Source: Deltaproteobacteria bacterium
GTDB lineage: Bacteria > Desulfobacterota > Deferrisomatia > Deferrisomatales > JACRMM01
DNA: 64,000 bases
Assembly (NCBI GenBank): GCA_016214985.1
Contig: JACRMM010000055.1
Span: 1-64,000, forward strand
Direction: 5' to 3'
How positions within the stretch are numbered: the first letter of the stretch is position 1; every line of letters begins with the position of its first letter. Below, piece after piece: positions 1-64,000 of the stretch. The notes below the pieces were generated by a model. The model did no database searches and was not told the DNA's origin. It worked only from the letters and a program-made list of their open reading frames with translations. The position numbers were made by a program, and so were the translations under genes.

Positions 1-487
1 CGCTCCAAAGCCGTCCGCGCCCGCCCGGTCGGGCTTTGACCCACGGCAGGCACCGGCTCTCCGGCAAAGCGCGAGTTCTGTGCATGTAGAACATTTCCAT
101 CTTATGGGGCCAGTTTTCTCAAGTCCGACAGGCTCCTAGCAGATTTGCTAGATTCCTTGAGGACCGAGGATCTTGAAGAATAGGTCAAGTTTTCCCCCGG
201 GAGTCACGAGCGAAAGACCGTCTCGCGCAGAGGCGCAGCCTCCTTAGATCTTGGTGGGAGAGGACCGAAACAGTTCCTTCCAACTTCCTTTCCTTTCGCC
301 CGGCGAGCGACATATCCCCCGGCTGGCACCCCCAAGTTGAACCTGCGAAGCGAAATCCCGCCGCCTGTCGCCGACCGGTTGAAGGCGGAGAGGGGAGAGG
401 CGCGGCCGTGCTCTGGACACCGCCCGACCGATGAGAGCACAATCGCGCCCTTCGCCGCCCCGGGTCTGCCGATCGAAGGAGTCGTCC
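1..487. other. Leading non-coding stretch upstream of transketolase
   Basis: I see no convincing gene here. Long antisense reading frames crossing it are shadows of the high-GC transketolase gene. Bases 6-12 and 32-38 can pair (CAAAGCC with GGCTTTG) around a GC-rich core, which may be the terminator of a gene outside the window. The remainder is probably the tkt leader and promoter region, but no confident -35/-10 pair is visible. Confidence 0.4.
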
Positions 488-2494
488 ATGTCCTCCTCCC
501 AGGATACGCTCGCCGTCAACGCCCTGCGCTTTCTCGCCGTGGACGCGGTGGAGAGGGCCAACTCGGGGCATCCAGGCATGCCCATGGGCGCGGCGCCCAT
601 GGCGTTCGCACTGTGGTCGCGGCGACTCTCGTTCGACCCCTCGGCGCCGGATTGGCCCGACCGGGACCGCTTCGTCCTCTCCGCCGGGCACGGCTCGATG
701 CTCCTTTACGGCTTGCTCCACCTCTCCGGCTACCCCGTGGGTCTGGACGATCTCCGCGAGTTTCGGCAGTGGGGGGCGTGCACGCCGGGGCATCCCGAGT
801 GCAGCCACACGCCGGGGGTCGAGACGACGACGGGCCCCCTCGGGCAAGGCATCGCGGCCGCCGTGGGCATGGCCCTGGCGGAGCGCAGCCTCGCCACTCG
901 GTTCAACCGGCCGGGGTTCCCGCTGGTGGACCACTGGACCTACGCGCTCGTCGGCGACGGGGATCTGATGGAGGGCGTGGCCTCGGAGGCCGCGAGCCTC
1001 GCGGGGCACCTGGGCCTGGGCCGCCTGGTGGTGCTCTACGACGACAACCGGATCACGATCGAAGGCGGCACCGCCCTGGCGTTCAGCGAGGACGTGGAAG
1101 CCCGCTTTCGGGCTTACGGCTGGAACACCCTGGCAGTGGAGGACGGCAACGACGTCGAGGCGCTCGGCCGGGCACTGTCCGAGGCGACGAAACAGGAGGC
1201 AACGCCCACGCTGATCCGGGTACGCACCGACATCGGGTTCGGAAGCCCGGGCCGGCAGGGCACGGCCGAGGCTCACGGCTCGCCCTTGGGCGCCGAAGAG
1301 ACGAGGCGGGCGAAGGCGAACCTGGGCTGGCCGGAGGCTCCGGCATTTCACGTCCCGGACGGTGCGCGCCAGCCCCTTGAAGCAGCGGCACAGCGCGGCG
1401 CCGACGCGCGACAACGGTGGGAGGCGTTGTGGACGAGCTACCGCCGGGAGCACCCGGAGCTCGCCGCCGAGTGGGAGCGCCGGATGGCCGGCCGGCTGCC
1501 GTCGGGCTGGGAGGCCGCACTGCCCTCCTTCCCGGCCGACACAAAGGGACTCGCGACCCGAGAGTCGAGCGGCAAGGTCTTGAACGCCCTCGCCGCAGTC
1601 CTCCCCGAGATCATGGGCGGCTCGGCCGACCTCGCGCCGAGCACCAAGACCCTCGTCTCGGGGGGCGGAGACTTCTCCCGCGACAACCCCGGCGGCCGAA
1701 ACCTCCGGTTCGGCATCCGAGAGCACGCCATGGGCGCGGTCTTGAATGGGATGGCCAACCACGGCGGGTTCCGGCCCTACGGCTCGACGTTCTTCGTCTT
1801 CTCCGACTACCTGCGGCCGAGCCTGCGTCTCGCGGCCCTGATGGGGCTGCCCGTCGTCCACATCTTCACGCACGACAGCGTGTTCGTGGGCGAGGATGGG
1901 CCGACCCACCAGCCGGTGGAGCACCTTCCGAGCCTGCGGGCCCTGCCCAACCTCCGGGTGCTGCGGCCCTGCGACGCGAACGAGACCGCCGAGGCGTGGC
2001 GCGCGGCGTTGGAGCGAACCGACGGGCCGACGGCGCTGATCCTGAGCCGCCAGGGCCTCCCCACCCTCGACCGCTCGACCCTCGGCCCGGCCGCAGGGCT
2101 CCGGCGGGGCGGATACATCTTGAAAGAGGCGCGGGGCGGAGCGCCCGAACTGCTCCTGATCGCCTCCGGTTCCGAGGTGCACCTAGCCCTGACCGCCGCC
2201 CGCATCCTGGAGGACGAGGGCGTCGCGACCCGCGTGGTCAGCTTACCGTCGTGGGACCTCTTCGAGGCCCAGCCGGCGTCCTACCGCGATGAGGTCCTGC
2301 CCCCGGCGGTCACGGCCCGGGTGGCCGTGGAGGCTGCGAGCCCCTTCGGCTGGGACCGCTATGTCGGTTTCCGGGGCCGCATGGTCGGCGTCGCTCGGTT
2401 CGGCGCGAGCGCGCCCGCCGACGTCCTGGCCGAGCGCTTGGGCCTCACGGCCGACAACGTCGTTCGGACTTCCCGGCAGGTGCTGGAGAAGTAG
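488..2494 (+). CDS. tkt: Transketolase
   Basis: Thiamine-diphosphate enzyme of the non-oxidative pentose phosphate pathway; it moves two-carbon units between ketose and aldose phosphates in the cytoplasm. The 668-aa length is normal. Visible hallmarks are the N-terminal SGHPGMPMG motif, the ThDP/metal loop [13 protein letters not shown], the HDS motif within [17 protein letters not shown], and a C-terminal transketolase domain with [10 protein letters not shown]. The ATG at 488 is preferred over one at 431 because GAAGGAG lies just upstream and the homologous sequence begins there. It appears to be transcribed with, or just ahead of, the oxidoreductase that starts 48 bases after its stop. Confidence 0.96.
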
Positions 2495-2542
2495 CGCGAC
2501 GGGGGTATGCTCACCGGGCCCTCGGCTCGAAGGAGACGCCCC

Positions 2543-4441
2543 ATGGAGCTCGTCACCGCCTGTACCCTCGACTGCCCCGACCGGTGTTCCCTCGTGTGTC
2601 GTCAAGCGCCCGAGGGCGTCCACCTGACGGGAGCCCCGTCCCACCCCTACACCCGCGGTTTCACCTGCGACAAGATCCGCCGGTACCCCGGCCGGCTCGC
2701 GAGCCCCCACCGGATCCGCGAGCCGTGGATGCGCCGGGGCGACCGCTTCGTTGCGGCCTCGTGGGACGAAGCCCTCGAAGCGGTGTGCGGGGCGCTCGCC
2801 CAGGCCCGCCGTGAGGATCCCGCGTCGATCTTCTGGCTGCGGGGCTCGGGCTCCATGGGCGCGAGCAAGGGGCTCGTCGACTACGTCTTCGGCCTGCTCG
2901 GTGCCCGGGGAACGGCCGGGAGCCTGTGCGACTCGGCGGGGCTCGCCGCGCTCGCGGCCGACACCGGGGGTGCTCAGATGAACGATCCGGCCCAGCTCGA
3001 CGCTGCGGAGGCGGTCGTGCTCTGGGGCAAGAACCCTCGAGCCTCCTCGATTCACTGCGCGGCGCAGGTCGCCGCAGCGAGGAAGCGCGGCGCCCCGGTT
3101 GTGGCGGTGAACCCCGACACCAGCGGCGTCTCGTCCCTCGCCGACCGGGTGGTGTCGGTGCGCCCCGGTACCGACCGGTTCCTGGCCCTGGCGGCCGCGA
3201 AGCTTCTCCTCGAGGGCCCGGGCCGCCCGCCCCCCTGGGACGCGGCCTCGAACCGAGCGGAGTTCGAGACTCTCCTGAACACCTGGCCGCTCTCCGACCT
3301 CCTCGCCGCGTCGGGCACCGACCGGGCCGACGCCGACGCCCTTGCCGCCGTCTACGCAGCCACCCCTCGCGTCGCAACGGTTGTAGGCTGGGGCCTCCAG
3401 CGCTACCCCTTCGGGGCCGAGAACCTCCGCGCGGTCCACGCGCTTGCGTTTCTCGCGGGCAGCCTCGGGGTCCCCGGCGGAGGTCTCTACTACAGCGTCC
3501 CCTCCTCGCGTTACCTGCGCCGGCCGCCGTCACCGCTGCGCCCGACCGTTCCGCTGCGCCTCCCGAGGCTCTCCCAGGACCTTCGGGAGGCGAGCCCGCA
3601 GCTCCAGGTGGCCTGGGTGTGCTGCTCCAACATCCTCAACCAGGCTCCGGACGCGAAAGCCCTGCGCGAGGCCTTCTCCACGATCCCCATGGTCGTGGCC
3701 GTGGAGCCGTTCTGGACGGAGACGGCACGGCACGCCACCGTGGTCCTCCCGCCGGCCCTGTGGCTCGAGGAAGAAGACCTGGCTGCCTCCTATTGGCACC
3801 GTGGGATCGGCGCGGTGCGACGGGCGGTCGCCCCGCCGGAGGGGTGCCGCACCGACTTCGAGATCGCCGCCGACATCGCCCGGCGCCTAGGGATCGAAGT
3901 GCCCTTCGCTACGGTCGACGACTGGCTCGCCGCGTGCTTGCCGGCCGGAGCCCCGGACCTCGCCGAGATGCGAACACGCGGCTGGTGGCTGTGCGACGAG
4001 CCCCCGGTCGCCTGGAGCGCCGGGTTCGGTCACCCGGGCGGCCGCTTTCGGCTGCTCACCGCGGTCTCGCCCGAGCCCGCCGCCGACCCCCGCCACCCTC
4101 TCCGGTTCCTCACCCTCATCCGGCCCGACGCCCTCCACTCCCAGCTCCTCCCCGAGGAGCAGAAGGGCGCGCTGCCGGCGAGGATCCACCCCGACACCGC
4201 GGCCGCTCTGGGCCTCGAACCCGGGTGCGCGATCCGCCTCGTCAGCACGACCGGCGAGGTGGAGGCCGAGGTCCACCTCGACGCCGGCCTCCACCCGGGC
4301 ACCGTGGCGAGCCCCCGCGGGGGTTGGATCGGCCTTGGGTTGGGAGTGAACGAGGCGACCGAAGCCCTCGTGACCGACCTCGGCGAGGGGGCGGCATACT
4401 ATGGGACGAGGGTGCGGGTGGAGAAGATGTCGCGGTGCTGA
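2543..4441 (+). CDS. Molybdopterin-dependent oxidoreductase (formate dehydrogenase/acetylene hydratase-like)
   Basis: A 632-aa member of the molybdopterin oxidoreductase (DMSO reductase) superfamily. The N-terminus holds a [4Fe-4S] site with closely spaced cysteines (CTLDCPDRCSLVC) and another Cys in GFTCDK. The LCDSAG segment around residue 132 offers a Cys that could be the Mo/W ligand. The C-terminal third is the molydopterin dinucleotide-binding domain (HPDTAAALGLEPG, followed by ASPRGGW). No Tat signal is visible, so a cytoplasmic location is likely. ATG 2543 is chosen because AAGGAGA precedes it. Substrate cannot be told; no electron-transfer subunit is adjacent. It runs convergently into aguB with a 3-base gap. 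Confidence 0.85.
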   Translation: MELVTACTLDCPDRCSLVCRQAPEGVHLTGAPSHPYTRGFTCDKIRRYPGRLASPHRIREPWMRRGDRFVAASWDEALEAVCGALAQARREDPASIFWLRGSGSMGASKGLVDYVFGLLGARGTAGSLCDSAGLAALAADTGGAQMNDPAQLDAAEAVVLWGKNPRASSIHCAAQVAAARKRGAPVVAVNPDTSGVSSLADRVVSVRPGTDRFLALAAAKLLLEGPGRPPPWDAASNRAEFETLLNTWPLSDLLAASGTDRADADALAAVYAATPRVATVVGWGLQRYPFGAENLRAVHALAFLAGSLGVPGGGLYYSVPSSRYLRRPPSPLRPTVPLRLPRLSQDLREASPQLQVAWVCCSNILNQAPDAKALREAFSTIPMVVAVEPFWTETARHATVVLPPALWLEEEDLAASYWHRGIGAVRRAVAPPEGCRTDFEIAADIARRLGIEVPFATVDDWLAACLPAGAPDLAEMRTRGWWLCDEPPVAWSAGFGHPGGRFRLLTAVSPEPAADPRHPLRFLTLIRPDALHSQLLPEEQKGALPARIHPDTAAALGLEPGCAIRLVSTTGEVEAEVHLDAGLHPGTVASPRGGWIGLGLGVNEATEALVTDLGEGAAYYGTRVRVEKMSRC

Positions 4442-4444
4442 TCG

Positions 4445-5335
4445 TCAGTCCCGGTAGCGGCGGAGGAGGTCCCCGTAGGCGTCGATCCGACGGTCCCGAA
4501 GGAACGGCCAGATGCGCCGCACGGTTTCGGTGCGGCCGCGGTCGATCTCCGCGACCAGGACCTCCGGCGCGTCCGACACCGCCCGGGCCAGGAATTCTCC
4601 CTGGGGCCCGGCCGCGAAGCTCGAGCCCCAGAACCCGATGCCCGCTCCCCCGCCCGACGGGGATCCCTCCCACCCCACCCGGTTCACGCTGACCACCGGC
4701 AGGCCGTTCGCCACGGCGTGCGCGCGCTGGCTCGTCGTCCAAGCGTCGAGCTGTCGGGCCCGCTCCTCCTCGGAGTCTCCGAGGTCCCAGCCGATGGCCG
4801 TCGGGTAGACCAGAAGCTCAGCCCCGGCCAGGGCCATGAGGCGCGCCGCCTCGGGGTACCACTGGTCCCAGCAGACGAGCACGCCGAGACGGCCCACGGA
4901 GGTGGAGATCGGCTCGAACCCCTCGCCGGGGGTGAAGTAGAACTTCTCGTAGTAAGCCGGGTCGTCGGGGATGTGCATCTTCCGGTACCGGCCGGCGAGG
5001 GAGCCGTCGCGCTCGAGGACCACGGCCGTATTGTGGTACAGGCCCGGTGCCCGGCGCTCGAAGAGCGACCCCACGATAACGACGCCGAGCTCCCGCGCGA
5101 GCCCACCGAGCCGCTCGCAAGACGGCCCCGGGATCGGCTCCGCCTGATCGAAGGCGTCGAGGCTCTCGGTCTGGCAGAAGTAGAGACCGGCGTGGAGCTC
5201 CGGCAGCACGATGAGCCGGGCGCCGCCCCGGACGGCCTCCTGGATCCCGCGCTCGGCGGCTTCGAAGTTCGAGGCGCGGTCGGCGGTGCAGCGCAACTGC
5301 ACCAGCCCCACGGCAAGGCGGTCGGCGGGGCTCAT
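4445..5335 (-). CDS. aguB: N-carbamoylputrescine amidase
   Basis: Nitrilase-superfamily hydrolase of 296 aa that converts N-carbamoylputrescine to putrescine, CO2 and ammonia, the last step of the agmatine route. The Glu-Lys-Cys triad is visible in LPELHAGLYF, YRKMHIPDDP and VCWDQWYPEAARL. The start (ATG at 5335) overlaps the aguA stop as ATGA, indicating translational coupling; longer in-frame extensions upstream are aguA read in another frame. Pairing with aguA makes the substrate assignment strong. Confidence 0.94.
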   Translation of the reverse strand: MSPADRLAVGLVQLRCTADRASNFEAAERGIQEAVRGGARLIVLPELHAGLYFCQTESLDAFDQAEPIPGPSCERLGGLARELGVVIVGSLFERRAPGLYHNTAVVLERDGSLAGRYRKMHIPDDPAYYEKFYFTPGEGFEPISTSVGRLGVLVCWDQWYPEAARLMALAGAELLVYPTAIGWDLGDSEEERARQLDAWTTSQRAHAVANGLPVVSVNRVGWEGSPSGGGAGIGFWGSSFAAGPQGEFLARAVSDAPEVLVAEIDRGRTETVRRIWPFLRDRRIDAYGDLLRRYRD

Positions 5336-6360
5336 CGGAGCACTCCCTTCGGCAGCTGCATGGTCACGCAGTGTAGCGACCCGTGCTGGAGCACGAGCGG
5401 GCGGCAGTCGAGCCCGATCACCTCCCGCCCGGGGAAGGCGCGGGCCACCGCCGCGAGCGCCTCTGCGTCCCGACGATCCCGGTAGGTGGGCACGAGCACA
5501 GCGCCATTGAGCACCAGGAAGTTCGCGTAGGTCGCGGGCAATCGACGGCCGTCGCCGTCGGCGACGGGCGCAGGCCACGGCAGCGGAATCAGACGGTAGG
5601 GGCGACCCTGACGCGTGCGAAACCCTCGAAGCTCGTCCTCCATCCGGCGCAGGACCTCGAAGTGTTCGTCGCCCGGGTCGTCGCAGGCCACGTGCACGAT
5701 CGTGTCTCCCGGCGCGAACCGCGCGAGGGTGTCCACGTGGGCGTCCGTGTCGTCTCCCACCAGGTGCCCGTTCTGGAGCCAGAGGAACCGGTCGGCCCCG
5801 AGCTCCGCCCGGAGGACCGCCTCCACCCCGGCCCGGTCCAGGTGGGGATTCCGATTGGGTCCGAGCAGGCACTCGGACGTGGTGAGGATCGTGCCCCTCC
5901 CGTCGCCTTCGATGCTACCCCCCTCCAGCACCAGCCCGACGCTGCGCACCGGCACAGCGAAGGCGCCCCCGTCGGCAAGCCGGCGGGTAATGCGGTTGTC
6001 TTGATCGGCCGGGAACTTCAGGCCCCAGCCGTTGAACGCGAAGTCGAGGAGGAGAAGCCGCTCCCCATCCTCGTCCTCGACCGCGATCGGGCCGAAGTCT
6101 CGGGCCCAGGTGTCGTTCAGGGGCGCGGACCGGACCTCGACCCGCTCCCTCTGCGCGCCGGAGCGCCGAAGACCGGACTCCGCGGCGGCCGGGTCATCGG
6201 CAACCACCACTACGCGCTCGAAGCGACTGATCTCCGCCGCGAGGTCGACGAAGACGGGAACCACCTGCTCGAGTACCGGCGCCCAGTCGGTCGCCGCGTG
6301 GGGCCAGGCCAGGAGCACGCCGTCCTGGGGTTCCCATTCGGCGGGCAAGCGTCTCTTCAT
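5332..6360 (-). CDS. aguA: Agmatine deiminase
   Basis: Converts agmatine to N-carbamoylputrescine and ammonia. The 342-aa protein shows the family signatures: start MKRRLPAEWEPQDG, the DTWARDFGPI segment, the guanidino-binding EGGSIEGDG, HVDTLARF, and the C-terminal catalytic Cys in GSLHCVTMQLPKG. It overlaps aguB by four bases, forming a two-gene putrescine operon. It is transcribed divergently from the small membrane protein and kinase genes across about 210 bases. Confidence 0.95.
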   Translation of the reverse strand: MKRRLPAEWEPQDGVLLAWPHAATDWAPVLEQVVPVFVDLAAEISRFERVVVVADDPAAAESGLRRSGAQRERVEVRSAPLNDTWARDFGPIAVEDEDGERLLLLDFAFNGWGLKFPADQDNRITRRLADGGAFAVPVRSVGLVLEGGSIEGDGRGTILTTSECLLGPNRNPHLDRAGVEAVLRAELGADRFLWLQNGHLVGDDTDAHVDTLARFAPGDTIVHVACDDPGDEHFEVLRRMEDELRGFRTRQGRPYRLIPLPWPAPVADGDGRRLPATYANFLVLNGAVLVPTYRDRRDAEALAAVARAFPGREVIGLDCRPLVLQHGSLHCVTMQLPKGVLR

Positions 6361-6573
6361 CGTCCCCGGTTCCCTCCGTCAACGTCCGCTGCAGCGGCGA
6401 CCCGGCCAGCCGGCTCCGATCGGCTGCCGGACGGACTCTAGCAGAACCCGGACCCGGATGTCTCTCCCGGATCGGCCGGCTCCCGAAAGTAGAATGTCTC
6501 TTGAATGGTACCCTTTTCTGGTCCTCGTGGTATCTTTCACGTGACACGACGACGGGGAATCGAGGGGGCGTTC

Positions 6574-6858
6574 ATGGTCCAGGAAAATGAGCTCATCAAC
6601 CTGCTGATGGGGCTGGCTGCCCTGCCTGCCCTGCTTCTCCTCGCACGCCACGGCCGGACTCCCCGCCTTCCCTTCTTCTATGCCGGCTTCGGCGCCGTGC
6701 TCGCCGCGTACGTCTTCACGATCATCGAGGGCCTGCTCTGGTTCGACGTCTTCAACCTCCTGGAGCACCTCTCTCTCGCGGCCTCCGGCCTGCTCTTCTG
6801 CGCGGCGCTCTCCCGGCTCCCCCGCGACTTGGACGGCCGGGAGGAGGATGGGCCGTGA
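6574..6858 (+). CDS. Small three-helix membrane protein, partner of the downstream kinase
   Basis: A 94-aa hydrophobic protein with three predicted membrane segments (about residues 8-23, 31-51 and 60-76). ATG 6574 is chosen because CGAGGGGGCG stands just upstream; a longer reading from 6505 lacks a good ribosome site. Its stop overlaps the GTG start of the histidine kinase (GTGA). The pattern of an EG or NVLEH motif between helices 2 and 3 resembles the kinase's own N-terminal three-helix region, so the two may form a paired sensor module. No known family recognised. Confidence 0.7.
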   Translation: MVQENELINLLMGLAALPALLLLARHGRTPRLPFFYAGFGAVLAAYVFTIIEGLLWFDVFNLLEHLSLAASGLLFCAALSRLPRDLDGREEDGP

Positions 6859-8768
6859 ACGCGATCGCCCTCGCGGACGTCGTCTCGACCCTCTCCTTCG
6901 GCTGCGCACTCGGCCTGCTGCTCCGACTGCCCGGGCGACTGCTCGATACGCCGACCAAACTCTTCTTGGGGGCCGCCCTGTCCATCTATCTCCTCGTCGG
7001 TGTCTCCAACGTCCTCGAGCACACGGGCCTTACCGCGGCCCTCGACCGGTACGAGGACTACATCGAAGATCTTTTCATCCCGTTCTTTCTGTTCGGCCTC
7101 TACTCCCTGACATCTCGCCGGCAGCTCGACCAGCGGCTCCGTGCCGAGGAGGAGCTTCTCTTGAGCCGCGAGCAGTATCGAACGCTCGTGGACAACATCG
7201 ACCTCGGCATCGCCCTCGTTGACAGCAACTTCACCATCGTGATGGCCAACGAGGCCCGGGGGCGGCTCTTCGGCAGGAACAGCTTCTCCTTCACCGGGCA
7301 GAAGTGCTTTCGCGCGTTTCGGGGCCGCGACACGGCCTGCGCCGACTGCCCGGGTCGCGTCGCCGCTACCGAGGGACGCGCGATACGGTTCGACCGGGAC
7401 GCGACTCTCCCGGATGGCTCGAGCCGATCGCTGCGGATCCACGCCTTCCCCATCCCCCTGCGGGATGGGAAGTCACAAGGCTTCATCGAGGTGGTCGAGG
7501 ACCGCACGGAGCGGGTTCGCGCGGCGCAGGAGCGCCACCAGATGGAGGTTCGGCTCGCGCAGCATCAGAAACTGGAGAGTCTCGCGGCGCTGGCTGGGGG
7601 CGTCGCCCACGACTTCAACAACCTGTTGATGGGCGTGCTCGGAAATGCGGAGATGGCGCTGCGAAAACTCCCCCAGCACTCCCCGGTCGTGCCCTACGTG
7701 CAGCGCATCGAGGCCGCTGCCCTTCGAGCCTCGGACCTGACGCGGCAGATGACCTTGTACTCGGGCACGCAAACACCGGGCGCGGAGCCTCTCGACCTGA
7801 CCGAGCTGGTGGAGACCTCGGCGCCACTGGTTGAGGCCGCGGCCGGGCGCTCCGTCACGGTCCACTATCGGCTCGCCGTGCCGCTTCCGACGGTCCGAGG
7901 CGACGTCGACCAGCTTCGGCAGGTCTTGATGTCCCTCGTGGCCAACGCCTCCGAGGCGCTGTCCACGAGCGCGGGAACGATCGCGGTGGCCACGGGGTTG
8001 ATCCGGGCCGATCAGGCCTTCCTCCTCACCACCGCGGCTCCCGGCGAAGACGTGCCTGAGGGGGCCTATGCGATGCTCGAGGTGACGGACGACGGGCCGG
8101 GGATCGAGGCGGCCGCGCTTCCCCGGCTCTTCGATCCCTTCTACTCCACCAAGTTCGCGGGACGCGGCCTCGGCCTGCCGGCGGCCCTGGGCATTGCGCG
8201 GGCCCACGGCGGAACGATCCGTGCCGAGAGCGAGCCGGGCCTCGGCACCCGGATTCAGGTGCTTCTGCCCCTTCCCGAGGGCGCCGCCACCGTCACCGCC
8301 GAAGTTCGAGAGCTCACGGCAACGGGTCGAGCCCGGCACACGATCCTCGTCGCAGACGACGAGGAGACCGTACGCACGGTGACCCGCATGGCTCTCGGAG
8401 AGCTCGGCTTCGAGGTCCTCACCACCGCGGACGGCGCCGAGTGCCTCCGCCTGCTGGCGCAGCACAGCGACGGGTTGGCCGCGGTCATCCTCGATGTCGG
8501 GGTACCGGGACTCGACGACCCCGGCACGGTCGAGCGCGTCCGGGAGATCTACCCCCAGGTGCCTCTGATCTTTGCGAGCGGCCGAGGCGCGCACGAGGGG
8601 GCGAGAGCCCTGGCCCAACGCTGCGCGGCGAGCACGCTCGAGAAGCCTTACCAACGCGGAGACTTGGTGGCCGCTGTCTCCCGGGCCCTGAGCCTGGCTC
8701 CGGCAGGGGACCGGCCCGCTTCTGCCGCCCGCGGCAGAAGCGCCGCGCCGCGAGACGGCGCCGATTGA
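6855..8768 (+). CDS. Hybrid sensor histidine kinase (3 TM - PAS - HisKA - HATPase - receiver)
   Basis: 637 aa. Three membrane segments lie within residues 5-88, then a PAS domain around 105-220 containing a Cys-rich insert (CFRAFRGRDTACADCPG), a dimerisation/phosphoacceptor domain with AHDFNN (His252), an ATPase domain with N box (Asn354), DDGPGIE and GRGLGLPAALG, and a C-terminal receiver with acidic DD (491-492), phospho-acceptor Asp537 and Lys in LEKPY. No DNA-binding output domain and no separate regulator is adjacent. The GTG start at 6855 overlaps the small membrane gene. The Cys pairs in PAS suggest redox or metal sensing, but this is inference. Confidence 0.9.
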   Translation: MNAIALADVVSTLSFGCALGLLLRLPGRLLDTPTKLFLGAALSIYLLVGVSNVLEHTGLTAALDRYEDYIEDLFIPFFLFGLYSLTSRRQLDQRLRAEEELLLSREQYRTLVDNIDLGIALVDSNFTIVMANEARGRLFGRNSFSFTGQKCFRAFRGRDTACADCPGRVAATEGRAIRFDRDATLPDGSSRSLRIHAFPIPLRDGKSQGFIEVVEDRTERVRAAQERHQMEVRLAQHQKLESLAALAGGVAHDFNNLLMGVLGNAEMALRKLPQHSPVVPYVQRIEAAALRASDLTRQMTLYSGTQTPGAEPLDLTELVETSAPLVEAAAGRSVTVHYRLAVPLPTVRGDVDQLRQVLMSLVANASEALSTSAGTIAVATGLIRADQAFLLTTAAPGEDVPEGAYAMLEVTDDGPGIEAAALPRLFDPFYSTKFAGRGLGLPAALGIARAHGGTIRAESEPGLGTRIQVLLPLPEGAATVTAEVRELTATGRARHTILVADDEETVRTVTRMALGELGFEVLTTADGAECLRLLAQHSDGLAAVILDVGVPGLDDPGTVERVREIYPQVPLIFASGRGAHEGARALAQRCAASTLEKPYQRGDLVAAVSRALSLAPAGDRPASAARGRSAAPRDGAD

Positions 8769-8822
8769 CAGGGGCGCACCAATAGGGGTACACAGGGCGA
8801 TACAATACGAGCAACAGTCCGA

Positions 8823-8980
8823 CGGTGCCCTCCGGGGCTGAAAAGGGAAGTGGGGTGAGAGTCCCCCGCGGACCCGCCGCTGTGAGCGAGGACGAGGGGC
8901 CGAGACGCCACTGGCCGAAACGGCCGGGAAGGTGGCCCCGAGGGCGAATCGCGAGCCAGAAGACCTGCCGGTCGGACGCC
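8823..8980 (+). promoter_or_regulatory. Cobalamin (adenosylcobalamin-type) riboswitch
   Basis: The leader shows the conserved elements in order: GGTGCCC start, the GGGAAGTGGGGTGAGAGTCC segment, CCGCCGCTGTGAGCG, a GCCACTG...GGTGGC helix containing CGGGAAGG, and a B12-box-like GAGCCAGAAGACCTGCC near 8953-8970. It precedes a transport/corrin biosynthesis operon, fitting its role. A TACAAT hexamer at 8801-8806 is a candidate -10 element just upstream, without a good -35. Confidence 0.94.
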
Positions 8981-9036
8981 CTGCACGATGCCTCTCCGGT
9001 CTTGGGAGGTGGGGCAACGGCGCTTCGAACACGGGA

Positions 9037-9074
9037 AGCCCACTCCGAAAGAACGGGGTGGGCTTTTGTGTTTT
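9037..9074 (+). terminator. Intrinsic terminator serving the cobalamin riboswitch
   Basis: Bases 9037-9047 and 9054-9064 form an 11-bp stem with one G-U pair and a 6-base loop, followed by a T-rich tract TTTTGTGTTTT. Lying between the riboswitch and the first gene, it is the likely expression platform: cobalamin binding would favour termination before the operon. Confidence 0.88.
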
Positions 9075-9114
9075 GTGCACGCCCCCGGCGGGCCCATCGA
9101 GACGAGGATCCCCT

Positions 9115-9996
9115 TTGGCCACCCATGCCCTGAACGACCCCGGCCCGCCCCTCGCGCCCGCAGCGATCGAGACGCAAGGCCTCGTAAAGTGTTTCGGCGC
9201 GGTCCGGGCCCTGGACGGCCTCGACCTCTCCGTGCATCCCGGGGAGATCTACGGGTTCCTGGGGCCGAATGGAGCGGGCAAGACGACGGCGCTCCGGATC
9301 CTCACCGGCCTCACGCGCCCCACCGCCGGCCTCGCCGCCGTAGCAGGCAGCAACGTGGCAGTCGACCCGGTGGCCGCGAAGGCCCACCTGGGAGTCGTCA
9401 GCCAGCACGTAAACCTCGACGCCGACCTGACCGTGGCTGAAAGTCTCGAGCTCCACGGCATCCTCCACGGAATGGCGCGCCCCGAGCGCCGGCGGCGGGC
9501 GGCGGAGCTTCTGGAGTTTGCCGGGCTCTCCGACCGCGCGTCGAGCCTCGCGCGCACGCTGTCCGGGGGCATGAAACGCCGCGTCACGATCATTCGAGCC
9601 CTCCTTCACGAGCCCGAGATCCTCTTCCTGGACGAGCCCAGCGTAGGCCTCGACCCGGCCGCCCGGAGACGGCTCTGGGACCTCATCCGCTCGATCCACC
9701 GCCAAGGCGTCACCGTGCTCCTCACCACGCACTACATTGAGGAGGCCGAGTTCTTGTGCCACCGCGTGGGCATCCTGGACCGGGGGCGGTTGATCGCGGA
9801 GGGGGAGCCGCGCGCCCTCATCGAAGAACTCGGCGAGCACGCGGTAGACGTAGCCGGCGACGGAGAGACGCGGACCCGGTTCTTCCGCACGAGGGAAGAG
9901 GCGCTGGTCCTGGCCCGCCAGGCGGCCGCCCCCGTGCGCCGAGCCAATCTGGAGGACCTCTTCCTCCAGCGCACGGGACGCCGCGTGCAACCGTGA
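9115..9996 (+). CDS. ABC-2 type transporter ATP-binding protein
   Basis: ATPase of 293 aa with Walker A GPNGAGKTT, Q loop VVSQHVNLD, signature LSGGMKRR, Walker B ILFLDEPSVGLDP and H-loop LLTTHYIEE. Its type matches drug/lipid or Nod-like ABC-2 systems rather than vitamin B12 importers. The TTG at 9115 is the most likely start because GAGGA sits about 8 bases upstream and earlier codons lie in the riboswitch/terminator. The permease GTG overlaps its stop. First gene under riboswitch control, so it probably handles a corrinoid, cobalt compound or related cofactor, but the substrate is unknown. Confidence 0.87.
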   Translation: MATHALNDPGPPLAPAAIETQGLVKCFGAVRALDGLDLSVHPGEIYGFLGPNGAGKTTALRILTGLTRPTAGLAAVAGSNVAVDPVAAKAHLGVVSQHVNLDADLTVAESLELHGILHGMARPERRRRAAELLEFAGLSDRASSLARTLSGGMKRRVTIIRALLHEPEILFLDEPSVGLDPAARRRLWDLIRSIHRQGVTVLLTTHYIEEAEFLCHRVGILDRGRLIAEGEPRALIEELGEHAVDVAGDGETRTRFFRTREEALVLARQAAAPVRRANLEDLFLQRTGRRVQP

Positions 9997-10727
9997 ACGG
10001 CGTCAAGGGCGTCCTGTACCGCGAGCTCCGGATCTACCGCCGGCGCTGGGGCAAGCACCTGGCGTCCTACACGGTCTCGCCGCTCCTCTACCTCCTGGTC
10101 TTCGGCCTGGGTGTGGGCCACGGCATGCGCATGGAGAACGTCGACTACCTCACGTTCCTCCTTCCGGGCCTGGCGACGATGGCGTCGATGACCCACAGCT
10201 ACAGCACCGCCACGGAGATCAACATTGCGCGGTTCTACTGGAGGATCTTCGAGGAGTACCAGATGGCGCCGGTGTCCGCCTGGGAGATCGCGCTGGGCGA
10301 AGTGCTCTACGGCATGATCCGCGGCCTCGCGGCCGCCGCCACCGTGTACCTGCTGGCGCTGGCCTTCGGGCAGCGTCTGCCGCTGTCGGCGTCCACGGCG
10401 GCGCTCTTCTGCCTGCACACCTTTGCCTTCGCCTCCGCGGCCGTCGTGGCGGCCATGGTCGTCCGGAGCCACGCGGATCAGGGCCAGATCAACACGTTCT
10501 TCATCGTGCCGATGTCGTTTCTGTGCGGCACGTTCTTCTCCCTCGACCGGCTGCCGACATGGCTCAAGGGCGCCGTCTGGGCGCTGCCGCTCAGCCACTC
10601 CAGCGTCGCGATCCGAGCCGCCGCCCTCGGCCGGCCGCTGCCCTGGGCCAGCATAGCCGCCCTCGCGGGTTTCGCTGCCGTGTTCTTCGGGCTGGCGGTG
10701 TGGACCGTTCGCCGAGCGAGCGTCTGA
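9993..10727 (+). CDS. ABC-2 type transporter permease
   Basis: 244-aa integral membrane protein with about six helices and a typical ABC-2 permease N-terminus (YRELRIYRRRWGKHLASYT) and C-terminal region (LPTWLKGAVWALPLSHSS). It starts with GTG overlapping the ATPase stop (GTGA), so the two are surely one transporter. Transport direction and substrate cannot be read from the sequence; ABC-2 permeases are mostly exporters. Confidence 0.87.
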   Translation: MNGVKGVLYRELRIYRRRWGKHLASYTVSPLLYLLVFGLGVGHGMRMENVDYLTFLLPGLATMASMTHSYSTATEINIARFYWRIFEEYQMAPVSAWEIALGEVLYGMIRGLAAAATVYLLALAFGQRLPLSASTAALFCLHTFAFASAAVVAAMVVRSHADQGQINTFFIVPMSFLCGTFFSLDRLPTWLKGAVWALPLSHSSVAIRAAALGRPLPWASIAALAGFAAVFFGLAVWTVRRASV

Positions 10728-10761
10728 AGGCTTCCGGCGAAAGAGGACCGGAAGAGCCCAT

Positions 10762-10782
10762 AACCAACAACCAACAACCAAC
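10762..10782 (+). repeat. Three exact heptamers (AACCAAC)3
   Basis: Three head-to-tail copies of AACCAAC in the 70-base gap between the permease and cobI. The same 7-base periodicity recurs in other intergenic gaps (31.6, 32.6, 40.4 kb) and inside two aminotransferase genes. No ribosome-binding site is obvious near cobI, so this array occupies its leader. Confidence 0.75.
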
Positions 10783-10797
10783 GACGGACACCCCTCC

Positions 10798-11514
10798 ATG
10801 ACCATCGGAACCTTCTACGGCGTCGGCGTCGGCCCCGGCGACCCCGAACTGCTGACCCTCAAGGCCTGCCGGGTGCTTCGCGAGGTGGATGTGGTCTTCA
10901 CGTCCGCCCAGGAGCGCTCGGGGCGCAGCCTCGCGCTCGAGATCGCCTCGCCCCACCTCGCGGTCGGGCGTGAGGTCGTTCCCCTGCCCTTCTCCCACAC
11001 CTTCGAGGCCGTGGAGGAGGGCAGCGCCCACAGGGAGAACGCCGCACGTGTGCTGGAGGTGCTGCGACGGCCGGCCTCGGCCGCATTCCTGACCCTGGGC
11101 GACCCCATGACCTATTCGACCTTCACGTATCTGGTGACGGCGCTTCGCGGGCTCGAGCCGGCGGCCCCGATCCAGGTCGTGCCCGGAATCACTTCCTACA
11201 GCACTGCGGCAGCGGCGTCGCTCACGCCGCTCGCCGAAGGCAACGAGAGCCTCGCGGTGGTAAGCGCGGCCCAGGGCACGGGCCCCCTCGCCGCGGCGCT
11301 CGATGCGGTCGACAATGTGGTGGTGATGAAGTCGTACCGCCGCGCGGCCGAGGTGTGCGACCTCCTGGAGACGCGGGGCCTCGGGCAGCGGACGGTCTTC
11401 GCCGGCGACTGCTCCCGCCCCGAGGCGTTCGTGCTTCGAGATCTCGGTGCCGTTCGCCGTCTGCCCCGGCGCTACATGAGCCTCTTTCTGGTCAAGCAGG
11501 ACCGCCGCCCGTGA
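10798..11514 (+). CDS. cobI: Precorrin-2/cobalt-precorrin-2 C20-methyltransferase
   Basis: SAM-dependent methyltransferase (238 aa) of the tetrapyrrole methylase family acting at C20 of the corrin precursor. Visible are the N-terminal GVGVGPGDPELLTLKA, the substrate motif LGDPMTYSTFTYL and the VVPGITSYS segment, which together point to CobI/CbiL among the family. Whether cobalt is already inserted (CbiL, anaerobic route) cannot be told from this gene, but the cobaltochelatase nearby at 16.2 kb favours the cobalt-first route. It is overlapped by btuC (GTGA). Confidence 0.9.
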   Translation: MTIGTFYGVGVGPGDPELLTLKACRVLREVDVVFTSAQERSGRSLALEIASPHLAVGREVVPLPFSHTFEAVEEGSAHRENAARVLEVLRRPASAAFLTLGDPMTYSTFTYLVTALRGLEPAAPIQVVPGITSYSTAAAASLTPLAEGNESLAVVSAAQGTGPLAAALDAVDNVVVMKSYRRAAEVCDLLETRGLGQRTVFAGDCSRPEAFVLRDLGAVRRLPRRYMSLFLVKQDRRP

Positions 11515-12575
11515 CCGCCCCCGCCCCCGCGCTGACCCGGTGGGCCCGGTGGGTCCCCTGGGCCCTCGCCGCAGCGCTTCCTGCCGCCCTCCTTGCCGTC
11601 TCCGCCATCGGCTCCTCGGGCCTCGGCGGCGCGGACCTCCTGCGGGCGTTGGGCGAGGCCGTGGGCCTCCTGGCGCCGCGCCTGAGTGAGGTGGACCGCG
11701 CGATCCTCCTGGAGGTGCGTCTGTCCCGTGTGGCCCTGGCCGCGTTGGTCGGCGGGGGGCTCAGCGCCGCGGGCGTCGTCTTCCAGGGTCTGCTGCTGAA
11801 CCCTCTGGCGGACCCCTACACCGTTGGAGTCTCCTCCGGCGCGGCGCTCGGGGCGAGCCTCGCGATCCTCGGTGGGCTCGGCGGCTACACAGCCTGGGGG
11901 CTCGGGCTCCTGCCGGCCGCTGCCTTCGCTGGGGCACTGCTCGCCCTGGCGGCCGTCCAGCTGCTCTCCTCCTCCCGGGGGCTCACGGGCAGCGGCACGC
12001 TCATCCTGGCCGGCGTGGTCGTGAGCACCACGCTCCAGGCGGGGATCAGCCTCCTGAAGAGCCTGCACGAGGACAGCGTGTCCTCGATCGTCTTCTGGAT
12101 CATGGGGAGCTTCTCGGGCCGGGGGTGGGGCCACGTCGCCTTCTGCGCGCCGTACGTAGCAGCGGGCCTCGCTGTGGCCCTGTGGCTCGCCCGGGATCTG
12201 GACCTTCTGGCCCTGGGGGACCAGAGCGCGCGTCAACTGGGCGTCGAGGCCGCGTCGGTGCGGCGCTGGCTCCTGGTGTCCGCGTCGATCCTCACCGGCG
12301 CGTGCGTCGCCGTGAGCGGCGTGATCGGCTTCGTGGGCCTGGTGGTCCCGCACCTGCTGCGTCTGGTGGTAGGCCCCTCCCACCGCCGGCTCCTCGTCTG
12401 CTCGTTCCTGGCCGGCGCCCTGCTGCTCAGTCTCGCCGACGCCTTTGCCCGCACGCTCCTGCCCGGCGGGGAAGAGCTTCCGGTAGGCGTCGTGACCGCG
12501 CTGCTCGGCGGTCCGTTCTTCTGCTACCTCCTACGGCTCGACCCCGGAGGGCGGATGAGGGGGGCTCGGGCGTGA
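11511..12575 (+). CDS. btuC: FecCD-family permease, BtuC-like
   Basis: Integral membrane permease (354 aa) for a cobalamin/corrinoid or iron-chelate importer. Family markers are RLSRVALAALVGGGLSAAG, the LLNPLADPYTVGVSSGAALG segment and the C-terminal GFVGLVVPHLLRL coupling helix region. The GTG at 11511 overlaps the cobI stop, and its own stop overlaps the ATPase GTG, so cobI and btuCDF are translationally coupled. Riboswitch control and cobI favour cobalamin rather than siderophore as substrate. Confidence 0.9.
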   Translation: MTAPAPALTRWARWVPWALAAALPAALLAVSAIGSSGLGGADLLRALGEAVGLLAPRLSEVDRAILLEVRLSRVALAALVGGGLSAAGVVFQGLLLNPLADPYTVGVSSGAALGASLAILGGLGGYTAWGLGLLPAAAFAGALLALAAVQLLSSSRGLTGSGTLILAGVVVSTTLQAGISLLKSLHEDSVSSIVFWIMGSFSGRGWGHVAFCAPYVAAGLAVALWLARDLDLLALGDQSARQLGVEAASVRRWLLVSASILTGACVAVSGVIGFVGLVVPHLLRLVVGPSHRRLLVCSFLAGALLLSLADAFARTLLPGGEELPVGVVTALLGGPFFCYLLRLDPGGRMRGARA

Positions 12576-13360
12576 GCGAGATCGAGGTCCGGGACCTCTG
12601 GGCCGGGTATGGCGAGGAGCCCGTGCTCCGGGGGGTGAGCTTCGCCTGTGCTGCCGGAGAGTTCCTGGGGATCCTCGGTCCCAACGCCTGCGGGAAGTCG
12701 ACGCTGGTGCGGGTGCTTTCGGGCGTGCTGCGGCCCGAGCGGGGCGCGGCTCGGGTGGCCGGGCTCGACCCGGCCCACGCGGCCGCGCGGGAGCTGGCCC
12801 GGGCCGCGGCCACGGTGCCCCAGTCCACCGAGGTGCCGTTCCCTTTCACCGGGCACGAGCTCGTGGCCATGGGCCGCTACCCGTGGGTCGGGCGGTTCGC
12901 GCCCCTGGGAGAGGCCGACCGCGAGGCGGTCCGGCTGGCTCTCGAGGCGACCGACACCGAGGCGCTTGCGCCTCGGCTCGTGACCCAAGTGTCGGGAGGC
13001 GAGCGGCAGCGTCTGCTCTTCGCGCGCGCCCAGGCGCAGGGGACCCGGGTTCTCCTCCTGGACGAGGCGACCGCGGCGATGGACGTCCACCGCAAGGTCG
13101 ACGCCTTCGAACTCCTGACGCGCCGAAACGCCGAGGGCGTGACGGTCGTGGTCGTGATGCACGACCTGAACCTGGCGGCGCTCTATTGCCGCCGGCTCCT
13201 CTTCCTCAAGGAAGGCCGCGTCTTCGCCGAAGGCCCCACCACCGAGGTGTTCACCCGCACCGTCCTCGAGGCCGTCTACGACACGGCCTTCGACGTCGCG
13301 CTCCACCCGGTCACCACTCGTCCCTTTGCCCTGCTGCTTCCTCGAGGAGGCCCCCCGTGA
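12572..13360 (+). CDS. btuD: ABC transporter ATPase, BtuD-like
   Basis: ATPase subunit (262 aa) of the corrinoid importer. Walker A reads GPNACGKST, then the Q loop VPQSTEVPFPF, signature VSGGERQR, Walker B VLLLDEATAAMD and switch His VMHDLNLAAL. The Ala-Cys pair in Walker A replaces the more usual Gly-plus-residue but keeps the GxxxxGKST pattern. Starts at GTG 12572 overlapping btuC and overlaps btuF at its end. Confidence 0.9.
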   Translation: MSEIEVRDLWAGYGEEPVLRGVSFACAAGEFLGILGPNACGKSTLVRVLSGVLRPERGAARVAGLDPAHAAARELARAAATVPQSTEVPFPFTGHELVAMGRYPWVGRFAPLGEADREAVRLALEATDTEALAPRLVTQVSGGERQRLLFARAQAQGTRVLLLDEATAAMDVHRKVDAFELLTRRNAEGVTVVVVMHDLNLAALYCRRLLFLKEGRVFAEGPTTEVFTRTVLEAVYDTAFDVALHPVTTRPFALLLPRGGPP

Positions 13361-14253
13361 GACGTACCCCCCTGGTCTTCTTCGTCCTCGCCGCCGCCCT
13401 GGTGGCGGGCCCCGCCCGGGCCGCCTGCGTGACCGACGACACCGGCACCCGGGTGTGCCTCGACGCCCCGCCGCGGCGCGCCGTGTCGCTCTATGGCGCC
13501 TTCACCGAGACGCTCGCCGCCCTGGGCGCCGCCGACACCTTGGTGGCTCGGACCAAGAACGACGACTCGGTCCCCGCAGTGGCCAAACTCCCGCAGGTCG
13601 GCACGGGCCTGCGCCCGAACGTGGAGTACCTGCTGGCGCTTCGTCCCGAGCTCGTCGTGGCCCGTGGGGGCAAGGCCGGGCGGGAGGCCCTGGACGCGCT
13701 GCGCGCCCGGGGCGTCAAGGTCGCTGCCTTCGACCCCGGGGGCTTGACGGACCTCTACGCCACGATCGAGCGGTTGGGGGTGCTGTGGGGCAAGGAGGCC
13801 GAGGCCCGGGCGCTCGCCGAGAAGCTCCGCGGCGACGTGGCGCGCGTCGAGAAGCGGGCGCAGGCTGGGGTCGGGGGCCGACGCCTGCGGGTCGTCTACG
13901 AGGTCCGGGCCGAGCCTCTCACCGTGGCCGGCTCGGGTGGGCTGGTGGACGACCTCATCGCGGCCGCCGGCGGGGAGAACGCGGTCAAGAACCCCAAGAA
14001 GATCCTCTCCTTCGACCCCGAGGCGCTCCTGCGCCTCGACCCGGACGTCTACGTGATTCAGACCGGCCCCATGAACCCGAACCCGGCTCCTCCAGGAGAC
14101 CGGGCAACGCTCCGTCCGCTGCGCGCCGTCAAGCAGGGCCGCGTCCTCAACGTCGACGAAGACCTCTTCGCCCGGCCCGGCCCGCACGTGGCCGAGGCCG
14201 CCGAGACGCTCAGCCGTTTCCTCTACCCGGAGCTGTGGGTTGGAAAGAAATAG
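13357..14253 (+). CDS. btuF: Corrinoid-binding periplasmic protein, BtuF-like
   Basis: Solute-binding protein (298 aa) of the importer. An N-terminal signal peptide (RTPLVFFVLAAALVAGPARA, cleavage after about residue 22) directs it to the periplasm; the first mature residues include a Cys, but no clear lipobox is seen. The class III binding-protein fold is suggested by PRRAVSLYGAFTETLAALGA and the VEYLLALRPELVV segment. GTG start overlaps btuD. Last gene of the riboswitch operon; no BtuB outer-membrane receptor is in the window. Confidence 0.88.
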   Translation: MRRTPLVFFVLAAALVAGPARAACVTDDTGTRVCLDAPPRRAVSLYGAFTETLAALGAADTLVARTKNDDSVPAVAKLPQVGTGLRPNVEYLLALRPELVVARGGKAGREALDALRARGVKVAAFDPGGLTDLYATIERLGVLWGKEAEARALAEKLRGDVARVEKRAQAGVGGRRLRVVYEVRAEPLTVAGSGGLVDDLIAAAGGENAVKNPKKILSFDPEALLRLDPDVYVIQTGPMNPNPAPPGDRATLRPLRAVKQGRVLNVDEDLFARPGPHVAEAAETLSRFLYPELWVGKK

Positions 14254-14562
14254 CCACCCCGAGTTCTGGCGAACGAAGGAAATGCGCGAAGGGGCGACCG
14301 AGTGGACCGGCGGCCGGAGCCACCGGAGGGGTCTGGCACAGGAGGCAGCGCACGGGAAGGGCGGCGCTCCTCGCGTCAATCGCAGTCCAGGAGTGCCCCG
14401 TGGATCCGAGTATCCGGGGTGAGCCGCTCGAAGGAAGGGCTCGACGCCCGGGCCAAGCGCTGCTGGCAACATGCCCGAGAACGTGCTATCACCGGCGCCG
14501 GCAGAGTTCACGGTCCGGGCGGCGTCTGCGCCTCCGGATGTCAAGATCCCCAGGAGTGGGAC
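14254..14562. other. Non-coding gap between btuF and the Sel1 gene
   Basis: About 310 bases. No gene, riboswitch or good terminator is recognised. Several open frames cross it without ribosome sites. It probably holds the 3' end of the cobalamin operon transcript and the promoter of the Sel1-repeat gene. Confidence 0.4.
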
Positions 14563-15402
14563 ATGAAGGAACCGACCGGAGCTGCACAGCGAGGGAGGCG
14601 ACGCACCTGGGCCTTGGTGGCGGGCGCGCTGGTGCTCGCCGTGGCGACGGCGGCGAGCGTGCAGTGGCTCAGGCGCCACGCCCGCCCGGAAACCGGAAAG
14701 CCCCCGGACTACGCAAGAGCCGCCGGGGAGTTTCGGAAGACGGCCCAGGAGGGCGACCCCGCCGCCCAGTACAACCTCGCGGTCCTGTACGCAGCCGGTA
14801 AAGGCGTACCGAAGGATCAGGCCGAGGCGATCCGGTGGTACCGAAAGGCCGCCGACCAGGGTCACGCCCTGGCCCAGTGCAACCTCGGGGCCACCTACGC
14901 GGCCGGGCAGGGGGTACCGAAAGACGAACGAGCCGCGGCCGCCTGGTACCGCAAGGCCGCCGACCAGGGAGCCTCCCTGGCCCAGTTCAACCTGGGAACC
15001 CTCTACGAGCAGGGGCAGGGCGTTGCCCAGGGGTACGAGCAGGCGGCCGTCTGGTACCGCAAGGCGGCCGACCAGGGCGACGCCGACGCCCAGTACCGTC
15101 TCGGGGCCCTCTATGCTCAGGGTAAGGGGGTTGCGCGGGACGCCGCCGCGGCCATGGCGTGGTGCCGCAAGGCGGCCGAGCAGGGTCTGGCCGCGGCCCA
15201 GTACAACCTGGGGATTGCCTACGTTCAAGGCTTGGGCGTACCCAAGGACCCGGTCCAGGCGCACCTGTGGCTGAGCCTCGCAGCCGCCAACGGGTCCGAC
15301 GCCGCCGCTCGAATCCGCGACGGCGTGGCGACGAAGATGTCCCCCGAGCAACTCGAAGCCGCGCTGCGCCTCGGGCGGGCGTGGAAGCCCCACTCCGACT
15401 AA
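14563..15402 (+). CDS. Sel1-repeat protein with N-terminal membrane anchor
   Basis: 279 aa. A short basic N-terminus and one hydrophobic segment (about residues 17-33) anchor a periplasmic domain of five consecutive 36-residue Sel1 repeats (consensus ending in WYRKAADQG, with GKGVPKD turns). Sel1 domains are protein-interaction scaffolds; no enzymatic role is expected. ATG 14563 is chosen because CAGGAG precedes it and the membrane segment follows immediately; longer in-frame N-termini from 14302 look non-coding. The partner is unknown. Confidence 0.85.
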   Translation: MKEPTGAAQRGRRRTWALVAGALVLAVATAASVQWLRRHARPETGKPPDYARAAGEFRKTAQEGDPAAQYNLAVLYAAGKGVPKDQAEAIRWYRKAADQGHALAQCNLGATYAAGQGVPKDERAAAAWYRKAADQGASLAQFNLGTLYEQGQGVAQGYEQAAVWYRKAADQGDADAQYRLGALYAQGKGVARDAAAAMAWCRKAAEQGLAAAQYNLGIAYVQGLGVPKDPVQAHLWLSLAAANGSDAAARIRDGVATKMSPEQLEAALRLGRAWKPHSD

Positions 15403-15487
15403 TCGAATCCGAGCCGAGGGTCCGGGTTCAGAGCTCCGTCCGGCGCGGGAACGCCGGGGTGTATGAAATCGGGAGGACGCGAGAGCC

Positions 15488-16078
15488 ATGGGAAGAGACG
15501 AGAGTACCCCAGAGGCGGTCTACAGCCGGCGAAGCGGAGTGGACATCGAGTGGCTGCCAGCGACCAAGCAGTTTCGGGTCGTTTCGGAGATGGAGGACGG
15601 GCATCACCGCTTACGCCTGACGATGGTGGTCGACAAGGTCACCTCGCGCATCCGAGAGATTGGGGCGGAGATGCCCGGCGTCCCGGACCCCATCTGCGGG
15701 AGAGCGGCGGGCCTCTTGACCGAGCTCGTCGGAAAGGCAGCGACCCCCGGGATCATGCGAGAGCTCGGCGGGGAGTGGGCACAAGCCGGGTGCACCCACC
15801 TCAAGGACCTCTTTCGCGCCGCCTGCTACTGCCTGCCGCAGGCTCACGCCGCCCGGGGACGAGAGGAGCTGACCGCGTTCTTTCCAGGGCTCACGGAAGA
15901 ACAGCTCTACAAGATCTTCTTCTGGTTCCGGCCCGACATGCTGGGGAGCTGCATCCGATACTCCGAAGGTTCCCCCTTTCTGGAGCAGGTGCGCGCCGCA
16001 CCTGTGCCCGAAGGAGCCGAGAAGCTCCGGGCTGCGATCCCCCGTCCAGCAGGCTCCAACAGCGCCGACCAGGGGTAG
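15488..16078 (+). CDS. DUF2889-like protein
   Basis: Cytoplasmic protein of 196 aa with no signal or membrane segment. The features PDPICGRAAGLLTELVGK and AGCTHLKDLFRAACYC match my memory of the DUF2889 family, which lacks a known function. Conserved Cys/His residues (PIC, GCTHL, ACYC) could bind metal. The position next to cbiK may mean a shared theme with metal or tetrapyrrole metabolism, but that is speculation. Confidence 0.7.
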   Translation: MGRDESTPEAVYSRRSGVDIEWLPATKQFRVVSEMEDGHHRLRLTMVVDKVTSRIREIGAEMPGVPDPICGRAAGLLTELVGKAATPGIMRELGGEWAQAGCTHLKDLFRAACYCLPQAHAARGREELTAFFPGLTEEQLYKIFFWFRPDMLGSCIRYSEGSPFLEQVRAAPVPEGAEKLRAAIPRPAGSNSADQG

Positions 16079-16178
16079 GGTCGCGACACGGCGACACGCG
16101 ACGATCTCCTTGATCCAAGCCGTCGAAGGGGACGTCCAGCGGTCGACCGCCCCCAAAGACACGAGAAAGAGAGGCACG

Positions 16179-17087
16179 ATGAACCGACGCTGCGTCACGC
16201 TCGCCCTGGTGAGTGCCGCGCTGCTCGCTGCCGGCACGTCCCGAGCCGCCCAGCTCATCACCCGAACCCTCATGGAGAAGCCGGCGATCGTGCTGGCCGC
16301 CTTCGGCACCAGCACGAAGGCCCAGGCCACCTACGCCGTCTTCGAACACCAGCTCCACGAGGCGCTACCCGGTTACGAGGTCCGCTGGGCCTTCACCTCG
16401 GAGGTCATCCGCGAGAAGGTCAACGCGCGCCGCGCCAAAGAAGGCTCCTCCGACCGGCTCAAGAGCCTCCCCCAGGCCCTGGCAGACCTCCAGGCCGAGG
16501 GCTACACCCGGGTCGCGGTTCAGCCGCTGCACATCCTCCCCGGGGAGGAGTACGAAGAGGTCTTGGGCGAGGTCAAGGGCTTCCCGGGCCTCCGGATCGA
16601 AGTGGGAGAGACGCTTCTCCACCGCTGGGAGAGCGTTCACGAGGTGATCGGGATCCTCGCCCGCGACTTCCTGCCCCCCGACCAGGGCGCCAACGTGCTC
16701 GTGGCCCACGGATCGCCGACCACCGCCGCCGCCACCAACGCCGCGTTTCTCGGAATCGACCGCTACCTCTCCCGTCGGTACCCGAACGCGTTCCTGGGGT
16801 GCGTGGAGGGGATCGTCTCCGGCGAGGATGCCCTCGCCGCGGCTAAGGCCCACCCCGGCGGCAGGGTGCGGTTCCTCCCGCTCCTCTTCGTGGGCGGAGA
16901 CCACGCGATCAACGACATCATGGGCGACACCGACAGCTGGCGCGCCGAGGTCACGGCCGCGGGCAAGCAGGCCGATATGCCGACCGTCGAGTTGGCGGGG
17001 GAGACCCAGTACCGAGGCCTCGGACTCATCCCAGAGGTCAACCGGATCTTCGTCCGTGAGATCGAGAGGTCTCTCAGCCGACTGTGA
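16179..17087 (+). CDS. cbiK: Sirohydrochlorin cobaltochelatase CbiK, exported form
   Basis: Inserts a divalent metal (typically Co2+) into sirohydrochlorin at the start of the anaerobic corrin pathway. 302 aa, with family landmarks IVLAAFGTSTKAQATY, the His-containing QPLHILPGEEYEE, VLVAHGSPTTAAA and the second His in VGGDHAINDIMGD. ATG 16179 is selected since AGAGAGG precedes it and it gives a signal peptide (NRRCVTLALVSAALLAAG... cleaved near AA), so the enzyme should be periplasmic, as known for one of the two CbiK forms in Desulfovibrio. A periplasmic enzyme cannot directly feed CobI in the cytosol, so its role may instead be heme/metal transport. Confidence 0.9.
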   Translation: MNRRCVTLALVSAALLAAGTSRAAQLITRTLMEKPAIVLAAFGTSTKAQATYAVFEHQLHEALPGYEVRWAFTSEVIREKVNARRAKEGSSDRLKSLPQALADLQAEGYTRVAVQPLHILPGEEYEEVLGEVKGFPGLRIEVGETLLHRWESVHEVIGILARDFLPPDQGANVLVAHGSPTTAAATNAAFLGIDRYLSRRYPNAFLGCVEGIVSGEDALAAAKAHPGGRVRFLPLLFVGGDHAINDIMGDTDSWRAEVTAAGKQADMPTVELAGETQYRGLGLIPEVNRIFVREIERSLSRL

Positions 17088-17114
17088 AGGCGCCGCTCTA
17101 TTCCCGTTGACGCT

Positions 17115-18269
17115 ATGGACAATCCCTTGAACCCATGGGTCCGCAACCGCCTCTCCGCCGAGGGCCCTGTGCCCTTCGAGCGCTTCATGGAGTGGGCCCT
17201 GTACCACCCCGAACACGGGTACTACGCCTCGGGCCGCGCTGCGCCGGGGCGGGACGAGGGGGACTTCACCACGGCGCCGCAGACCTCGACGCTCTTCGGC
17301 CGGTGCCTCGCGCGGGTCGTGGCCGCCGCCGATCGGGCACTCGGCCGGCCCGACCCCTTCGTGCTCGTGGAAGGAGGGGCCGGCGAGGGTCGGCTTGCCC
17401 GGGACCTCCTCTGCGCCCTGGCAGAGCGCGAAGCGGCGCTCTACGAGCGACTTCGCTATGCGGCCGAGGAGTCGGGCCCATCCTGGAGGGGCCTCTGGGA
17501 GGCGTCCCTTTCGGATCACAGGGAACGAGTGCTGGCCGAGGTCCCCGCAGCGTTCTCCGGGCTGTACCTCTCCAACGAGCTCGTCGATGCCCTTCCGGTC
17601 CACCGCCTCAGGCGCTTCGAGGGAGAGCTTCGGGAGGTCTTCGTGGCCGCGGACGGCGGGCGCCTCGTGGAGGTCCTCAGGCCGCCGAGCCGGCCGGAGC
17701 TCGCCGCCTACCTGGACACGGAGCGGATCGAGGTCGCGGAAGGATACGAGGTGGAGGTGAACCTGCGGGCCCTGGAGTGGCTTCGCGGCGTGGCGCGCCG
17801 CCTCGAGCGAGGGTACGTGGTCACGATCGATTACGGGGACGAGGGGCACCGGCTCTTCGGCCCCCAGCGCCCCCGGGGCACGTCGGCCGCGTACCGCCGC
17901 CACACCCTCTCCGAGGATCTCCTGGCTGACCCGGGCGGCCAGGACCTGACCGCCCACGTGAACTTCTCGGCGCTGCGCCGCTCCGGTGCCGAGCTCGGCC
18001 TCGACGCCGCTCCGCTCCAGACGCAGCGAGACTTCCTCTTCGCCGCCGGGCTCCTCGAAGAGGTCGAGGCGCTGGAGGGCGAGGGCTTGCCCGAGCCGGA
18101 GCTTCTGGCCGCGCGGCGCTCGGTGGCCCCGCTGCTCTTCCCGGATCAGATGGGGGACGCCTTCCACGTGCTGGTCCAGGCGAAGGGCGCGCCGCTCGAT
18201 GCCATGCCGCAGGACCCCCGGACCGCAGGCTCGAGGCTTTCAGATGGTGAACCCTTCCGGCTCCCGTAA
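17115..18269 (+). CDS. MidA/NDUFAF7-family class I SAM-dependent methyltransferase
   Basis: 384-aa protein of the DUF185 (MidA) family, whose mitochondrial member NDUFAF7 methylates an arginine of complex I. Markers are FMEWALYHPEHGYYA, GDFTTAPQTSTLFGR, the SAM site VEGGAGEGRLARDL, the YLSNELVDALPVHRL segment and VTIDYGDEGHRL. The bacterial target is unknown. It follows cbiK by 27 bases and ends in a strong hairpin. Confidence 0.88.
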   Translation: MDNPLNPWVRNRLSAEGPVPFERFMEWALYHPEHGYYASGRAAPGRDEGDFTTAPQTSTLFGRCLARVVAAADRALGRPDPFVLVEGGAGEGRLARDLLCALAEREAALYERLRYAAEESGPSWRGLWEASLSDHRERVLAEVPAAFSGLYLSNELVDALPVHRLRRFEGELREVFVAADGGRLVEVLRPPSRPELAAYLDTERIEVAEGYEVEVNLRALEWLRGVARRLERGYVVTIDYGDEGHRLFGPQRPRGTSAAYRRHTLSEDLLADPGGQDLTAHVNFSALRRSGAELGLDAAPLQTQRDFLFAAGLLEEVEALEGEGLPEPELLAARRSVAPLLFPDQMGDAFHVLVQAKGAPLDAMPQDPRTAGSRLSDGEPFRLP

Positions 18270-18270
18270 C

Positions 18271-18301
18271 GTCGAAGGGGCCCAGTCGGGGCCCCTTCGA
18301 C
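18271..18301. terminator. Perfect 13-bp hairpin between convergent genes
   Basis: GTCGAAGGGGCCC (18271-18283) pairs perfectly with 18289-18301 across a 5-base loop. It stands between the convergent methyltransferase and NrfD genes and likely acts as a bidirectional terminator. A T-run is missing on both sides, so efficiency is uncertain. Confidence 0.7.
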
Positions 18302-18325
18302 ACGTCAACGGACAAGGCGCGCCGC

Positions 18326-19573
18326 TCAGTGATGGCTGCCTCGGGTCACGGCTCCGCGGATCCCCTCCTTGATCTGCCGGAACTCCCCCACCTCGATGGG
18401 GATCGCAACCTTGAGAAGAAGCGTGTAGATCAGGAGCCCCGCAGCCCAGATCCCCAGGGTGACCAACACCTCGGGCAGCGTGGGGCGGTAGGACCACACC
18501 TCGCCCAGAGGGCTCGGGACGAACCCAGGCAGGATGAGGCCGGGCCCCTTCTCGATCCACACGCCCATGAACATGAGGGCGCAGGACAGGTTCAGGGTCT
18601 TGAAGTTCTCCCGCGTCTTCGGGATGAGCATGAGCACGAAGGCGGTGACGTTGAAGGTCACGGCCGTCCAGATGATCGGCACGAGCTCGTTGTGCCCGTG
18701 GAGCCCCTGGAACAGATACTTCATAGGTGCCAGGTGGACCGTGGCCCCGTAGTACTCTTTGAAGAGCTCGGCGATGAGGAGGAACAGGTTGATCCCCATC
18801 GCGTAGGCGATGATCTCGGCGAGCTTGAAGATCGCGCGGTCCTGAATCTTGATGCCCGTATGCTTCCGGATCAGCTGGAAGGCGATGATGATGAAGCTCG
18901 GACCCGAGCAGAACGCCGAGGCGATGAACCGGGGCGCCAGGATCGAGGCGTTCCAGAAGGGCCGGCTCGGGAAGCCGTTGTACAGGAACGCCGTGACCGT
19001 GTGGATGGAGACCGCGGCCGGAATCGAGAAGATGATGAACGGCCAGAGGATCTTGTAGTTCGGCTCCCGGTCCTGATAGGCGTTGTACAGGATGTAGACG
19101 GGGATGCTGAGGTTCAAGAGGAGATAGACGTTGAGGACCACCACGTCCCACGAGAGCATCGAGATGGGGAAGTTGAGGATCCCCAGGCCCGGTATGAGGT
19201 GCCAGAATCGCTCCGGGTGGCCCAGGTCGAAGGTCACGAACATCAAGCACATGCTGATCGCCGCCACAGCGAGGAGCTCGCCCAGCAGCACGATCTCCTT
19301 GATGGGCCCCCATTTGTAGATGTACGCGGGGATGACCAGGAGCACTGCGGCGGCGGCCACACCGACCAGGAACGTGAAGTTCGCGATATAGAGGCCCCAG
19401 GAGACGGGGTCACGCATGCCCGTAATGATCAGACCCGAGTTGAGCTGGTACGCCCAGGCTATCATGCCCACGGCCGCAACCGCGGAGAGCGAGATCATCC
19501 AGGCGTAGTACTTCTTCCCCCCCCGAAAGATCAGGACAAGGGTGCCGAGGAAGAACTCCAGGAAGGTCGTCAT
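18326..19573 (-). CDS. NrfD/PsrC-family quinone-interacting membrane subunit
   Basis: 415-aa membrane protein with roughly ten helices, of the NrfD/polysulfide reductase family that exchanges electrons and protons with menaquinone. Family-like features are WGLYIANFTFLVGVAAAAVL, the FDLGHPERFWHL loop and the SIHTVTAFLYNGFPSRPFW segment. Start ATG 19573 lies 12 bases after the stop of the Fe-S gene. Together with the two upstream genes it makes a cytochrome c/Fe-S/NrfD complex, comparable in layout to DsrJOP or Geobacter Cbc-type modules. Confidence 0.9.
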   Translation of the reverse strand: MTTFLEFFLGTLVLIFRGGKKYYAWMISLSAVAAVGMIAWAYQLNSGLIITGMRDPVSWGLYIANFTFLVGVAAAAVLLVIPAYIYKWGPIKEIVLLGELLAVAAISMCLMFVTFDLGHPERFWHLIPGLGILNFPISMLSWDVVVLNVYLLLNLSIPVYILYNAYQDREPNYKILWPFIIFSIPAAVSIHTVTAFLYNGFPSRPFWNASILAPRFIASAFCSGPSFIIIAFQLIRKHTGIKIQDRAIFKLAEIIAYAMGINLFLLIAELFKEYYGATVHLAPMKYLFQGLHGHNELVPIIWTAVTFNVTAFVLMLIPKTRENFKTLNLSCALMFMGVWIEKGPGLILPGFVPSPLGEVWSYRPTLPEVLVTLGIWAAGLLIYTLLLKVAIPIEVGEFRQIKEGIRGAVTRGSHH

Positions 19574-19584
19574 GGCCCTCACCT

Positions 19585-20523
19585 CTAGCCGAAGTAGTAG
19601 AAGAACTTGGGTTCCGTGAGGAGGTCCTCCTTGAGCCGGAACACCCTCTTCGTCTCCAGGATCACCCGGATCTCCGACTCGGGGTCCAAGAGGTTCCCGA
19701 ACTTTCGCGCGCCAGCGGGGCACACCTCGACGCAGGCGGGGTACCGGCCCTCGCGGGTCCTCTGGACGCAGAACGTGCACTTCTCCACCACGCCCCGCAT
19801 CCGCGGCCGGTTTCCGAGGTAGTGGGTGGTGGGGTTCATCTCCTCCGAGGGGAGCGTGGGGTCGGCCCAGTTGAAGTTTCGCCCCTCGTAGGGGCAGGCC
19901 GCCATGCAGTACCGGCACCCGATGCACCAGTTGTAGTCCACGACGACGATTCCATCCGGCTCGGTCCACGTCGCCTTGACCGGGCACGCCTTCACGCACG
20001 GAGCGTTTCGGCAGTGCTGGCACTGAACCGGCATGTAGTAATAGCCTGGTTCAGGCACCTTCTCCGGGTTGTAGTACCGATCCGCCTTCTCGAACTCCAT
20101 CTCCCCGTCCTCGAATCGCAGGACGCGGATGTAGTGAATCTGCTCGTTCTTGCGCGACTGGTTGTTCTCCCGCTCACACGCGTACACGCAGCGGCGGCAG
20201 CCGACGCACACGTTCAGGTTCAGCGCGTAGCCGAAGAGCACGTCCTTCATGGCCGGCGTCGCCTTGACGCTGACTTTCTTGCCGAACTGCTGGGAGTACT
20301 TCTTCTCGAGCCGCTGCAGGGTCCGCTGGACCTCGTCCGGGGACATCTCCTGAAACTGCTTCTGGAAATACTCCTCCCAGGACCCATAGGTCATGAAGCC
20401 GGCGCCCTGGGCGAGCACGCCCGCCGGCACGGCGGCCGCGGCTACCGTGGCCACACCCTTCAGGAACTTCCGCCGGCTCGCCTGCCGGGGCTCCACCGTC
20501 TGGATCTTCTTCTCATTTGCCAT
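19585..20523 (-). CDS. Tat-exported ferredoxin-like iron-sulfur subunit
   Basis: 312 aa. The N-terminus carries a twin-arginine signal (SRRKFLKGVATVAAAAVPAG), so the folded protein goes to the periplasmic face. Four cysteine clusters typical of the HybA/DsrO/NrfC family follow: CVGCRRCVYAC, CQHCRNAPCVKACP, CIGCRYCMAACP and CTFC...CVEVCP, consistent with up to four [4Fe-4S] clusters wiring the cytochrome to NrfD. Start ATG 20523 is preferred because the Tat motif follows it; in-frame sequence upstream is the cytochrome gene in another frame. Confidence 0.92.
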   Translation of the reverse strand: MANEKKIQTVEPRQASRRKFLKGVATVAAAAVPAGVLAQGAGFMTYGSWEEYFQKQFQEMSPDEVQRTLQRLEKKYSQQFGKKVSVKATPAMKDVLFGYALNLNVCVGCRRCVYACERENNQSRKNEQIHYIRVLRFEDGEMEFEKADRYYNPEKVPEPGYYYMPVQCQHCRNAPCVKACPVKATWTEPDGIVVVDYNWCIGCRYCMAACPYEGRNFNWADPTLPSEEMNPTTHYLGNRPRMRGVVEKCTFCVQRTREGRYPACVEVCPAGARKFGNLLDPESEIRVILETKRVFRLKEDLLTEPKFFYYFG

Positions 20524-20563
20524 GGATCCGTCTCCTCGGTTCATCCCCTCCGGGGGAGGTCGC

Positions 20564-21139
20564 TCAGTGCTTGGCGCCAGACCCGTGGGTCGCAGCCCGG
20601 TGAGAGTCGAGGCTCGCCGACCCCGGCACCAGCGGCGGCGGCTCGGGCCGGCTGTCTGTCGTGTCCGGGTGGTCGGGATCTGGCTTGAGGACGAACTTCG
20701 GGCTGTGGGGATTGTGACAGTGGGCGCACAGGAGATACTCCTTCTTGCCGTTCCAGTAGCCGGTGCGCTTGCCGTGGACGCCCTTCTTCCAGTCGCGGTA
20801 CTTGTCGCCGTGGCACTGGCCGCAGAGGCGATAGGACTCGGTGAAGTCGATCTTCTCACCGCTCTGCAGGTGCAGTTTGTCCCGGTTCTGGGTGTCGTGG
20901 CAGTCGAGGCACCACCGGAACTGCTCGGCGTGGTGCAGCTTGATGTCCGTGTGCTCTTCGAGCTCGCGTGGGGTGGGGTTGGGGGTCATGTCCGCGTGAC
21001 ACTTCTCCATGCAGGGGAAGTAGTCCTCGCTCAGGGGCGGCGGCGGCACGGGGAACTCCTCGGCGGCCCACCCAGCCCTCTGTCCGCTCCACGACGCGAC
21101 GACGACAAAGGCAGCGGTGAGAACCCAGCGGCTTCTCAT
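20564..21139 (-). CDS. Multiheme cytochrome c subunit
   Basis: 191-aa exported protein: signal peptide (RWVLTAAFVVVASWSGQRAGWA) then heme sites CLDCH (77-81), CGQCH (106-110) and CAHCH (138-142). A fourth, CMEKCH (43-48), has three residues between the cysteines rather than two. The C-terminus is a Pro-rich tail. First gene of the FeS/NrfD unit, so it is the likely periplasmic electron entry or exit of that complex. Longer than the triheme DsrJ, and no DsrMK genes are adjacent, so a sulfite-reduction role is not supported. Confidence 0.9.
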   Translation of the reverse strand: MRSRWVLTAAFVVVASWSGQRAGWAAEEFPVPPPPLSEDYFPCMEKCHADMTPNPTPRELEEHTDIKLHHAEQFRWCLDCHDTQNRDKLHLQSGEKIDFTESYRLCGQCHGDKYRDWKKGVHGKRTGYWNGKKEYLLCAHCHNPHSPKFVLKPDPDHPDTTDSRPEPPPLVPGSASLDSHRAATHGSGAKH

Positions 21140-21224
21140 GGCCTGGCTTCCTCCTCGGGGGGTGCGTTCGGTTGGCTCGGGCGCCGCAGTGTAGCGCCCA
21201 TCCGACGGCTGAAAAGACCTCGAC

Positions 21225-21250
21225 ACAGAAGAACCCGCGTTCCGCGGGCT
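21225..21250 (-). terminator. Possible typA terminator
   Basis: CCCGCG and CGCGGG (21234-21239 and 21243-21248) form a short hairpin with a 3-base loop; on the minus strand it is followed by TTCTTCTGT. It lies downstream of typA and upstream of the cytochrome start, so it may end the typA transcript. Confidence 0.45.
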
Positions 21251-21408
21251 CCAGCGACAACGTCGCCGCTTTCAAACCTCGTACGGGCACGGATGATATG
21301 TACCCTTCAGCACAGGTGTCAAGAAAAAACAAGACGCAGTCCTGGGCCGCATTCCCGCCGGTTTGGCGCCATCAAACACCGGTTGCAACAGTGGAAACAA
21401 GAACCGCT

Positions 21409-23229
21409 CTACGCGGCGGCGGCCTCGCTCTTGGACTTCTTCGGACGGCGGTTCGCCTCGAGGACGCGCTTGCGCACCCGGATCTGGGTCGGCGTCACCT
21501 CCACGAGCTCGTCGGCGTCGATCCACTCGAGAGCGCGCTCCAGGGTCATCTCGTGGGGCGGAACGAGGCGCATCGCCTCCTCCGAGCCGGCGGCGCGCAT
21601 GTTGGTGAGGTGCTTCTCCCGGATCACGTTGACGTCGAGGTCGTTCTCGCGAGCGTTCTCCCCCACGATCATGCCCTCGTAGACGTCCACGGTCGGCCCC
21701 ACGAAGAGCGTCCCCCGGGGTTGCATGTGGTAGAGGGCGTAGATCGTGGTCTTCCCGGGCCGGTCCGCCACGAGCGCGCCGGTCGTGCGGCCCGCGATGT
21801 CGCCCTGCCAAGCGTCGTAGCCGTCGAAGAGGTGGTTCAAGATGCCGGTGCCGCGGGTGTCGGTCAGGAATTCGGAGCGGTACCCGATGAGCCCGCGCGC
21901 CGGGATCCGAAACTCCATCCTCACCCGGCCGTGTCCGGGGTTCGCCATCTTGATCATACGGCCCCGGCGGGTGCCGAGCTTCTGCGTGACGACCCCGATG
22001 TGATCCTCGGGGCAGTCGATGATGACGAGCTCCATCGGCTCGTGGAGCACGCCGTCGACGCGGCGCGTGAGGATCTCCGGCCGGGACACGGAGAGCTCGT
22101 AGCTTTCTCGCCTCATGGTCTCGATGAGCACGGCCAACTGTAGCTCGCCTCGACCCATCACCTTGAACGCGTCGGCCTCTTCGATCTCGAGGCGGATACC
22201 CAGATTGTGCAGCGCCTCCTTCTCCAGGCGGGCCCGGATCTGGCGCGACGTGACGTAGTCGCCCTCCCGGCCCCCGAAGGGGGAGTTGTTCACCGAGAAC
22301 ACCATCGCAAGGGTGGGCTCGTCCACGGCGATCCGCGGCAGGGGCTTGGGGCGCTCCAGATCCACCAGGCTGTCGCCGATCGTGAGGTCGGCCACGCCCG
22401 CCACGGCCACGATGTCGCCGGCCACGGCCTCCTTGACGTCGATGCGCTTCAATCCCTCGTGGGTGTACACCACACCGACCTTGACCGGCATCATGCCCGC
22501 CTCGGTGGCGAGCCCCACGTTGCTGGCGGCCCGCAGCCGACCGTTGAACACGCGCCCCACCGCGAGCCGTCCGAGGTAGTCGCTGTAGTCCAGATTGGTC
22601 ACGAGCACCTGCAACGGCGCCTCCGGGTCCCCGGCCGGCGGCGGGATCGTGCGCACGATCTCGTCGAGCAGCGGCCGCAGGTCCGTGGAGCCGTCCCCCT
22701 CCTCACGGTGCGCGATCCCCTTGCGGGCGTTGGTGTAGAGCACCGGGAAGTCGAGCTGGTCCTCGGTGGCGTCGAGGTCGATGAAGAGATCGTAGATCTC
22801 GTCGAGGACCTCTCCGGGGCGGGCGTCGGACCGGTCGATCTTGTTCAGGGCGACGATCGGCGTGAGCCCCCGCTCCAGGGCCTTCTTCAGGACGAAGCGG
22901 GTCTGGGGCAGGGGCCCCTCGGCCGCGTCCACCAGCAGCAGAACCCCATCCACCATCTGAAGCGTACGCTCCACCTCCCCGCCGAAATCCGCATGGCCGG
23001 GGGTGTCGACGATGTTGATCTTCACGCCCTCGTAGAAGACGGCGGTGTTCTTCGCAAGAATCGTGATCCCGCGCTCGCGCTCCTGGTCGTTGGAGTCCAT
23101 GACGCGCTCGGCCACCCTCTCGTTTACGCGGAAGGTGCCGCTCTGCCACAGCATGGCGTCGACCAGGGTCGTCTTGCCGTGGTCGACGTGGGCGATGATC
23201 GCGATGTTTCGGAACGGACGACTGGACAT
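21409..23229 (-). CDS. typA: Translational GTPase TypA/BipA
   Basis: Ribosome-associated GTPase of 606 aa. G1 [10 protein letters not shown], the switch region with ERERGITI, G3 [11 protein letters not shown] and G4 NKIDR are present, followed by the EF-G-like domains and the BipA C-terminal domain ([43 protein letters not shown]). The C-terminus is Lys/Ala rich. ATG 23229 with an upstream GAGGTG is chosen; the 26 extra residues reached from 23307 are not family-like. Confidence 0.96.
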
Positions 23230-23391
23230 CAGGGCACCTCTGGCTCTAGGGAAGCCGAGTATTAGACCCGACCCAGGCCAGAAGAACAAGGAAAACATCT
23301 TCCCCACGGGCTTCCGCCGGCGTTGGCACTGACGACGCCGCCTACCCGCTGGGCCTCCTCGTGCACCCCGGGTGCGCGGCGCTCTCCCCCG

Positions 23392-24288
23392 CTAGGGCAA
23401 CAGTCCCTTGAGCTTGGCCAGGTCGACCTGCGCGAGGAAGTCGCGCACGTCCTGCGTCTTCTCCTTCGGCCCGGAGACGACGAGCACCAGGCCCCGGGGC
23501 TTCGTGGGGACTCCGAGGTTCGCTGCACGCGGGTTGTAGCGCGTGTAGCCGCTGACCCGCTTCTCCTTGTCGAAGGCACCGAGAAGGACGCTGAGGCAGC
23601 GGGAGCCGAAGTCCGCACACCCTTCGCTCTGCTCGAAAGCGAGCGGGAACCCCGCCAGCTTGTAGGGGATGGCCTGGTCGTTCAGGTTCACCTCCTGGTT
23701 GACGAAGACCCGGATGGCGAACTCCTTCGCGGGGAGGGACCGCTCGCTGTCCTGCATCGCGGCGTTCGCGCCCCCCGCGGCGACCCACGCCTGGTAGGTG
23801 GCCATGATCTGCTCGTTGAGCCGGTTCTCTTCCTCCCGGACGGCCCTGAGTTCGGCGCGGATGCGATCCTTCTCGCCGCGATCGCGGGTCGTGTCGCGCC
23901 TTCGCTTCAGCTCGTCGCTCTTCGCGTTCAGGGCGGCGATCTGCGCCTGCTGCTCCGGAGTTCCCCTGACGCGGTCCGTGAACAGAGTGCGCTGCCGACC
24001 GTCGCGGTACTCCTGACTCAGCGTGTAGATGGCCGTGAACTGCAGACGCGCCATTTGGTCGGCCGTGATCTTCTCCGGCAGCAGGAGCTCACCGGAGCCG
24101 CTGCTGTCGCTGAAGCTCAGCGCGTAGTTCGCGGGGGCCCTGGGAAGCGCCTCCTGAACCGAGCGTTTGAGCGCATCGAACGCCGCCGCCTCGGAGCCGT
24201 TCATCTTCCGCGTGGGGCCGTCGCCGTCGGCCAGGGCGAAGGATGCCGTCAGGAGCAGCGCCATCCCGAACACCCAATGCTGTTTCAC
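23392..24288 (-). CDS. Exported protein of unknown function, second gene after the OmpA-type protein
   Basis: 298 aa, not recognised. It starts with GTG at 24288 directly before a signal peptide (KQHWVFGMALLLTASFALA). The middle part, around residues 100-160, is strongly charged with heptad-like Glu/Arg/Lys/Leu spacing (DELKRRRDTTRDRGEKDRI), suggesting a coiled coil. The C-terminal third has two Cys (EGCADFGSRC) that could form a periplasmic disulfide. It sits 29 bases after the OmpA-type gene, so the two are probably co-transcribed and act together in the periplasm. Confidence 0.65.
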   Translation of the reverse strand: MKQHWVFGMALLLTASFALADGDGPTRKMNGSEAAAFDALKRSVQEALPRAPANYALSFSDSSGSGELLLPEKITADQMARLQFTAIYTLSQEYRDGRQRTLFTDRVRGTPEQQAQIAALNAKSDELKRRRDTTRDRGEKDRIRAELRAVREEENRLNEQIMATYQAWVAAGGANAAMQDSERSLPAKEFAIRVFVNQEVNLNDQAIPYKLAGFPLAFEQSEGCADFGSRCLSVLLGAFDKEKRVSGYTRYNPRAANLGVPTKPRGLVLVVSGPKEKTQDVRDFLAQVDLAKLKGLLP

Positions 24289-24317
24289 GATTCGCGCCCC
24301 CTTGTCGTTGCGCAGGA

Positions 24318-25142
24318 CTACTGCTTCACCAGCTCGACGCGGCGGTTCTTCGCTCGCCCCTCGTCCGTGTCGTTCGTCGCAACCGGGGCGAAGGGCCCGC
24401 TCCCGTGGGCCAGCAGCCGGGCGGCGGCGATGCCGTGGTCGCGAACGAGCGCCTGGACGACGGCCTCGGCGCGGGCCTGCGAGAGCTTCAGGTTGGCGTC
24501 GACGCCGCCCACGCCGTCGGTGTGGCCGACTACGAAGACTTTGAGGCCGGCCTCGGCCTTCAGCAACTTGCCGACCTCGCCGATGGCCTGCGCGGACTCG
24601 GGCTTGATCTCCGCCTTGCCGGTGTCGAACAAGATGCCGTAGACCGCGGCGTGGCCGGCGGACCTGAGTTCGTTCCCGAACGAGGCTGCGTCCGCCACGA
24701 TGTGCTGCTGCATCGCGGTCTTCTCGACGATGCGCAGCCAGATCAGGCCGTTTCCCTTCTCGGCCTGCACCCAGACCTGCTTCCCGTCGACCGTGATCTG
24801 CCCGTTCACCCAGCGCTGCGGGTCGCTGGCGGCGATCGTCCCGCCGATCTTCGTGATGGCGTTCTCGAAGTTGCGCACCACGGCGAGCCCGCTCTGCTCC
24901 TTCTTCCGGTCGTCGATCGCATAGGTAAGGAACGTGAACTTCCCCTCCTCCCGGTGCTTCGGGCCTTTGACGGCGAAGAACTCGTACCCGTCGAACTCCT
25001 TCGACGTGCAGTCGGAGAGCCGGTAGTCGGGCATGCGGGTCGGAAAGAGCGGGTGGTCGACGCACCCGGGCTTGTCCGGCGCCGCGGCGGCGGAGAGGGC
25101 GAGGCAGAGCAACCCGAGCAGCAGCGCTGCGATCTTGTTCAT
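24318..25142 (-). CDS. OmpA-family outer-membrane/peptidoglycan-associated protein
   Basis: 274 aa. A signal peptide (NKIAALLLGLLCLALSAAAA) is followed by a domain with Cys residues and no clear family, then a C-terminal OmpA-like domain: ILFDTGKAEIKPES, VVGHTDGVGGVDANLKLSQ and DEGRAKNRRVEL, the elements that bind peptidoglycan. ATG 25142 is chosen since it directly precedes the signal peptide; upstream in-frame residues look non-coding. Likely structural or tethering role in the envelope. Confidence 0.88.
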   Translation of the reverse strand: MNKIAALLLGLLCLALSAAAAPDKPGCVDHPLFPTRMPDYRLSDCTSKEFDGYEFFAVKGPKHREEGKFTFLTYAIDDRKKEQSGLAVVRNFENAITKIGGTIAASDPQRWVNGQITVDGKQVWVQAEKGNGLIWLRIVEKTAMQQHIVADAASFGNELRSAGHAAVYGILFDTGKAEIKPESAQAIGEVGKLLKAEAGLKVFVVGHTDGVGGVDANLKLSQARAEAVVQALVRDHGIAAARLLAHGSGPFAPVATNDTDEGRAKNRRVELVKQ

Positions 25143-25374
25143 CGTCGTTCCCCTGTGCGTTGTTTCGTCCGGGCGTGCCAAGCGCTGACGCCGGAGCAAC
25201 CGTCGGTCCGCGCTGTGTCGCGACGGGCAGCGTTTCACGTTCTGATACACCGGGAGCGAGGACCCTAGCAAGCCCCCGGCGTTTCTCCGGATCCTGGACA
25301 TCGAGTCGGAGCCGAGAGGGATCGGCCTACGATTCTCAGCACCCGCCCGGGGAGGAAGCGGGAGCGGGGTCGAT

Positions 25375-26277
25375 TCAGAGCAAGAGTGCCAGCACCACCG
25401 ACAGCGACACCGCCGAGGCGAGGGTCGAGACGAGGAGGTTCGAGGCGATCCAGTCCGGGCGGCACTTGAAGCGCATCGCGTAGAGCAGGGGGAGCACGGC
25501 CGCGGGCGTCGAGGTCTGGAGGATCAGCACCTTTCGCTCGAGCCCCTGATACCCGAATGCCGCTGTGAGGCCCCAGGCGATGCAGGGTGCCACCGCGAGG
25601 CGCAGGACCGTGGCCGCGGTCAGGGAGGCGGGGGCCCCGGCCACGCGGGTCCTCTCCAGCTGCATGCCCAGGATCACCATGAGAACCGGGATCGACGCCT
25701 CCCCCAGAAGCGTGATCCCCTTCAGGAGCGGACTCGGCACCGTGAGGCCCGCGGCGCTCACCACGAAGGCTACGACCGTGGCGTGGAGGATCGGAATCCG
25801 CAGCGTGTCGCGCACACCGGCGAAGGAGCGGAGGCTCCCGCCGGCGGCCATCCAGATGGCCCAGGTGGCGAGCGGGATGTTGAAGATCACGAAGACGAGC
25901 ACGGAGAACGGCTCCGACTCCTGCCCGAAGGCGAAGCGGACCAGGGGCAGGCCGTAGTTGCCGACGTTCATCGGCACGGTCGCCAGCAGGAACGCGCGAC
26001 GCAGGTCGCCCTTGAGCCCGAGCACGAGGCCGATCCCCTCGGCCAGGGCCCAGAGCGCGACCGTGTACGCGAGCATGACCCCGACCAGGCGCGCCAGGGC
26101 GGGGGCCGGAACCGGGTGCTTCACCAGGGCGGAGAACACCAGCGCCGGGGTCGACGCATAGAGGGCGAAGAGGGTCAGCGACTCCAGATCGGGCCGAAGG
26201 GTGCGGGAGAAGAGGGCCCCGGCTCCGATCAGGAGGAAGACGGGCAACAGGATGTCGACGAAGACCACGGGGCGCAT
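25375..26277 (-). CDS. AEC-family transporter (auxin efflux carrier type)
   Basis: About 300 aa with some ten hydrophobic helices in two halves. Family-like segments include PMNVGNYGLPLVRFAFG, LEASIPVLMVILGMQLERTR-like sequence and LQTSTPAAVLPLLYA. Such carriers move organic acids or amino-acid derivatives; the substrate here is unknown. The start is uncertain: ATG 26277 is directly abutted by GAAGGGAG, which would fit better with GTG at 26268; a TTG at 26304 is also open. Divergent from the reductase gene. Confidence 0.85.
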   Translation of the reverse strand: MRPVVFVDILLPVFLLIGAGALFSRTLRPDLESLTLFALYASTPALVFSALVKHPVPAPALARLVGVMLAYTVALWALAEGIGLVLGLKGDLRRAFLLATVPMNVGNYGLPLVRFAFGQESEPFSVLVFVIFNIPLATWAIWMAAGGSLRSFAGVRDTLRIPILHATVVAFVVSAAGLTVPSPLLKGITLLGEASIPVLMVILGMQLERTRVAGAPASLTAATVLRLAVAPCIAWGLTAAFGYQGLERKVLILQTSTPAAVLPLLYAMRFKCRPDWIASNLLVSTLASAVSLSVVLALLL

Positions 26278-26396
26278 CTCCCTTCGGGGGGGGCTGTGTG
26301 CCAAGGCGGTGTGCCGGGGCGTTGACCGCCGCGCCCGGGTCCCGTTACCCTACGGGCGCGCACACCAGAAGGAACGGGGCGAAAGCAGGAGGGGAC

Positions 26397-27617
26397 ATGG
26401 GGACCGACGGCGTGGGGCAGCCCCTGGCGAGGGACCTGCCCGACCGCCTCTGGGACGCGGTGGTCGTGGGCGCGGGACCCGCCGGGTCCGCCTGCGCGTT
26501 GCGGCTTGCCGAGCAAGGCCACGCCGTGGCGCTCGTCGACCGGGAATCGTTCCCCCGGTCCAAGGTCTGCGGCGGTGGGCTGATCGCCGACGCCGTGGCG
26601 GCGCTCGCGCGACTTGGCGTCCTCGACGACGTGCAGGCCGCGGCCCACCCCCTCGATACCCTCTCCCTCTTCAGCCCCTCCCAGATCGAAGTCCGGGCCC
26701 ACGGCGCCTACCTGACGCTCGAGCGCGCCGACCTGGACGCCATCCTGGCGCGGTGCGCCACGAAAGCCGGGGCCCACCTGTGCCGGGGCACCGTCGAGGC
26801 GGTGACGGTCGACCCTTCGGGCGCGGCGGTCGCCCGCGTGGCCGGGGGTCCTGCCCTGAGGGCACGGGTGGCGGTCCTGGCGACCGGGGCCCGCCTGGCC
26901 CTGCCGGCCCGTCTCGGGATGGTTCCCCCCTCCCACGCCGCCCCCGACGCCGTGGCCGTGTGCCGGATCGTTCGCTCCCACGCGCAGATCGACCGTCTGG
27001 TCGCGTCCTTCGACCGCTCGGTGCTGCCCGGCTACGCCTGGATCTTTCCCCTCGGCGGCGGACGGTACAACCTCGGCTGCGGTATCTTCCACCGCTCGTC
27101 GCGAAAGGCTCCCCCGGATCTGAAACAGACGCTCGACGCCTTCGTCCGGGAGTTCCCGCTTGCCCGAGAGGTGCTCGCCCGGGCCGAGGCCGTCGGCCCG
27201 CTCCGGGGCGCCCCTCTGCGCTGCGGGCTGCGGGGCGCGGCTCCGCTCGCGGCCGGCCCCGTCCTCGCCGTGGGGGAGACGATCGGCGCCACGTTTCCCT
27301 TCACCGGAGAGGGCATCGGGAAGGCGCTGCACACCGGTGAGCTCGCCGCCCGGGCCATCGACGTCGCCCTCGTCCGCGGCGACCTCGGCGCGCTGCGCTG
27401 TTACCCCGACGCACTGGACGCGGAGCTCCGCCCCAAGTACTGGGGCTACGAGATTGCAGAGGCGTGGATCCGCTGGCCGTGGCTCATCGACTTCATGTCG
27501 CGCCGGGTGAAGAAGAGCCGTCACCTCCAAGCCGCCGCGCGGGGAATTCTGCAGGAGACGACCGATCCGCGGTCGATCTTCTCCGTCGCCGGTATCGTGC
27601 AGTCGCTTCGCTCCTGA
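26397..27617 (+). CDS. Geranylgeranyl-reductase-family FAD oxidoreductase
   Basis: 406 aa. N-terminal FAD-binding VVVGAGPAGSACALRLAEQG, then the SKVCGGGL segment and a second FAD motif GETIGATFPFTGEGIG, typical of the geranylgeranyl reductase family that hydrogenates prenyl chains of quinones, lipids or pigments. The C-terminus (about 320-406) is basic and helical. ATG 26397 follows GCAGGAGGGG. The natural prenyl substrate, perhaps menaquinone, is not determined. Confidence 0.86.
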   Translation: MGTDGVGQPLARDLPDRLWDAVVVGAGPAGSACALRLAEQGHAVALVDRESFPRSKVCGGGLIADAVAALARLGVLDDVQAAAHPLDTLSLFSPSQIEVRAHGAYLTLERADLDAILARCATKAGAHLCRGTVEAVTVDPSGAAVARVAGGPALRARVAVLATGARLALPARLGMVPPSHAAPDAVAVCRIVRSHAQIDRLVASFDRSVLPGYAWIFPLGGGRYNLGCGIFHRSSRKAPPDLKQTLDAFVREFPLAREVLARAEAVGPLRGAPLRCGLRGAAPLAAGPVLAVGETIGATFPFTGEGIGKALHTGELAARAIDVALVRGDLGALRCYPDALDAELRPKYWGYEIAEAWIRWPWLIDFMSRRVKKSRHLQAAARGILQETTDPRSIFSVAGIVQSLRS

Positions 27618-27624
27618 CCCCGCG

Positions 27625-27657
27625 GCCGCCGCCCGTTTACCCCGTCCGGGCGGCGGC
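27625..27657. terminator. 11-bp GC-rich hairpin between convergent genes
   Basis: GCCGCCGCCCG (27625-27635) pairs perfectly with 27647-27657 around an 11-base loop. It spans the end of the minus-strand sirtuin gene and follows the plus-strand reductase; a bidirectional terminator is plausible, although a T-run is lacking. Confidence 0.5.
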
Positions 27658-28401
27658 GCCTCTCCCCGCCAGCACGTGCTCCGCCAGGCGGTGGACGACC
27701 TCGCCGGCCGGTCCCGCCAGATGGAGGTCGGTGATGGTCGCCGTGATGGCCGAGGGCCGCAGATTCACCTCGACCACGATGGCCCCGGCTCGCTTGGCCA
27801 GCCACGGCATGTGGCTGGCCGGGGCCACCTCGGCGGAGGTGCCGACGACCAGCAGGACGCGGCACGCGCGCACGAGCCGGTGGCTCTCCTCCAGCGCCCG
27901 AGAAGGGATCTCCTCACCGAAGAAGATCACGTCCGGCTTGAGCAGGGCCCCACAGTCGCAGGGCGGCGGAACGCCCCGGGAACGCACCTCGTCGCGGCCG
28001 AAAGCCCGGCCGCAGGCCAGGCAGGTCAGGGTCCGGTGGCAGCCGTGGAACTCCACCACGTTGCGGCTTCCGGCCGCCTGGTGCAGACCATCGATGTTCT
28101 GGGTGATCACACCCTCCACGACACCGGCTGCCTCCAGCCGAGCCACCGCGGCGTGCGCCGGATTGGGCCGCGCCCGGTCGAGCACCTGCTCCATCTCGGC
28201 GAGCATCCGCCAGACCTTGCGGGGCTCGGAGCGGAAGGCGCTGACCGTGGCGTACTCGTAGGGGTCGTATCGGGTCCACAGCCCCTCTTCGCTGCGAAAG
28301 TCGGGGATTCCGCTCTCCACGCTGATGCCCGCGCCCGTGAGCACGACCACCCGACCCCGGGCCGAGAGGACCTCCGCCGCCTGCACCAGCCGGTCAATCA
28401 C
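27637..28401 (-). CDS. NAD-dependent protein deacylase (sirtuin)
   Basis: 254 aa. Catalytic motifs are TGAGISVESGIPDFRSEEG, TQNIDGLHQAAG and the His in VEFHGCHR; a zinc site is formed by TCLACG and PCDCG. Removes acyl groups from lysine using NAD. Starts at GTG 28401, overlapping the flavoprotein stop by four bases (GTGA), so the two are coupled. The specific acyl preference cannot be assigned. Confidence 0.93.
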   Translation of the reverse strand: MIDRLVQAAEVLSARGRVVVLTGAGISVESGIPDFRSEEGLWTRYDPYEYATVSAFRSEPRKVWRMLAEMEQVLDRARPNPAHAAVARLEAAGVVEGVITQNIDGLHQAAGSRNVVEFHGCHRTLTCLACGRAFGRDEVRSRGVPPPCDCGALLKPDVIFFGEEIPSRALEESHRLVRACRVLLVVGTSAEVAPASHMPWLAKRAGAIVVEVNLRPSAITATITDLHLAGPAGEVVHRLAEHVLAGRGAAARTG

Positions 28402-29228
28402 GCGCCCGTCTCTTCCCGGAACGCCTGGACCCGCTGCTTGATCTCCCCCAGGCGGGCCTTGAAGCGCGGCCCCGAGGGCAGGATCTTCCCGACGAAGTGC
28501 TCCTGCATCGACGCCTCGCTCCACCGGGGCTCGGCACCGGGCGCCGGCTCCATCACGGCCCGACCGCCGGCCGTGGACCAGCGACCGGGAAGGTCGCACA
28601 GGGGACAGAAGGCGCCCCCGTCCGGCCGCGTCGCCACGAGATCGAGGTGGCACACGGGGCACGCACCCGGCTCGCCGCGGAACTCGCGGGCGCCGGACGC
28701 CAGCGCCTCGCCTCCGGCACGCGCTCGGCCCAGGGCCGCCTCGTCGAAGAGGATCTCGCCCGGCCCCTGGGCGAAGCCCACGAACTGATCCACGACCGGC
28801 ATGCCCAGGAAGAGGAAGAAGAGGGAGACCTGGGACAACGCGAAGGGCACCCAGCCGGGCACGCCGGCAGCCACGAGGGCGAGGCCCGGCTTGCCCACGA
28901 ACTCCCGCTTCACCCCGAACCGGATCAGGCGGTCCTGGAGGTTCTTGAGCGCCCCCGTGGCGCCCAGCACGTAGGTGGGCGAGCCCAGGACCACGGCGTC
29001 CGCAGCACGCAGGGCCTCCAGGAACTCCCCGAGCCGGTCGGGCACGACGCAGTCGCGGTCCTTGAACACGCACTGCATGCACCCTCGGCACGGCTTGAGC
29101 TCCAGGTCGGTCAGTCGGAGAAAGCGCGTCTCCGCTCCTCCGGCCGCAGCCCCCGCCAGGGCGTGGCGGACCAAGAGATCCGTGTTGCCCCACTCCCGCA
29201 CGCTCGCACTCACTCCCAGGATCTTCAC
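28398..29228 (-). CDS. Iron-sulfur flavoprotein-like NAD(P)H:FMN oxidoreductase with C-terminal zinc-ribbon-like domain
   Basis: 276 aa. The flavodoxin-like N-terminus (ILGVSASVREWGNTDLL) binds FMN; a compact Cys motif CRGCMQCVFKDRDC follows the CX2CX2CX4-7C spacing known for the [4Fe-4S] of iron-sulfur flavoproteins. SPTYVLGATGALKNLQDRL is the second FMN loop. The C-terminal part adds CPVC and CPLC pairs resembling a rubredoxin or zinc ribbon. Translationally coupled to the sirtuin. A role in anaerobic redox defence is inferred from the family only. Confidence 0.85.
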   Translation of the reverse strand: MKILGVSASVREWGNTDLLVRHALAGAAAGGAETRFLRLTDLELKPCRGCMQCVFKDRDCVVPDRLGEFLEALRAADAVVLGSPTYVLGATGALKNLQDRLIRFGVKREFVGKPGLALVAAGVPGWVPFALSQVSLFFLFLGMPVVDQFVGFAQGPGEILFDEAALGRARAGGEALASGAREFRGEPGACPVCHLDLVATRPDGGAFCPLCDLPGRWSTAGGRAVMEPAPGAEPRWSEASMQEHFVGKILPSGPRFKARLGEIKQRVQAFREETGA

Positions 29229-29255
29229 GCGTCACCTCCGAAAGAACTGCTGTCC

Positions 29256-29351
29256 GCTGGGCTGCGGGGCCGCTGGGCCGCTGGGCTGCTGGGCCGCTGG
29301 GCCGCCTAGCTACCTAACCGCCCAACCGCCTAGCCGCCTAGCCGCCTAGCG
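29256..29351 (+). repeat. Octameric tandem array, 12 units
   Basis: Twelve consecutive 8-base units, changing gradually from GCTGGGCC-type to GCCTAGCC-type, fill most of the gap between the flavoprotein and MBL hydrolase genes. A related five-unit array stands at 34015-34054. The period of eight means changes in copy number would alter any reading frame; here it is intergenic. Confidence 0.85.
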
Positions 29352-29362
29352 TTCCAGCTGTC

Positions 29363-30127
29363 TCAAAACCGATACGCCTCCCCCTCCTTCGCGAACCGCA
29401 TGAGCCCGGTACGCCCCTCCCACACCGGCCATTCGTCGGCGTAGTGAACGAGGTGGATCCGCTCCTGCCACCCGGGCTCGAGGGTCAGGAGCTCGTCGAG
29501 GGTCGTGTGGATGTGCGAACCGTTGGACACAAGCTGGCAGTCGTGAAACACGGCGCGCGCGCCGTCGCCCCACCGCTCCAGGTTTCGCCGGTGGAACCGC
29601 GAATCGCAGGTGAGCAGCACGGCACCGCCGGTGGCGCGGTCCTCCAGCCGATACCCCACGCTCGGCCGTCCGGCGGTGTGCGGCGTGGGGAACGCCGTCA
29701 CCTCCACGCTGCCCATCGCAAACGGCTCGGCCGGCACGACGGGGCGCACCTCGAAGTAGGTGTCGAGGTCCGCCTCGAAGAACTGTCCGTCGGGCGCCCG
29801 CAGCCTCTGCCCCATCCCAGCCATCAGCGCGTGGTCCCAGAGAAACGGCAGCACGCTCCGGGGAACCCAGAGAACGGGTCGCTGCCCCCACCGGAAGCGG
29901 CCCGTGAACCCCAGCTCCTCCAGCCCGCCGATGTGGTCTGCGTGAAGGTGGCTCAGGACCACCCGGCCCGCCAGTCGCGGGTCGAGCGCCAGCCGGGCCA
30001 TGGCGCGCGACGCCGTCTGCCCGCAATCCAAGAGGAACGGCTCCCCGTCCGCGGGGCGCACCAGGAAGTTCGTCTGGAAGAGGGTCTTGGCGAACGCGTC
30101 GCCGACCCCCAGGGGAAGGATCTCCAT
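29363..30127 (-). CDS. MBL-fold metallohydrolase
   Basis: 254 aa of the metallo-beta-lactamase fold, with the metal-binding SHLHADHIGG, a later His in PTPHTAGRPS, Asp in LTCDSRFH and a His near the C-terminus (VHYADEW). The sequence resembles RNase Z/cyclic phosphodiesterase-type hydrolases more than glyoxalase II. ATG 30127 (next to TTG 30130) has GAGGGG upstream. Substrate not known; it lies 22 bases after the manC stop on the opposite side of transcription order, i.e. downstream of manC. Confidence 0.8.
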   Translation of the reverse strand: MEILPLGVGDAFAKTLFQTNFLVRPADGEPFLLDCGQTASRAMARLALDPRLAGRVVLSHLHADHIGGLEELGFTGRFRWGQRPVLWVPRSVLPFLWDHALMAGMGQRLRAPDGQFFEADLDTYFEVRPVVPAEPFAMGSVEVTAFPTPHTAGRPSVGYRLEDRATGGAVLLTCDSRFHRRNLERWGDGARAVFHDCQLVSNGSHIHTTLDELLTLEPGWQERIHLVHYADEWPVWEGRTGLMRFAKEGEAYRF

Positions 30128-30149
30128 CAACCCCTCGTCACGTGAGCGC

Positions 30150-31562
30150 TCAGCCCTCGGAGCGACCGTAGTCGTCCTGGAGCCGGACGATGTCGTCCTC
30201 GCCCAGGTACTCTCCGTTCTGTACCTCGATGATCTGCAGCGGCACGAGCCCCGGGTTCTCGAGGCGGTGGGGGGTGGCCATGGGGATGAACGTCGACTCG
30301 TTGGGCCGCAGCACCAGCTCCTCGGCTCCCCTCGTGACCCGCGCCGTGCCCGACACCACGACCCAGTGCTCGCTGCGGTGGTGGTGGAGCTGGAGCGACA
30401 GCTTGGCCCCCGGGTTCACCCGGATCCGCTTGATTTTGTAGCGCTCCGATCCCTCGAGCACCGTGTAGGTACCCCAGGGCCGGTGGACGGTCCGGGGGAC
30501 GGAAGCCTCCTCGCGCCCCGCGGCGCGCAAGCGATTGACGACCTCGCGCACGTCCTGGGCCCGCTCGCGCGCGCAGACCAGCAGGGCGTCGGGCGTGTCG
30601 ACGACCAGGGTGTCCTCGATCCCCACCAGCGCCACCACCTTCGGACCGGCGGAGACGAGGTTCTTTCGGCTGCGCACCGGCACCCACTGCCCGCCGGCCG
30701 GCATCCGGACCACGTTGCCCTCCTCGTCCGGGTCCAAGACGTCGAAGAGCGCCGAGAAACTTCCGAGGTCCGACCAGCCCGGCTCCACCGGGAGCACGAC
30801 CACGCGCCGCGAGCGCTCCATGACCGCGTAGTCGATGGAGATGCTCGGCATCGCCTCGTAGAGGTCGCGGGGAACGGGGCGGCCCGCCGCCAGCTCCGGC
30901 CGGAGTGCCTCGAGACCGTCGCGCACGGCGGGCGCGTGCGCCGCCAGTTCGTCGAGCACGGCGTCGGCCCGAAACGCGAACATCCCGGAGTTCCAGCAGT
31001 ACCCTCCCGACGCCAGGTACTCCTCGGCCCGTGCGCGATCCGGCTTCTCCACGAACGCCGCGGCCTCGCGAAACGCGGGGGCGTCCGGCAGTGCGGGCCC
31101 GAGCCGGATATAGCCATAGCCGGTCTCGGGATAGGAAGGGGCGATCCCGAAGGTCACGAGGTAGCCCGCAGCGGCCACTGGGGCCGCGGCCGCCAGGGCG
31201 GCCCGGAAGGCGTCGGCGTCTCGGATCGTGTGATCCGAGGGGAGCACCAGCAGCACCTCCCCAGGGTCGGAGGTCACGGCTGCCAGGCCGATCGCGGGCG
31301 CGGTGTTGCGGCCGACGGGCTCGCACAGGATCCTGCCCTCGGGCTCGAGGCCGAGGGCTCGAAGCTGGTCGGCGACCAGAAAGCGCGACTCCTCGGTCGT
31401 GACGACGAGCACGTCGTCCCCGACCACCGGGCGCACCCGCTCCACCGTGTCCTGGAGCAGGCTCTGCTCGCCCACCAGCGGCAGGAACTGCTTGGGGAAC
31501 TGCTCCCGGGACAGGGGCCACAGCCGCGTGCCGCTTCCGCCGGCGAGGATGATGGCTCGCAT
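30150..31562 (-). CDS. manC: Mannose-1-phosphate guanylyltransferase/mannose-6-phosphate isomerase
   Basis: Bifunctional 470-aa enzyme supplying GDP-mannose. The pyrophosphorylase half begins with ILAGGSGTRLWPLSR and contains FPKQFLPL; the C-terminal cupin half shows RPWGTYTVLE, LQLHHHRSEHW and FIPMATPHRLENPG. ATG 31562 is the start because the catalytic glycine-rich loop follows at once; the in-frame extension encodes heptamer-repeat sequence. First gene of the polysaccharide locus in this window. Confidence 0.95.
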   Translation of the reverse strand: MRAIILAGGSGTRLWPLSREQFPKQFLPLVGEQSLLQDTVERVRPVVGDDVLVVTTEESRFLVADQLRALGLEPEGRILCEPVGRNTAPAIGLAAVTSDPGEVLLVLPSDHTIRDADAFRAALAAAAPVAAAGYLVTFGIAPSYPETGYGYIRLGPALPDAPAFREAAAFVEKPDRARAEEYLASGGYCWNSGMFAFRADAVLDELAAHAPAVRDGLEALRPELAAGRPVPRDLYEAMPSISIDYAVMERSRRVVVLPVEPGWSDLGSFSALFDVLDPDEEGNVVRMPAGGQWVPVRSRKNLVSAGPKVVALVGIEDTLVVDTPDALLVCARERAQDVREVVNRLRAAGREEASVPRTVHRPWGTYTVLEGSERYKIKRIRVNPGAKLSLQLHHHRSEHWVVVSGTARVTRGAEELVLRPNESTFIPMATPHRLENPGLVPLQIIEVQNGEYLGEDDIVRLQDDYGRSEG

Positions 31563-31572
31563 GAAAGACCTC

Positions 31573-31630
31573 GTTTCGGGTTCCGAGTTCCGGGCCTGAC
31601 GCGGTACGCGGAACCTGGAACGTGGAACGG
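31573..31630. repeat. Paired inverted heptamer array
   Basis: The left side reads GTTTCGG GTTCCGA GTTCCGG and the right side GCGGAAC CTGGAAC GTGGAAC, i.e. the same 7-base unit in opposite orientation around a short centre. It fills the gap between manC and the epimerase and could fold into a cruciform or RNA hairpin. Confidence 0.75.
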
Positions 31631-31633
31631 CTT

Positions 31634-32569
31634 CTATAGGTTGTTCCGATACCACTCCATCGCCTCGGCGAGCCCGGCGGCCACCGAGTAGCGCGGGTCA
31701 TAGCCCAGCAACTGCCGGGCCGCCGAGATGTCCGCGAGGCTGTCGCGCACGTCGCCCGCTCGCGGCGCACCGTACCGGGGCCGAAGCGGGCTTCCGAGGA
31801 GCCGGGCGATCTCGTCGTAGAGCTCGTTCAGGTTGATGCGGCCGCCGCAGGCGACGTTATACACCCGGCCGCAGGCTTCGGCCGGGGCGTCGCAGGCCTT
31901 CCGGTTCGCCTGCACCACGTCGGCAATGTAGGTGAAGTCCCGGGTCTGGCCGCCGTCGCCGTAAATCTCGGGCGCCTCGCCCCGCAGCAGCGCCGCGGCG
32001 AATCGGGGGATCACCGCGGCGTAGGCGCCGAAGGGGTCCTGGCGCCGGCCGAAGACATTGAAGTAGCGAAGCGCCACGGTCTCCAACCCGTAGAGGGAGT
32101 AGAACACCCGGCAGTACTCCTCGCCCACCAGCTTCGTAATCGCGTAGGGGGAGAGGGGCCGCGGCGGCATGGTCTCGACCTTGGGCAGCACCGGCGTGTC
32201 GCCGTAGGCCGAGGAGCTCGCCGCGAACACGAAGCGCCTCACGTGGGCGTCCCGAGCCGCCACGAGCATGTTGAGCGTTCCGGTCACGTTGCAGTCGTTG
32301 GAGAGCAACGGGTCCGCCACGCTCCGGGGCACCGAGCCCAGCGCCGCCTGGTGCAGCACGCACTCCACGCCCCGGCAGGCGCTGCGGCACGCCTCCGGGT
32401 CGCGGATGTCCCCCTCGTGGAACTCCATCGGTTCCAGGCCGCGCAGATTCTCGCGCTTGCCCGAGAGGAAGTTGTCCAGACCCCGTACCGCCTCCCCCTG
32501 CTCGAGAAGAGCTTGGACGAGGTTGGAGCCGATGAAGCCGGCGGCGCCGGTGACGAGGAAGCGGGCCAT
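31634..32569 (-). CDS. UDP-N-acetylglucosamine/uronate 4-epimerase, WbpP/TviC-like
   Basis: 311-aa short-chain dehydrogenase/reductase of the extended type. NAD site TGAAGFIGSNL, catalytic ASSSAYGD with SPYAITKLVGE (YxxxK), and LRYFNVFGRRQDP are present. WbpP/TviC-type enzymes invert C4 of UDP-GlcNAc or its uronic acid; pairing with the dehydrogenase just upstream in the same operon mirrors the wbpO-wbpP arrangement that makes UDP-GalNAcA. The exact substrate remains inferred. Confidence 0.88.
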   Translation of the reverse strand: MARFLVTGAAGFIGSNLVQALLEQGEAVRGLDNFLSGKRENLRGLEPMEFHEGDIRDPEACRSACRGVECVLHQAALGSVPRSVADPLLSNDCNVTGTLNMLVAARDAHVRRFVFAASSSAYGDTPVLPKVETMPPRPLSPYAITKLVGEEYCRVFYSLYGLETVALRYFNVFGRRQDPFGAYAAVIPRFAAALLRGEAPEIYGDGGQTRDFTYIADVVQANRKACDAPAEACGRVYNVACGGRINLNELYDEIARLLGSPLRPRYGAPRAGDVRDSLADISAARQLLGYDPRYSVAAGLAEAMEWYRNNL

Positions 32570-32580
32570 GAAACCTCCGG

Positions 32581-32630
32581 AGTTCCGGGTTCCGGGTCAA
32601 CTGGGAACTGGGAACTGGGAACTGGAAACT
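32581..32630. repeat. Paired inverted heptamer array
   Basis: GTTCCGG units on the left face three AACTGGG copies plus variants on the right, around GGGTC. It occupies the gap between the epimerase and dehydrogenase genes and belongs to the same family as 31573-31630 and 40366-40430. Confidence 0.8.
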
Positions 32631-32635
32631 CGCTC

Positions 32636-33955
32636 TTACAGCGACCAGTAGTACAGACCGAGCGCTTCGGCCTCGGCGCGAGGGTACACCATCTTGACGT
32701 CGGCCAGCACGCCCCGGCCCGCGTCGGGCCGGTAGAACCCCCGGAGGGTCTCCAGGGTGAGCCCCCGAAACGCTGCGTGGCTCACAGCGGCCACGATCCC
32801 GTCCACCGGCACCGCCTCGGCCAGGGAGACGGGCCGCAGCCCGAACTCGCCGAGCGCCGCGTCCGGGTCCACCAGGGGGTCGTGGGCCACGACCTCTACC
32901 TCGTACTCCCGCAGCTCGCGGATCACGTCGCTCACCCGGGAGTTCCGCAGGTCCGAGACGTTCTCCTTGAAGGTCAGCCCGAGGATCAGCACTCGGCTCC
33001 CCTGCACCGCCTTGCCGCACCGGATGAGCCCCTTGACCACGTTCTCCGCCACGTACTTGCCCATGCCGTCGTTGATGGCCCGGCCGGCCAGGATCACCCG
33101 GGGCTTGTACCCCACCTCCTCGGCCTTGTAGGTCAGGTAGTAGGGGTCCACGCCGATGCAGTGGCCGCCCACGAGGCCGGGCGTGAAGGGGAGGAAGTTC
33201 CACTTCGTGCCCGCGGCCCGGAGCACCTCCCGGGTCTCGATGCCGAGGCGGTTGAAGATGATCGAGAGCTCGTTCATGAGGGCGATGTTGAGGTCCCGCT
33301 GGGTGTTCTCGATGACCTTGGCCGCCTCGGCCGCCTTGATCGTCGGCGCCCGGTGAACCCCGGCCGAGACCACGAGCTCGTAGACCTGCGCGACCACGTC
33401 GAGGGTTTCCTCATCCTCGCCCGAGACCACCTTCACGATCCTCTCCAGGGTGTGCTCCCGGTCGCCGGGGTTGATCCGCTCCGGCGAGTACCCCACTTTG
33501 AAGTCCACGCCGGGCGTGAGGCCCGACTCGCGGGCCAGGATCGGCACGCACACCTCCTCCGTGACCCCGGGGTACACGGTCGACTCGTAGACGACCACGG
33601 TGCCGGGCGCGAGGTGGCGGCCGATGGACACCGAGGCCGCCTCTACCGGCCCCAGGTCGGGTTCTTTGTGGTGGTCGACGGGCGTGGGCACCGCGACGAT
33701 CACAAAGGACGCGCCCCGGAGCGCCTCGGGGTCGGTGGTGTAGTCGATGCGGGCCGCGGCGAGCTCCTCGGATCCGAGCTCGCCGGTGGGGTCCATCCCA
33801 CGGCGCAGGAGCTCGACCTTCCGCTCGCTCACGTCGAACCCCACGATGGGAAAGCGCCGGCCGAACGCCACCGCGAGCGGGAGCCCCACGTACCCGAGCC
33901 CCACAACCGCGAGCTTCGCTTCTGCGTTCACCAGCCGCTGCACAAAATCAGACAT
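32636..33955 (-). CDS. UDP-N-acetyl-hexosamine 6-dehydrogenase (WbpO/TviB or WbpA-like)
   Basis: 439-aa nucleotide-sugar dehydrogenase that oxidises C6 of a UDP-HexNAc to the uronic acid. Motifs: VVGLGYVGLPLAVAFG (NAD), STVYPGVTEE, GYSPERINPGD and the catalytic Cys in GGHCIGVDPYYLTYKA. It may give UDP-GalNAcA with the neighbouring epimerase and also feed the WlbA-WlbB/WecB route at 48.6-51.4 kb if it accepts UDP-GlcNAc. ATG 33955 is chosen by homology; residues reachable upstream are non-coding. Confidence 0.9.
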   Translation of the reverse strand: MSDFVQRLVNAEAKLAVVGLGYVGLPLAVAFGRRFPIVGFDVSERKVELLRRGMDPTGELGSEELAAARIDYTTDPEALRGASFVIVAVPTPVDHHKEPDLGPVEAASVSIGRHLAPGTVVVYESTVYPGVTEEVCVPILARESGLTPGVDFKVGYSPERINPGDREHTLERIVKVVSGEDEETLDVVAQVYELVVSAGVHRAPTIKAAEAAKVIENTQRDLNIALMNELSIIFNRLGIETREVLRAAGTKWNFLPFTPGLVGGHCIGVDPYYLTYKAEEVGYKPRVILAGRAINDGMGKYVAENVVKGLIRCGKAVQGSRVLILGLTFKENVSDLRNSRVSDVIRELREYEVEVVAHDPLVDPDAALGEFGLRPVSLAEAVPVDGIVAAVSHAAFRGLTLETLRGFYRPDAGRGVLADVKMVYPRAEAEALGLYYWSL

Positions 33956-34014
33956 CCTGTCCTCTATTCCGAGTTGATCCCCAGGAAGGGGTGTATCCCG
34001 CGGGCGCATGGACG

Positions 34015-34054
34015 CCCAGCCTTCTAGCTTCCCAGCCTCCTAGCCTTCCAGCCT
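34015..34054 (+). repeat. Octameric tandem array, 5 units
   Basis: Five 8-base units (CCCAGCCT, TCTAGCTT, CCCAGCCT, CCTAGCCT, TCCAGCCT) between two minus-strand sugar genes; same family as the 12-unit array at 29256-29351. Confidence 0.75.
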
Positions 34055-34058
34055 GCTC

Positions 34059-35009
34059 TTACCGATAGTACTCCCGGTACCACTCGACGAACTTCGGAAT
34101 GCCCACCTCGATGGAGGTGGTCGGCTCCCAGCCCAGGAGCGTCTTCGCCTTGGAAACATCGGCAAAGGTCCGAGGCACGTCGCCGGGCTGCATCGGCAGG
34201 TACCGCTTCTCGGCCCTCACCCCAAGCGCCGCCTCGAGAACGGCGATGAACCGCTCCAGGCTCACGGTGTGGGAGTTGCCGAGGTTCACGACCTCGTCGT
34301 TCAGGGGGCGATCGAGCGCGGCCACGACCCCGGCGGAGATGTCGTCGACGTAGGTGAAGTCCCGCTCCATCTTCCCGTAGTTGTACACGTCGATCGGCTC
34401 CCCGGCGAGCAGCCGGCGCGTGAAGCCGAAGAGCGCCATGTCGGGGCGCCCCCAGGGCCCGTACACGGTGAAGAAGCGAAGGCCCGTGGACGGGATCCCG
34501 TACAGGTGGTGGTAGGCGTGGGCCATGAGCTCGTCGGCCACCTTCGTAGCCGCATACAGGCTCACGGGTCGCTCCACCCGGTCGTCCTCCGAGAAGGGCA
34601 CCTTCTCGTTGGCCCCGTACACCGACGAGGACGACGCGTACACCAGATTGCCGGTCCCCCGGTGGCGGCACAGCTCCAGCACGTGGAGGAACCCGGAGAG
34701 GTTCGCGCGGCCGTAGGCCAGGGGGTTCTCGAGGCTGTAGCGCACGCCGGCCTGGGCGGCCAGGTGGCACACGGCGTCGAAGGGACCCCGGTCGAAGACC
34801 CGCTCCAGGGCACCGAGGTCCGCCACGTCGGCTCGCTCGAAGGCGAAGCCGGGCCGACTCTCCAACTGCCGGAGCCGGGCCTCCTTCAGGGAGACCTCGT
34901 AGTAGTCGTTCAGGTCGTCGAGACCCACCACCGCGTCGCCCCGCGCGAGGAGCGCGCGGGCCACGTGAAACCCGATGAAGCCGGCCGCACCCGTCACCAG
35001 GACCTTCAT
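34059..35009 (-). CDS. NAD-dependent epimerase, UDP-glucuronate 4-epimerase-like
   Basis: 316-aa extended SDR. TGAAGFIGFHVARALLARG, LDDLNDYYEVSLKEARL, the active site YASSSSVYGANEKVPF, YAATKVADELMAH and the LRFFTVYGPWGRPDMA segment resemble GalA-forming UDP-GlcA 4-epimerases. The product would be UDP-galacturonate. ATG 35009 has GGAGG six bases upstream. Divergent from the phosphohexomutase over about 210 bases, where promoters for both directions should lie. Confidence 0.88.
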   Translation of the reverse strand: MKVLVTGAAGFIGFHVARALLARGDAVVGLDDLNDYYEVSLKEARLRQLESRPGFAFERADVADLGALERVFDRGPFDAVCHLAAQAGVRYSLENPLAYGRANLSGFLHVLELCRHRGTGNLVYASSSSVYGANEKVPFSEDDRVERPVSLYAATKVADELMAHAYHHLYGIPSTGLRFFTVYGPWGRPDMALFGFTRRLLAGEPIDVYNYGKMERDFTYVDDISAGVVAALDRPLNDEVVNLGNSHTVSLERFIAVLEAALGVRAEKRYLPMQPGDVPRTFADVSKAKTLLGWEPTTSIEVGIPKFVEWYREYYR

Positions 35010-35220
35010 CCTCTGCCTCCGGCCCGGTCCACTCACCCTCCCATTACCCGAGTCGCAGGGTAAGGGCTCAGGATCGTAGCAGAATCCCAGCCGCGGCGGC
35101 CAGCCGAAACGGCCCGGGGCGTTTCTTGACCCCCCGGTGAGCCGGTTGCTATACTCGCGCCTCTTCGGCACCAGAGACCGGCACCCGCGTTCGCGCTTCG
35201 GCGCTCGAAGTGGAGGATCC

Positions 35221-36672
35221 ATGAAACGGACCTCGGTCAAGTTCGGGACGTCGGGCTGGAGAGCCGTCCTGTGCGATGACTTTACCTTCGAAAACGTCCG
35301 CCTCGTCACCCAGGCCATCGCCGACCACCTCGCGGCCGCCGCCGCGGGAAGTGACGCGCCGAGCATCCTGGTGGGCTACGACACCCGGTTCCTGGGCGAG
35401 CGCTTCGCCCGCCTCTCCTGCGAGGTCCTCGCCGGCAACGGCATCGCGGCGGCGCTGTGCTCGCGCGACGCGCCCACCCCCGTGCTCTCCTTCGACATCC
35501 TGCGCCACGGCCGTAGCGGGGCGATCAACTTCACGGCCTCCCACAACCCTCCGGAGTGGAACGGGATCAAGTTCAGCCCCGCCTGGGGGGGCCCCGCCCT
35601 GCCGGAGACCACCGCCGACATCGAGGGCCGGGCCAACGCGCGGATGGAGTCGGGCGAGTACCGGTCGCTGCCCTTCGAGGACGCCCTGGCTCAGGGGCTC
35701 GTGACCGTCCACGACCCGCGCCCGGCCTACCTCGACCGGCTCCGAGAGCTGGTGGACTTCGACGCCATCCGGGCTGCGGGGCTGCGCCTCGCGCTCGACC
35801 CCCTCTTCGGCACCGGCCGGGGCTACCTGGACACCCTCCTCGCCGAGGCCGGGTGCCGGGTGACCACGATCCACGGCGCCCCCGATCCCCTCTTCGGAGG
35901 CCGGCCGCCGGAGCCCAGCGAGAGCCACATCCCGGAGCTGGTCGAAACCGTCCGGGCGGACCGGTCGTTCCACCTGGGGCTCGCGACGGACGGAGACGCC
36001 GACCGCTTCGGGATCGTGGACGCAGGGGGGCGCTTCCTGGAGCCGAACTACTTCCTCGCCCTGCTCTTCGACTACCTCGTGCGCGACCGCAGCTTTCCGG
36101 GCGGAGTGGCCCGAAGCGTCGCCACCACGCACCTGATCGACGCGGTGGCCCGCGACCTGGGCCGGCCCGTGCACGAGACGCCCGTGGGCTTCAAGTTCAT
36201 CGGCGACCTCATCCGCCGGGGCGAGGTGGCCCTGGGCGGCGAGGAGTCGGCCGGCCTCTCCATCCGCGGGCACGTGCCGGAGAAGGACGGCATCCTCGCC
36301 TGCTGCCTCGCCGCGGAGATGGTGGCCCGTCGCGGAAAGCCGCTCTTCCAACAGCTCGAGGAGCTCTACGGCCGGGTGGGGCGAACCCTCACGTGCCGGG
36401 TCAACCTGCCGCTCACCCCTGCCCAGGAGACCGCCCTGGCCGGAAAGCTCGTCTCCCCCCCGGCCTCCTTCGACGGGCGCGCGGTGGTCGGCGCCGTGAC
36501 GCTCGACGGCCACAAGTTTCTGCTCGACGGCGGGGCGTGGGTGCTGGTGCGCAAGTCCGGCACCGAGCCCGTGGTCCGACTGTACGTCGAAGCCGGGGAC
36601 GAAGAGAGCCTCTCTCGGCTCACGGAGGCGAGCCGAACCTGGATCCTCGCCCAGGGAAAGGAGCACGCGTGA
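35221..36672 (+). CDS. Phosphoglucomutase/phosphomannomutase family protein
   Basis: 483-aa alpha-D-phosphohexomutase. The four functional loops are seen: catalytic Ser in TASHNPPEWNGIKF, metal loop TDGDADRFG, sugar loop GGEESAGLS and phosphate-binding RKSGTEPVVRLYVE. It converts hexose-6-phosphate to hexose-1-phosphate and thus links central metabolism to the nucleotide sugars made here, including ManC and Ugd substrates. ATG 35221 follows GTGGAGGATCC. The MBL gene GTG overlaps its stop. Confidence 0.93.
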   Translation: MKRTSVKFGTSGWRAVLCDDFTFENVRLVTQAIADHLAAAAAGSDAPSILVGYDTRFLGERFARLSCEVLAGNGIAAALCSRDAPTPVLSFDILRHGRSGAINFTASHNPPEWNGIKFSPAWGGPALPETTADIEGRANARMESGEYRSLPFEDALAQGLVTVHDPRPAYLDRLRELVDFDAIRAAGLRLALDPLFGTGRGYLDTLLAEAGCRVTTIHGAPDPLFGGRPPEPSESHIPELVETVRADRSFHLGLATDGDADRFGIVDAGGRFLEPNYFLALLFDYLVRDRSFPGGVARSVATTHLIDAVARDLGRPVHETPVGFKFIGDLIRRGEVALGGEESAGLSIRGHVPEKDGILACCLAAEMVARRGKPLFQQLEELYGRVGRTLTCRVNLPLTPAQETALAGKLVSPPASFDGRAVVGAVTLDGHKFLLDGGAWVLVRKSGTEPVVRLYVEAGDEESLSRLTEASRTWILAQGKEHA

Positions 36673-37289
36673 TCGTCGAAACCCTCGTCGTCGGCATGAT
36701 CCAGGCCAACTGCTATCTCCTCGGGGACGAGGAGGCCGGGGAGGCCGTGGTCATCGACCCGGGGGGTGACACCCCGGTGATCCTGCGCGCGCTCCAGGCG
36801 CGAAAGCTCAAGGCCGTCGCGATCGTCGCGACCCACGGCCACTTCGACCACGTCGAGGGCCTCGGGGGCGTCAAGCGGGCCACCGGAGCGCCGATCCTGG
36901 CGCACCGGGCCGACCTTCCGCTGATCCAGGGTCTGACCGGCCAGGGGCTCCTGTTCGGGATCAAGGTCGAGGCCGCCCCGGCGCCCGACCGCTTCCTCGC
37001 CGACGGCGAGACGATCCCCTTCGGGAGCAAGGCCCTCACCGTGCTCCACACCCCCGGCCACTCGCCGGGGTCGGTGAGCCTGCTGGTCGACAAGAGCGTC
37101 TTCGTCGGCGACCTGCTCTTCGCAGGCTCCATCGGCCGCACGGACCTCTCGGGCGGCGACTACGACACGCTGATCGCTTCGGTGCGGTCCAAGATCTTCA
37201 CCCTGCCCGACGACACGACCGTGTACCCCGGCCACGGGCCGGCCACGACCGTGGGACGGGAGAAGCGGACAAACCCGTTCTTCCGGTGA
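36669..37289 (+). CDS. MBL-fold hydrolase, glyoxalase II-like
   Basis: 206 aa with the metallo-beta-lactamase signature THGHFDHVEG, LHTPGHSPGSVSL, the bridging Asp in FVGDLLFAGSIGRTDL and YPGHGPATTVG. This small, single-domain type is often a hydroxyacylglutathione hydrolase or thioesterase; substrate not established. GTG 36669 overlaps the mutase stop as GTGA; coaBC follows after 12 bases. Confidence 0.87.
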   Translation: MIVETLVVGMIQANCYLLGDEEAGEAVVIDPGGDTPVILRALQARKLKAVAIVATHGHFDHVEGLGGVKRATGAPILAHRADLPLIQGLTGQGLLFGIKVEAAPAPDRFLADGETIPFGSKALTVLHTPGHSPGSVSLLVDKSVFVGDLLFAGSIGRTDLSGGDYDTLIASVRSKIFTLPDDTTVYPGHGPATTVGREKRTNPFFR

Positions 37290-37301
37290 GGACCAAGCGC
37301 C

Positions 37302-38528
37302 ATGCTTCGCAACCGTGAGATCATCCTGGGCGTTACCGGCGGTATCGCCGTGTACAAGAGCATCTTCCTGTGCCGCGAGCTCACCCAGCAGGGCGCGAAC
37401 GTGCACGTGGTGATGACGAAGAACGCGATGGAGTTCGTCACGCCGCTGACCTTCCAGACCATCTCCGGCAACACGGTCACCCACGACCTGTTCGAGCTCT
37501 TCCACGCCTCTCAGATCGGCCACGTCGCCCTGGCCGACCGGGCCCATGCGCTGGTGGTCGCGCCGGCCACCGCGAACATCCTGGGCAAGGTGGCCAACGG
37601 TCTGGCCGACGACTTCCTCTCCACCATGATCATGGCCACGCGCGTGCCCGTGCTGTTCGCCCCCGCCATGAACACCGTGATGTGGGACAGCCCCGCCGTG
37701 CAGCGAAACCTGCGCACCCTGGCCGAGGCCGGGCACCACTTCGTCGAGCCCGATGAGGGGGAGCTCGCGTGCGGGGTCCACGGCCGGGGCAAGATGGCCT
37801 CACCGGAGGAGATCGTCGAGGCGCTCGAGACCCTCTTCTGCCCGAAGGACCTCACCGGCGAGCGCATCCTGGTCACCGCCGGACCGACGGTGGAGCCCAT
37901 CGACCCGGTGCGGTTCGTCTCCAACCACTCGTCGGGCAAGATGGGGTATGCCATGGCGCGCGCCGCAGCACGGCGCGGCGCCGACGTAGTGCTGGTGAGC
38001 GGCCCCACGTGCCTCCCACCACCCCGCCGGGCGCGGATCGTTCCGGTGAAGACCGCGGACCAGATGTGCGAGGCCGTCCTTGCCGAGGCCGCCGCGGCCA
38101 CGGTCGTGATCAAGGCCGCGGCGGTGTGCGACTGGCGGCCGGCCGCTTCGGCCCCGGAGAAGATCAAGAAGGCCCGAGGGGCAGGGCTGACCCTGGCGCT
38201 CGAGGCCAACCCCGACATCCTGCGCGAGCTCGGGCAGCGCAAGCGCGACGGCCAGCTCCTCGTGGGCTTCGCGGCCGAGACCACGGATCTCGTAACCCAC
38301 GCCCGCGCCAAGCTCCGAGAGAAGAATCTCGACCTCATCGTGGCGAACGACGTCACGGCGCCCGGCGCCGGCTTCCACGCCGACACCAACGCGGTGCGCA
38401 TCCTGGGCGCCGACGGCAGCGAGGTGGGGGTGCCCCTGGCCACCAAGGACCGGGTGGCGGACCGGGTGCTGGATTGCGTCGTGAAGATAAGGAAGCGGTC
38501 AGCCGTCAGCTCTCAGCGGTCAGCCTGA
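37302..38528 (+). CDS. coaBC: Bifunctional phosphopantothenoylcysteine decarboxylase/synthetase
   Basis: 408 aa, coenzyme A biosynthesis. N-terminal CoaC flavoprotein half: ILGVTGGIAVYKSIFLCREL, the active His in ASQIGHVALADRA and PAMNTVMWDSP; C-terminal CoaB half: ILVTAGPTVEPIDPVRFVSN and KAAAVCDWRPA. The normal domain seems to end near DCVVKIRK; the last residues and the stop codon come from the first unit of the 84-bp repeat array, which starts at 38492. Confidence 0.95.
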   Translation: MLRNREIILGVTGGIAVYKSIFLCRELTQQGANVHVVMTKNAMEFVTPLTFQTISGNTVTHDLFELFHASQIGHVALADRAHALVVAPATANILGKVANGLADDFLSTMIMATRVPVLFAPAMNTVMWDSPAVQRNLRTLAEAGHHFVEPDEGELACGVHGRGKMASPEEIVEALETLFCPKDLTGERILVTAGPTVEPIDPVRFVSNHSSGKMGYAMARAAARRGADVVLVSGPTCLPPPRRARIVPVKTADQMCEAVLAEAAAATVVIKAAAVCDWRPAASAPEKIKKARGAGLTLALEANPDILRELGQRKRDGQLLVGFAAETTDLVTHARAKLREKNLDLIVANDVTAPGAGFHADTNAVRILGADGSEVGVPLATKDRVADRVLDCVVKIRKRSAVSSQRSA

Positions 38529-38995
38529 AGCTGTCAGACGATTCGTGCAACGCCTTGGCTGAAAGCGGATCGTCTGAAGCGGTCAGCCGTCAGCTCTCAG
38601 CGGTCAGCCTGAAGCTGTAAGACGATTCGTGCAACGCCTTGGCTGAAAGCGGATCGTCTGAAGCGGTCAGCCGTCGGCTCTCAGCGGTCAGCCTGAAGCC
38701 GTGAGACGATTCGTGCAACGCCTTGGCTGAAAGCGGATCGTCTGAAGCGGTCAGCCGTCAGCTCTCAGCGGTCAGCCTGAAGCTGTAAGACGATTCGTGC
38801 AACGCCTTGGCTGAAAGCGGATCGTCTGAAGCGGTCAGCCGTCAGCTCTCAGCGGTCAGCCTGAAGCCGTAAGACGATTCGTGCAACGCCTTGGCTGAAA
38901 GCGGATCGTCTGAAGCGGTCAGCCGTCAGCTCTCAGCGGTCAGCCTGAAGCTGTAAGACGATTCTTGCAACGCCTTGGCTGAAAGCTGATCGCTG
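38492..38995 (+). repeat. Tandem array of six 84-bp units
   Basis: Unit starts at 38492, 38576, 38660, 38744, 38828 and 38912, exactly 84 bases apart, each beginning GAAGCGGTCAGCCGTC and differing at only a few positions. Units contain internal imperfect copies of GGTCAGCC/CTCAGCGG and short inverted parts. The array overlaps the last codons of coaBC and ends just before the ugd ribosome site, so it lies in the transcript between them. It is not CRISPR: there are no variable spacers. Confidence 0.97.
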
Positions 38996-39024
38996 ACAGC
39001 TGATCGCCATCTTCGGAGGAGCTC

Positions 39025-40359
39025 ATGAAACTGTGCGTCATCGGAACCGGCTACGTGGGGCTCGTGACCGGGACCTGCTTCGCCGAGATGGGCAGCGACG
39101 TGGTGTGCGTCGACATCGACGAGGCCAAGATCGAGGGGCTGCGCGAGAAGAAGCTCCCGATCTACGAGCCCGGGCTCCAGGAGCTTCTGGACCGCAACGT
39201 GGACGAAGGGCGCCTGACCTTCACCACCGACCTGGCCGAGGGCGTGGCCCAGAGCCTGGTGCTCCTGATCGCGGTCGGCACGCCGGAGGGTGAGGACGGC
39301 TCGGCCGACCTCCAACACGTGCTCTCCGCGGCCCATGCGATTGGGCAGGCGCTCGAGGGCTACCGGATCGTGGTGGACAAGTCCACGGTGCCGGTGGGCA
39401 CCGCCGAGCGGGTGCGCGAGGCGATCCAGGCCGAGCTCGACGCCCGGGGCACACACATCGAGTTCGATGTGGTCTCCAACCCGGAGTTCCTCAAGGAGGG
39501 CAGCGCGGTCCAGGACTTCCTGAAACCCGACCGCGTGGTCATCGGCACCGACAACGTGCGCACGGCCGAGATTCTCAAGGAGCTTTACGCCCCCTTCACC
39601 CGCACCAACCACCCGGTGCTGGTCATGGACGTGCGCTCCGCAGAGATGACCAAGTACGCCGCCAATGCCATGCTCGCCACGAAGATCTCGTTCATCAACG
39701 AGATCGCGAACATCTGCGAGAGGGTCGGTGCCGACGTGGGCGCCGTGCGCCTCGGCATCGGCGCGGACACCCGGATCGGCTACCAGTTCCTCTTTCCCGG
39801 CGTCGGCTACGGCGGCTCCTGCTTCCCCAAGGACGTCAAGGCCCTGATCCGCACGGCGCGGTCAGCCGGCTACGAGCCCCAGGTGCTCGACGCCGTGGAC
39901 GCGCTCAACATCCGACAGAAGTCGCTCCTGGCCGACAAGATCCTCGCCCACTTCGCGGTCGAGGGCCGGGCGCCCGAGGGTGCGATCGTCGCGGTGTGGG
40001 GCATCGCCTTCAAGGCCAACACGGACGACGTGCGCGAAGCGCCGAGCCTCACCGTGATCGGCCGGCTCCTCGCAGCCGGCTGCCGGGTGCAGGTGTACGA
40101 CCCCGTTGCTGAGGCGGCCGCGCGCCGGACCCTCGGCGAGCCGGGCGGACTCACCTACTGCCCGAACAACTACGACGCGCTCCAGGGCGCCGAGGCCCTC
40201 GCGGTCTGCACCGAGTGGGGCGCCTTCCGCCGGCCCGACTTCGGCCGCATGAAGACCCTCATGGCCGCGCCGGTCATCTTCGACGGCCGAAACCTCTACG
40301 AGCCCCAGGAGATGAAACGCCTCGGGTTCACATACTTCGGCATCGGCCGGAAAGCCTAG
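39025..40359 (+). CDS. ugd: UDP-glucose 6-dehydrogenase
   Basis: 444 aa. Oxidises UDP-glucose to UDP-glucuronate. NAD-binding [45 protein letters not shown] and the catalytic Cys in [15 protein letters not shown] are present; length is normal. GGAGGAGCTC immediately precedes the ATG. Product feeds the downstream UXS (UDP-xylose) and the 4-epimerase at 34.1 kb (UDP-GalA). Confidence 0.95.
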
Positions 40360-40365
40360 TATTGC

Positions 40366-40430
40366 GTTCCGGGTACCGCGTCCCGCGTACCTGTCCCAAC
40401 CCGGAACCCGGAACCCGGAACGCGGAACAC
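40366..40430. repeat. Paired inverted heptamer array
   Basis: Left units such as GTTCCGG and GTACCGC face three AACCCGG copies and variants on the right around CCTGTCCC. Fills the ugd-uxs gap. Same family as at 31.6 and 32.6 kb. Confidence 0.8.
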
Positions 40431-40444
40431 GCCCGGAGAGCGGC

Positions 40445-41431
40445 ATGACCATCGACCAGAACACCTTCATCTACGCGCCGGAGCTGCGCGGCAACCGGCG
40501 CGTGCTCGTCACCGGCGGCGCCGGGTTCCTCGGCTCCCACCTCTGCGAGGCCCTGCTCGCCCGGGGCGACGAGGTGCTGTGCCTCGACAACTTCTTCACC
40601 GGCCGAAAGCTCAACGTGGCCCACCTCCTCGGAAACCCGCGCTTCGAGGTCCTGCGCCACGACGTTACCCACCCGCTGTTCGTGGAGGTGGATCGGATCT
40701 TCAACCTCGCCTGCCCGGCCTCGCCGATCCACTACCAGTACAACCCCGTCAAGACGATCAAGACGAGCGTGCTCGGGGCGATCCACATGCTCGGCCTCGC
40801 CAAGCGGGTCAAAGCCCGGATCCTCCAGGCGTCCACCTCCGAGGTGTACGGGAACCCCGACGTCCATCCCCAGACCGAGGCGTACTGGGGACACGTCAAC
40901 CCCATCGGCATCCGCAGCTGCTACGACGAGGGCAAGCGGGCGGCCGAGTGCCTGTTCATGGACTACCACCGGCAGAACCGCGTGGACGTGCGCCTCGTGC
41001 GGATCTTCAATACCTACGGCCCGCGCATGCTCCCCAACGACGGCCGGGTCGTGTCGAACTTCATCGTCCAGGCGCTCCGGGGCGAGCCGCTTACCGTCTA
41101 CGGCGACGGCTCCCAGACCCGCAGCTTCTGCTACGTGGACGACCTGGTGGAGGGTCTGCTCCGGATGATGGACCAGGAGGAGACGATCGGGCCGGTGAAC
41201 CTCGGCAACCCCCACGAGTTCACCATCCTGGAGCTCGCCGAGCAGGTGCGCGCCATGACCGGCGCCCGCTGCGAGATCCGATTCCTGCCGCTTCCCTCCG
41301 ACGACCCCACCCAGCGCCAGCCCGACATCCGGCTCGCCCGGGAACGGCTCGGGTGGGAGCCCCGGGTCCCGCTCACCGAGGGACTGCGGCGCACGGTCGA
41401 GTACTTCGAGGGGCTGCTGGCGCAGGGGTAG
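40445..41431 (+). CDS. UDP-glucuronate decarboxylase (UDP-xylose synthase)
   Basis: 328 aa, UXS family of the extended SDRs. [20 protein letters not shown], the [20 protein letters not shown] segment that is characteristic of [22 protein letters not shown] (YxxxK) and [10 protein letters not shown] are seen. Converts UDP-GlcA from Ugd to UDP-xylose with loss of CO2, so xylose may be part of the surface polymer. Confidence 0.93.
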
Positions 41432-41569
41432 GAAGACAGGCGCGGCAAGCCCCGTGCCGAGAGAGAACGACGGCCCCCTGGACGAGGCACACTGCCGCTT
41501 GCCCTGGATCGCTTGGCCGTGCTAATGGAGGGCCTCTCTCGCCGCCCCAAGACGTTCCTTCGAGGTTTC

Positions 41570-43120
41570 ATGCCGCGCGGACTCCGCCTCGCTCTGGTTC
41601 TGACCTCTCTCGCCCTGGCCGCGCCCCTGGCCCACGCGGTCGTGGACGTGCCCAGCCCGGAGCGCCGGGCGCTGGACGTGGTCGATCTCGCCTGCGGCTC
41701 GGGGATCGCGCCGCCCGCGGACACCGCGGTCCTTCCCCTGGACGACCGGGCCTACCTCGAGGCCTACCAGGCCCTGGAAGCCCGGGGCCTCGTGGACCCG
41801 CTCGGGGCGGAGCGCGATGCCCGAGACGCGGCGCGCTCCGACGGCGGGCTCCACCTCGAGACCCTCGTGCCTCGCCTCACCCTCGCAGGGTACGTCCTCG
41901 GCGGCGCGGAGGAGCGGCTGCTCCTCCACACCGCCGGCGACGTGCTCGACCGCGGGCTCAACGCGTTTCTTTCGGCCTCGGGCGAGGCGACGTGGAACCG
42001 CTGGCTCGGCGCGGGGTACGAGGTACAGCTCCAGGAATCCACCGGCGAGGTCGACGGGGCCGTGAAGCGGCTCTACCTGAAGGCGCAGTACGGCAAGTGG
42101 TCGTTCAAGATCGGCCGCGACAGCGTCCGGCTCGGCCCCGGCTATCGCGGAAGCCTGCTCCTCGACGACAACGCGCGGCCGCTGGACCTCTGGCAGGTGC
42201 GCACCGAGGAGCCGCTCTACCTGCCCTGGGTGCTGGAGCGCCTCGGGGGCTTTCGTTTCACCCTCTTCAACGCGTTCCTGTCCGACGAGCACCCCTCGCC
42301 CCCCGATCCCCGGTACGGCAGCGGGGTGAACGCGGTCCCGGACCCGCGCCTCCTGGGCATGCGCCTCTCCTACCACCCGGCCCTGTGGCTCGACCTCGGC
42401 CTTTCGCGCACGATCCTTTACAGCGGCAAGGGCCGAGAGACCTACGACACGCCCAAGGACTGGTGGGAGCTCCTCACCGCGAGCAACGAGAACGTGTACG
42501 CGGGCCAGAGCCACCGCTACGACAACGACCAGTACGCGGCCCTGGACGCGACCCTCCGGCTGCCCTTCCTCCGCGACCTGGGGCCGCTGAAGGCGGGGAA
42601 GATCTACTGGGAGCACGGCGGCACCGACTTCAACGCGCCTTGGAGCTCAGGCAGCAACGGGAGCCTCCGCTTCGGCCTGCTGCGCACCTCCGACCTCGTG
42701 GGCCTCTATCTCTCCACGGCCGTCTCGGACCTCCGGGTAGAGGTCGCGCGCACCGACAAGTCCTGGTACCGCCACGGCCAGTACCCCCAGGGCTACTCCT
42801 ACGACGGGCTTCCCCTCGGCCACCCCATGGGCGGCGACGCCCAGAGCGTCTTCGTGCAGGTCTCGAGGTTCTTCTCACCCGCCTGGAAGGTGACCGCCGG
42901 CTACGACTGGGAGGAGCGGGGCCGGCACCTGACGGAGGAGGAGAAGCGCTCCGAGGGAACCCTCGCGCTCGACGCGCTCGGCGTGAAGGCGTTCGGCCTG
43001 CCGCTGATCCTGCGGGCGGAGGGCCTGGCCGCGCGGGTTTCTTCCCCCCTCGACGACCCGGACCGTGACGACCGCACCGAGCTCTACCTGGGCGCCTCCG
43101 TCTCCTGGGGGTGGCGGTAG
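41570..43120 (+). CDS. wzi: Capsule assembly Wzi-family outer-membrane protein
   Basis: 516 aa. Signal peptide RGLRLALVLTSLALAAPLAHA, then alternating amphipathic strands expected for a beta-barrel, with FKIGRDSVRLGPGYRG and a terminal aromatic-rich strand (LYLGASVSWGWR). Wzi binds capsule at the cell surface. ATG 41570 is preferred because it starts the signal peptide and has GAGG upstream; ATG 41525 is a second option. Transcribed with the polysaccharide genes. Confidence 0.85.
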   Translation: MPRGLRLALVLTSLALAAPLAHAVVDVPSPERRALDVVDLACGSGIAPPADTAVLPLDDRAYLEAYQALEARGLVDPLGAERDARDAARSDGGLHLETLVPRLTLAGYVLGGAEERLLLHTAGDVLDRGLNAFLSASGEATWNRWLGAGYEVQLQESTGEVDGAVKRLYLKAQYGKWSFKIGRDSVRLGPGYRGSLLLDDNARPLDLWQVRTEEPLYLPWVLERLGGFRFTLFNAFLSDEHPSPPDPRYGSGVNAVPDPRLLGMRLSYHPALWLDLGLSRTILYSGKGRETYDTPKDWWELLTASNENVYAGQSHRYDNDQYAALDATLRLPFLRDLGPLKAGKIYWEHGGTDFNAPWSSGSNGSLRFGLLRTSDLVGLYLSTAVSDLRVEVARTDKSWYRHGQYPQGYSYDGLPLGHPMGGDAQSVFVQVSRFFSPAWKVTAGYDWEERGRHLTEEEKRSEGTLALDALGVKAFGLPLILRAEGLAARVSSPLDDPDRDDRTELYLGASVSWGWR

Positions 43121-43341
43121 CCTGCGTTCGGGTGGGGCCTTTCCACGAGGTTCCGGCTTCCGGCAGGAGCCCTTTCCGAGACGCTGCCCCGTGATCCGGG
43201 CACCCGGAAAACCCAAGCACGACAGCACCGCATCCGCAGATTTCGCAGATTTCACCGAGGTCGACAAAGCATGAACAGGATGGAGAGCACGATCGACGGC
43301 GCTGCCGAGGCCCGCGTCGGGGTGTCGAAGATGGGCGAGCC
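43121..43341. other. Intergenic stretch with a short direct repeat
   Basis: About 220 bases without a supported gene. At 43236-43253 GCAGATTTC occurs twice in a row. Minus-strand open frames here have no ribosome site and are ignored. Confidence 0.5.
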
Positions 43342-43683
43342 GTGAACCCAGAGCGCGTCCGGCAAGCGATCCTCGACGCCTTTCTGCCGTTTGCCCCGGA
43401 GCGGATCCTCCTCTTCGGCTCGCTCGCCCGGGGCGACTGGGACGAGGAGAGCGACGTCGATGTCGTTGTCGTGTACCGCACGCCGAAGCGGTTTCTCGAC
43501 CGGCTCGAGGAGCTCCACCTCCGCTGGCAACTGCCGGTCGCGGTCGACATTCTCGCGTACACGCCGGAGGAGTTCGACGAGATGCTCGTCGAGAGGGCAT
43601 TCCTCCAGGACATCGTGGCGGAAGGGCAGGTCATCTATGAAAGAAGCGCGGCGGGAAGCCGGCCGCTGGATCCTGCAAGCTGA
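43342..43683 (+). CDS. mntA: MNT-type nucleotidyltransferase antitoxin
   Basis: 113 aa minimal nucleotidyltransferase: ILLFGSLARGDWDEESDVDV holds the GS-x-D-x-D catalytic motif. In HEPN/MNT pairs this protein is the antitoxin and, in studied cases, adenylylates the toxin. It starts at GTG 43342 and its 3' end overlaps the HEPN gene by 47 bases, so both are expressed together. It lies inside the capsule locus between wzi and the SLBB gene. Confidence 0.86.
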   Translation: MNPERVRQAILDAFLPFAPERILLFGSLARGDWDEESDVDVVVVYRTPKRFLDRLEELHLRWQLPVAVDILAYTPEEFDEMLVERAFLQDIVAEGQVIYERSAAGSRPLDPAS

Positions 43684-44053
43684 GGACGACCTCCGGTTCG
43701 TCCAGTGGGTCCAACGGGAAGGCGTGTTCTTCGACAAGGGGTGCTTTCTGGCTCAACAGGCCGGCGAAAAGGCGCTGAAGGCCTGCCTCTACGCCCTGGG
43801 CGAGCGCCGAGTCATCGGGCACTCGCTCTTTGAGATGACGCTTCGGCTCGCCGAGCGCGAGGCGCGCTTCGGATCGCTCGTGGACGAGGCGCGCCGGCTC
43901 GACCGATACTACATCACGACGCGGTACCCGAACGGGCTGCCGGGAGGCTCGCCATTCCAGGCGTATAGAAGCGACGACCTGGAAAGCGCCGCAGCCGACG
44001 TCACCAAGATCGTGGCCGCGAGCCTCCGCTTCCTCGGCGACCTGGCCGAGTGA
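43637..44053 (+). CDS. hepT: HEPN-domain RNase toxin
   Basis: 138 aa, all-helical. FLAQQAGEKALKACLYALGE and the RX4H motif (RRVIGH) near residue 55-60 match HEPN ribonucleases. ATG 43637 is chosen by homology; it overlaps mntA. In known systems the R and H residues cut RNA unless neutralised by the MNT partner. Both proteins look intact. Confidence 0.84.
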   Translation: MKEARREAGRWILQAEDDLRFVQWVQREGVFFDKGCFLAQQAGEKALKACLYALGERRVIGHSLFEMTLRLAEREARFGSLVDEARRLDRYYITTRYPNGLPGGSPFQAYRSDDLESAAADVTKIVAASLRFLGDLAE

Positions 44054-44231
44054 ACTGACTCCCGCGGCGGGCATGACCCCCCCCGGCATCCGACGGAAGA
44101 CTCCCCCGGCTCGCCCTGCTATACTGCGCGCCGGCCGGCCGCAACCACGAGCGCGCGAACACCCTTCGCCCGCGGCCCCACGACCTGCGCCGGATCGCCT
44201 CCGGCGCCCACCCACAGGATGAACGGACCGG

Positions 44232-47200
44232 ATGAAAAGGCTCCTTCTGGCGGCCGTTGCCGCCCTGCTCCTCCTCGCTCCCGCCGCCTTCGCCCAGGGG
44301 CAGACGCTGCCGCCGGGGTTCCAGCTTCCCCCCGGGGTCACCCTCCCCCCCGGTGTTGACCTGGAGAAGCTCCTTCAGTCGGCCAAGGAGGCGCAGCCAG
44401 CCCAGGCAACGAGCCCCGGCGCGCCGGTCGCACCGCCCACCGTGACGGCGCCCGCGCCCGCTCCGAGGGAAGCCGCGCCCCTGCCGCCGGCCCCCCCCAC
44501 TGCCCCCCAGGCGGTACCCACCGCTCCGCCGCCGGGGCCCCCCCCGACAGCAACGCAGGTGGCCGCCCCCGCCGGCCCGGCGGCAGCCGCGTCAGCCCCC
44601 GGGGCCTCCGGCCCCACCAGCGCCCCCACGCCGCCGCCAGCCCGCGACGTGCTCGGCGAGATCAAGCAGGCGGCCGCCCCCGAGCTCCGGGGCGATCTGC
44701 CCGTGTTCGGGTTCGACCTCTTCGCCGGCACTCAGGCCTTCCAGCCCCTTCAAGGGGTCGCCGTCCCGGAATCGTACGTCGTCGGCCCGGGCGACTCCTT
44801 CCGGGTGTCCCTCTGGGGACGCCTCGAGGCGGAGTACACGCTGACGATCGACGCGGAGGGCAAGGTTCTCTTCCCCAAGGTGGGCCCGGTGCGGCTGAGC
44901 GGGCTCACCTACGCCGAGGCGAAACGGGTCCTGCGGGGCAAGGCGCAGGCCATCACGGGCGTGAGCGCCGCGGTCACTCTCGGGACCACCCGCACCTTCC
45001 AGGTCTTCGTCGTGGGCGAGGCGCAGAAGCCGGGCACCTACACCCTGCCCCCCCTCTCGACCGCCCTCGACGCCCTGCTCGCCGCCGGCGGCCCGACGCC
45101 CCTGGGGTCGCTGCGCCGCGTCGCCCTTCGGCGGGGCGGCAAGGCCCTGGCGGAGCTGGACCTCTACAGCTTCATCCTCAAAGGCGTCCTCGAGGGGGAC
45201 CGTCCGCTGGAGAACGGCGACGTCATCGTGCTGCCCCGGGCCCGGCACAAGGTCTGGGCCTTCGGCAAGGTGCGCCGCCCCGCGGTCTACGAACTGCGCG
45301 ACGGTGAGGGGCTGCGCGCGCTCCTCGACTTCGCCGGAGGTCTCTCCTCCGACGCCTTCGGGGGCCGGATCCAGGTGGAGCGCTCGGAGAAGAACCGCGC
45401 CCGGGTCGTCCTCGACGTGGCGCTGGCCGACCTCGGCCAGGACTTCGCGCTCCAGGACGGCGACGTGGTCCGGGCCTTCACCCTGACGCCCGAGGTCGAG
45501 AACCGGGTGTCGCTCTACGGCCACGTGTACCAACCCGGCACCTACGCCCTGAAGCCCGGCATGCGCGTGACCGACGTCATCCGCTCGGCGGACAGCCTCA
45601 AGCCCGACGTCGAGCTCTCCTACGCGATCGTGCTGCGCCAGACCGGCCCGGACCGCGCCAAGACCGTGCTGCCGTTTCGGCTGGGGGCCGCGCTCGACCG
45701 CTCCGAGCCCGGGGAGAACCTCGCGCTCCAGGCCGGCGACGAGCTCTACGTCTTCTCCCGCTACCAGTTCCGGCCGCCGCTTCAGGCCAAGGCGTCAGGC
45801 GCCGTGCGCGAGCCCAACACCTACCGCTTCGACCAGGGCGCCACGGTGGTCGACCTGCTGCGGCTGTCCGGCGGTCCGACGCCCGAGGCCCTCCTCTCCC
45901 GGGTGGAAGTCCTTCGCTACCTGCCCGACCGGTCGCGCCAGACCCTCTACCTCGACCTCGCGAAGGCCCTGGCCGGCGAAGCCCGGGAGAATCCGGTCCT
46001 CGCCGACGAGGACGAGCTCGTGGTCCACAGTGTGTGGGACCGGACCTTCCGGGAGAGCGCGTCGGTCGCGGGCGAGGTCAAGCGGCCCGGCGAGGTGCCG
46101 ATCACGCAGGGCATGACGGTGAGCGACCTGGTCTTCAAGGCGGGCAGCCTCACCAAGGACGCCTACCTCCCCCTGGCCCACCTCTACCGGACTGACCGCG
46201 TCACCAAAGAGGTGACGATCCACACCTTCAACCTGGGCAAGGCCCTGGGCGGCGACTCCTCCGAGAACCTCCTCCTGGCCGACGGCGACCGGGTCACGAT
46301 CCACTCGGCCTACGAGTTCGCGCCGGCGCAGAGGGTCGTGCTCTCCGGCATGGTCAACAAGCCCGGCGACTACCCCTACGCCACGAACCTGCGCGTGCGA
46401 GACCTCGTCCTCGCCGGCGGGGGGCTCAAGGAAGAGGCGTTCCTGGGCGAAGCCGAGGTCGTCCGCGCCGAGACCGTGGCGGGCCAGAGCACCGAGACCA
46501 AGACGCTTCGCTTCGACCTCGGCAAGGCGCTGGCCGGCGACCCCGACGCGAACCTCGCCCTGAAGCCCTACGACAAGGTGTTCGTCAAGAAGGTGCCGGA
46601 GTGGCGGGAGACCGAGAAGGTCGAGGTCACCGGCGAGGTGGTCTTCCCCGGAACCTACTACGTGGCCAAGGGGGAGACGCTCTCGAGCGTCCTGCGCCGG
46701 GCCGGCGGCTACACCAGCGAGGCCTACCTGGCCGGCGCGCTCTTCACCCGAGAGAGCACGCGTCAGCAGCAGCAGCAGCGCCTCGACGACCTGCGGAACC
46801 GTCTCCAGCAGGCGGTGCTCCGAGCTTCGTCCCAGGAGGTCCAGTCGTCGCTGAACCCCGAGGATCTGGCCGCCCAGAAGCAGTACCTCGCCGGCCAGCA
46901 GGAACTGCTGAAGAAGCTCGAGTCCGTCCGGGCGACCGGCCGCGTGGTCGTGAAGCTCCTTCCCCTGGACGAGTTCGAGGCGTCGCAGTGGAACGTGGTC
47001 CTGGAGGACGGCGACACGGTCACCGTGCCCCGCACGCCCCAGACCGTCACGGTCGTGGGCCAGGTCTACAACCCCACCGCGCTCCTCTGGGAGCCGGACC
47101 GGCGGACCGTCGGCCACTACCTGGCGAAGACCGGCGGCCCGACGGCCGACGCGGAGAAGGGCGAGATGTACGTCGTCCGAGCCGACGGCACCGTGGTGAG

Positions 47201-47387
47201 CGAGGGGAGCCTCAGGGCCGGCAGCTGGTGGAGCCGGGGCATCGAGAGCGTCGACCTCGCGCCCGGCGACTCGATCCTCGTGCCCGAGAAGGTCGTCCGC
47301 GTGAGCTACATGCGGGAGTTCCGCGATCTGACGCAGATCCTCTACCAGATCGCAGTCACCGCGGGCGTGGCGGTGGCGCTGTTCTGA
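44232..47387 (+). CDS. Large multi-SLBB polysaccharide export protein
   Basis: 1051 aa. Signal peptide RLLLAAVAALLLLAPAAFA, a Pro/Ala-rich spacer (about 60-150), a Poly_export domain around YVVGPGDSFRVSLWGRLEAE, then about eight SLBB-type units (each with a G-x-V-x-x-P-G-x-Y turn, e.g. GEAQKPGTYTLPP, GHVYQPGTYALKP, GEVVFPGTYYVAKG), a Gln-rich coiled coil (RQQQQQRLDDLRNRLQQ), a last SLBB and a C-terminal hydrophobic helix. Wza-like OPX proteins have two or three SLBB units; the expansion suggests a long periplasmic channel. It precedes the Wzz gene. Confidence 0.9.
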   Translation: MKRLLLAAVAALLLLAPAAFAQGQTLPPGFQLPPGVTLPPGVDLEKLLQSAKEAQPAQATSPGAPVAPPTVTAPAPAPREAAPLPPAPPTAPQAVPTAPPPGPPPTATQVAAPAGPAAAASAPGASGPTSAPTPPPARDVLGEIKQAAAPELRGDLPVFGFDLFAGTQAFQPLQGVAVPESYVVGPGDSFRVSLWGRLEAEYTLTIDAEGKVLFPKVGPVRLSGLTYAEAKRVLRGKAQAITGVSAAVTLGTTRTFQVFVVGEAQKPGTYTLPPLSTALDALLAAGGPTPLGSLRRVALRRGGKALAELDLYSFILKGVLEGDRPLENGDVIVLPRARHKVWAFGKVRRPAVYELRDGEGLRALLDFAGGLSSDAFGGRIQVERSEKNRARVVLDVALADLGQDFALQDGDVVRAFTLTPEVENRVSLYGHVYQPGTYALKPGMRVTDVIRSADSLKPDVELSYAIVLRQTGPDRAKTVLPFRLGAALDRSEPGENLALQAGDELYVFSRYQFRPPLQAKASGAVREPNTYRFDQGATVVDLLRLSGGPTPEALLSRVEVLRYLPDRSRQTLYLDLAKALAGEARENPVLADEDELVVHSVWDRTFRESASVAGEVKRPGEVPITQGMTVSDLVFKAGSLTKDAYLPLAHLYRTDRVTKEVTIHTFNLGKALGGDSSENLLLADGDRVTIHSAYEFAPAQRVVLSGMVNKPGDYPYATNLRVRDLVLAGGGLKEEAFLGEAEVVRAETVAGQSTETKTLRFDLGKALAGDPDANLALKPYDKVFVKKVPEWRETEKVEVTGEVVFPGTYYVAKGETLSSVLRRAGGYTSEAYLAGALFTRESTRQQQQQRLDDLRNRLQQAVLRASSQEVQSSLNPEDLAAQKQYLAGQQELLKKLESVRATGRVVVKLLPLDEFEASQWNVVLEDGDTVTVPRTPQTVTVVGQVYNPTALLWEPDRRTVGHYLAKTGGPTADAEKGEMYVVRADGTVVSEGSLRAGSWWSRGIESVDLAPGDSILVPEKVVRVSYMREFRDLTQILYQIAVTAGVAVALF

Positions 47388-47559
47388 GGAGGCGACCGGT
47401 CGTCCGCCCACCCGTCAACCGGGGGCTCGGGAAGGCCTCGGCGACTCGCGGGCGGGCACGCCTCCTGCCCTCGAGCGTCGGATCGACCCCACCGCTCAGA
47501 GACTTCGCGCTTGTCCCGCGCGGCCGGCTTGTCCTATGCTTCTGCTCGCCTAATCCCTG

Positions 47560-48534
47560 GTGCTGGGGTGCCGCTCCGTCCTGAACCGCCCGCCCGACAA
47601 GGAGAGACCGATCACAACGCAGGCCGAGGGGCCTCATCCCTGCCCCGTGCTCTACGCTCCGTACCCCGGACCGGAAGACGAGATCAACCTCCTGGATCTC
47701 CTGCGCGTGCTGGGCCGGCGGTGGTGGTTGATCGCCCTCGTCACGGCGCTCGGCACCGGTGGAGCCGTACTCTACGCGCTCAAGGCGCCTCCGATCTTCC
47801 GAGCCAAGGCGGTCATCGCGCCGCCCGCGCCGAAGCAGGCCGGAGGCGCGTCCGCCGCGCTCGCGGCCCTCGGCGGGATCGGCGCGGAGCTTGCGGGCAG
47901 CATGGGCTTCTCCGCTGGGGGCGCCGACGCGAACCGCCTGGAGGCACTCCTCAAGAGCCACCGCCTGCGTGAGCGCGTCGTGACGAAGTACACGCTCCTC
48001 CCCGTTCTCTTCCCCGAACAATGGGACGGGGCCGCCAAGAAGTGGAAGACAGACTCAGCAGAGACGGAACCGAACATCTGGGACGCAGAGAAGCGCCTCG
48101 ACAAGGTGTTTCTCGTCAAGAACGACATCAAGACAGGAGTCGTGAATCTCTCGTTGGAGCTCGGGGATCCCAGGACGGCCCAAGAGATCTTGCGTCACTT
48201 CCTCGACGAACTGGCGTCGACGATGCAGCAAGACGAGCTCGCGAAGATCCGAAGCAACGAGGAGTTCGCCCGGCAGCAGCTCCGGCGCGCCACCGACCCC
48301 ATCGTCATTGCGAAGCTTCAGGCGATCCTCTCCGAGCAGCTGGACAAGGCGATGATGGCCCAGAATCTCGAAGACTTCGCGTTCGAGGTCATCGATCCCC
48401 CGGCCGGCTCGGATCAGAAGGTGCGGCCTCGAAAAGCCCTGATTGGGGCTGGCGGCGCCGCAGGCTCCTTTTCGCTCGGCGTCTTCCTGGCCCTGCTCGC
48501 CGAATGGGTCCGAAAGGCCCGGGCGATGGTCTGA
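47560..48534 (+). CDS. Wzz/PCP-family chain-length determinant protein
   Basis: Inner-membrane protein with an N-terminal [20 protein letters not shown] helix, a periplasmic coiled middle part ([20 protein letters not shown]) and a C-terminal helix. Regulates polymer length in Wzy-type systems. The start is doubtful: the only standard codons are GTG 47560 (no good ribosome site) and GTG 47647, whereas a strong AAGGAGA at 47599-47605 is correctly spaced for ATC at 47611, a rare start codon. 324 aa if from 47560. Confidence 0.87.
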
Positions 48535-48616
48535 CGCCGTCCCACCCCCCGGCGCCGCCGCGGCGCGGTGCCCCCCCGGGACCTCCGGTCCCCCTTCCTC
48601 GAAAACGGAGCAGCGC

Positions 48617-50179
48617 GTGAAACCAAACATTGCGGTGGTCGGTGGCGGGTACTGGGGCAAGAACCTGGTCCGAAATTTCCACGAACTGGGCGCCCTGCGG
48701 CTCATCTGCGACGCCGACTCCGAGCGCCTCCAGGCGCTGGGCGAGAAGTACGGCGTCCCTACCACCCTTTCGTACTCCGACGTCCTCTCCGACCCGGCCG
48801 TCGACGGGGTAGTGCTCGCCACACCGGCCGAGCGCCACGCGACCATGGTCCGCGAGGCCCTGCTCGCCGGCAAGGACGTGTTCGTGGAGAAGCCCCTCGC
48901 CCTGACCCGGGAGGAAGGGGAGGATCTGCTCCGCCTCGCCCGCAAGACCGGTCGGGTCCTCATGGTCGGGCACCTGCTCCACTACCACGGCGCGGTTCGC
49001 GCCCTCAAAGACCTGGTCTCGTCGGGTGAGCTCGGCCGCGTCCGGTACGTCTACTCGAATCGGCTGAACCTGGGGAAGATCCGGCGGGAGGAAAACATCC
49101 TCTGGTCTTTCGCGCCCCACGACGTCAGCGTGATCCTCGCGCTGGCGAACGAAGCCCCCGAGAGCCTCGCCTGCCAGGGCGGCAACTATCTCCACGCCAA
49201 GATCGCCGACGTCACCGTCTCCACGCTTGCCTTCGCCTCCGGCCTCCGGGCGCACATCTTCGTCTCGTGGCTTCACCCGTACAAGGAGCAGAAGCTCATC
49301 GTGGTCGGCGACCGGAAGATGGCCGTCTTCGACGACCAGGAGCCGGTGGAGAAGCTTCGTCTGTACGCCCACGACATCGAGTGGAAGGAGAGCATGCCCG
49401 TGCCCGTGAAGGCGGAGGCCCAGCTCGTGGCCTTCGACACGGCCGAGCCGCTGAAGGAAGAGTGCCGCCACTTCCTCTCGTGCGTCGAAACCCGGGCGCA
49501 GCCGGTCACCGACGGCGAGGAGGGGCTGCGCGTTCTGTCCGTCCTGCAGGCGCTCCAGCAGAGCCTCGACCGGGGGGGTCAGACGGTGACGCTGGCGCCG
49601 CCTTCGACCCGGGCCTACTTCGTCCACCCGACGGCCACCGTCGACGAACCCTGCTCCATCGGCAAGGGCACGAAGATCTGGCACTACAGCCACATCTCCC
49701 CGAACTGCGAGATCGGCGAGGGCTCGAACCTCGGCCAGAACGTCTTCGTGGCGGCCGGCGTCACGGTCGGCGCCAACGTGAAGATCCAGAACAACGTCAG
49801 CCTTTATGAGGGAGTAGAGCTGGGCGACGACGTCTTCTGCGGCCCCTCGATGGTGTTCACCAACGTCTTGAACCCCCGCAGCCACGTCTCCCGCAAGGAC
49901 GAGTTCCGGAAGACCCGGGTCGGCCGGGGCGCGAGCTTCGGCGCCAACTGCACCGTCGTGTGCGGCCACGACGTGGGCGAGTACGCCTTCATCGGCGCCG
50001 GCGCGGTCGTCACCAAGAACGTGCCCGCGTACGCCCTGATGGTTGGGAACCCTGCCCGGCGACTCGGCTGGATGTGCCAGTGCGGCGTGCGGCTCCCCGA
50101 TGCCCCGGGCCGGGTGGAGTGCAGCGCCTGCGGGTCGGAGTACGAGAGCGGGCCGTCGGCCCTCCGGAGAGTCGGGTGA
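48617..50179 (+). CDS. Fused oxidoreductase-acetyltransferase, WlbA-WlbB/WbpB-WbpD type
   Basis: 520 aa joining two steps normally encoded separately. N-terminal half: Gfo/Idh/MocA dehydrogenase with [25 protein letters not shown] and [12 protein letters not shown]-terminal half (from about 335): left-handed beta-helix acetyltransferase with hexapeptides ([37 protein letters not shown]) and a terminal Zn-ribbon-like CQCG...CSACG. Together they should oxidise C3 of UDP-GlcNAcA and acetylate the 3-amino product made by the aminotransferase. GTG 48617 is chosen; WecB-type gene overlaps by four bases. Confidence 0.9.
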
Positions 50180-51378
50180 TCGTTGCCACGGTCGTCGGCG
50201 CCCGACCCCAGTTCATCAAGGCGGCGGCGGTGTCGCGCGTGCTCCGGGCCACTCCCGGAGCACGGCAGGTGCTGATCCACACGGGCCAGCACTACGACGA
50301 GAGCATGTCCGACGTGTTCTTCGAAGAGCTCGAGATTCCGCGGCCGGACCACAACCTGGGGATCGGCTCGGCGTCCCACGGCGCCCAGACCGGCCGGATG
50401 CTCGAGGCCGTCGAAGCCGTGCTCGTCACCGAGGAACCCGACTGGGTGCTCGTGTACGGCGACACCAACTCGACGCTCGCCGGCGCCCTGGCCGCGGCGA
50501 AGCTCCACATCCGCGTAGCCCACGTGGAGGCCGGCCTGCGCTCGTTGAACCGCCGGATGCCGGAGGAGGTCAACCGGGTCCTCACCGACCACGCGAGCGA
50601 CCTGCTCCTCGCGCCCACGACAGCGGCGCTGGAGAACCTTGCGCGAGAAGGCATCGGCGGAAGCAACGTGGCTCTCGTGGGCGACGTCATGTACGATGTG
50701 GCCCTGTACTTCGGCGACAAGGCCGAGAGCGAGAGCAAGGCGCTCGAGCGCCTGGGGCTGCGTCCCAAAGAGTACGCGCTGGCCACGGTCCATCGGGCAG
50801 AGAACACCGACGACCCCGTGCGGCTCGCCGCCATCCTCGGGGGCTTGTCGGCGCTGGCGCAAAGACTGCCGGTGGTGTTCCCGGTGCATCCGCGCACGCG
50901 CCATCGGCTGACTTCCGAGCCGCTCGGCGGCACCTCCGGCCTGCGTCTGATCGACCCCGTGGGCTACCTCGACATGGTGATGCTCGAGAAGAACGCGGCC
51001 CTCGTGGCCACCGACTCGGGCGGCGTCCAGAAGGAGGCCTTCTTCCACCGCGTTCCCTGCGCCACCCTGCGCGACGAGACCGAGTGGGTGGAGCTGGTGG
51101 AGCTCGGCTGGAACCGCCTCGTGCCGCCAAGGGATGCGGCGTCGGTGGGAGCGACGCTCGTGGCAGCGCTCGGCGCGCGGGGCCGAGAGGCCAGCCCCTA
51201 CGGAGACGGCCGGGCCGCAGAGAAGATTGCCGCACTCCTCGGCAGCGCCGCGAGGCAAGTGCAGGACGAGGGCGTCGAGGTGCTCGAGCCCGGGCGCGCC
51301 GAGCACCAGCGGAATGACCGGTTACCCTCAGAAAGAAGCCGGCTCGATGGTGGCGATATCGAAGCAGCGGAGGGATAG
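50176..51378 (+). CDS. UDP-N-acetylglucosamine 2-epimerase family (WecB/WbpI)
   Basis: 400 aa. [73 protein letters not shown] and [10 protein letters not shown] are family marks. Next to the WlbA-WlbB fusion it most likely acts as the WbpI-type epimerase that yields UDP-ManNAc(3NAc)A. The family core ends near AALLGS; about 40 additional residues run up to 3 bases before the first antitoxin gene, possibly replaced tail sequence. Confidence 0.92.
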
Positions 51379-51381
51379 ACC

Positions 51382-51657
51382 ATGCAGGTTCAGGCGAGAT
51401 GGGAAGATGGCGTTTTGCGACCACTGACTCCGTTGAACCTCAGGCACGCGGTGGTGACGATCGAGGTACCGGATGATGAGGTTGCGGGTCCATCGCAGCT
51501 CGCCTACGAGCTCTCTCCCGAGGCTCAGGTCATTGCCAAGGCGATGACAGCGGAGCTAGACGAAATACGTGCCGCGCCTTTACCACCAGACGAGGAATTG
51601 CCCCCCCTGAGCACAAAACAGCAGGAGCGAATGGCAGCATTCGCCTTGGGATACTGA
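51382..51657 (+). CDS. Antitoxin-like protein 1 of the array
   Basis: 91 aa. N-terminal part VQARWEDGVLRPLTPL...VVTIEVPDDEV matches the strand-rich pattern M-x-[IVL]-x4-E-[DN]-G-x-L shared by six genes in this array and by DUF104/AF2212-type VapB-like antitoxins. The C-terminal half is acidic and likely flexible. No toxin follows directly; the next gene is another, broken antitoxin. Starts 3 bases after the epimerase stop, hence co-transcribed. Confidence 0.7.
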   Translation: MQVQARWEDGVLRPLTPLNLRHAVVTIEVPDDEVAGPSQLAYELSPEAQVIAKAMTAELDEIRAAPLPPDEELPPLSTKQQERMAAFALGY

Positions 51658-51673
51658 GCGAAAGGAAGGCCGG

Positions 51674-51932
51674 ATGAGGCTGGCGATGGAGATCCACGAC
51701 GGGAAACTCCTCCCCCCGGCTCATCTGCGCTTCTCGTCTCGCCTGCGCGTCATCGAGGTGGACGTTCCCGAGGACGCGGTGGTTGCAGCGGAGCCGCCCC
51801 CTCCCTACCGCCCGAGGGATCCCGCCCTGCGGCGTGCGCAAGAGATGCTGGGTCCCGGACTATGTCTATGAACCAAGCGGGAAGTCCGACCAGCTGCTGC
51901 TCGAAGAGGCGCTCCTGAAGACGGGCAGACGG
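51674..51932 (+). pseudogene. Frameshifted antitoxin-like gene 2
   Basis: The first 60 codons (RLAMEIHDGKLLPPAHLRF...VDVPEDAVV) follow the array family; after LGP the frame is lost and the reading ends at 51871. Skipping one base at about 51855 restores DYVYEPSGKSDQLLLEEALL, the same tail type as in antitoxin 4 (SIGEDRRTLGDVLMEKY). No toxin follows; the restored frame runs on to 52046 without recognisable sequence, suggesting the toxin was deleted. Confidence 0.65.
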
Positions 51933-52105
51933 CCGGCAAGACAGCAGAACAACTCCGGTCCCTGCAGTGTCGTGAATCCGGCGCTGAGTGAGAGCGGCAC
52001 AGTCTGCCGGCGAATCCATGCCGCCACGATTGCGAGGACAGAATAGCGGTCGGTTGCTCGAATGAGCACGAAACAACGAGTTCGTCGACTGCAGAAGGAG
52101 AGACC

Positions 52106-52393
52106 ATGGAGCTGAGCGCGACCTACGAGAACGGCCGGCTCATTTTTGACACGCCGGTTCGGTTCAAGAACAGACGGATTTCCCTTCGGATCAGCGTCCC
52201 CGACGACGCCGTGGACGTAACGACCGCATCCCAGCAACCGCCTACGGAGCCTCTGGACTCTGTGGCGAGCGAGTCGCTGCGATCGTTGGTTCAACGGATG
52301 AGGCAGATTCGGGGCACTGCCGCCGGCTATCAAGACGACGGACGGACGGACTCGGAGCGCTTTTCCGAGGAACTGGACCTGTTCTACCGATGA
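52106..52393 (+). CDS. Antitoxin-like protein 3, partner of unfused PIN toxin
   Basis: 95 aa: LSATYENGRLIFDTPVRF and ISVPDDAVD place it in the array family; the C-terminal half (ESLRSLVQRMRQIRG..) is charged and would wrap the toxin. GAAGGAGAGACC stands before the ATG. Its stop overlaps the PIN ATG (ATGA), the usual vapBC-like arrangement. Confidence 0.8.
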   Translation: MELSATYENGRLIFDTPVRFKNRRISLRISVPDDAVDVTTASQQPPTEPLDSVASESLRSLVQRMRQIRGTAAGYQDDGRTDSERFSEELDLFYR

Positions 52394-52812
52394 CAACGAA
52401 CCTGCTGCTCGACGTAAACATCGTGGTGGACTTTTGCGCAGAGCGATCGCCGCATTTCGCTTCCGTTCTTCAGGCCCTCGACAAGGCACAGGAGGCGCGG
52501 GTCGCGTGCTGGCTGTACGCCGGCAGCGTCCAAACCTTGGAGTACGTGCTGGCAAACGAGCTGAGGCGCGTAGAGGCCGAGAACGGGCAGCGCTTGAACC
52601 TGCGGGAATCCCACCTGAAGGCCCGAGCCCTTCTCGAATCGTTCTGCGCTGACAAGCAGTGGCTCGCCGCCCTGTCAGAGGACGGCGCCGTGCTCAACGC
52701 CCCGGATCCCGAAGACGCCCAGTTTTGCCGAGCCGTGACCCGGCTGGGGTCAGGCGCGCGCATCCTCACCCGCGACGAGACGCTCCTGGCCCAATGTTCC
52801 CAAGCGATCTAG
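52390..52812 (+). CDS. PIN-domain toxin (VapC-like), unfused
   Basis: 140 aa. Acidic metal-binding residues expected for PIN ribonucleases are visible: Asp in LLLDVNIVVD, Glu in TLEYVLANEL, Asp in DPEDAQF and Asp in LTRDETLL. Overlaps antitoxin 3 by four bases. Unlike the two PIN domains farther downstream, it ends normally, which defines the natural C-terminus and shows where the others have been extended. Target RNA unknown. Confidence 0.86.
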   Translation: MTTNLLLDVNIVVDFCAERSPHFASVLQALDKAQEARVACWLYAGSVQTLEYVLANELRRVEAENGQRLNLRESHLKARALLESFCADKQWLAALSEDGAVLNAPDPEDAQFCRAVTRLGSGARILTRDETLLAQCSQAI

Positions 52813-52876
52813 GATTACGGAAGAACTGAACCGTACGTCGGGCGGAAACGCGCCGGACCCGTGCAAGGAGTAAGAC

Positions 52877-53155
52877 ATGGAGATCCAAGCCACGTACGAA
52901 GACGGCCACTTGCTCTTCGATGAAGCCGTAACACTCAAACATCCTCGAATCCGAGTTACAGTCGTTGTTGCGGATGACGAGGTTGGAGAGCTCGAACAAC
53001 AGATTGGCAGTTCCAATGGATCTGTGCGAGAATATCCTATTCTTGGGAGGCTTGCTGCCATTCTAGGTCCCTATGCAAGACAACGGAGAGGCTATTCGAT
53101 CGGAGAGGACCGGAGGACATTAGGCGATGTTTTGATGGAGAAGTACGGCCAATGA
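52877..53155 (+). CDS. Antitoxin-like protein 4, partner of PIN-aminotransferase copy A
   Basis: 92 aa. IQATYEDGHLLFDEAVTL at the N-terminus; C-terminal ILGPYARQRRGYSIGEDRR and LMEKYGQ tail shared in type with antitoxin 5. GCAAGGAGTAAGAC gives a clear ribosome site. ATGA overlap with the PIN-fusion gene. DNA here is less GC-rich than the flanking sugar genes. Confidence 0.82.
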   Translation: MEIQATYEDGHLLFDEAVTLKHPRIRVTVVVADDEVGELEQQIGSSNGSVREYPILGRLAAILGPYARQRRGYSIGEDRRTLGDVLMEKYGQ

Positions 53156-54822
53156 GACATCTCGTCTTCGATACCAACGTATTGGTCGACGTTGCCATTT
53201 TCCGGGGGTTGTACTATCAGGAGACCGCTCGGCTCTTGGAGAAGGTCGCAAGAGGCGATGCCGCCGGTTGGACAGCCTCATACACGCCCCCTACCATGGT
53301 CTATCTCATCGAACGACAGCTGAGGGCGGAAGGCGCTTCTACGACCGAGGCTCATCAGCGAGCCTGCGAGGCGACGCGGGAGGTGCTACGGCACTTGAGC
53401 ATCCTGCCCATGACGGGAACCCAACTGCTCGACTCGCTCGAAGGAGCGCCCATCGACTTTGAAGACCATCTGATCTCAGTCGCCGCCAAGGCGCACCTGA
53501 GGGACTGCGTGATCGTCAGCCGGGACAAGACCTTTGAGTCCCTGGGCCTGCCGGTCTATCATCCCGCAGACCTCGACGACCGGAGCGTAACGAGCGACGC
53601 GAACCGCGCAGTCGACTTTGTGGATCTCAAAGCGCAGCAGCTCGCAATCTGGAAGCCTCTGGAAGAGCGCCTGCACCGCGTCCTCCGCCACGGCCACTAC
53701 ATCATGGGTCCCGAGGTCGCGGAGCTCGAAAAGACGCTCGGCGAGTACGTGGGCGTCAAACACGCCATCGGCTGCTCTTCGGGCACCGACGCCCTGCTGC
53801 TCCCGCTGATGGCCCTCGGCGTGGGCCCCGGCGACGCCGTGTTCACGACGCCCTTCACCTTTATCGCCACCGCTGAGGTCATCTCGCTCCTCGGTGCGAC
53901 ACCAGTCTTCGTCGACATCGACCCCCTCACCTACAACATCGACCCGGCGCAGTTGGAAAAGGCGATCCGTGCCCTGAAGTCCGGCGACTCGTCCCTCCAC
54001 CCGCTCCCAACTCGGAACTCGGAACTCGGAACTCGGAACTCGGAACTGGGAACCCCGGCCTCCCAACTCGGAACCCGGACCTGGGAACTCCGCGCTCACG
54101 CCGAAGGCAGTGATCGCGGTAGACCTCTACGGCCTCCCCGCCGACTACGACCGCCTGCAGGAGCTCTGCACCGCCGACGGCCTCTTTCTTCTCGAAGACG
54201 CCGCCCAGTCGTTCGGGGGCGAGTACAAGGGCAGAAAGGCCTGCTCCTTCGGCGACGCGGCGGCCACGAGCTTCTTCCCGGCCAAGCCCCTGGGCTGCTA
54301 TGGCGACGGCGGCATGGTCTTCACCAACCGCGACGACCTCGCCGAGATCTGCCGCTCGCTCCTGGTGCACGGAAAGGGGAAGGACAAGTACGACAACGTG
54401 CGCATCGGCCTCAACGCCCGGCTCGACACGCTCCAGGCCGCGATCGTCTTGGCGAAATTTGAGGTCTTCCCTGATGAGTTGGAGAAGCGGCAGCACGTCG
54501 CCAGGAGATACACCGAGGCGCTCGCCCCTCACCCCCACCTCCTCACATCCCCGAGGGGCTGAAGTCCGCCTGGGCGCAGTACACGGTGCGCCTGGCCGGC
54601 GGACAGCGGAGTGCGATAGAATCGGCCTTGAAGAAGGCCGGCGTTCCCACCGCCGTCTACTATCCCAAACCCCTGCACCTCCAGGGGGCGTTCCGGCCGC
54701 TGGGATACAAAGACGGAGACTTCCCGGAGTCGGAGCGGGCGAGCGGTGAGGTGATCAGCCTGCCCTTTGGGCCCTATCTCGACGACGCCGCGGCGCACAG
54801 GGCCACAGAGGCGCTGCGCTAG
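53152..54822 (+). pseudogene. PIN toxin-sugar aminotransferase fusion, copy A (two frameshifts)
   Basis: Residues 1-140 are a complete PIN domain (Asp7 in VFDTNVLVD, Glu54, Asp102/105, Asp125). With no stop it runs into a WbpE/WlbC-type DegT aminotransferase from VDFVDLKAQQ (154) through MGPEVAELEK and CSSGTDALLLPLMAL. A heptamer array at 54009-54092 is inserted and the frame changes; the second part (VIAVDLYGLPADYDR...PAKPLGCYGDGG) is in another frame up to 54562, and the third (AQYTVRLAGG...AVYYPKPLHL) returns to the first. The PIN domain is therefore expressed, but the aminotransferase is broken; the frame-1 product stops at 54462. Confidence 0.85.
54009..54092 (+). repeat. Heptamer array inside aminotransferase copy A
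   Basis: Five AACTCGG, one AACTGGG, an interruption, then four variant units. Located between the codons for AIRALK and VIAVDLYG, where copy B has a shorter array. The seven-base period is not a multiple of three, which explains the frameshift here. Confidence 0.9.
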
Positions 54823-55059
54823 GGAAGGGGAGCGGACTCAGAGGGGTTGGTTCTCGAAAAGAAGGAGACCTTCTCAGCGGGCTCAGCGGCTCAGCGAGAG
54901 AGGAAGGCTCAAAAGCTTCTTCACGCAGAGCCGCAGAGAACGCAAAGGTGTCCGTTCGTAAGCAGAAAGAGTTTTTCTCAGCCGCGAGGACCGGAGCCCC
55001 TTGCAGTCGAAACCTGACGAGTGGGGGACCCCAGCCCTGGAAGAAAAGGAGAGGAGACG
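54823..55059. other. Spacer with degenerate repeats before antitoxin 5
   Basis: No gene. It holds repeated CTCAGCGG/CTCAGCGA motifs near 54877-54897 and a CACGCAGAGCCGCAGAGAACGC-type purine-rich stretch near 54920, resembling low-complexity intergenic filler. GGAGAGGAGACG near its end is the ribosome site of antitoxin 5. Confidence 0.55.
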
Positions 55060-55302
55060 ATGCGGATCGAAGTAACGACGGAAGGCAACCACTTGGTCCT
55101 GCCGAGAGGGCTGAGGCTTCGACCCACCCAGCAAAAGCTTACGGTGGACATCCCCGACGAGGCCATCTCCCCAGTGGACTCTCCCTCGCGCCAGCAGATT
55201 GACCAAATCCTCGGCCCCTATGCCCTCGTGCGGCCTGCGCGGTCCGCCGCGGAGGACAAGGCAATCTGGCACGAACATTTGGAGGAGAAGTACCTTCGAT
55301 GA
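55060..55302 (+). CDS. Antitoxin-like protein 5, partner of PIN-aminotransferase copy B
   Basis: 80 aa. RIEVTTEGNHLVLPRGLRL and LTVDIPDEAI at the N-terminus are almost the same as in orphan antitoxin 6; the C-terminal ILGPYALVRPARSAAEDK and HLEEKYLR tail differs from antitoxin 4 while keeping its pattern. ATG 55060 follows GAGAGGAGACG. ATGA overlap with the fusion gene. Confidence 0.84.
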   Translation: MRIEVTTEGNHLVLPRGLRLRPTQQKLTVDIPDEAISPVDSPSRQQIDQILGPYALVRPARSAAEDKAIWHEHLEEKYLR

Positions 55303-56993
55303 GCTCACGACACGTGGTTTTTGACCTGAATGTATTGGTCAATCTCTTCTTGCGTCGAGGAGATTCCGCGGCCGCAGAAGCCCTCTCCGACAAAGTCCTG
55401 GAGGGCAAGATCACCGGTTGGGTGGCGGCGCAGTCGTTGCCCACTTTGGAGTATTTACTGGTAAAGCAGCTGAAGAACGATGGACTGACGCCCACGGAAG
55501 CCCGAGCGTCGGTGCGAGAACTGCTGCAGTGGCTGACGACACACTACCGGGTCCTCTCGCTGCCGGGCGTGGAAACGGTCGACAAGCTGCACGGGGCACA
55601 TGATCTTGAGGACGCACAGATCGCGCTGGCAGCCACGGCCTTGGCCGGGGCCGCCTGTATCGTCACGGAGGACAAATCGTTCGATGCGTGCGGCTTGGTG
55701 CCAGCCCTTTCCCCTGCTGAGGTTTTGGCCGCCCTCTCAGAGCGAGAAGCATCACGGGCGATCCAGTTTGTGGACCTTCAAGAACAGCAACGTACGGTGC
55801 TCCCGTCGTTGGAGGGTCGTCTCAGGACGGTCCTCCGCCACGGCCACTACATCATGGGCCCCGAGGTCGCGGAGCTCGAGAAGAAGCTCGCCGAGTACGT
55901 GGGCGTCAAGCACGCCATCGGCTGCTCCTCCGGCACCGACGCCCTGCTGCTCCCGCTGATGGCCCTCGGCGTGGGCCCGGGCGACGCCGTGTTCACGACC
56001 CCGTTCACCTTCATCGCCACCGCCGAGGTCATCTCGCTCCTCGGCGCCACACCAGTCTTCGTCGACATCGATCCCCTCACCTACAACATCGACCCGGCCC
56101 AGCTCGAAAAGGCGATCCGAGCCGTCAAGACGAACGATCCAGCGATCTATCCTCTCCCAACTCGGAACTCGGAACCCGGAACTCGGAACGCCGGCCTCCG
56201 GCCGGCCGGCGTGATCGCGGTAGACCTCTACGGCCTCCCCGCCGACTACGACCGCCTGCAGGAGCTCTGCACCGCCAATGGTCTCTTCCTCCTCGAAGAC
56301 GCCGCCCAGTCGTTCGGGGGCGAGCATAAGGGCAGAAAGGCCGGCTCCTTCGGCGACGCAGCGGCCACGAGCTTCTTCCCGGCCAAACCCCTGGGCTGCT
56401 ACGGCGACGGCGGCATGGTCTTCACCAACCGCGACGATATCGCCGAGATCTGCCGTTCTCTGCTGGTCCACGGCAAGGGGAAGGAGAAGTACGACAACGT
56501 GCGCATCGGCCTCAATGCCCGTCTCGACACGCTGCAGGCCGCGATCGTCTTGGCAAAGTTCGAGGCGTTTCCGGCCGAAGTGGAAGCGCGGCAAGACGTG
56601 GCTCGGCGGTACACCGAGCTTCTGTCCCCCGGTCCCGGACCCAGGCCTCAGGACTCAGGACTCGGAACAGGGAACACGGCACTGGGAGCTCGGATCTCGG
56701 GCCTACGCCCTCCCCACGTGCCCGGCGGCTGCAAGTCTGCCTGGGCGCAGTACACGATCCGCCTCGCCGCGGGTCAAAGGACTGCGATAGAATCGGTCCT
56801 CAAGAGGGCAGGCGTTCCCACCGCCGTGTACTACCCCAAACCGCTGCACCTCCAGGGAGCCTTCCGGCCTCTTGGGTACGGGCAGGGAGACTTTCCCGAG
56901 TCGGAGCGGGCGAGCACCGAGGTGCTGAGTCTGCCTTTTGGCCCGCATCTCGACGACGCGTCGGCGCACAAGGTCACCGCGGCGCTGCGCTGA
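55299..56993 (+). CDS. PIN toxin-sugar aminotransferase fusion, copy B (intact)
   Basis: 564 aa, one unbroken frame. PIN domain 1-140 with Asp9, Glu51, Asp102/105 and Asp125; DegT/DnrJ aminotransferase from IQFVDLQEQQ (155) to the end, with GHYIMGPEVAELEKKL, CSSGTDALLL, PLP-binding LLEDAAQSFGG (Asp334) and Schiff-base Lys363 in SFFPAKPLGCYGDGG. It is probably the WbpE/WlbC-type enzyme aminating C3 of UDP-3-keto-GlcNAcA, completing the WlbA-WlbB/WecB pathway. Two heptamer inserts (near residues 288-304 and 450-470) keep the frame. GTG 55770 is an in-frame possible internal start for the aminotransferase alone, without a good ribosome site. Confidence 0.9.
   Translation: MSSRHVVFDLNVLVNLFLRRGDSAAAEALSDKVLEGKITGWVAAQSLPTLEYLLVKQLKNDGLTPTEARASVRELLQWLTTHYRVLSLPGVETVDKLHGAHDLEDAQIALAATALAGAACIVTEDKSFDACGLVPALSPAEVLAALSEREASRAIQFVDLQEQQRTVLPSLEGRLRTVLRHGHYIMGPEVAELEKKLAEYVGVKHAIGCSSGTDALLLPLMALGVGPGDAVFTTPFTFIATAEVISLLGATPVFVDIDPLTYNIDPAQLEKAIRAVKTNDPAIYPLPTRNSEPGTRNAGLRPAGVIAVDLYGLPADYDRLQELCTANGLFLLEDAAQSFGGEHKGRKAGSFGDAAATSFFPAKPLGCYGDGGMVFTNRDDIAEICRSLLVHGKGKEKYDNVRIGLNARLDTLQAAIVLAKFEAFPAEVEARQDVARRYTELLSPGPGPRPQDSGLGTGNTALGARISGLRPPHVPGGCKSAWAQYTIRLAAGQRTAIESVLKRAGVPTAVYYPKPLHLQGAFRPLGYGQGDFPESERASTEVLSLPFGPHLDDASAHKVTAALR
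56159..56194 (+). repeat. Heptamer array inside aminotransferase copy B, first site
   Basis: Four units (AACTCGG, AACTCGG, AACCCGG, AACTCGG) plus a remnant, at the same codon position as the longer array in copy A. It encodes TRNSEPGTRN within the enzyme and does not break the frame. Confidence 0.88.
56646..56701 (+). repeat. Degenerate heptamer array inside aminotransferase copy B, second site
   Basis: Eight imperfect 7-base units (CCTCAGG, ACTCAGG, ACTCGGA and variants) encoding a Gly/Pro/Ser-rich loop before VPGGCKSAWAQYT. Copy A has only a short linker at this position. Confidence 0.75.
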
Positions 56994-57130
56994 AGAAGGG
57001 GCGAGGAAGCGGACCGTTACGGAGACGGGCGAGCGTCAGCAGAGAGTGCCGAGTCGCTGCGCCTTCTTCCCCGGACCGACCGTGCCAACATAGGCGAGTG
57101 CCGCGAATCCGACAACGAGGGCGATCGACC

Positions 57131-57403
57131 ATGCGGATTGAAGTCACGACGGAAGGCAACCGGCTCATTCTCCCGAAGGGTCTCAGACTCCGATCCGCTC
57201 AACGGAAATTGACCGTAGAGATCCCTGACGACGCGATTGAAACCTCTGAGCCGGCGAACACTGCGGAGCCCGCCTGCGCAGCGTCGAGTCGCGTCAGCGA
57301 GCTCCTCTCCGACCTTCACGGAATCCTCGGAGAGGGATATCGGTACGTGCCGTCCGGAACGACCGACCGGGAGCTCCTTGCAGAAGCTCTGGTCCTCGGA
57401 TGA
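57131..57403 (+). CDS. Antitoxin-like protein 6, orphan
   Basis: 90 aa. The N-terminal 35 residues (RIEVTTEGNRLILPKGLRL; LTVEIPDDAI) are nearly those of antitoxin 5; the C-terminal half (LLSDLHGILGEGYRYVPSG) differs. No toxin gene follows: the 4,6-dehydratase begins 57 bases later. It may be the remains of a third antitoxin/PIN cassette or an extra antitoxin acting on copy B. ATG 57131 chosen by alignment with antitoxin 5. Confidence 0.72.
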   Translation: MRIEVTTEGNRLILPKGLRLRSAQRKLTVEIPDDAIETSEPANTAEPACAASSRVSELLSDLHGILGEGYRYVPSGTTDRELLAEALVLG

Positions 57404-57460
57404 CGACGGCCTGAGTTGACCCATTGACTCGCCTCCTTGACGCACAGAAGGACGCAGCCC

Positions 57461-58504
57461 ATGCGCGATAAGATCTCAACGGCGCTAGAGGGAAAGCACA
57501 TGCTCGTGACGGGTGGCACCGGTAGTTTCGGCCACGCTATCGTCAAGGAACTGGCACGCTTTCAGCCCGCGTCCATCAGTATCTTCAGCAGGGATGAGAA
57601 GAAACAATACGAGATGCAGCACGAATTTTCGCATGAGTGCCGCCTGCGATTTTTCCTCGGAGACGTCAGAGACTTTGAAAGAACTCGGGAAGTAATGCGC
57701 GGCATCGACATCGTTTTTCACGCAGCCGCCTTGAAGCAGGTCCCAAATTGCGAATTTGCACCTTTCGAGGCTGTGCGCACCAACATCGTTGGCGCTGAAA
57801 ATCTTCGACGCGCCGCGGTGGAAGCAGGCGTTAAGACAGTTATTGCAATTAGTACTGACAAGGCTGTCAAACCAGTGAATGTCATGGGAATGTCAAAGGC
57901 CATACAAGAACGGATTATGCTGAATCCAACCAACGAGAGCGAAAGTACTAAGTTCGTCTGCGTTCGGTATGGCAATGTGATGGGAAGTCGCGGGAGTGTG
58001 GTGCCCCTCTTCTGCGACTACATTCTCAAGGGCGAAGCACTCCCCATCACCCACCCCGACATGACACGCTTCCAACTCACGCTCCAGGAGGCTGTGCACC
58101 TTGTGCTGTGGGCTACGGTCAGGGGGGAGAGCGGGGACCTCTGGGTGCGCAAGATGCCAGCCACGACCATTCGGACTCTGGGAAGGGTTCTGGCATATGG
58201 CATGACGGGAAACGAGGAGTACCCGGAGAGGATTGTGGGAACCCGGCCAGGAGAGAAGATGCACGAAGTCCTGGTGTCAGAAGAGGAGATGTGGCGGGCG
58301 ACGGAATTGGAGGACCACTTCCTCATTCCGTCCTGGGCAAAATCTCAGGATACGCCTGGTATCACGGAAGGTGCCTTCAAGGAGTATTCGTCAGAAGATG
58401 TTCACCAATTGTCTGAGGGCGAACTCCTTGAGATGCTTATGGCAGATGGTTGGATCACACCTGAGCACCGCCCCGGTCCGAAGGCGCGACTATCCCATGG
58501 CTAG
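57461..58504 (+). CDS. UDP-GlcNAc 4,6-dehydratase-like polysaccharide biosynthesis protein
   Basis: 347 aa of the CapE/PseB/FnlA-type short-form dehydratases. NAD motif VTGGTGSFGHAIVKEL, SRDEKKQYEMQHEF, HAAALKQVPNCEFAPFE, the Thr-Asp-Lys active site ISTDKAVKPVNVMG followed by SKAIQERIM, and YGNVMGSRGSVVPLF are all typical. First gene of a block with lower GC. Whether C5 is inverted cannot be read reliably. Overlaps the next aminotransferase by 8 bases. Confidence 0.9.
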   Translation: MRDKISTALEGKHMLVTGGTGSFGHAIVKELARFQPASISIFSRDEKKQYEMQHEFSHECRLRFFLGDVRDFERTREVMRGIDIVFHAAALKQVPNCEFAPFEAVRTNIVGAENLRRAAVEAGVKTVIAISTDKAVKPVNVMGMSKAIQERIMLNPTNESESTKFVCVRYGNVMGSRGSVVPLFCDYILKGEALPITHPDMTRFQLTLQEAVHLVLWATVRGESGDLWVRKMPATTIRTLGRVLAYGMTGNEEYPERIVGTRPGEKMHEVLVSEEEMWRATELEDHFLIPSWAKSQDTPGITEGAFKEYSSEDVHQLSEGELLEMLMADGWITPEHRPGPKARLSHG

Positions 58505-59594
58505 GCAGATTCCGCTCTTCAAGGTCTTCCTTCCCCCGGAAGACGCACTCATCCCACGCCTTCGTGACGTTCTATACAGCGGGCAGGTGAGTGAAGGGCA
58601 ACCTGTCTACGACTTTGAGAAAAGGTTCTCTAATTTCGTGGGTCTGCCCAATGTCCTGTCCTTTTATAGTGGGACAGCGGCCCTGCACACCGCCCTACTT
58701 CTGGCGGGGGTCACACCTGGTGACGACGTGCTTTCAACCGCCATGACCGCTGAGCCCACGAACATGGCCATCCGCCATGCCGGTGCCAACGTGGTGTGGG
58801 CTGACGTAGACCCCAGGAACGGAAACCTCACTGCAACGTCGATCTCCGAACACATGACTCCTAGGGTTCGTGCAATCATGGTGGTCCATTATGGCGGCAT
58901 TCCCGCGCCGATGGCCGACATCCAGTCCATCGCAGAAGCGTGGGGAGTTCCGGTGATCGAAGACGCCGCCCACGCGCTGGGCGCACGTTACGGCAACGCC
59001 CCGATCGGCAGCAACTCCGACTACACCATATTCTCCCTTCAGGCGATCAAGCATATGACCACCATCGACGGTGGGATGCTCGCCTGCAAGAATCCTGAGC
59101 ACTTGTTCGTCGGACGGAAGCTGCGTTGGTTTGGCATCGATAGGGCGGCACCTCGAACCGAGGTCGACGTCGATGTGGTTGGGTACAAATACCACATGAA
59201 CAACGTCAACGCGACGATTGGGCTCGTTCAGCTTGATTTCATAGGCCCCGTCGTTCAACGCCACATTGAAAATGGAAAGTTCTTTGATGTGGCACTTCAG
59301 AGTATCCCAGGGATTGAGCTCTGCCAATGGGACCCGAAGGCTGAACCATCGTACTGGTTCTACACCGTGCTCGCTGACGACAGAGACGGACTTTCTCGCA
59401 GGCTAACTGAATTCGGCGTCGCCAACTCCACAGCACACAAACGCAACGACACGCATTCCGTCTTCGCTGGAAGCAGAAGAGAACTTCCAGGACTCGATCG
59501 CTTCTACTCTCGCATGCTTCACATTCCTTGCGGTTGGTGGGTTGGAGATATAGACAGAGAGCAAATAGCCAACGTGATTCGCCACGGTTGGTAA
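58497..59594 (+). CDS. DegT/DnrJ/EryC1 aminotransferase
   Basis: 365 aa PLP enzyme. QVSEGQPVYDFEKRF, FYSGTAALHTALLL, PVIEDAAHALGA and the Schiff-base Lys185 in SLQAIKHMTTIDGG are present. It likely aminates the 4-keto sugar from the dehydratase. The C-terminal IPCGWWVGDID segment is shared in style with the aminotransferase at 60.2 kb, implying that the two are distant paralogues. ATG 58497 overlaps the dehydratase stop region. Confidence 0.9.
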   Translation: MARQIPLFKVFLPPEDALIPRLRDVLYSGQVSEGQPVYDFEKRFSNFVGLPNVLSFYSGTAALHTALLLAGVTPGDDVLSTAMTAEPTNMAIRHAGANVVWADVDPRNGNLTATSISEHMTPRVRAIMVVHYGGIPAPMADIQSIAEAWGVPVIEDAAHALGARYGNAPIGSNSDYTIFSLQAIKHMTTIDGGMLACKNPEHLFVGRKLRWFGIDRAAPRTEVDVDVVGYKYHMNNVNATIGLVQLDFIGPVVQRHIENGKFFDVALQSIPGIELCQWDPKAEPSYWFYTVLADDRDGLSRRLTEFGVANSTAHKRNDTHSVFAGSRRELPGLDRFYSRMLHIPCGWWVGDIDREQIANVIRHGW

Positions 59595-60163
59595 TGATGC
59601 TCTCGCGACTTCTTAACCGATTGGAAGTGCTGACAGGCGTTGCAGTGAGCTGCACCGGGACACTCTTGGGATTGCTCCCAAATGATGGCCCATTTTGCCG
59701 AATGAGACTCAGCTATTGGAGAATGAGAGGTTACCATTTCGGGGACGACTCAGTCATCTTTCGCAATGTCTATTTTCTTGGCAAGGTCACCATGGGCAGG
59801 AGCTGTGCAATCTCAAATAACTGCTTTCTCAATGGGGGAGAGGAGGGGATCGACATCGGCGATTATGTGATGATTGGACCCGGCTCGACGGTGGTCGCTT
59901 TCAATCACGGTTTCGCGGACTGCGGAATCCCTATGATAAAGCAGCCTTTTGAACATGCCCGGGTCGTCATGGGGGATGACATCTGGATCGGCGCCAACTG
60001 TACGGTAACCGCAGGCGTCCGTATCGGAACCGGGAGCATCGTTGGGGCCAACTCTGCGGTCACAAAGGACGTTCCTCCCTTCGCGATCGTCGGCGGTGTC
60101 CCTGCCAGAGTAATAGGAAGCCGAAAAGCTACCAAGGTGGAGCAAAACGGCGATGGCGTATAA
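59594..60163 (+). CDS. Hexapeptide-repeat acyltransferase, WcaF/LacA-like
   Basis: 189 aa. Left-handed beta-helix repeats are seen in MGRSCAISNNCFLNGG, IDIGDYVMIGPGSTVV, the catalytic-His region FNHGF, and MGDDIWIGANCTVTAGVRIG. Probably O- or N-acetylates a sugar of this cluster. The ATG at 59594 overlaps the previous stop (TAATG); a second ATG follows at once. Overlaps the next gene by 11 bases. Confidence 0.86.
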   Translation: MMLSRLLNRLEVLTGVAVSCTGTLLGLLPNDGPFCRMRLSYWRMRGYHFGDDSVIFRNVYFLGKVTMGRSCAISNNCFLNGGEEGIDIGDYVMIGPGSTVVAFNHGFADCGIPMIKQPFEHARVVMGDDIWIGANCTVTAGVRIGTGSIVGANSAVTKDVPPFAIVGGVPARVIGSRKATKVEQNGDGV

Positions 60164-61286
60164 CTCTTCAGTCCGACCGACAATTCCTCTATACCGCGTT
60201 CACATGCCCCCGGACGTCCTGGAACTCTTTGGATCAGTGGTCAAGACCGGACAGATTGCGAGCGGTCCAGCCGTTGGACAATTCGAAGGCTTGCTCCAAA
60301 CGTACCTTGGAAATCCATGCGTTACCTCCACGGCCGACGTCTCCTCGTCCATCACGGTAGCTCTTTTCATGGCAGGCGTTCGACCGGGCGACGAGGTCGT
60401 CACCACGCCGATGACCTGCTTGGCGACAACAGCGCCGGTCCGAAATCTGTTCGCGGAAGTGCGCTGGTGCGACGTCGATCCAACAACGGGCAATCTGGAT
60501 CCTGAAGGGCTAGAGAGAAGTCTCTCGTCCCGAACCCGGGCGATTTTGGTCTTTCATTGGGCAGGGAATCCGGCTGACGTCGATTCGATTCGCGCGATAG
60601 GATCATCGTGGGGGATACCCGTAGTGGAAGACGCCGGAGAGGCGCTCGGGTCCGAGTACAAGGGCCGGAAGATCGGCAACTCCGGCTCGGATTACACCGT
60701 TTTTTCCTTTTACCCAAATCGCCACATCAACACCATCGAAGGCGGGGCGATTGCCTTCGGGAAGGAAACAGACTACGAACAAGGTCGCTGGCTCAAGCGC
60801 TACGGGATCCACCACCCGTCTTTTCGAACCGCGGACGGCGAGATAGACCCGAGATCCGACATCCCCGTGGCCGGATGGAACTCCTACATGAACCAAGTCG
60901 CCGCCAGCATCGGAGTAGCCCAAATGAGGCATCTGCCCAGCATCATCGAGCGGCATCACTCGAATGGGCTCTTCTACGACGCGGCGCTGGCTGAGATTCC
61001 CGGAATCACGACGCTAAAACGCCTTCCTCAGACGCGATCCGCCCATTGGGTATATACGTTTCTCTCTGACGACCGGACAGGTCTTATGGCCAGATTGCGC
61101 GCCGAGGGTATCCAGGCTTCCCGAGTCCACATCCGCAATGACATATATTCCTGCTTCGAATCGGCCAAGCAAATTCTACCTGGCGTGGATTTCTTCGATT
61201 CGCACTGCCTCAGCATCCCTTGTGGTTGGTGGCTGCAGCAAGAAGATCTCCACCGCATAGTCGACTGTATCGCGCGCAAGGCGTGA
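60153..61286 (+). CDS. DegT-family protein with Arg in place of the catalytic Lys
   Basis: 377 aa. Overall fold of DegT aminotransferases (GQIASGPAVGQFEGLL; PVVEDAGEALGSEYKGRK), but the PLP-Lys position reads SFYPNRHINTIEGG: aligned with SLQAIKHMTTIDGG of the neighbour, Lys is Arg190 (codon CGC). It therefore cannot form the usual internal aldimine. It could be a PLP-dependent dehydratase-type relative (in ColD a His replaces Lys), a regulatory subunit, or inactive. The remaining reading frame is intact and well kept. Confidence 0.85.
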   Translation: MAYNSSVRPTIPLYRVHMPPDVLELFGSVVKTGQIASGPAVGQFEGLLQTYLGNPCVTSTADVSSSITVALFMAGVRPGDEVVTTPMTCLATTAPVRNLFAEVRWCDVDPTTGNLDPEGLERSLSSRTRAILVFHWAGNPADVDSIRAIGSSWGIPVVEDAGEALGSEYKGRKIGNSGSDYTVFSFYPNRHINTIEGGAIAFGKETDYEQGRWLKRYGIHHPSFRTADGEIDPRSDIPVAGWNSYMNQVAASIGVAQMRHLPSIIERHHSNGLFYDAALAEIPGITTLKRLPQTRSAHWVYTFLSDDRTGLMARLRAEGIQASRVHIRNDIYSCFESAKQILPGVDFFDSHCLSIPCGWWLQQEDLHRIVDCIARKA

Positions 61287-61290
61287 CTTC

Positions 61291-62193
61291 GTGGACCTGA
61301 CCGTCACCGCTTGTCGGCCGGGGAACCTGGAACGCCTACTGGATCTCTTTGACGCGGAGTTCGTCCGTGGCAGGGGTCGCACGGTTCCCCTCAGGCGCCG
61401 CTTCCCTCACATTTTGAGGCCCGAGGCGCTCGACACCCTGTTTACCGCCTCGTCGGGCGACGTCCTTTGCGGGGGAGCAGCGGTTCGAAAATTCGTCTGG
61501 AAGGCAGGCGGACGACTCTGGCAGGGAGCGATGGTGGGGATGGTCTGCACGGCGCCCCAGTTCCGAGGGCGGGGCGTCGGGTCCGCGCTGTTGCGCGGGC
61601 TCACAGTCAAGCTTTCGAAAGGCTCCGTCGACTTCGCAGTGCTTTGGACCTCCAAACACCGCTTCTACGAAAGACTGGGGTGGAAGGCCCACTTAGACTT
61701 GGGACAACTGGGCCGCATCGATTTCACAGAGAAGCCCCCGGCCCAGCCGCCGCTGATCCCGCGCGGATTCGGGGAGGTGGATCTAGACCGCATCGAGAGC
61801 TGCCGCTCCCAACATTGCTCCTCACTCGTCCTGCGAACAGCCTTGGACTATCGCGCCCTCCCCTTTCCGGCCGATAGCGTCGAGTTCTTCTTCTGGGATC
61901 GCGCCCCGAAGGCAGTTGGATACGCCATCGTAGGGCGGCAGGGGAGCACTGGCTACCTCTACGAACTTGTGTCACGAACGGAGGACTTCCATGTATTTTT
62001 GTCGTCCTTCGCTTCGGCGTACACTACATTGTTTGTCAATGAGCATTCATCGGGTCTCTTCTACAATTGGCTTCGGAATCGTCCGCTCGGGACTTGGGAC
62101 CACCAAGACCAAACGCTTTGGTTCCTCCTTTCTCGCGAGATGAGCACCGTCGACCTCTCGGCGTGGCACATCCCGTACATCGACCGCATGTAG
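61291..62193 (+). CDS. GNAT-family acetyltransferase
   Basis: 300 aa. The N-terminal half has the GNAT acetyl-CoA motif: MVGMVCTAPQFRGRGVGSAL followed by FYERLGWKAH. The second half (about 150-300) is a less certain second GNAT-like or Eis-like domain. GTG 61291 starts 5 bases after the previous stop. A sugar or amino-sugar acetylation role is inferred only from the cluster. Confidence 0.75.
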   Translation: MDLTVTACRPGNLERLLDLFDAEFVRGRGRTVPLRRRFPHILRPEALDTLFTASSGDVLCGGAAVRKFVWKAGGRLWQGAMVGMVCTAPQFRGRGVGSALLRGLTVKLSKGSVDFAVLWTSKHRFYERLGWKAHLDLGQLGRIDFTEKPPAQPPLIPRGFGEVDLDRIESCRSQHCSSLVLRTALDYRALPFPADSVEFFFWDRAPKAVGYAIVGRQGSTGYLYELVSRTEDFHVFLSSFASAYTTLFVNEHSSGLFYNWLRNRPLGTWDHQDQTLWFLLSREMSTVDLSAWHIPYIDRM

Positions 62194-62213
62194 GTTTGGG
62201 GAACGGGTGGCGT

Positions 62214-63758
62214 TTGAGCAGAATCAGGAAGAACATTCTCGCCAACTTCTTCGGGCGCGGCTGGGCTGTCATTTCGGCGGTCGCATTCCTCCCCCTTTAC
62301 GTCAGTTTGCTCGGGGTGGAGGCGTATGGCCTCGTAGGCGTCTTCACCTCGCTCCAGGTGATGCTCGCCGTGACAGATATGGGATTGTCGGCCACTCTGA
62401 CACGAGAGGTGGCCCGCCTTTCCTCCGTTGAGGACAGCGCCTCCGACATCCGGGACACAGTCAGAACCATGGAGGTTTGGTATTTCGGCGTCGCGGCACT
62501 CATCATCGGACTCGTCATGGTATTGGCTCCCTTGATCGCGAACCATTGGGTAAAAGCCCAGGCGATCTCGGCCGGCGCGATCGAGACCGCCCTCCGATTG
62601 ATGGGCTTGGCATTCGCACTTCAGGCTGCGTTCACGTTTTACCAAGGTGCGCTCGTCGGGCTGCAGCAACAGGTTTACTTGAACGGCATCTACGTCACAA
62701 TGGGTCTGTTTCGAGCCCTCGGTACCATCGCCACATTGGCACTGCTGTCCTCCACAATAGAGATGTTCGCCCTCTGGCAGGTTGTCTCCAACGTTCTGCA
62801 ACTCATTTGGATCCGGACAGCGGTCTGGCGAGTTCTGCCGGCGTCGACCGCACGGTCGCGTTACCGCCCTGCCATCCTCCGCCACCTGTGGCGCTACTCA
62901 GCCAGCATGCTCGGAATGACCGTTACGTCCTCCATCCTCCTACAGACAGACAAGGTAATCCTGAGTCGAATGCTTCCCTTGGACACGTTTGGTTACTACA
63001 CGCTGGCGTGGACGGTTGCCCAGACCCCAATCTCGGCCTTGAGCAGCCCTGTCTACCAGGCTGTATTCCCCAGACTTACCCAGCACGTCGCCCGCGGTGA
63101 CACTCTCGAGCTGAGTTCCTTCTACCACCGCGCCTCCCAAACAGTCGCCGTCCTGGTACTTCCGTTTGCAGCCTTCATTTGCTTGTTCTCCCGCGAATGC
63201 CTGCTCTTGTGGCTCGGCAATTCGGTTACTGCGGCCAACACCTATCCGCTTGTGCGTCTACTCGTCGTCGCAACAGGATTCACAGGTGTACTGGTCCTCC
63301 CCTACGCTCTCACCCTTGCGCACGGTTGGGCTAGTCTTTCTCTGAAAACAAATGTCGTTAACGTGGTACTGATGATCCCCCTGCTGATCGCACTCACCCA
63401 TTATTTCGGTCCGCCGGGAGCATGCGGATCGCTGGTCGTTCTCAATGCAATGTACCTAACAGTATTTGTAAGCATTCTTCACCGCTACACATTGGTAGGA
63501 GAGCAGCTTCGTTGGTATCTCCGCGACCTCGGCCTGCCGCTCGCGGCCGCGGCGACTCCCCTGGCGCTATTTCGGCAAGTCTTCCCTGCGGCCCTATCTC
63601 GCCCCGTTCTCTTTCTAGCGCTGGGCGCGGTGTGGGTCCTCGCAACTCTTTCAGCCGTCGCAGCGGCCCCCGACGTTCGCAGGGCTGCCCTCGGCGTCCT
63701 CCGAGCCGATTGGCGGCAAGCCATCCGCTCACTGACGCCGAGAGAGCGCCAAGGCTAG
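62214..63758 (+). CDS. Wzx-type oligosaccharide flippase
   Basis: About 514 aa with some 12-14 hydrophobic helices, of the MOP/polysaccharide transporter superfamily. The N-terminus (SRIRKNILANFFGRGWAVIS, VSLLGVEAYGLVGVF) and DKVILSRMLPLDTFGYYTLA region are typical. Moves lipid-linked repeat units across the inner membrane, matching Wzz and the Wzx/Wzy route. TTG 62214 is chosen since homology begins there and residues from 62067 on overlap the acetyltransferase; no better start is visible. Confidence 0.88.
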   Translation: MSRIRKNILANFFGRGWAVISAVAFLPLYVSLLGVEAYGLVGVFTSLQVMLAVTDMGLSATLTREVARLSSVEDSASDIRDTVRTMEVWYFGVAALIIGLVMVLAPLIANHWVKAQAISAGAIETALRLMGLAFALQAAFTFYQGALVGLQQQVYLNGIYVTMGLFRALGTIATLALLSSTIEMFALWQVVSNVLQLIWIRTAVWRVLPASTARSRYRPAILRHLWRYSASMLGMTVTSSILLQTDKVILSRMLPLDTFGYYTLAWTVAQTPISALSSPVYQAVFPRLTQHVARGDTLELSSFYHRASQTVAVLVLPFAAFICLFSRECLLLWLGNSVTAANTYPLVRLLVVATGFTGVLVLPYALTLAHGWASLSLKTNVVNVVLMIPLLIALTHYFGPPGACGSLVVLNAMYLTVFVSILHRYTLVGEQLRWYLRDLGLPLAAAATPLALFRQVFPAALSRPVLFLALGAVWVLATLSAVAAAPDVRRAALGVLRADWRQAIRSLTPRERQG

Positions 63759-63802
63759 CTCGGCATAGCCTCATCCACTCTGAACACACGAAAGCATGAG
63801 CC

Positions 63803-64000
63803 ATGGATACTGACACTGGGCGATCTGTTCGTCCCCTTCTTTCCATCGTCGTGCCGACCCGCAACCGAGCCACCTATGCGGTCCCCGCGATTCGCAGCCT
63901 CCTCTCCATTCCCTCTACCGATATCCAAGTCGTCGTTCAAGACAACAGCGACGACCCAGAACTCGAGAGGTTCGTGGAAGCATTGCCCAGCGACCCCCGG
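63803..64000 (+). CDS. Glycosyltransferase family 2 (start only, cut by window edge)
   Basis: 66 codons are visible. RPLLSIVVPTRNRATYAVPA and the following VVVQDNSDDPELERFVE are the GT-A nucleotide-sugar binding start of GT2 enzymes (V-V-P-T-x-N and the D-N-S-D-D turn). The rest lies outside the window. Expected to add one sugar of the repeat unit. Confidence 0.8.
   Translation, partial: MDTDTGRSVRPLLSIVVPTRNRATYAVPAIRSLLSIPSTDIQVVVQDNSDDPELERFVEALPSDPR

Follow-up and report, generated by a model that had tools for sequence, protein, structure and literature searches.

PIN-Domain Heads Fused in Frame to WbpE-Like Aminotransferases: A Probable VapBC-Like Module Welded to a Surface-Polysaccharide Enzyme

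The stretch of DNA analysed here (the window) spans 64,000 nucleotides of a deltaproteobacterial contig, and all features described below lie on its forward strand. A wbpB-wbpD-like gene at 48443–50179 joins a Gfo/Idh/MocA oxidoreductase to a hexapeptide acyltransferase (Pfam; tblastn) and is followed by a wbpI-like UDP-GlcNAc 2-epimerase (ORF limits 49960–51378, domain from about residue 95; Pfam Epimerase_2, 1e-107). Downstream stands an array of antitoxin-like genes, PIN domains and PIN-DegT fusions, of which a Polysacc_synt_2 nucleotide-sugar gene (57437–58504; Pfam) is the last member. With the wbpBD-like and wbpI-like genes upstream, the fused DegT aminotransferase has a UDP-ManNAc3NAcA-type pathway context, and the polysaccharide-operon setting read by the first-pass annotation holds. 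Homologues of the wbpB-wbpD-like gene adjoin the fused wbpE in eight other loci (tblastn). The same annotation saw the fused enzyme as the only source of a missing pathway step. This is unsupported, because the genome also encodes an unfused WbpE-like protein (G000:C10, 68% identical over residues 151–446), and the fused enzyme is thus not established as the sole source of the aminotransferase step.

Copy B, the intact fusion, occupies 55299–56993 as a single open frame of 564 codons. Pfam assigned PIN_3 to residues 6–126 (7e-11) and DegT_DnrJ_EryC1 to residues 174–564 (7.6e-101), confirming the earlier reading of a PIN domain in frame with a WbpE-like DegT aminotransferase. The PIN part (55299–55766) shows the PIN fold in an AF2 model and keeps the conserved acidic catalytic residues D9, E51, D105, and D125. 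The aminotransferase part (55767–56993) retains K363 and D334, as had been claimed, and its best Foldseek matches were 4qgr and WbpE (3nu7/3nu8), with a TM score (target) of 0.95 for 4qgr/3nu7. We infer from the sequence that the fusion would combine PIN toxicity with aminotransferase activity.

Directly upstream of copy B is a small antitoxin-like gene (gene 5, ATG 55060, 55060–55302), coupled to the start of the fusion by an ATGA overlap. Its ORF position and antitoxin-profile match bear out the dedicated upstream antitoxin described before; an arrangement of one antitoxin per fusion is not what the region displays, as it carries six antitoxin-like genes. Scored against a profile built from the present antitoxin set itself, gene 5 gave 82 bits, while genes 3 (52106–52393) and 4 (52877–53155), which overlap by ATGA with an unfused PIN gene (PIN1) and with the second fusion (copy A), gave 98.6 and 96.6 bits, respectively. 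Genes 1 (51382–51657, 90 bits) and 6 (57131–57403, 96.6 bits) are orphans. Gene 1, with no PIN following it, is of the same kind as the antitoxins of loci L134 and L153a and matches PF01954 at E 0.0019, below the curated cut-off. Gene 2 (51674–51871, 61 bits; aligned with the L133 antitoxin) is truncated by a frameshift, and its remainder is readable in another frame near 51858–51905. PADLOC returned no match.

Copy A (53152–54822; Pfam, TRF) has a sound antitoxin-PIN head with an open PIN part, fused to an aminotransferase broken by two frameshifts. It is open to 54462; the frame breaks in the region of a 7-bp minisatellite inside the DegT part (AACTCGG, 11.7 copies, 54009–54090; TRF) and again near 54540. 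The same unit occurs in 4.4 copies at the equivalent place in copy B (56159–56189; TRF). The proposal of working PIN and aminotransferase halves in the two copies alike finds no support. Copy B is open with its key residues present. Similarly, the acidic residues said to be kept in both copies are complete in copy B; copy A has D7, D105, and D125, with V50 at the position of E51. In 14 unfused PIN_3 relatives this position likewise lacks an acid (H/F/Y).

PIN1 (52390–52812; Pfam PIN_3, 4e-8; acids DEDD) had been used as a yardstick for the standard toxin length. In our tree it nests inside the clade of fused PINs, so it is probably a truncated former fusion and no independent yardstick. For the same reason we rejected it as the normal ancestor, its position pointing the opposite way. 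No DegT remnant was evident in the 64 bases that follow it.

A search of other genomes, most of the fusion carriers being MAGs, disclosed 22 further PIN-DegT genes in 21 genomes: 19 of the window's phylum, under nine family codes, and two from a Planctomycetota-labelled sample. Such recurrence indicates that the fusion is not a chance event, and as independent assemblies show the same join, we rejected a sequencing or assembly artefact. For the N-terminal domains that were weakly recognisable, hhalign supported PIN homology at 99% in two groups and 42% in a third, whose AF2 model (pLDDT 91) matches VapC/PIN structures. Several candidates selected by frame length (L155, L156, L161, L140, L141, L148–L150) are not PIN fusions. 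The 80 nearest DegT loci of GTDB genomes contained no PIN fusion, and the long frames flagged there were read as wrong-frame translations. In a sample of 396 Acidobacteriota genomes, no match had an open frame reaching across the PIN part. A PDB sequence search with the PIN parts gave no PIN match, and the literature searched yielded no paper on a PIN-DegT architecture.

The loss of a stop codon between neighbours, yielding a read-through protein with no function, could account for a broken gene such as copy A in a region full of orphan and decayed pieces. We consider it extremely improbable: including the window's two copies there are 24 fusion genes in 22 genomes. Nearly all have a frame unbroken from end to end, PIN meets DegT at a similar point in them, and the fused PINs form a lineage distinct from unfused ones. 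The neutral read-through hypothesis of the first-pass annotation is contradicted by this open-frame recurrence in many families. It is also quite improbable that translation of the enzyme begins mainly within the frame, at the junction, leaving toxin and enzyme functionally separate products of one frame. ATG, GTG, or TTG codons do occur near the junction in some fusions (GTG 55770 in copy B; ATG in L132, L139, and L159), but 10 of the 24 have no start codon from 14 codons before to 2 codons after it, and a Shine-Dalgarno-like word accompanies one candidate only (L131).

Trees of the two parts were built by quick methods, and some of their branches are long. One branch split the fused PINs from the nearest unfused PINs (99% SH-aLRT), yet in the DegT tree the partners of the fused PINs were scattered (9 changes of label, of which at least 3 are forced). 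A single vertical fusion of one gene is at odds with this pattern. Because the partners are scattered despite a PIN lineage that looks single, either heads or bodies were exchanged or PINs were repeatedly lost, and the trees fit either. Comparison of the DNA itself revealed sharp breakpoints. In a sliding comparison, copies A and B were about 50% identical before position 53683 of copy A (55833 in copy B) and mostly 87–95% identical after it; judged from the sequences, the tandem copies carry unlike heads on near-identical bodies. Between L153a and L153b the mosaic breakpoint falls exactly at the DegT start. L134 and L153a are 90–98% identical across most of the antitoxin-PIN segment and mostly 60–85% in the flanks, with dS of 0.31 for PIN and 1.31 for DegT. 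These patterns argue that antitoxin-PIN heads have been swapped among DegT bodies.

An antitoxin-like ORF lies directly upstream of 10 heads, L151 has a decayed remnant, and the search of 14 other loci gave no match at E ≤ 0.05. We scored the catalytic acids at positions 1 and 3, which are invariant in the 14 unfused relatives, rather than all three, because position 2 is non-acidic in those relatives. By alignment, both acids were kept in 10 of 10 heads with an antitoxin and in 0 of 15 without, two readings being ambiguous (L138 and L139, both without antitoxin, have an Asp near the third position). This association, counted on related sequences, gave a Fisher value of 3e-7, or 2e-5 if the two ambiguous rows are scored as intact. 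A stricter test on three acids gave 8 of 10 against 0 of 15, copy A and L165 having an antitoxin and lacking the second-position acid. In a branch-independent test, three pairs on starred branches were available, of which 2.5 agreed and 0 went against (p 0.25). L151, with its antitoxin remnant and two acids lost, resembles a decaying intermediate. PINs with neither antitoxin nor acids are still under purifying selection in the measurable pairs (w about 0.16–0.39); they appear to be disarmed yet retained, and the selection suggests some non-catalytic use.

That selection would also suit a different reading, in which the PIN part was never a poison and serves the host by binding RNA, by oligomerisation, or by letting the small upstream protein regulate the enzyme; that protein would then be a partner or repressor and no antidote. 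We regard this as rather unlikely. The acids are kept only beside an antitoxin gene, and heads outlast an absent or frameshifted enzyme (PIN1, copy A, and L153a with its single late frameshift). Neighbouring heads are unlike, bodies are homogenised, and heads recombine independently across genomes, which toxin-antitoxin biology fits better. On the same grounds, the best fit among the three hypotheses offered earlier is a hard-wired addiction module at the locus; antitoxin control of the enzyme would be a possible alternative.

We favour a VapBC-like addiction module that has probably been welded to wbpE. In this reading, recombination exchanges it as a head, and it persists in disarmed form after antitoxin loss. 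The locus would be an array of antitoxin-PIN heads, with a toxin frame joined to the start of the 3-amino-sugar aminotransferase gene wbpE in a surface-polysaccharide operon. The PIN part would act as a toxic RNase restrained by the upstream antitoxin. Since one polypeptide carries both toxin and enzyme, simple deletion of the toxin frame would also cost the cell that enzyme copy. Unlike heads could coexist because no antitoxin would neutralise the toxin of another head. After antitoxin loss, mutation would remove the nuclease; with the enzyme by then presumably translated from the PIN start, the PIN fold would stay on as its N-terminal domain. More tentatively, these loci may represent a class of welded toxin-antitoxin modules whose heads capture wbpE-type 5' ends by recombination, diversify against cross-neutralisation, persist as one polypeptide with a surface-sugar enzyme, and leave disarmed PINs behind after antitoxin loss.

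The usual picture is that toxin-antitoxin genes endure as stand-alone pairs. Across many genomes, the putative toxin is here built into a biosynthetic enzyme, and the loci provide a natural series from armed (antitoxin and acids kept) through decaying (L151) to disarmed. Two questions become open to direct test: can an addiction module secure its place through fusion with a useful gene, and by what route does a toxin turn into an ordinary enzyme domain? For annotation, it cautions that the N-terminal residues (about 155) of some WbpE-like proteins are PIN-derived.

Among known systems, WbpE/WlbC of the DegT family (PDB: 3nu7) resembles copy B in its PLP lysine and aspartate and in the adjacent wbpBD/wbpI homologues, and the structure match to WbpE has 43% identity; copy B differs from the solved homologues by its extra N-terminal PIN domain of about 155 residues. 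The antitoxins of the analysed set share a similar N-terminal sequence and the pairing with PIN toxins with AF2212/COG2880 antitoxins, but have distinct C-terminal tails, and matches to Pfam AF2212-like came from only 4 of the 13 members and were weak (best 2e-5). AF2212/COG2880 antitoxin genes are tandemly duplicated together with their PIN neighbours (Makarova et al. 2009, PMC2701414). VapBC-type (PIN) type II modules with PIN_3 toxins correspond to copy B in the PIN fold with its acidic positions, the upstream antitoxin-like gene, and the ATGA overlap, and to the window's array in tandem duplication and decay. Their toxins have about 140 residues (130–150 when free-standing), whereas here the toxin frame runs into a metabolic enzyme to give about 560. 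Within the phylum, the unfused PINs closest to the fused ones are preceded by a different small gene that by eye looks like an RHH-type antitoxin. By sequence criteria, we would thus file the fusion as working like a VapBC-like type II module and, its toxin not being free-standing, as no standard member of that group.

Copy B, a PIN::DegT fusion gene of the window (55299–56993, forward strand), reads as a single frame of 564 codons, in which Pfam places PIN_3 at residues 6–126 (7e-11) and DegT_DnrJ_EryC1 at residues 174–564 (7.6e-101). The PIN acids are D9, E51, D105, and D125; K363 and D334 are present in the DegT part, which bears out the first-pass annotation on both the unbroken frame and these two residues. 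An antitoxin-like ORF (55060–55302) overlaps the start of copy B by ATGA. The AlphaFold2 model (mean pLDDT 86.5, pTM 0.81; 13-sequence alignment) found its best PDB matches in a Brucella DegT enzyme (4qgr) and P. aeruginosa WbpE (3nu7/3nu8). Production of the enzyme from an internal start at the junction is unlikely for most fusions, since 10 of 24 have no start codon near it and a Shine-Dalgarno-like word precedes only one candidate start.

The tandem copy A (53152–54822) has the same PIN and DegT build, as had been claimed for both copies, but its frame is open no further than 54462, being upset at a 7-bp minisatellite (54009–54090) and again at about 54540. This repeat, AACTCGG, is present in 11.7 copies there and in 4.4 at the equivalent place, the same loop, of copy B (56159–56189). 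Further sites lie at 56637–56663, 32599–32621, and 40398–40427, and the window holds 15 matches against 0.05 expected. As 7 is not divisible by 3, changes in repeat number could turn the DegT enzyme on or off. Unfused DegT genes of two other genomes (L024 in G057, L141 in G328) carry repeat-like or alanine-rich inserts, seemingly in the same loop.

The fusions neighbor wbpB-wbpD-like, wbpI-like, and Polysacc_synt_2 genes. An antitoxin profile detected six antitoxin-like genes from wbpI to 57437: orphans starting at 51382 and 57131, a frameshifted gene at 51674, and three (52106, 52877, and 55060) each with a PIN next downstream, so that antitoxin-PIN heads in differing states are stacked along the region. 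PIN1 (52390–52812), initially taken for a normal unfused toxin, falls among fused PINs, in a 14-row set with 100% SH-aLRT support, and is thus probably a head minus its enzyme rather than an ancestral free toxin.

Comparison of copies A and B at the DNA level disclosed about 50% identity over the PIN and the first ~24 DegT codons, and mostly 87–95% from 53683/55833 onward, dipping at repeat-bearing loops. In a second tandem array with unlike heads (L153), identity leaps to 96–100% precisely at the DegT start. Between L134 and the L153a fusion, identity is 90–98% over most of antitoxin-PIN but 60–85% over wbpBD and most of DegT (dS 0.31 for PIN, 1.31 for DegT). Fused PINs and PIN1 stand on one side of a 99% branch and the nearest unfused PINs on the other; the fused DegTs require nine label changes, at least three of them forced, and the DegT of copy B clusters with its own genome's unfused DegT (81%). 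These mosaics and trees are compatible with heads having been exchanged onto resident wbpE genes, although repeated PIN loss is a possible source of the DegT scatter. The nearest unfused PINs of the phylum (L172–L185) are preceded by a small RHH-like gene with a LEEKY tail; its similarity to the tail of some fusion antitoxins suggests swapped antitoxin N-terminal domains.

Profile-profile comparison shows the low-Pfam-signal N-domains of three fusion groups to be homologs of armed PINs, those with their acids kept (99% for f40 and f5, 42% for f41). The f41 domain modeled by itself (pLDDT 91) matched VapC/PIN structures, which is supportive rather than independent because its alignment contained armed PINs. 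A disarmed PIN had a structural match to the cyclodehydratase RohQ (PDB 9c5w), possibly another biosynthetic PIN-like fold.

Acids 1 and 3 do not vary among 14 unfused toxins. Both are kept in 10 of 10 heads that directly follow an antitoxin-like gene (copy A, copy B, PIN1, L133, L134, L152, both of L153, L159, and L165, whose third acid is Glu) and in 0 of 15 without one, that is, with no match to a profile made from known fusion antitoxins. The acids were scored in three alignments with different settings. Fisher's exact test gave 3e-7, or 2e-5 with L138 and L139 scored intact on account of a nearby Asp, values that overstate the link because the heads are related; a branch-independent test had three usable pairs, and the informative ones all agree. 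L151 is intermediate, with an antitoxin remnant (E 5e-4) and two acids lost. By eye, loci without antitoxin mostly have a larger unrelated gene directly upstream.

Pairwise Nei-Gojobori w, where dS was measurable, was 0.09–0.22 for DegT and 0.16–0.44 for PIN; disarmed PINs remain below 0.4, indicating that the domain is maintained, perhaps just for initiation and folding. The main rival account makes the PIN a host-serving regulatory or structural domain. Nevertheless, the heads of copy A, PIN1, and L153a have stayed sound although their enzymes are broken or absent, suggesting that heads are retained in their own right. Beyond the architecture, coupling, recurrence, antitoxin-acid link, and mosaic history that the sequences establish, we favor an addiction module in which the PIN would be toxic, the antitoxin would neutralize it, and the toxin frame would have taken in a useful enzyme, a weld presumably of benefit.

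Beyond the window's genome, a 5.6-Mb MAG, fusions occur in 21 genomes (G012, G051, G086, G296, G372, G271, G432, G434 with two, G438, G231, G234, G452, G236, G082, G114, G047, G473, G115, G083, G544, and G482), 19 of them from the window's phylum under nine family codes. Those of G544 and G482 came from a 392-genome sample centered on a Planctomycetota-titled MAG; a 396-genome sample centered on an Acidobacteria MAG gave no open-frame match over the PIN part, and in GTDB genomes the nearest 80 DegT loci all lacked a PIN fusion. A wbpBD homolog adjoins the fusion in eight other loci; in L158, wbpB and wbpD are separate genes. In L186 (G234:C71), a nucleotidyltransferase-like ORF, possibly of MNT type, directly follows the fusion. 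The unfused WbpE-like gene of the window's genome (L145, G000:C10:97000-110000) has apparent genes for type IV pili and two-component regulators beside it and, upstream in a different frame, what seems to be the decayed end of wbpD.

NCBIfam and PADLOC hold no model for a PIN::DegT fusion, and searches of an open-access library yielded no paper on such a protein. The passages of Makarova et al. 2009 (PMC2701414) on AF2212/COG2880 antitoxins, which do not mention an enzyme fusion of this kind, describe these antitoxins and their tandem duplication along with PIN genes.

Follow-up and report, generated by a model that had tools for sequence, protein, structure and literature searches.

The ColD and RfbH (E1) 3-dehydratases are proteins of the DegT family in which the PLP lysine is naturally replaced by histidine, with PMP being used for dehydration. 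To our knowledge no heteromeric, single-site enzyme of the DegT family has been known previously, and no description of a Lys-less or heterodimeric DegT protein, or of a gene pair such as the one considered here, was found in the open-licence literature. A parallel from outside the family is serine palmitoyltransferase, where the LCB1 subunit lacks both the PLP lysine and further catalytic residues, and where each LCB1/LCB2 heterodimer has been proposed to have a single active site (PMC3794620). The deoxyhypusine synthase of trypanosomatids provides a second precedent, with a catalytically dead paralogue (prozyme) activating its sister about 3000-fold (PMC3663545), although its fold and reaction are unrelated to those of the DegT proteins. 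Within the family, the roles of residues that contact PLP, the amino donor and uracil are taken from Spr1654, ArnB and PseC, and in Spr1654 it is loop residues of the opposite subunit that contact uracil (PMC5936713).

The locus described here lies in a window of 64,000 nucleotides, this being the whole stretch of DNA that was analysed, and has two DegT genes (Table 1), the first (P0002) encoding a protein with the PLP lysine, here called the Lys-DegT, and the second (P0001) a protein without it, here called the partner. As with LCB1 and LCB2 there are two related proteins, here of presumed PLP-enzyme fold, one of them Lys-less, but the LCB proteins belong to another PLP family, are eukaryotic and membrane-bound and form a known heterodimer, whereas for the DegT pair a heterodimer is a prediction. 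The best PDB sequence matches of the partner are the DegT/DnrJ/EryC1/StrS sugar aminotransferases CalS13 and AtmS13 (AtS13), with E values of about 1e-60, and AtmS13 shares an outer clade with the partners in the tree. AtmS13 has the PLP lysine, the O3' histidine and the donor lysine, all three of which have been lost from the partner, and unlike the window pair neither CalS13 nor AtmS13 is described as paired in its match description. The homodimeric UDP-sugar 4-aminotransferases ArnB, PseC and Spr1654 have the N1 aspartate, the phosphate serine, the uracil loop and presumably the fold in common with the partner, and the conserved sugar-pocket histidine of ArnB and Spr1654 is also found in it (PMC5936713), but these are active PLP enzymes with a Schiff-base lysine. 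The partner scores 244.9 bits against the PF01041 profile (curated cut-off 19.8), placing it above the family threshold, and is below the NCBIfam equivalog cut-offs for both PseC (202.3 of 423.5 bits) and ArnB (151.6 of 631).

Table 1. Coordinates of the DegT pair, its neighbours and key codons in the window.
Feature	Position	Strand	Evidence or remark
Nucleotide-sugar 4,6-dehydratase (Polysacc_synt_2), upstream	57437..58504	+	PF02719, E 2.7e-99; start codon uncertain (57437 TTG or 57461 ATG)
Lys-DegT, presumed active aminotransferase (P0002, 365 aa)	58497..59594	+	PF01041, E 6.5e-75
Codon AAG, Lys185, PLP lysine of P0002	59049..59051	+	Motif FSLQAIKHMTT
Hexapeptide (LbH) acyltransferase, between the two DegT genes	59594..60163	+	PF00132
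Partner DegT without PLP lysine (P0001, 377 aa)	60153..61286	+	PF01041, E 1.9e-72; in partner clade
Codon of Cys89 (all of the partner clade have Cys here, all Lys-DegTs of the pair Ala)	60417..60419	+	
Codon CGC, Arg190, PLP-lysine position of P0001	60720..60722	+	Alignment to CalS13/AtmS13/ArnB and DNA reading
GNAT acetyltransferase, directly downstream of partner	61291..62193	+	PF13527, E 2.8e-13
Wzx-type flippase (ORF; true start further in)	62067..63758	+	PF13440/PF01943

A preliminary description of this DNA had reported an arginine at the Schiff-base lysine site of P0001 in an intact frame, and both observations are borne out. The reading frame is unbroken over its 377 residues, and the motif FSFYPNRHINTIEGG aligns gap-free in phmmer with the PLP-lysine motif of AtmS13, CalS13 and ArnB, with Arg190 falling on the catalytic lysine of AtmS13 (4zwv, 4xau), CalS13 (4zas) and ArnB (1mdo). 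The internal-aldimine lysine is absent, Arg190 being there instead, and when the alignment was checked for another lysine that might take up the aldimine position, as the preliminary description had allowed, none fell there. The codon had however been placed at 60718-60720, which is wrong by two bases, the letters there reading ATC. Amongst the other DegT proteins that were aligned, from the same genome and from related genomes, lysine occupies the column of Arg190 wherever it is covered, with two exceptions: the Arg partner of a Sphingomonadaceae plasmid and a single His protein from a viral contig.

The arginine is not the only change in the cofactor site of P0001. With residue roles carried over to the partners by alignment from Spr1654 and ArnB, the earlier statement that P0001 retains its remaining PLP contacts proves wrong, although it does hold for Asp160, the contact of the pyridine N1, and for Ser185, a phosphate contact. 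The histidine that contacts O3' has become Glu163, the phosphate turn is Asp62-Val63 in place of Ser-Gly/Ala, with Val63 taking the place of the small residue and Ser64 that of threonine, the aromatic residue that contacts the ring is Cys89 (alanine in the group of the neighbouring Lys-DegT), and the lysine of the amino-donor site is Asn243, a residue also found in PseC (PMC5936713). In most other Arg partners the donor-site column has Gly, Ser or Ala. Six canonical PLP and donor residues, the lysine column included, are all present in each of the 82 family members of the Lys-DegT type, and the column of the donor-binding Lys231 of P0002 is conserved at 100% in the Lys-DegTs and not in the partners. 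Partners that have lysine keep 4-5 of the six, those with Arg 2-4, those with Ser 1-2 and those with Asn 2-4, the range for Lys-less partners overall being 1-4. Columns 63, 64 and 243 jointly have a small residue, Ser/Thr and Lys/Asn/Arg, respectively, in 8 of 9 Lys partners, as against 0 of 54 others. Loss of the lysine along with the other PLP residues is not significant when the tree is taken into account, as there are four independent comparisons, of which 3 of 4 go in one direction in a pair-wise sign test and n=4 cannot give significance.

Paired DegT genes of which the second is repeatedly without the PLP lysine occur in bacteria of several phyla. An alignment of two Lys proteins, that of the window included, was used as the query of a scan with one genome per species, and in 79 of the best 80 of 143 relatives a second DegT gene lies downstream of the Lys-DegT gene on the same strand, a figure which, the scan being seeded with the Lys gene, says how often that gene has a partner, with the reverse resting on smaller surveys. 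Within these 79 pairs, again from the best 80 of 143, the genes are adjacent or overlapping in 65, have about one small gene between them in 8 and are further apart in 6; the first gene always has lysine at its Lys site, whilst in the corresponding column of the second gene the counts are 62 Arg, 10 Lys, 5 Ser and 2 Asn. According to their record labels the hosts of the best 80 of 143 loci are mostly Pseudomonadota and Bacteroidota with a few Bacillota, Nitrospirota, Planctomycetota and Caldifarciminota, although many of these loci are metagenome bins and the labels are possibly wrong. The order of a Lys-DegT followed directly by an Arg-DegT is also seen in the best plasmid match, from the Sphingomonadaceae, where genes for a flippase, a GNAT protein and a polysaccharide-biosynthesis protein lie around the two.

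The pair proved rare in the smaller surveys, occurring in 2 of 201 genomes of one Flavobacteriaceae set and in 3 of 369 genomes of the proteobacterial class to which one host belongs, with the latter contributing one Asn and one Thr partner, and in neither the 201 nor the 369 genomes was there a partner without an adjoining Lys-DegT. Across the Lys-seeded scan and both surveys, every partner found has a Lys-bearing paralogue encoded beside it. The Thr partner (locus L148) has glutamate in the Asp160 column (LISEASAALG) and is the most altered member seen. No second pair was present among 395 genomes of the phylum of the window itself, the next best score being 226 bits as against 764.

The partners form one clade, with an SH-aLRT of 97 in a quick tree and values of 100/97 in a careful tree, the columns around the Lys site having been excluded from both, and the nearest relatives of the window partner in it are those of two loci, L062 and L063. 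On the careful tree there are at least 5 changes between lysine and non-lysine states and at least 7 changes of residue letter, and a topology that unites all Lys-less partners is rejected (p-AU 0.00037), therefore the lysine has been lost more than once, or lost and then regained. Partner distances follow those of the Lys-DegTs with a Pearson correlation of 0.88 (78 pairs). Partners are under purifying selection, dN/dS in close pairs being 0.04-0.35 compared with 0.02-0.22 for the Lys gene, and they have a mean pairwise identity of 39%, that of the Lys-DegTs being 56%. The loop Gly33-x-hydrophobic-x-x-Gly38, which corresponds to the uracil loop, is kept in partners (G33 100%, G38 99%), and to judge from its sequence the partner is a functional protein and no relic. 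That the gene is a decaying duplicate, or its arginine the product of a misalignment or a sequencing error, may have been conceivable whilst, as in the preliminary description, a change in only a single residue was known. However, going from AAA or AAG to CGC takes a change at all three codon positions, therefore a single sequencing error cannot explain Arg190, and with the same arginine in so many relatives across phyla and selection that is purifying, the probability left to an explanation of this kind is negligible.

The preliminary description had also suggested that the arginine might mark a new reaction, by analogy with the histidine of ColD. A partner that binds PLP or PMP without forming an aldimine, with arginine in the place of histidine, could be imagined on the grounds that Asp160 and Ser185 are present in most Lys-less partners and that Arg is the commonest replacement of lysine. 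Such chemistry is nevertheless improbable, as the phosphate turn, the O3' contact and the donor site are altered as well, some of the Ser group have Glu in place of Asp160, and the partners examined have only R, K, S, N or T at the site. It is for want of histidine in any examined partner that ColD-type chemistry was set aside. Nor is a new reaction tied to arginine itself favoured, since Arg is one of several replacements and tracks the loss of other PLP residues, and partners that still have lysine share both clade and operon type with the Arg partners.

The main rival to a non-catalytic partner is a PLP-independent enzyme, in which the pocket would have been rebuilt around Cys89, Arg225, His326 and Tyr332 and which would have the amino sugar or its precursor as substrate, at a step preceding or following that of the Lys enzyme. 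Across 80 partners with a mean identity of 39%, Gly33, Cys89, Trp105, Asp107, Arg225, Trp299, His326, Pro356, Gly358 and Trp360 are conserved at about 100% and Tyr332 at 97%, dN/dS is low, and Cys89 and Tyr332 set the partners apart from the Lys-DegTs, which have Ala and His there; the invariant pocket residues C89, R225, H326 and Y332 could also mean catalysis by the partner in its own right. Against this, only Cys89 and Tyr332 are partner-specific, with Arg225, Trp299 and His326 being equally invariant in the Lys-DegTs, and Lys-bearing partners that have most of the PLP residues share the clade. The cysteine is moreover already present in two partnerless Lys-DegTs (L149 1471-2616 and L035 5995-7137), which have the partner-clade motif MTCxATN together with an intact O3' histidine and which look like the type of enzyme that gave rise to the partner; the L149 protein was the single match in its genome in the surveys, a Lys protein with its PLP residues intact. 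A PLP-independent enzyme is on balance unlikely, if well ahead of the ColD-like alternative.

The genes around the pair point to the pathway it may serve. The dehydratase of the window is 70% identical to those adjoining the pair in L062 and L063, and L062 has an LbH acyltransferase gene, 55% identical to that of the window, in the same place between its two DegT genes; in the window the first 11 bases of the partner gene lie within this gene. Homologues of the dehydratase are found in 60, of the GNAT protein in 26 and of the Wzx flippase in 24 of the best 80 of 143 loci, with GNAT and hexapeptide acyltransferases, Wzx flippases and family-2 glycosyltransferases being the neighbours of the pair across loci. 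On the best reading, the two DegT proteins would together serve the synthesis of a 4-amino sugar that goes into a surface polysaccharide. Going by the families of the proteins, the upstream dehydratase would produce a nucleotide-linked 4-keto-6-deoxy sugar, P0002 would be an ordinary PLP aminotransferase responsible for 4-amination of the keto sugar, and N-acylation and export of the amino sugar would then follow. As acyltransferases of the GNAT or hexapeptide type adjoin the pair in many loci, the partner might instead be a stand-alone binding or scaffold protein, for instance for these acyltransferases, without direct contact with the Lys-DegT. The type of acyltransferase however differs among loci whilst the Lys-DegT is constant, and a scaffold is rated marginally lower still than ColD-like chemistry. 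In several proteobacterial loci (L072, L084 and similar) large TPR/glycosyltransferase-41 (O-GlcNAc-transferase-like) genes adjoin the pair downstream on the minus strand, and in some proteobacterial loci genes for a sigma-54 activator and a histidine kinase lie upstream.

With a probability of roughly 0.58, P0001 is a non-catalytic, PLP-less partner in a two-gene DegT system, similar to LCB1. A PLP-less subunit is the simplest explanation because the Lys site varies between R, S, N, T and K, the cofactor residues go along with it and the sugar-nucleotide side stays. P0001 would retain its overall fold together with that side of the pocket which takes the nucleotide sugar, with the covalent PLP anchor and other cofactor contacts gone, and would complete, activate or direct P0002 as LCB1 does for LCB2. 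The reaction of P0002, the absence of PLP from P0001 and the physical association of the predicted subunits are what we infer in this. A non-catalytic partner had been one option of the preliminary description, and it is now better supported by the near-constant pairing in the best 80 of 143 loci and by the variable Lys site, physical pairing being the inferred part. A broader proposal, namely that this is a widespread bacterial heteromeric DegT aminotransferase in which an active subunit with Lys is combined with an obligate partner, the PLP site of the partner having disappeared on several independent occasions with the stages still visible (lysine kept; lysine replaced by Arg, Ser, Asn or Thr), is more tentative and its chances fall somewhat short of even.

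What counts against a PLP-less partner is the existence of Lys-DegTs that have none, both in phage records and in L075, where a Lys gene of the pair group is alone and the partner gene is absent from the 10-kb locus. Partnerless Lys-DegTs exist, and therefore the Lys enzyme may not need a partner in order to function; that the donor lysine (K231 of P0002) is fully conserved would also fit a self-sufficient Lys homodimer. The phage records with Lys proteins of the pair group and no partner are however fragments or only distantly related, those from IMG/VR with partnerless homologues being fragments, and in the viral contigs searched the relatives close to the pair are Lys enzymes only. One phage-contig relative of the Lys-DegT (L041 7965-9063) has a broken reading frame. 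An AlphaFold model of P0001 from its single sequence is poor (pLDDT 34.1). A natural in-frame read-through of the pair in L070 gave a model with a pLDDT of 93.8 and a pTM of 0.56, in which each half folds but the relative placement of the halves is not predicted, the linker being short enough that it may preclude a dimer. In the PDB this model is closest to CalS13 and AtmS13, with a TM-score of 0.94 by target length, the aligned half being unspecified.

Proteins of the partner clade match the DegT aminotransferase family and are named aminotransferases in annotation, that of the Sphingomonadaceae plasmid being an example, even though the lysine on which such an activity depends is absent from most of them. 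Should the pair be heteromeric, attempts to express these O-antigen or exopolysaccharide pathways with one enzyme could fail or yield an incorrect product. The presence of intact and decayed versions in one clade also offers a natural study of the loss of catalysis in a PLP-enzyme subunit, in addition to study by mutation.

Further DegT sequences are found upstream in the window, where two near-duplicate genes (53152-54562 and 55299-56993) have a PIN_3 domain fused in frame to a WecE/WbpE-like DegT domain, with small antitoxin-like ORFs that have near-identical starts beside them (55021-55302 and 57098-57403). The DegT part of both contains the 7-base repeat AACTCGG. The array at 54009-54090 has 11.7 copies and coincides with a break in the frame, and the one at 56159-56189 has 4.4 copies and leaves the frame open; slipped-strand variation at these arrays is possible. 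The heptanucleotide arrays AACTGGG (32599-32630) and AACCCGG (40398-40428) resemble the AACTCGG array of these genes, and a tandem array at 38492-38996 consists of 6 copies of an 84-base unit with 97% matches.
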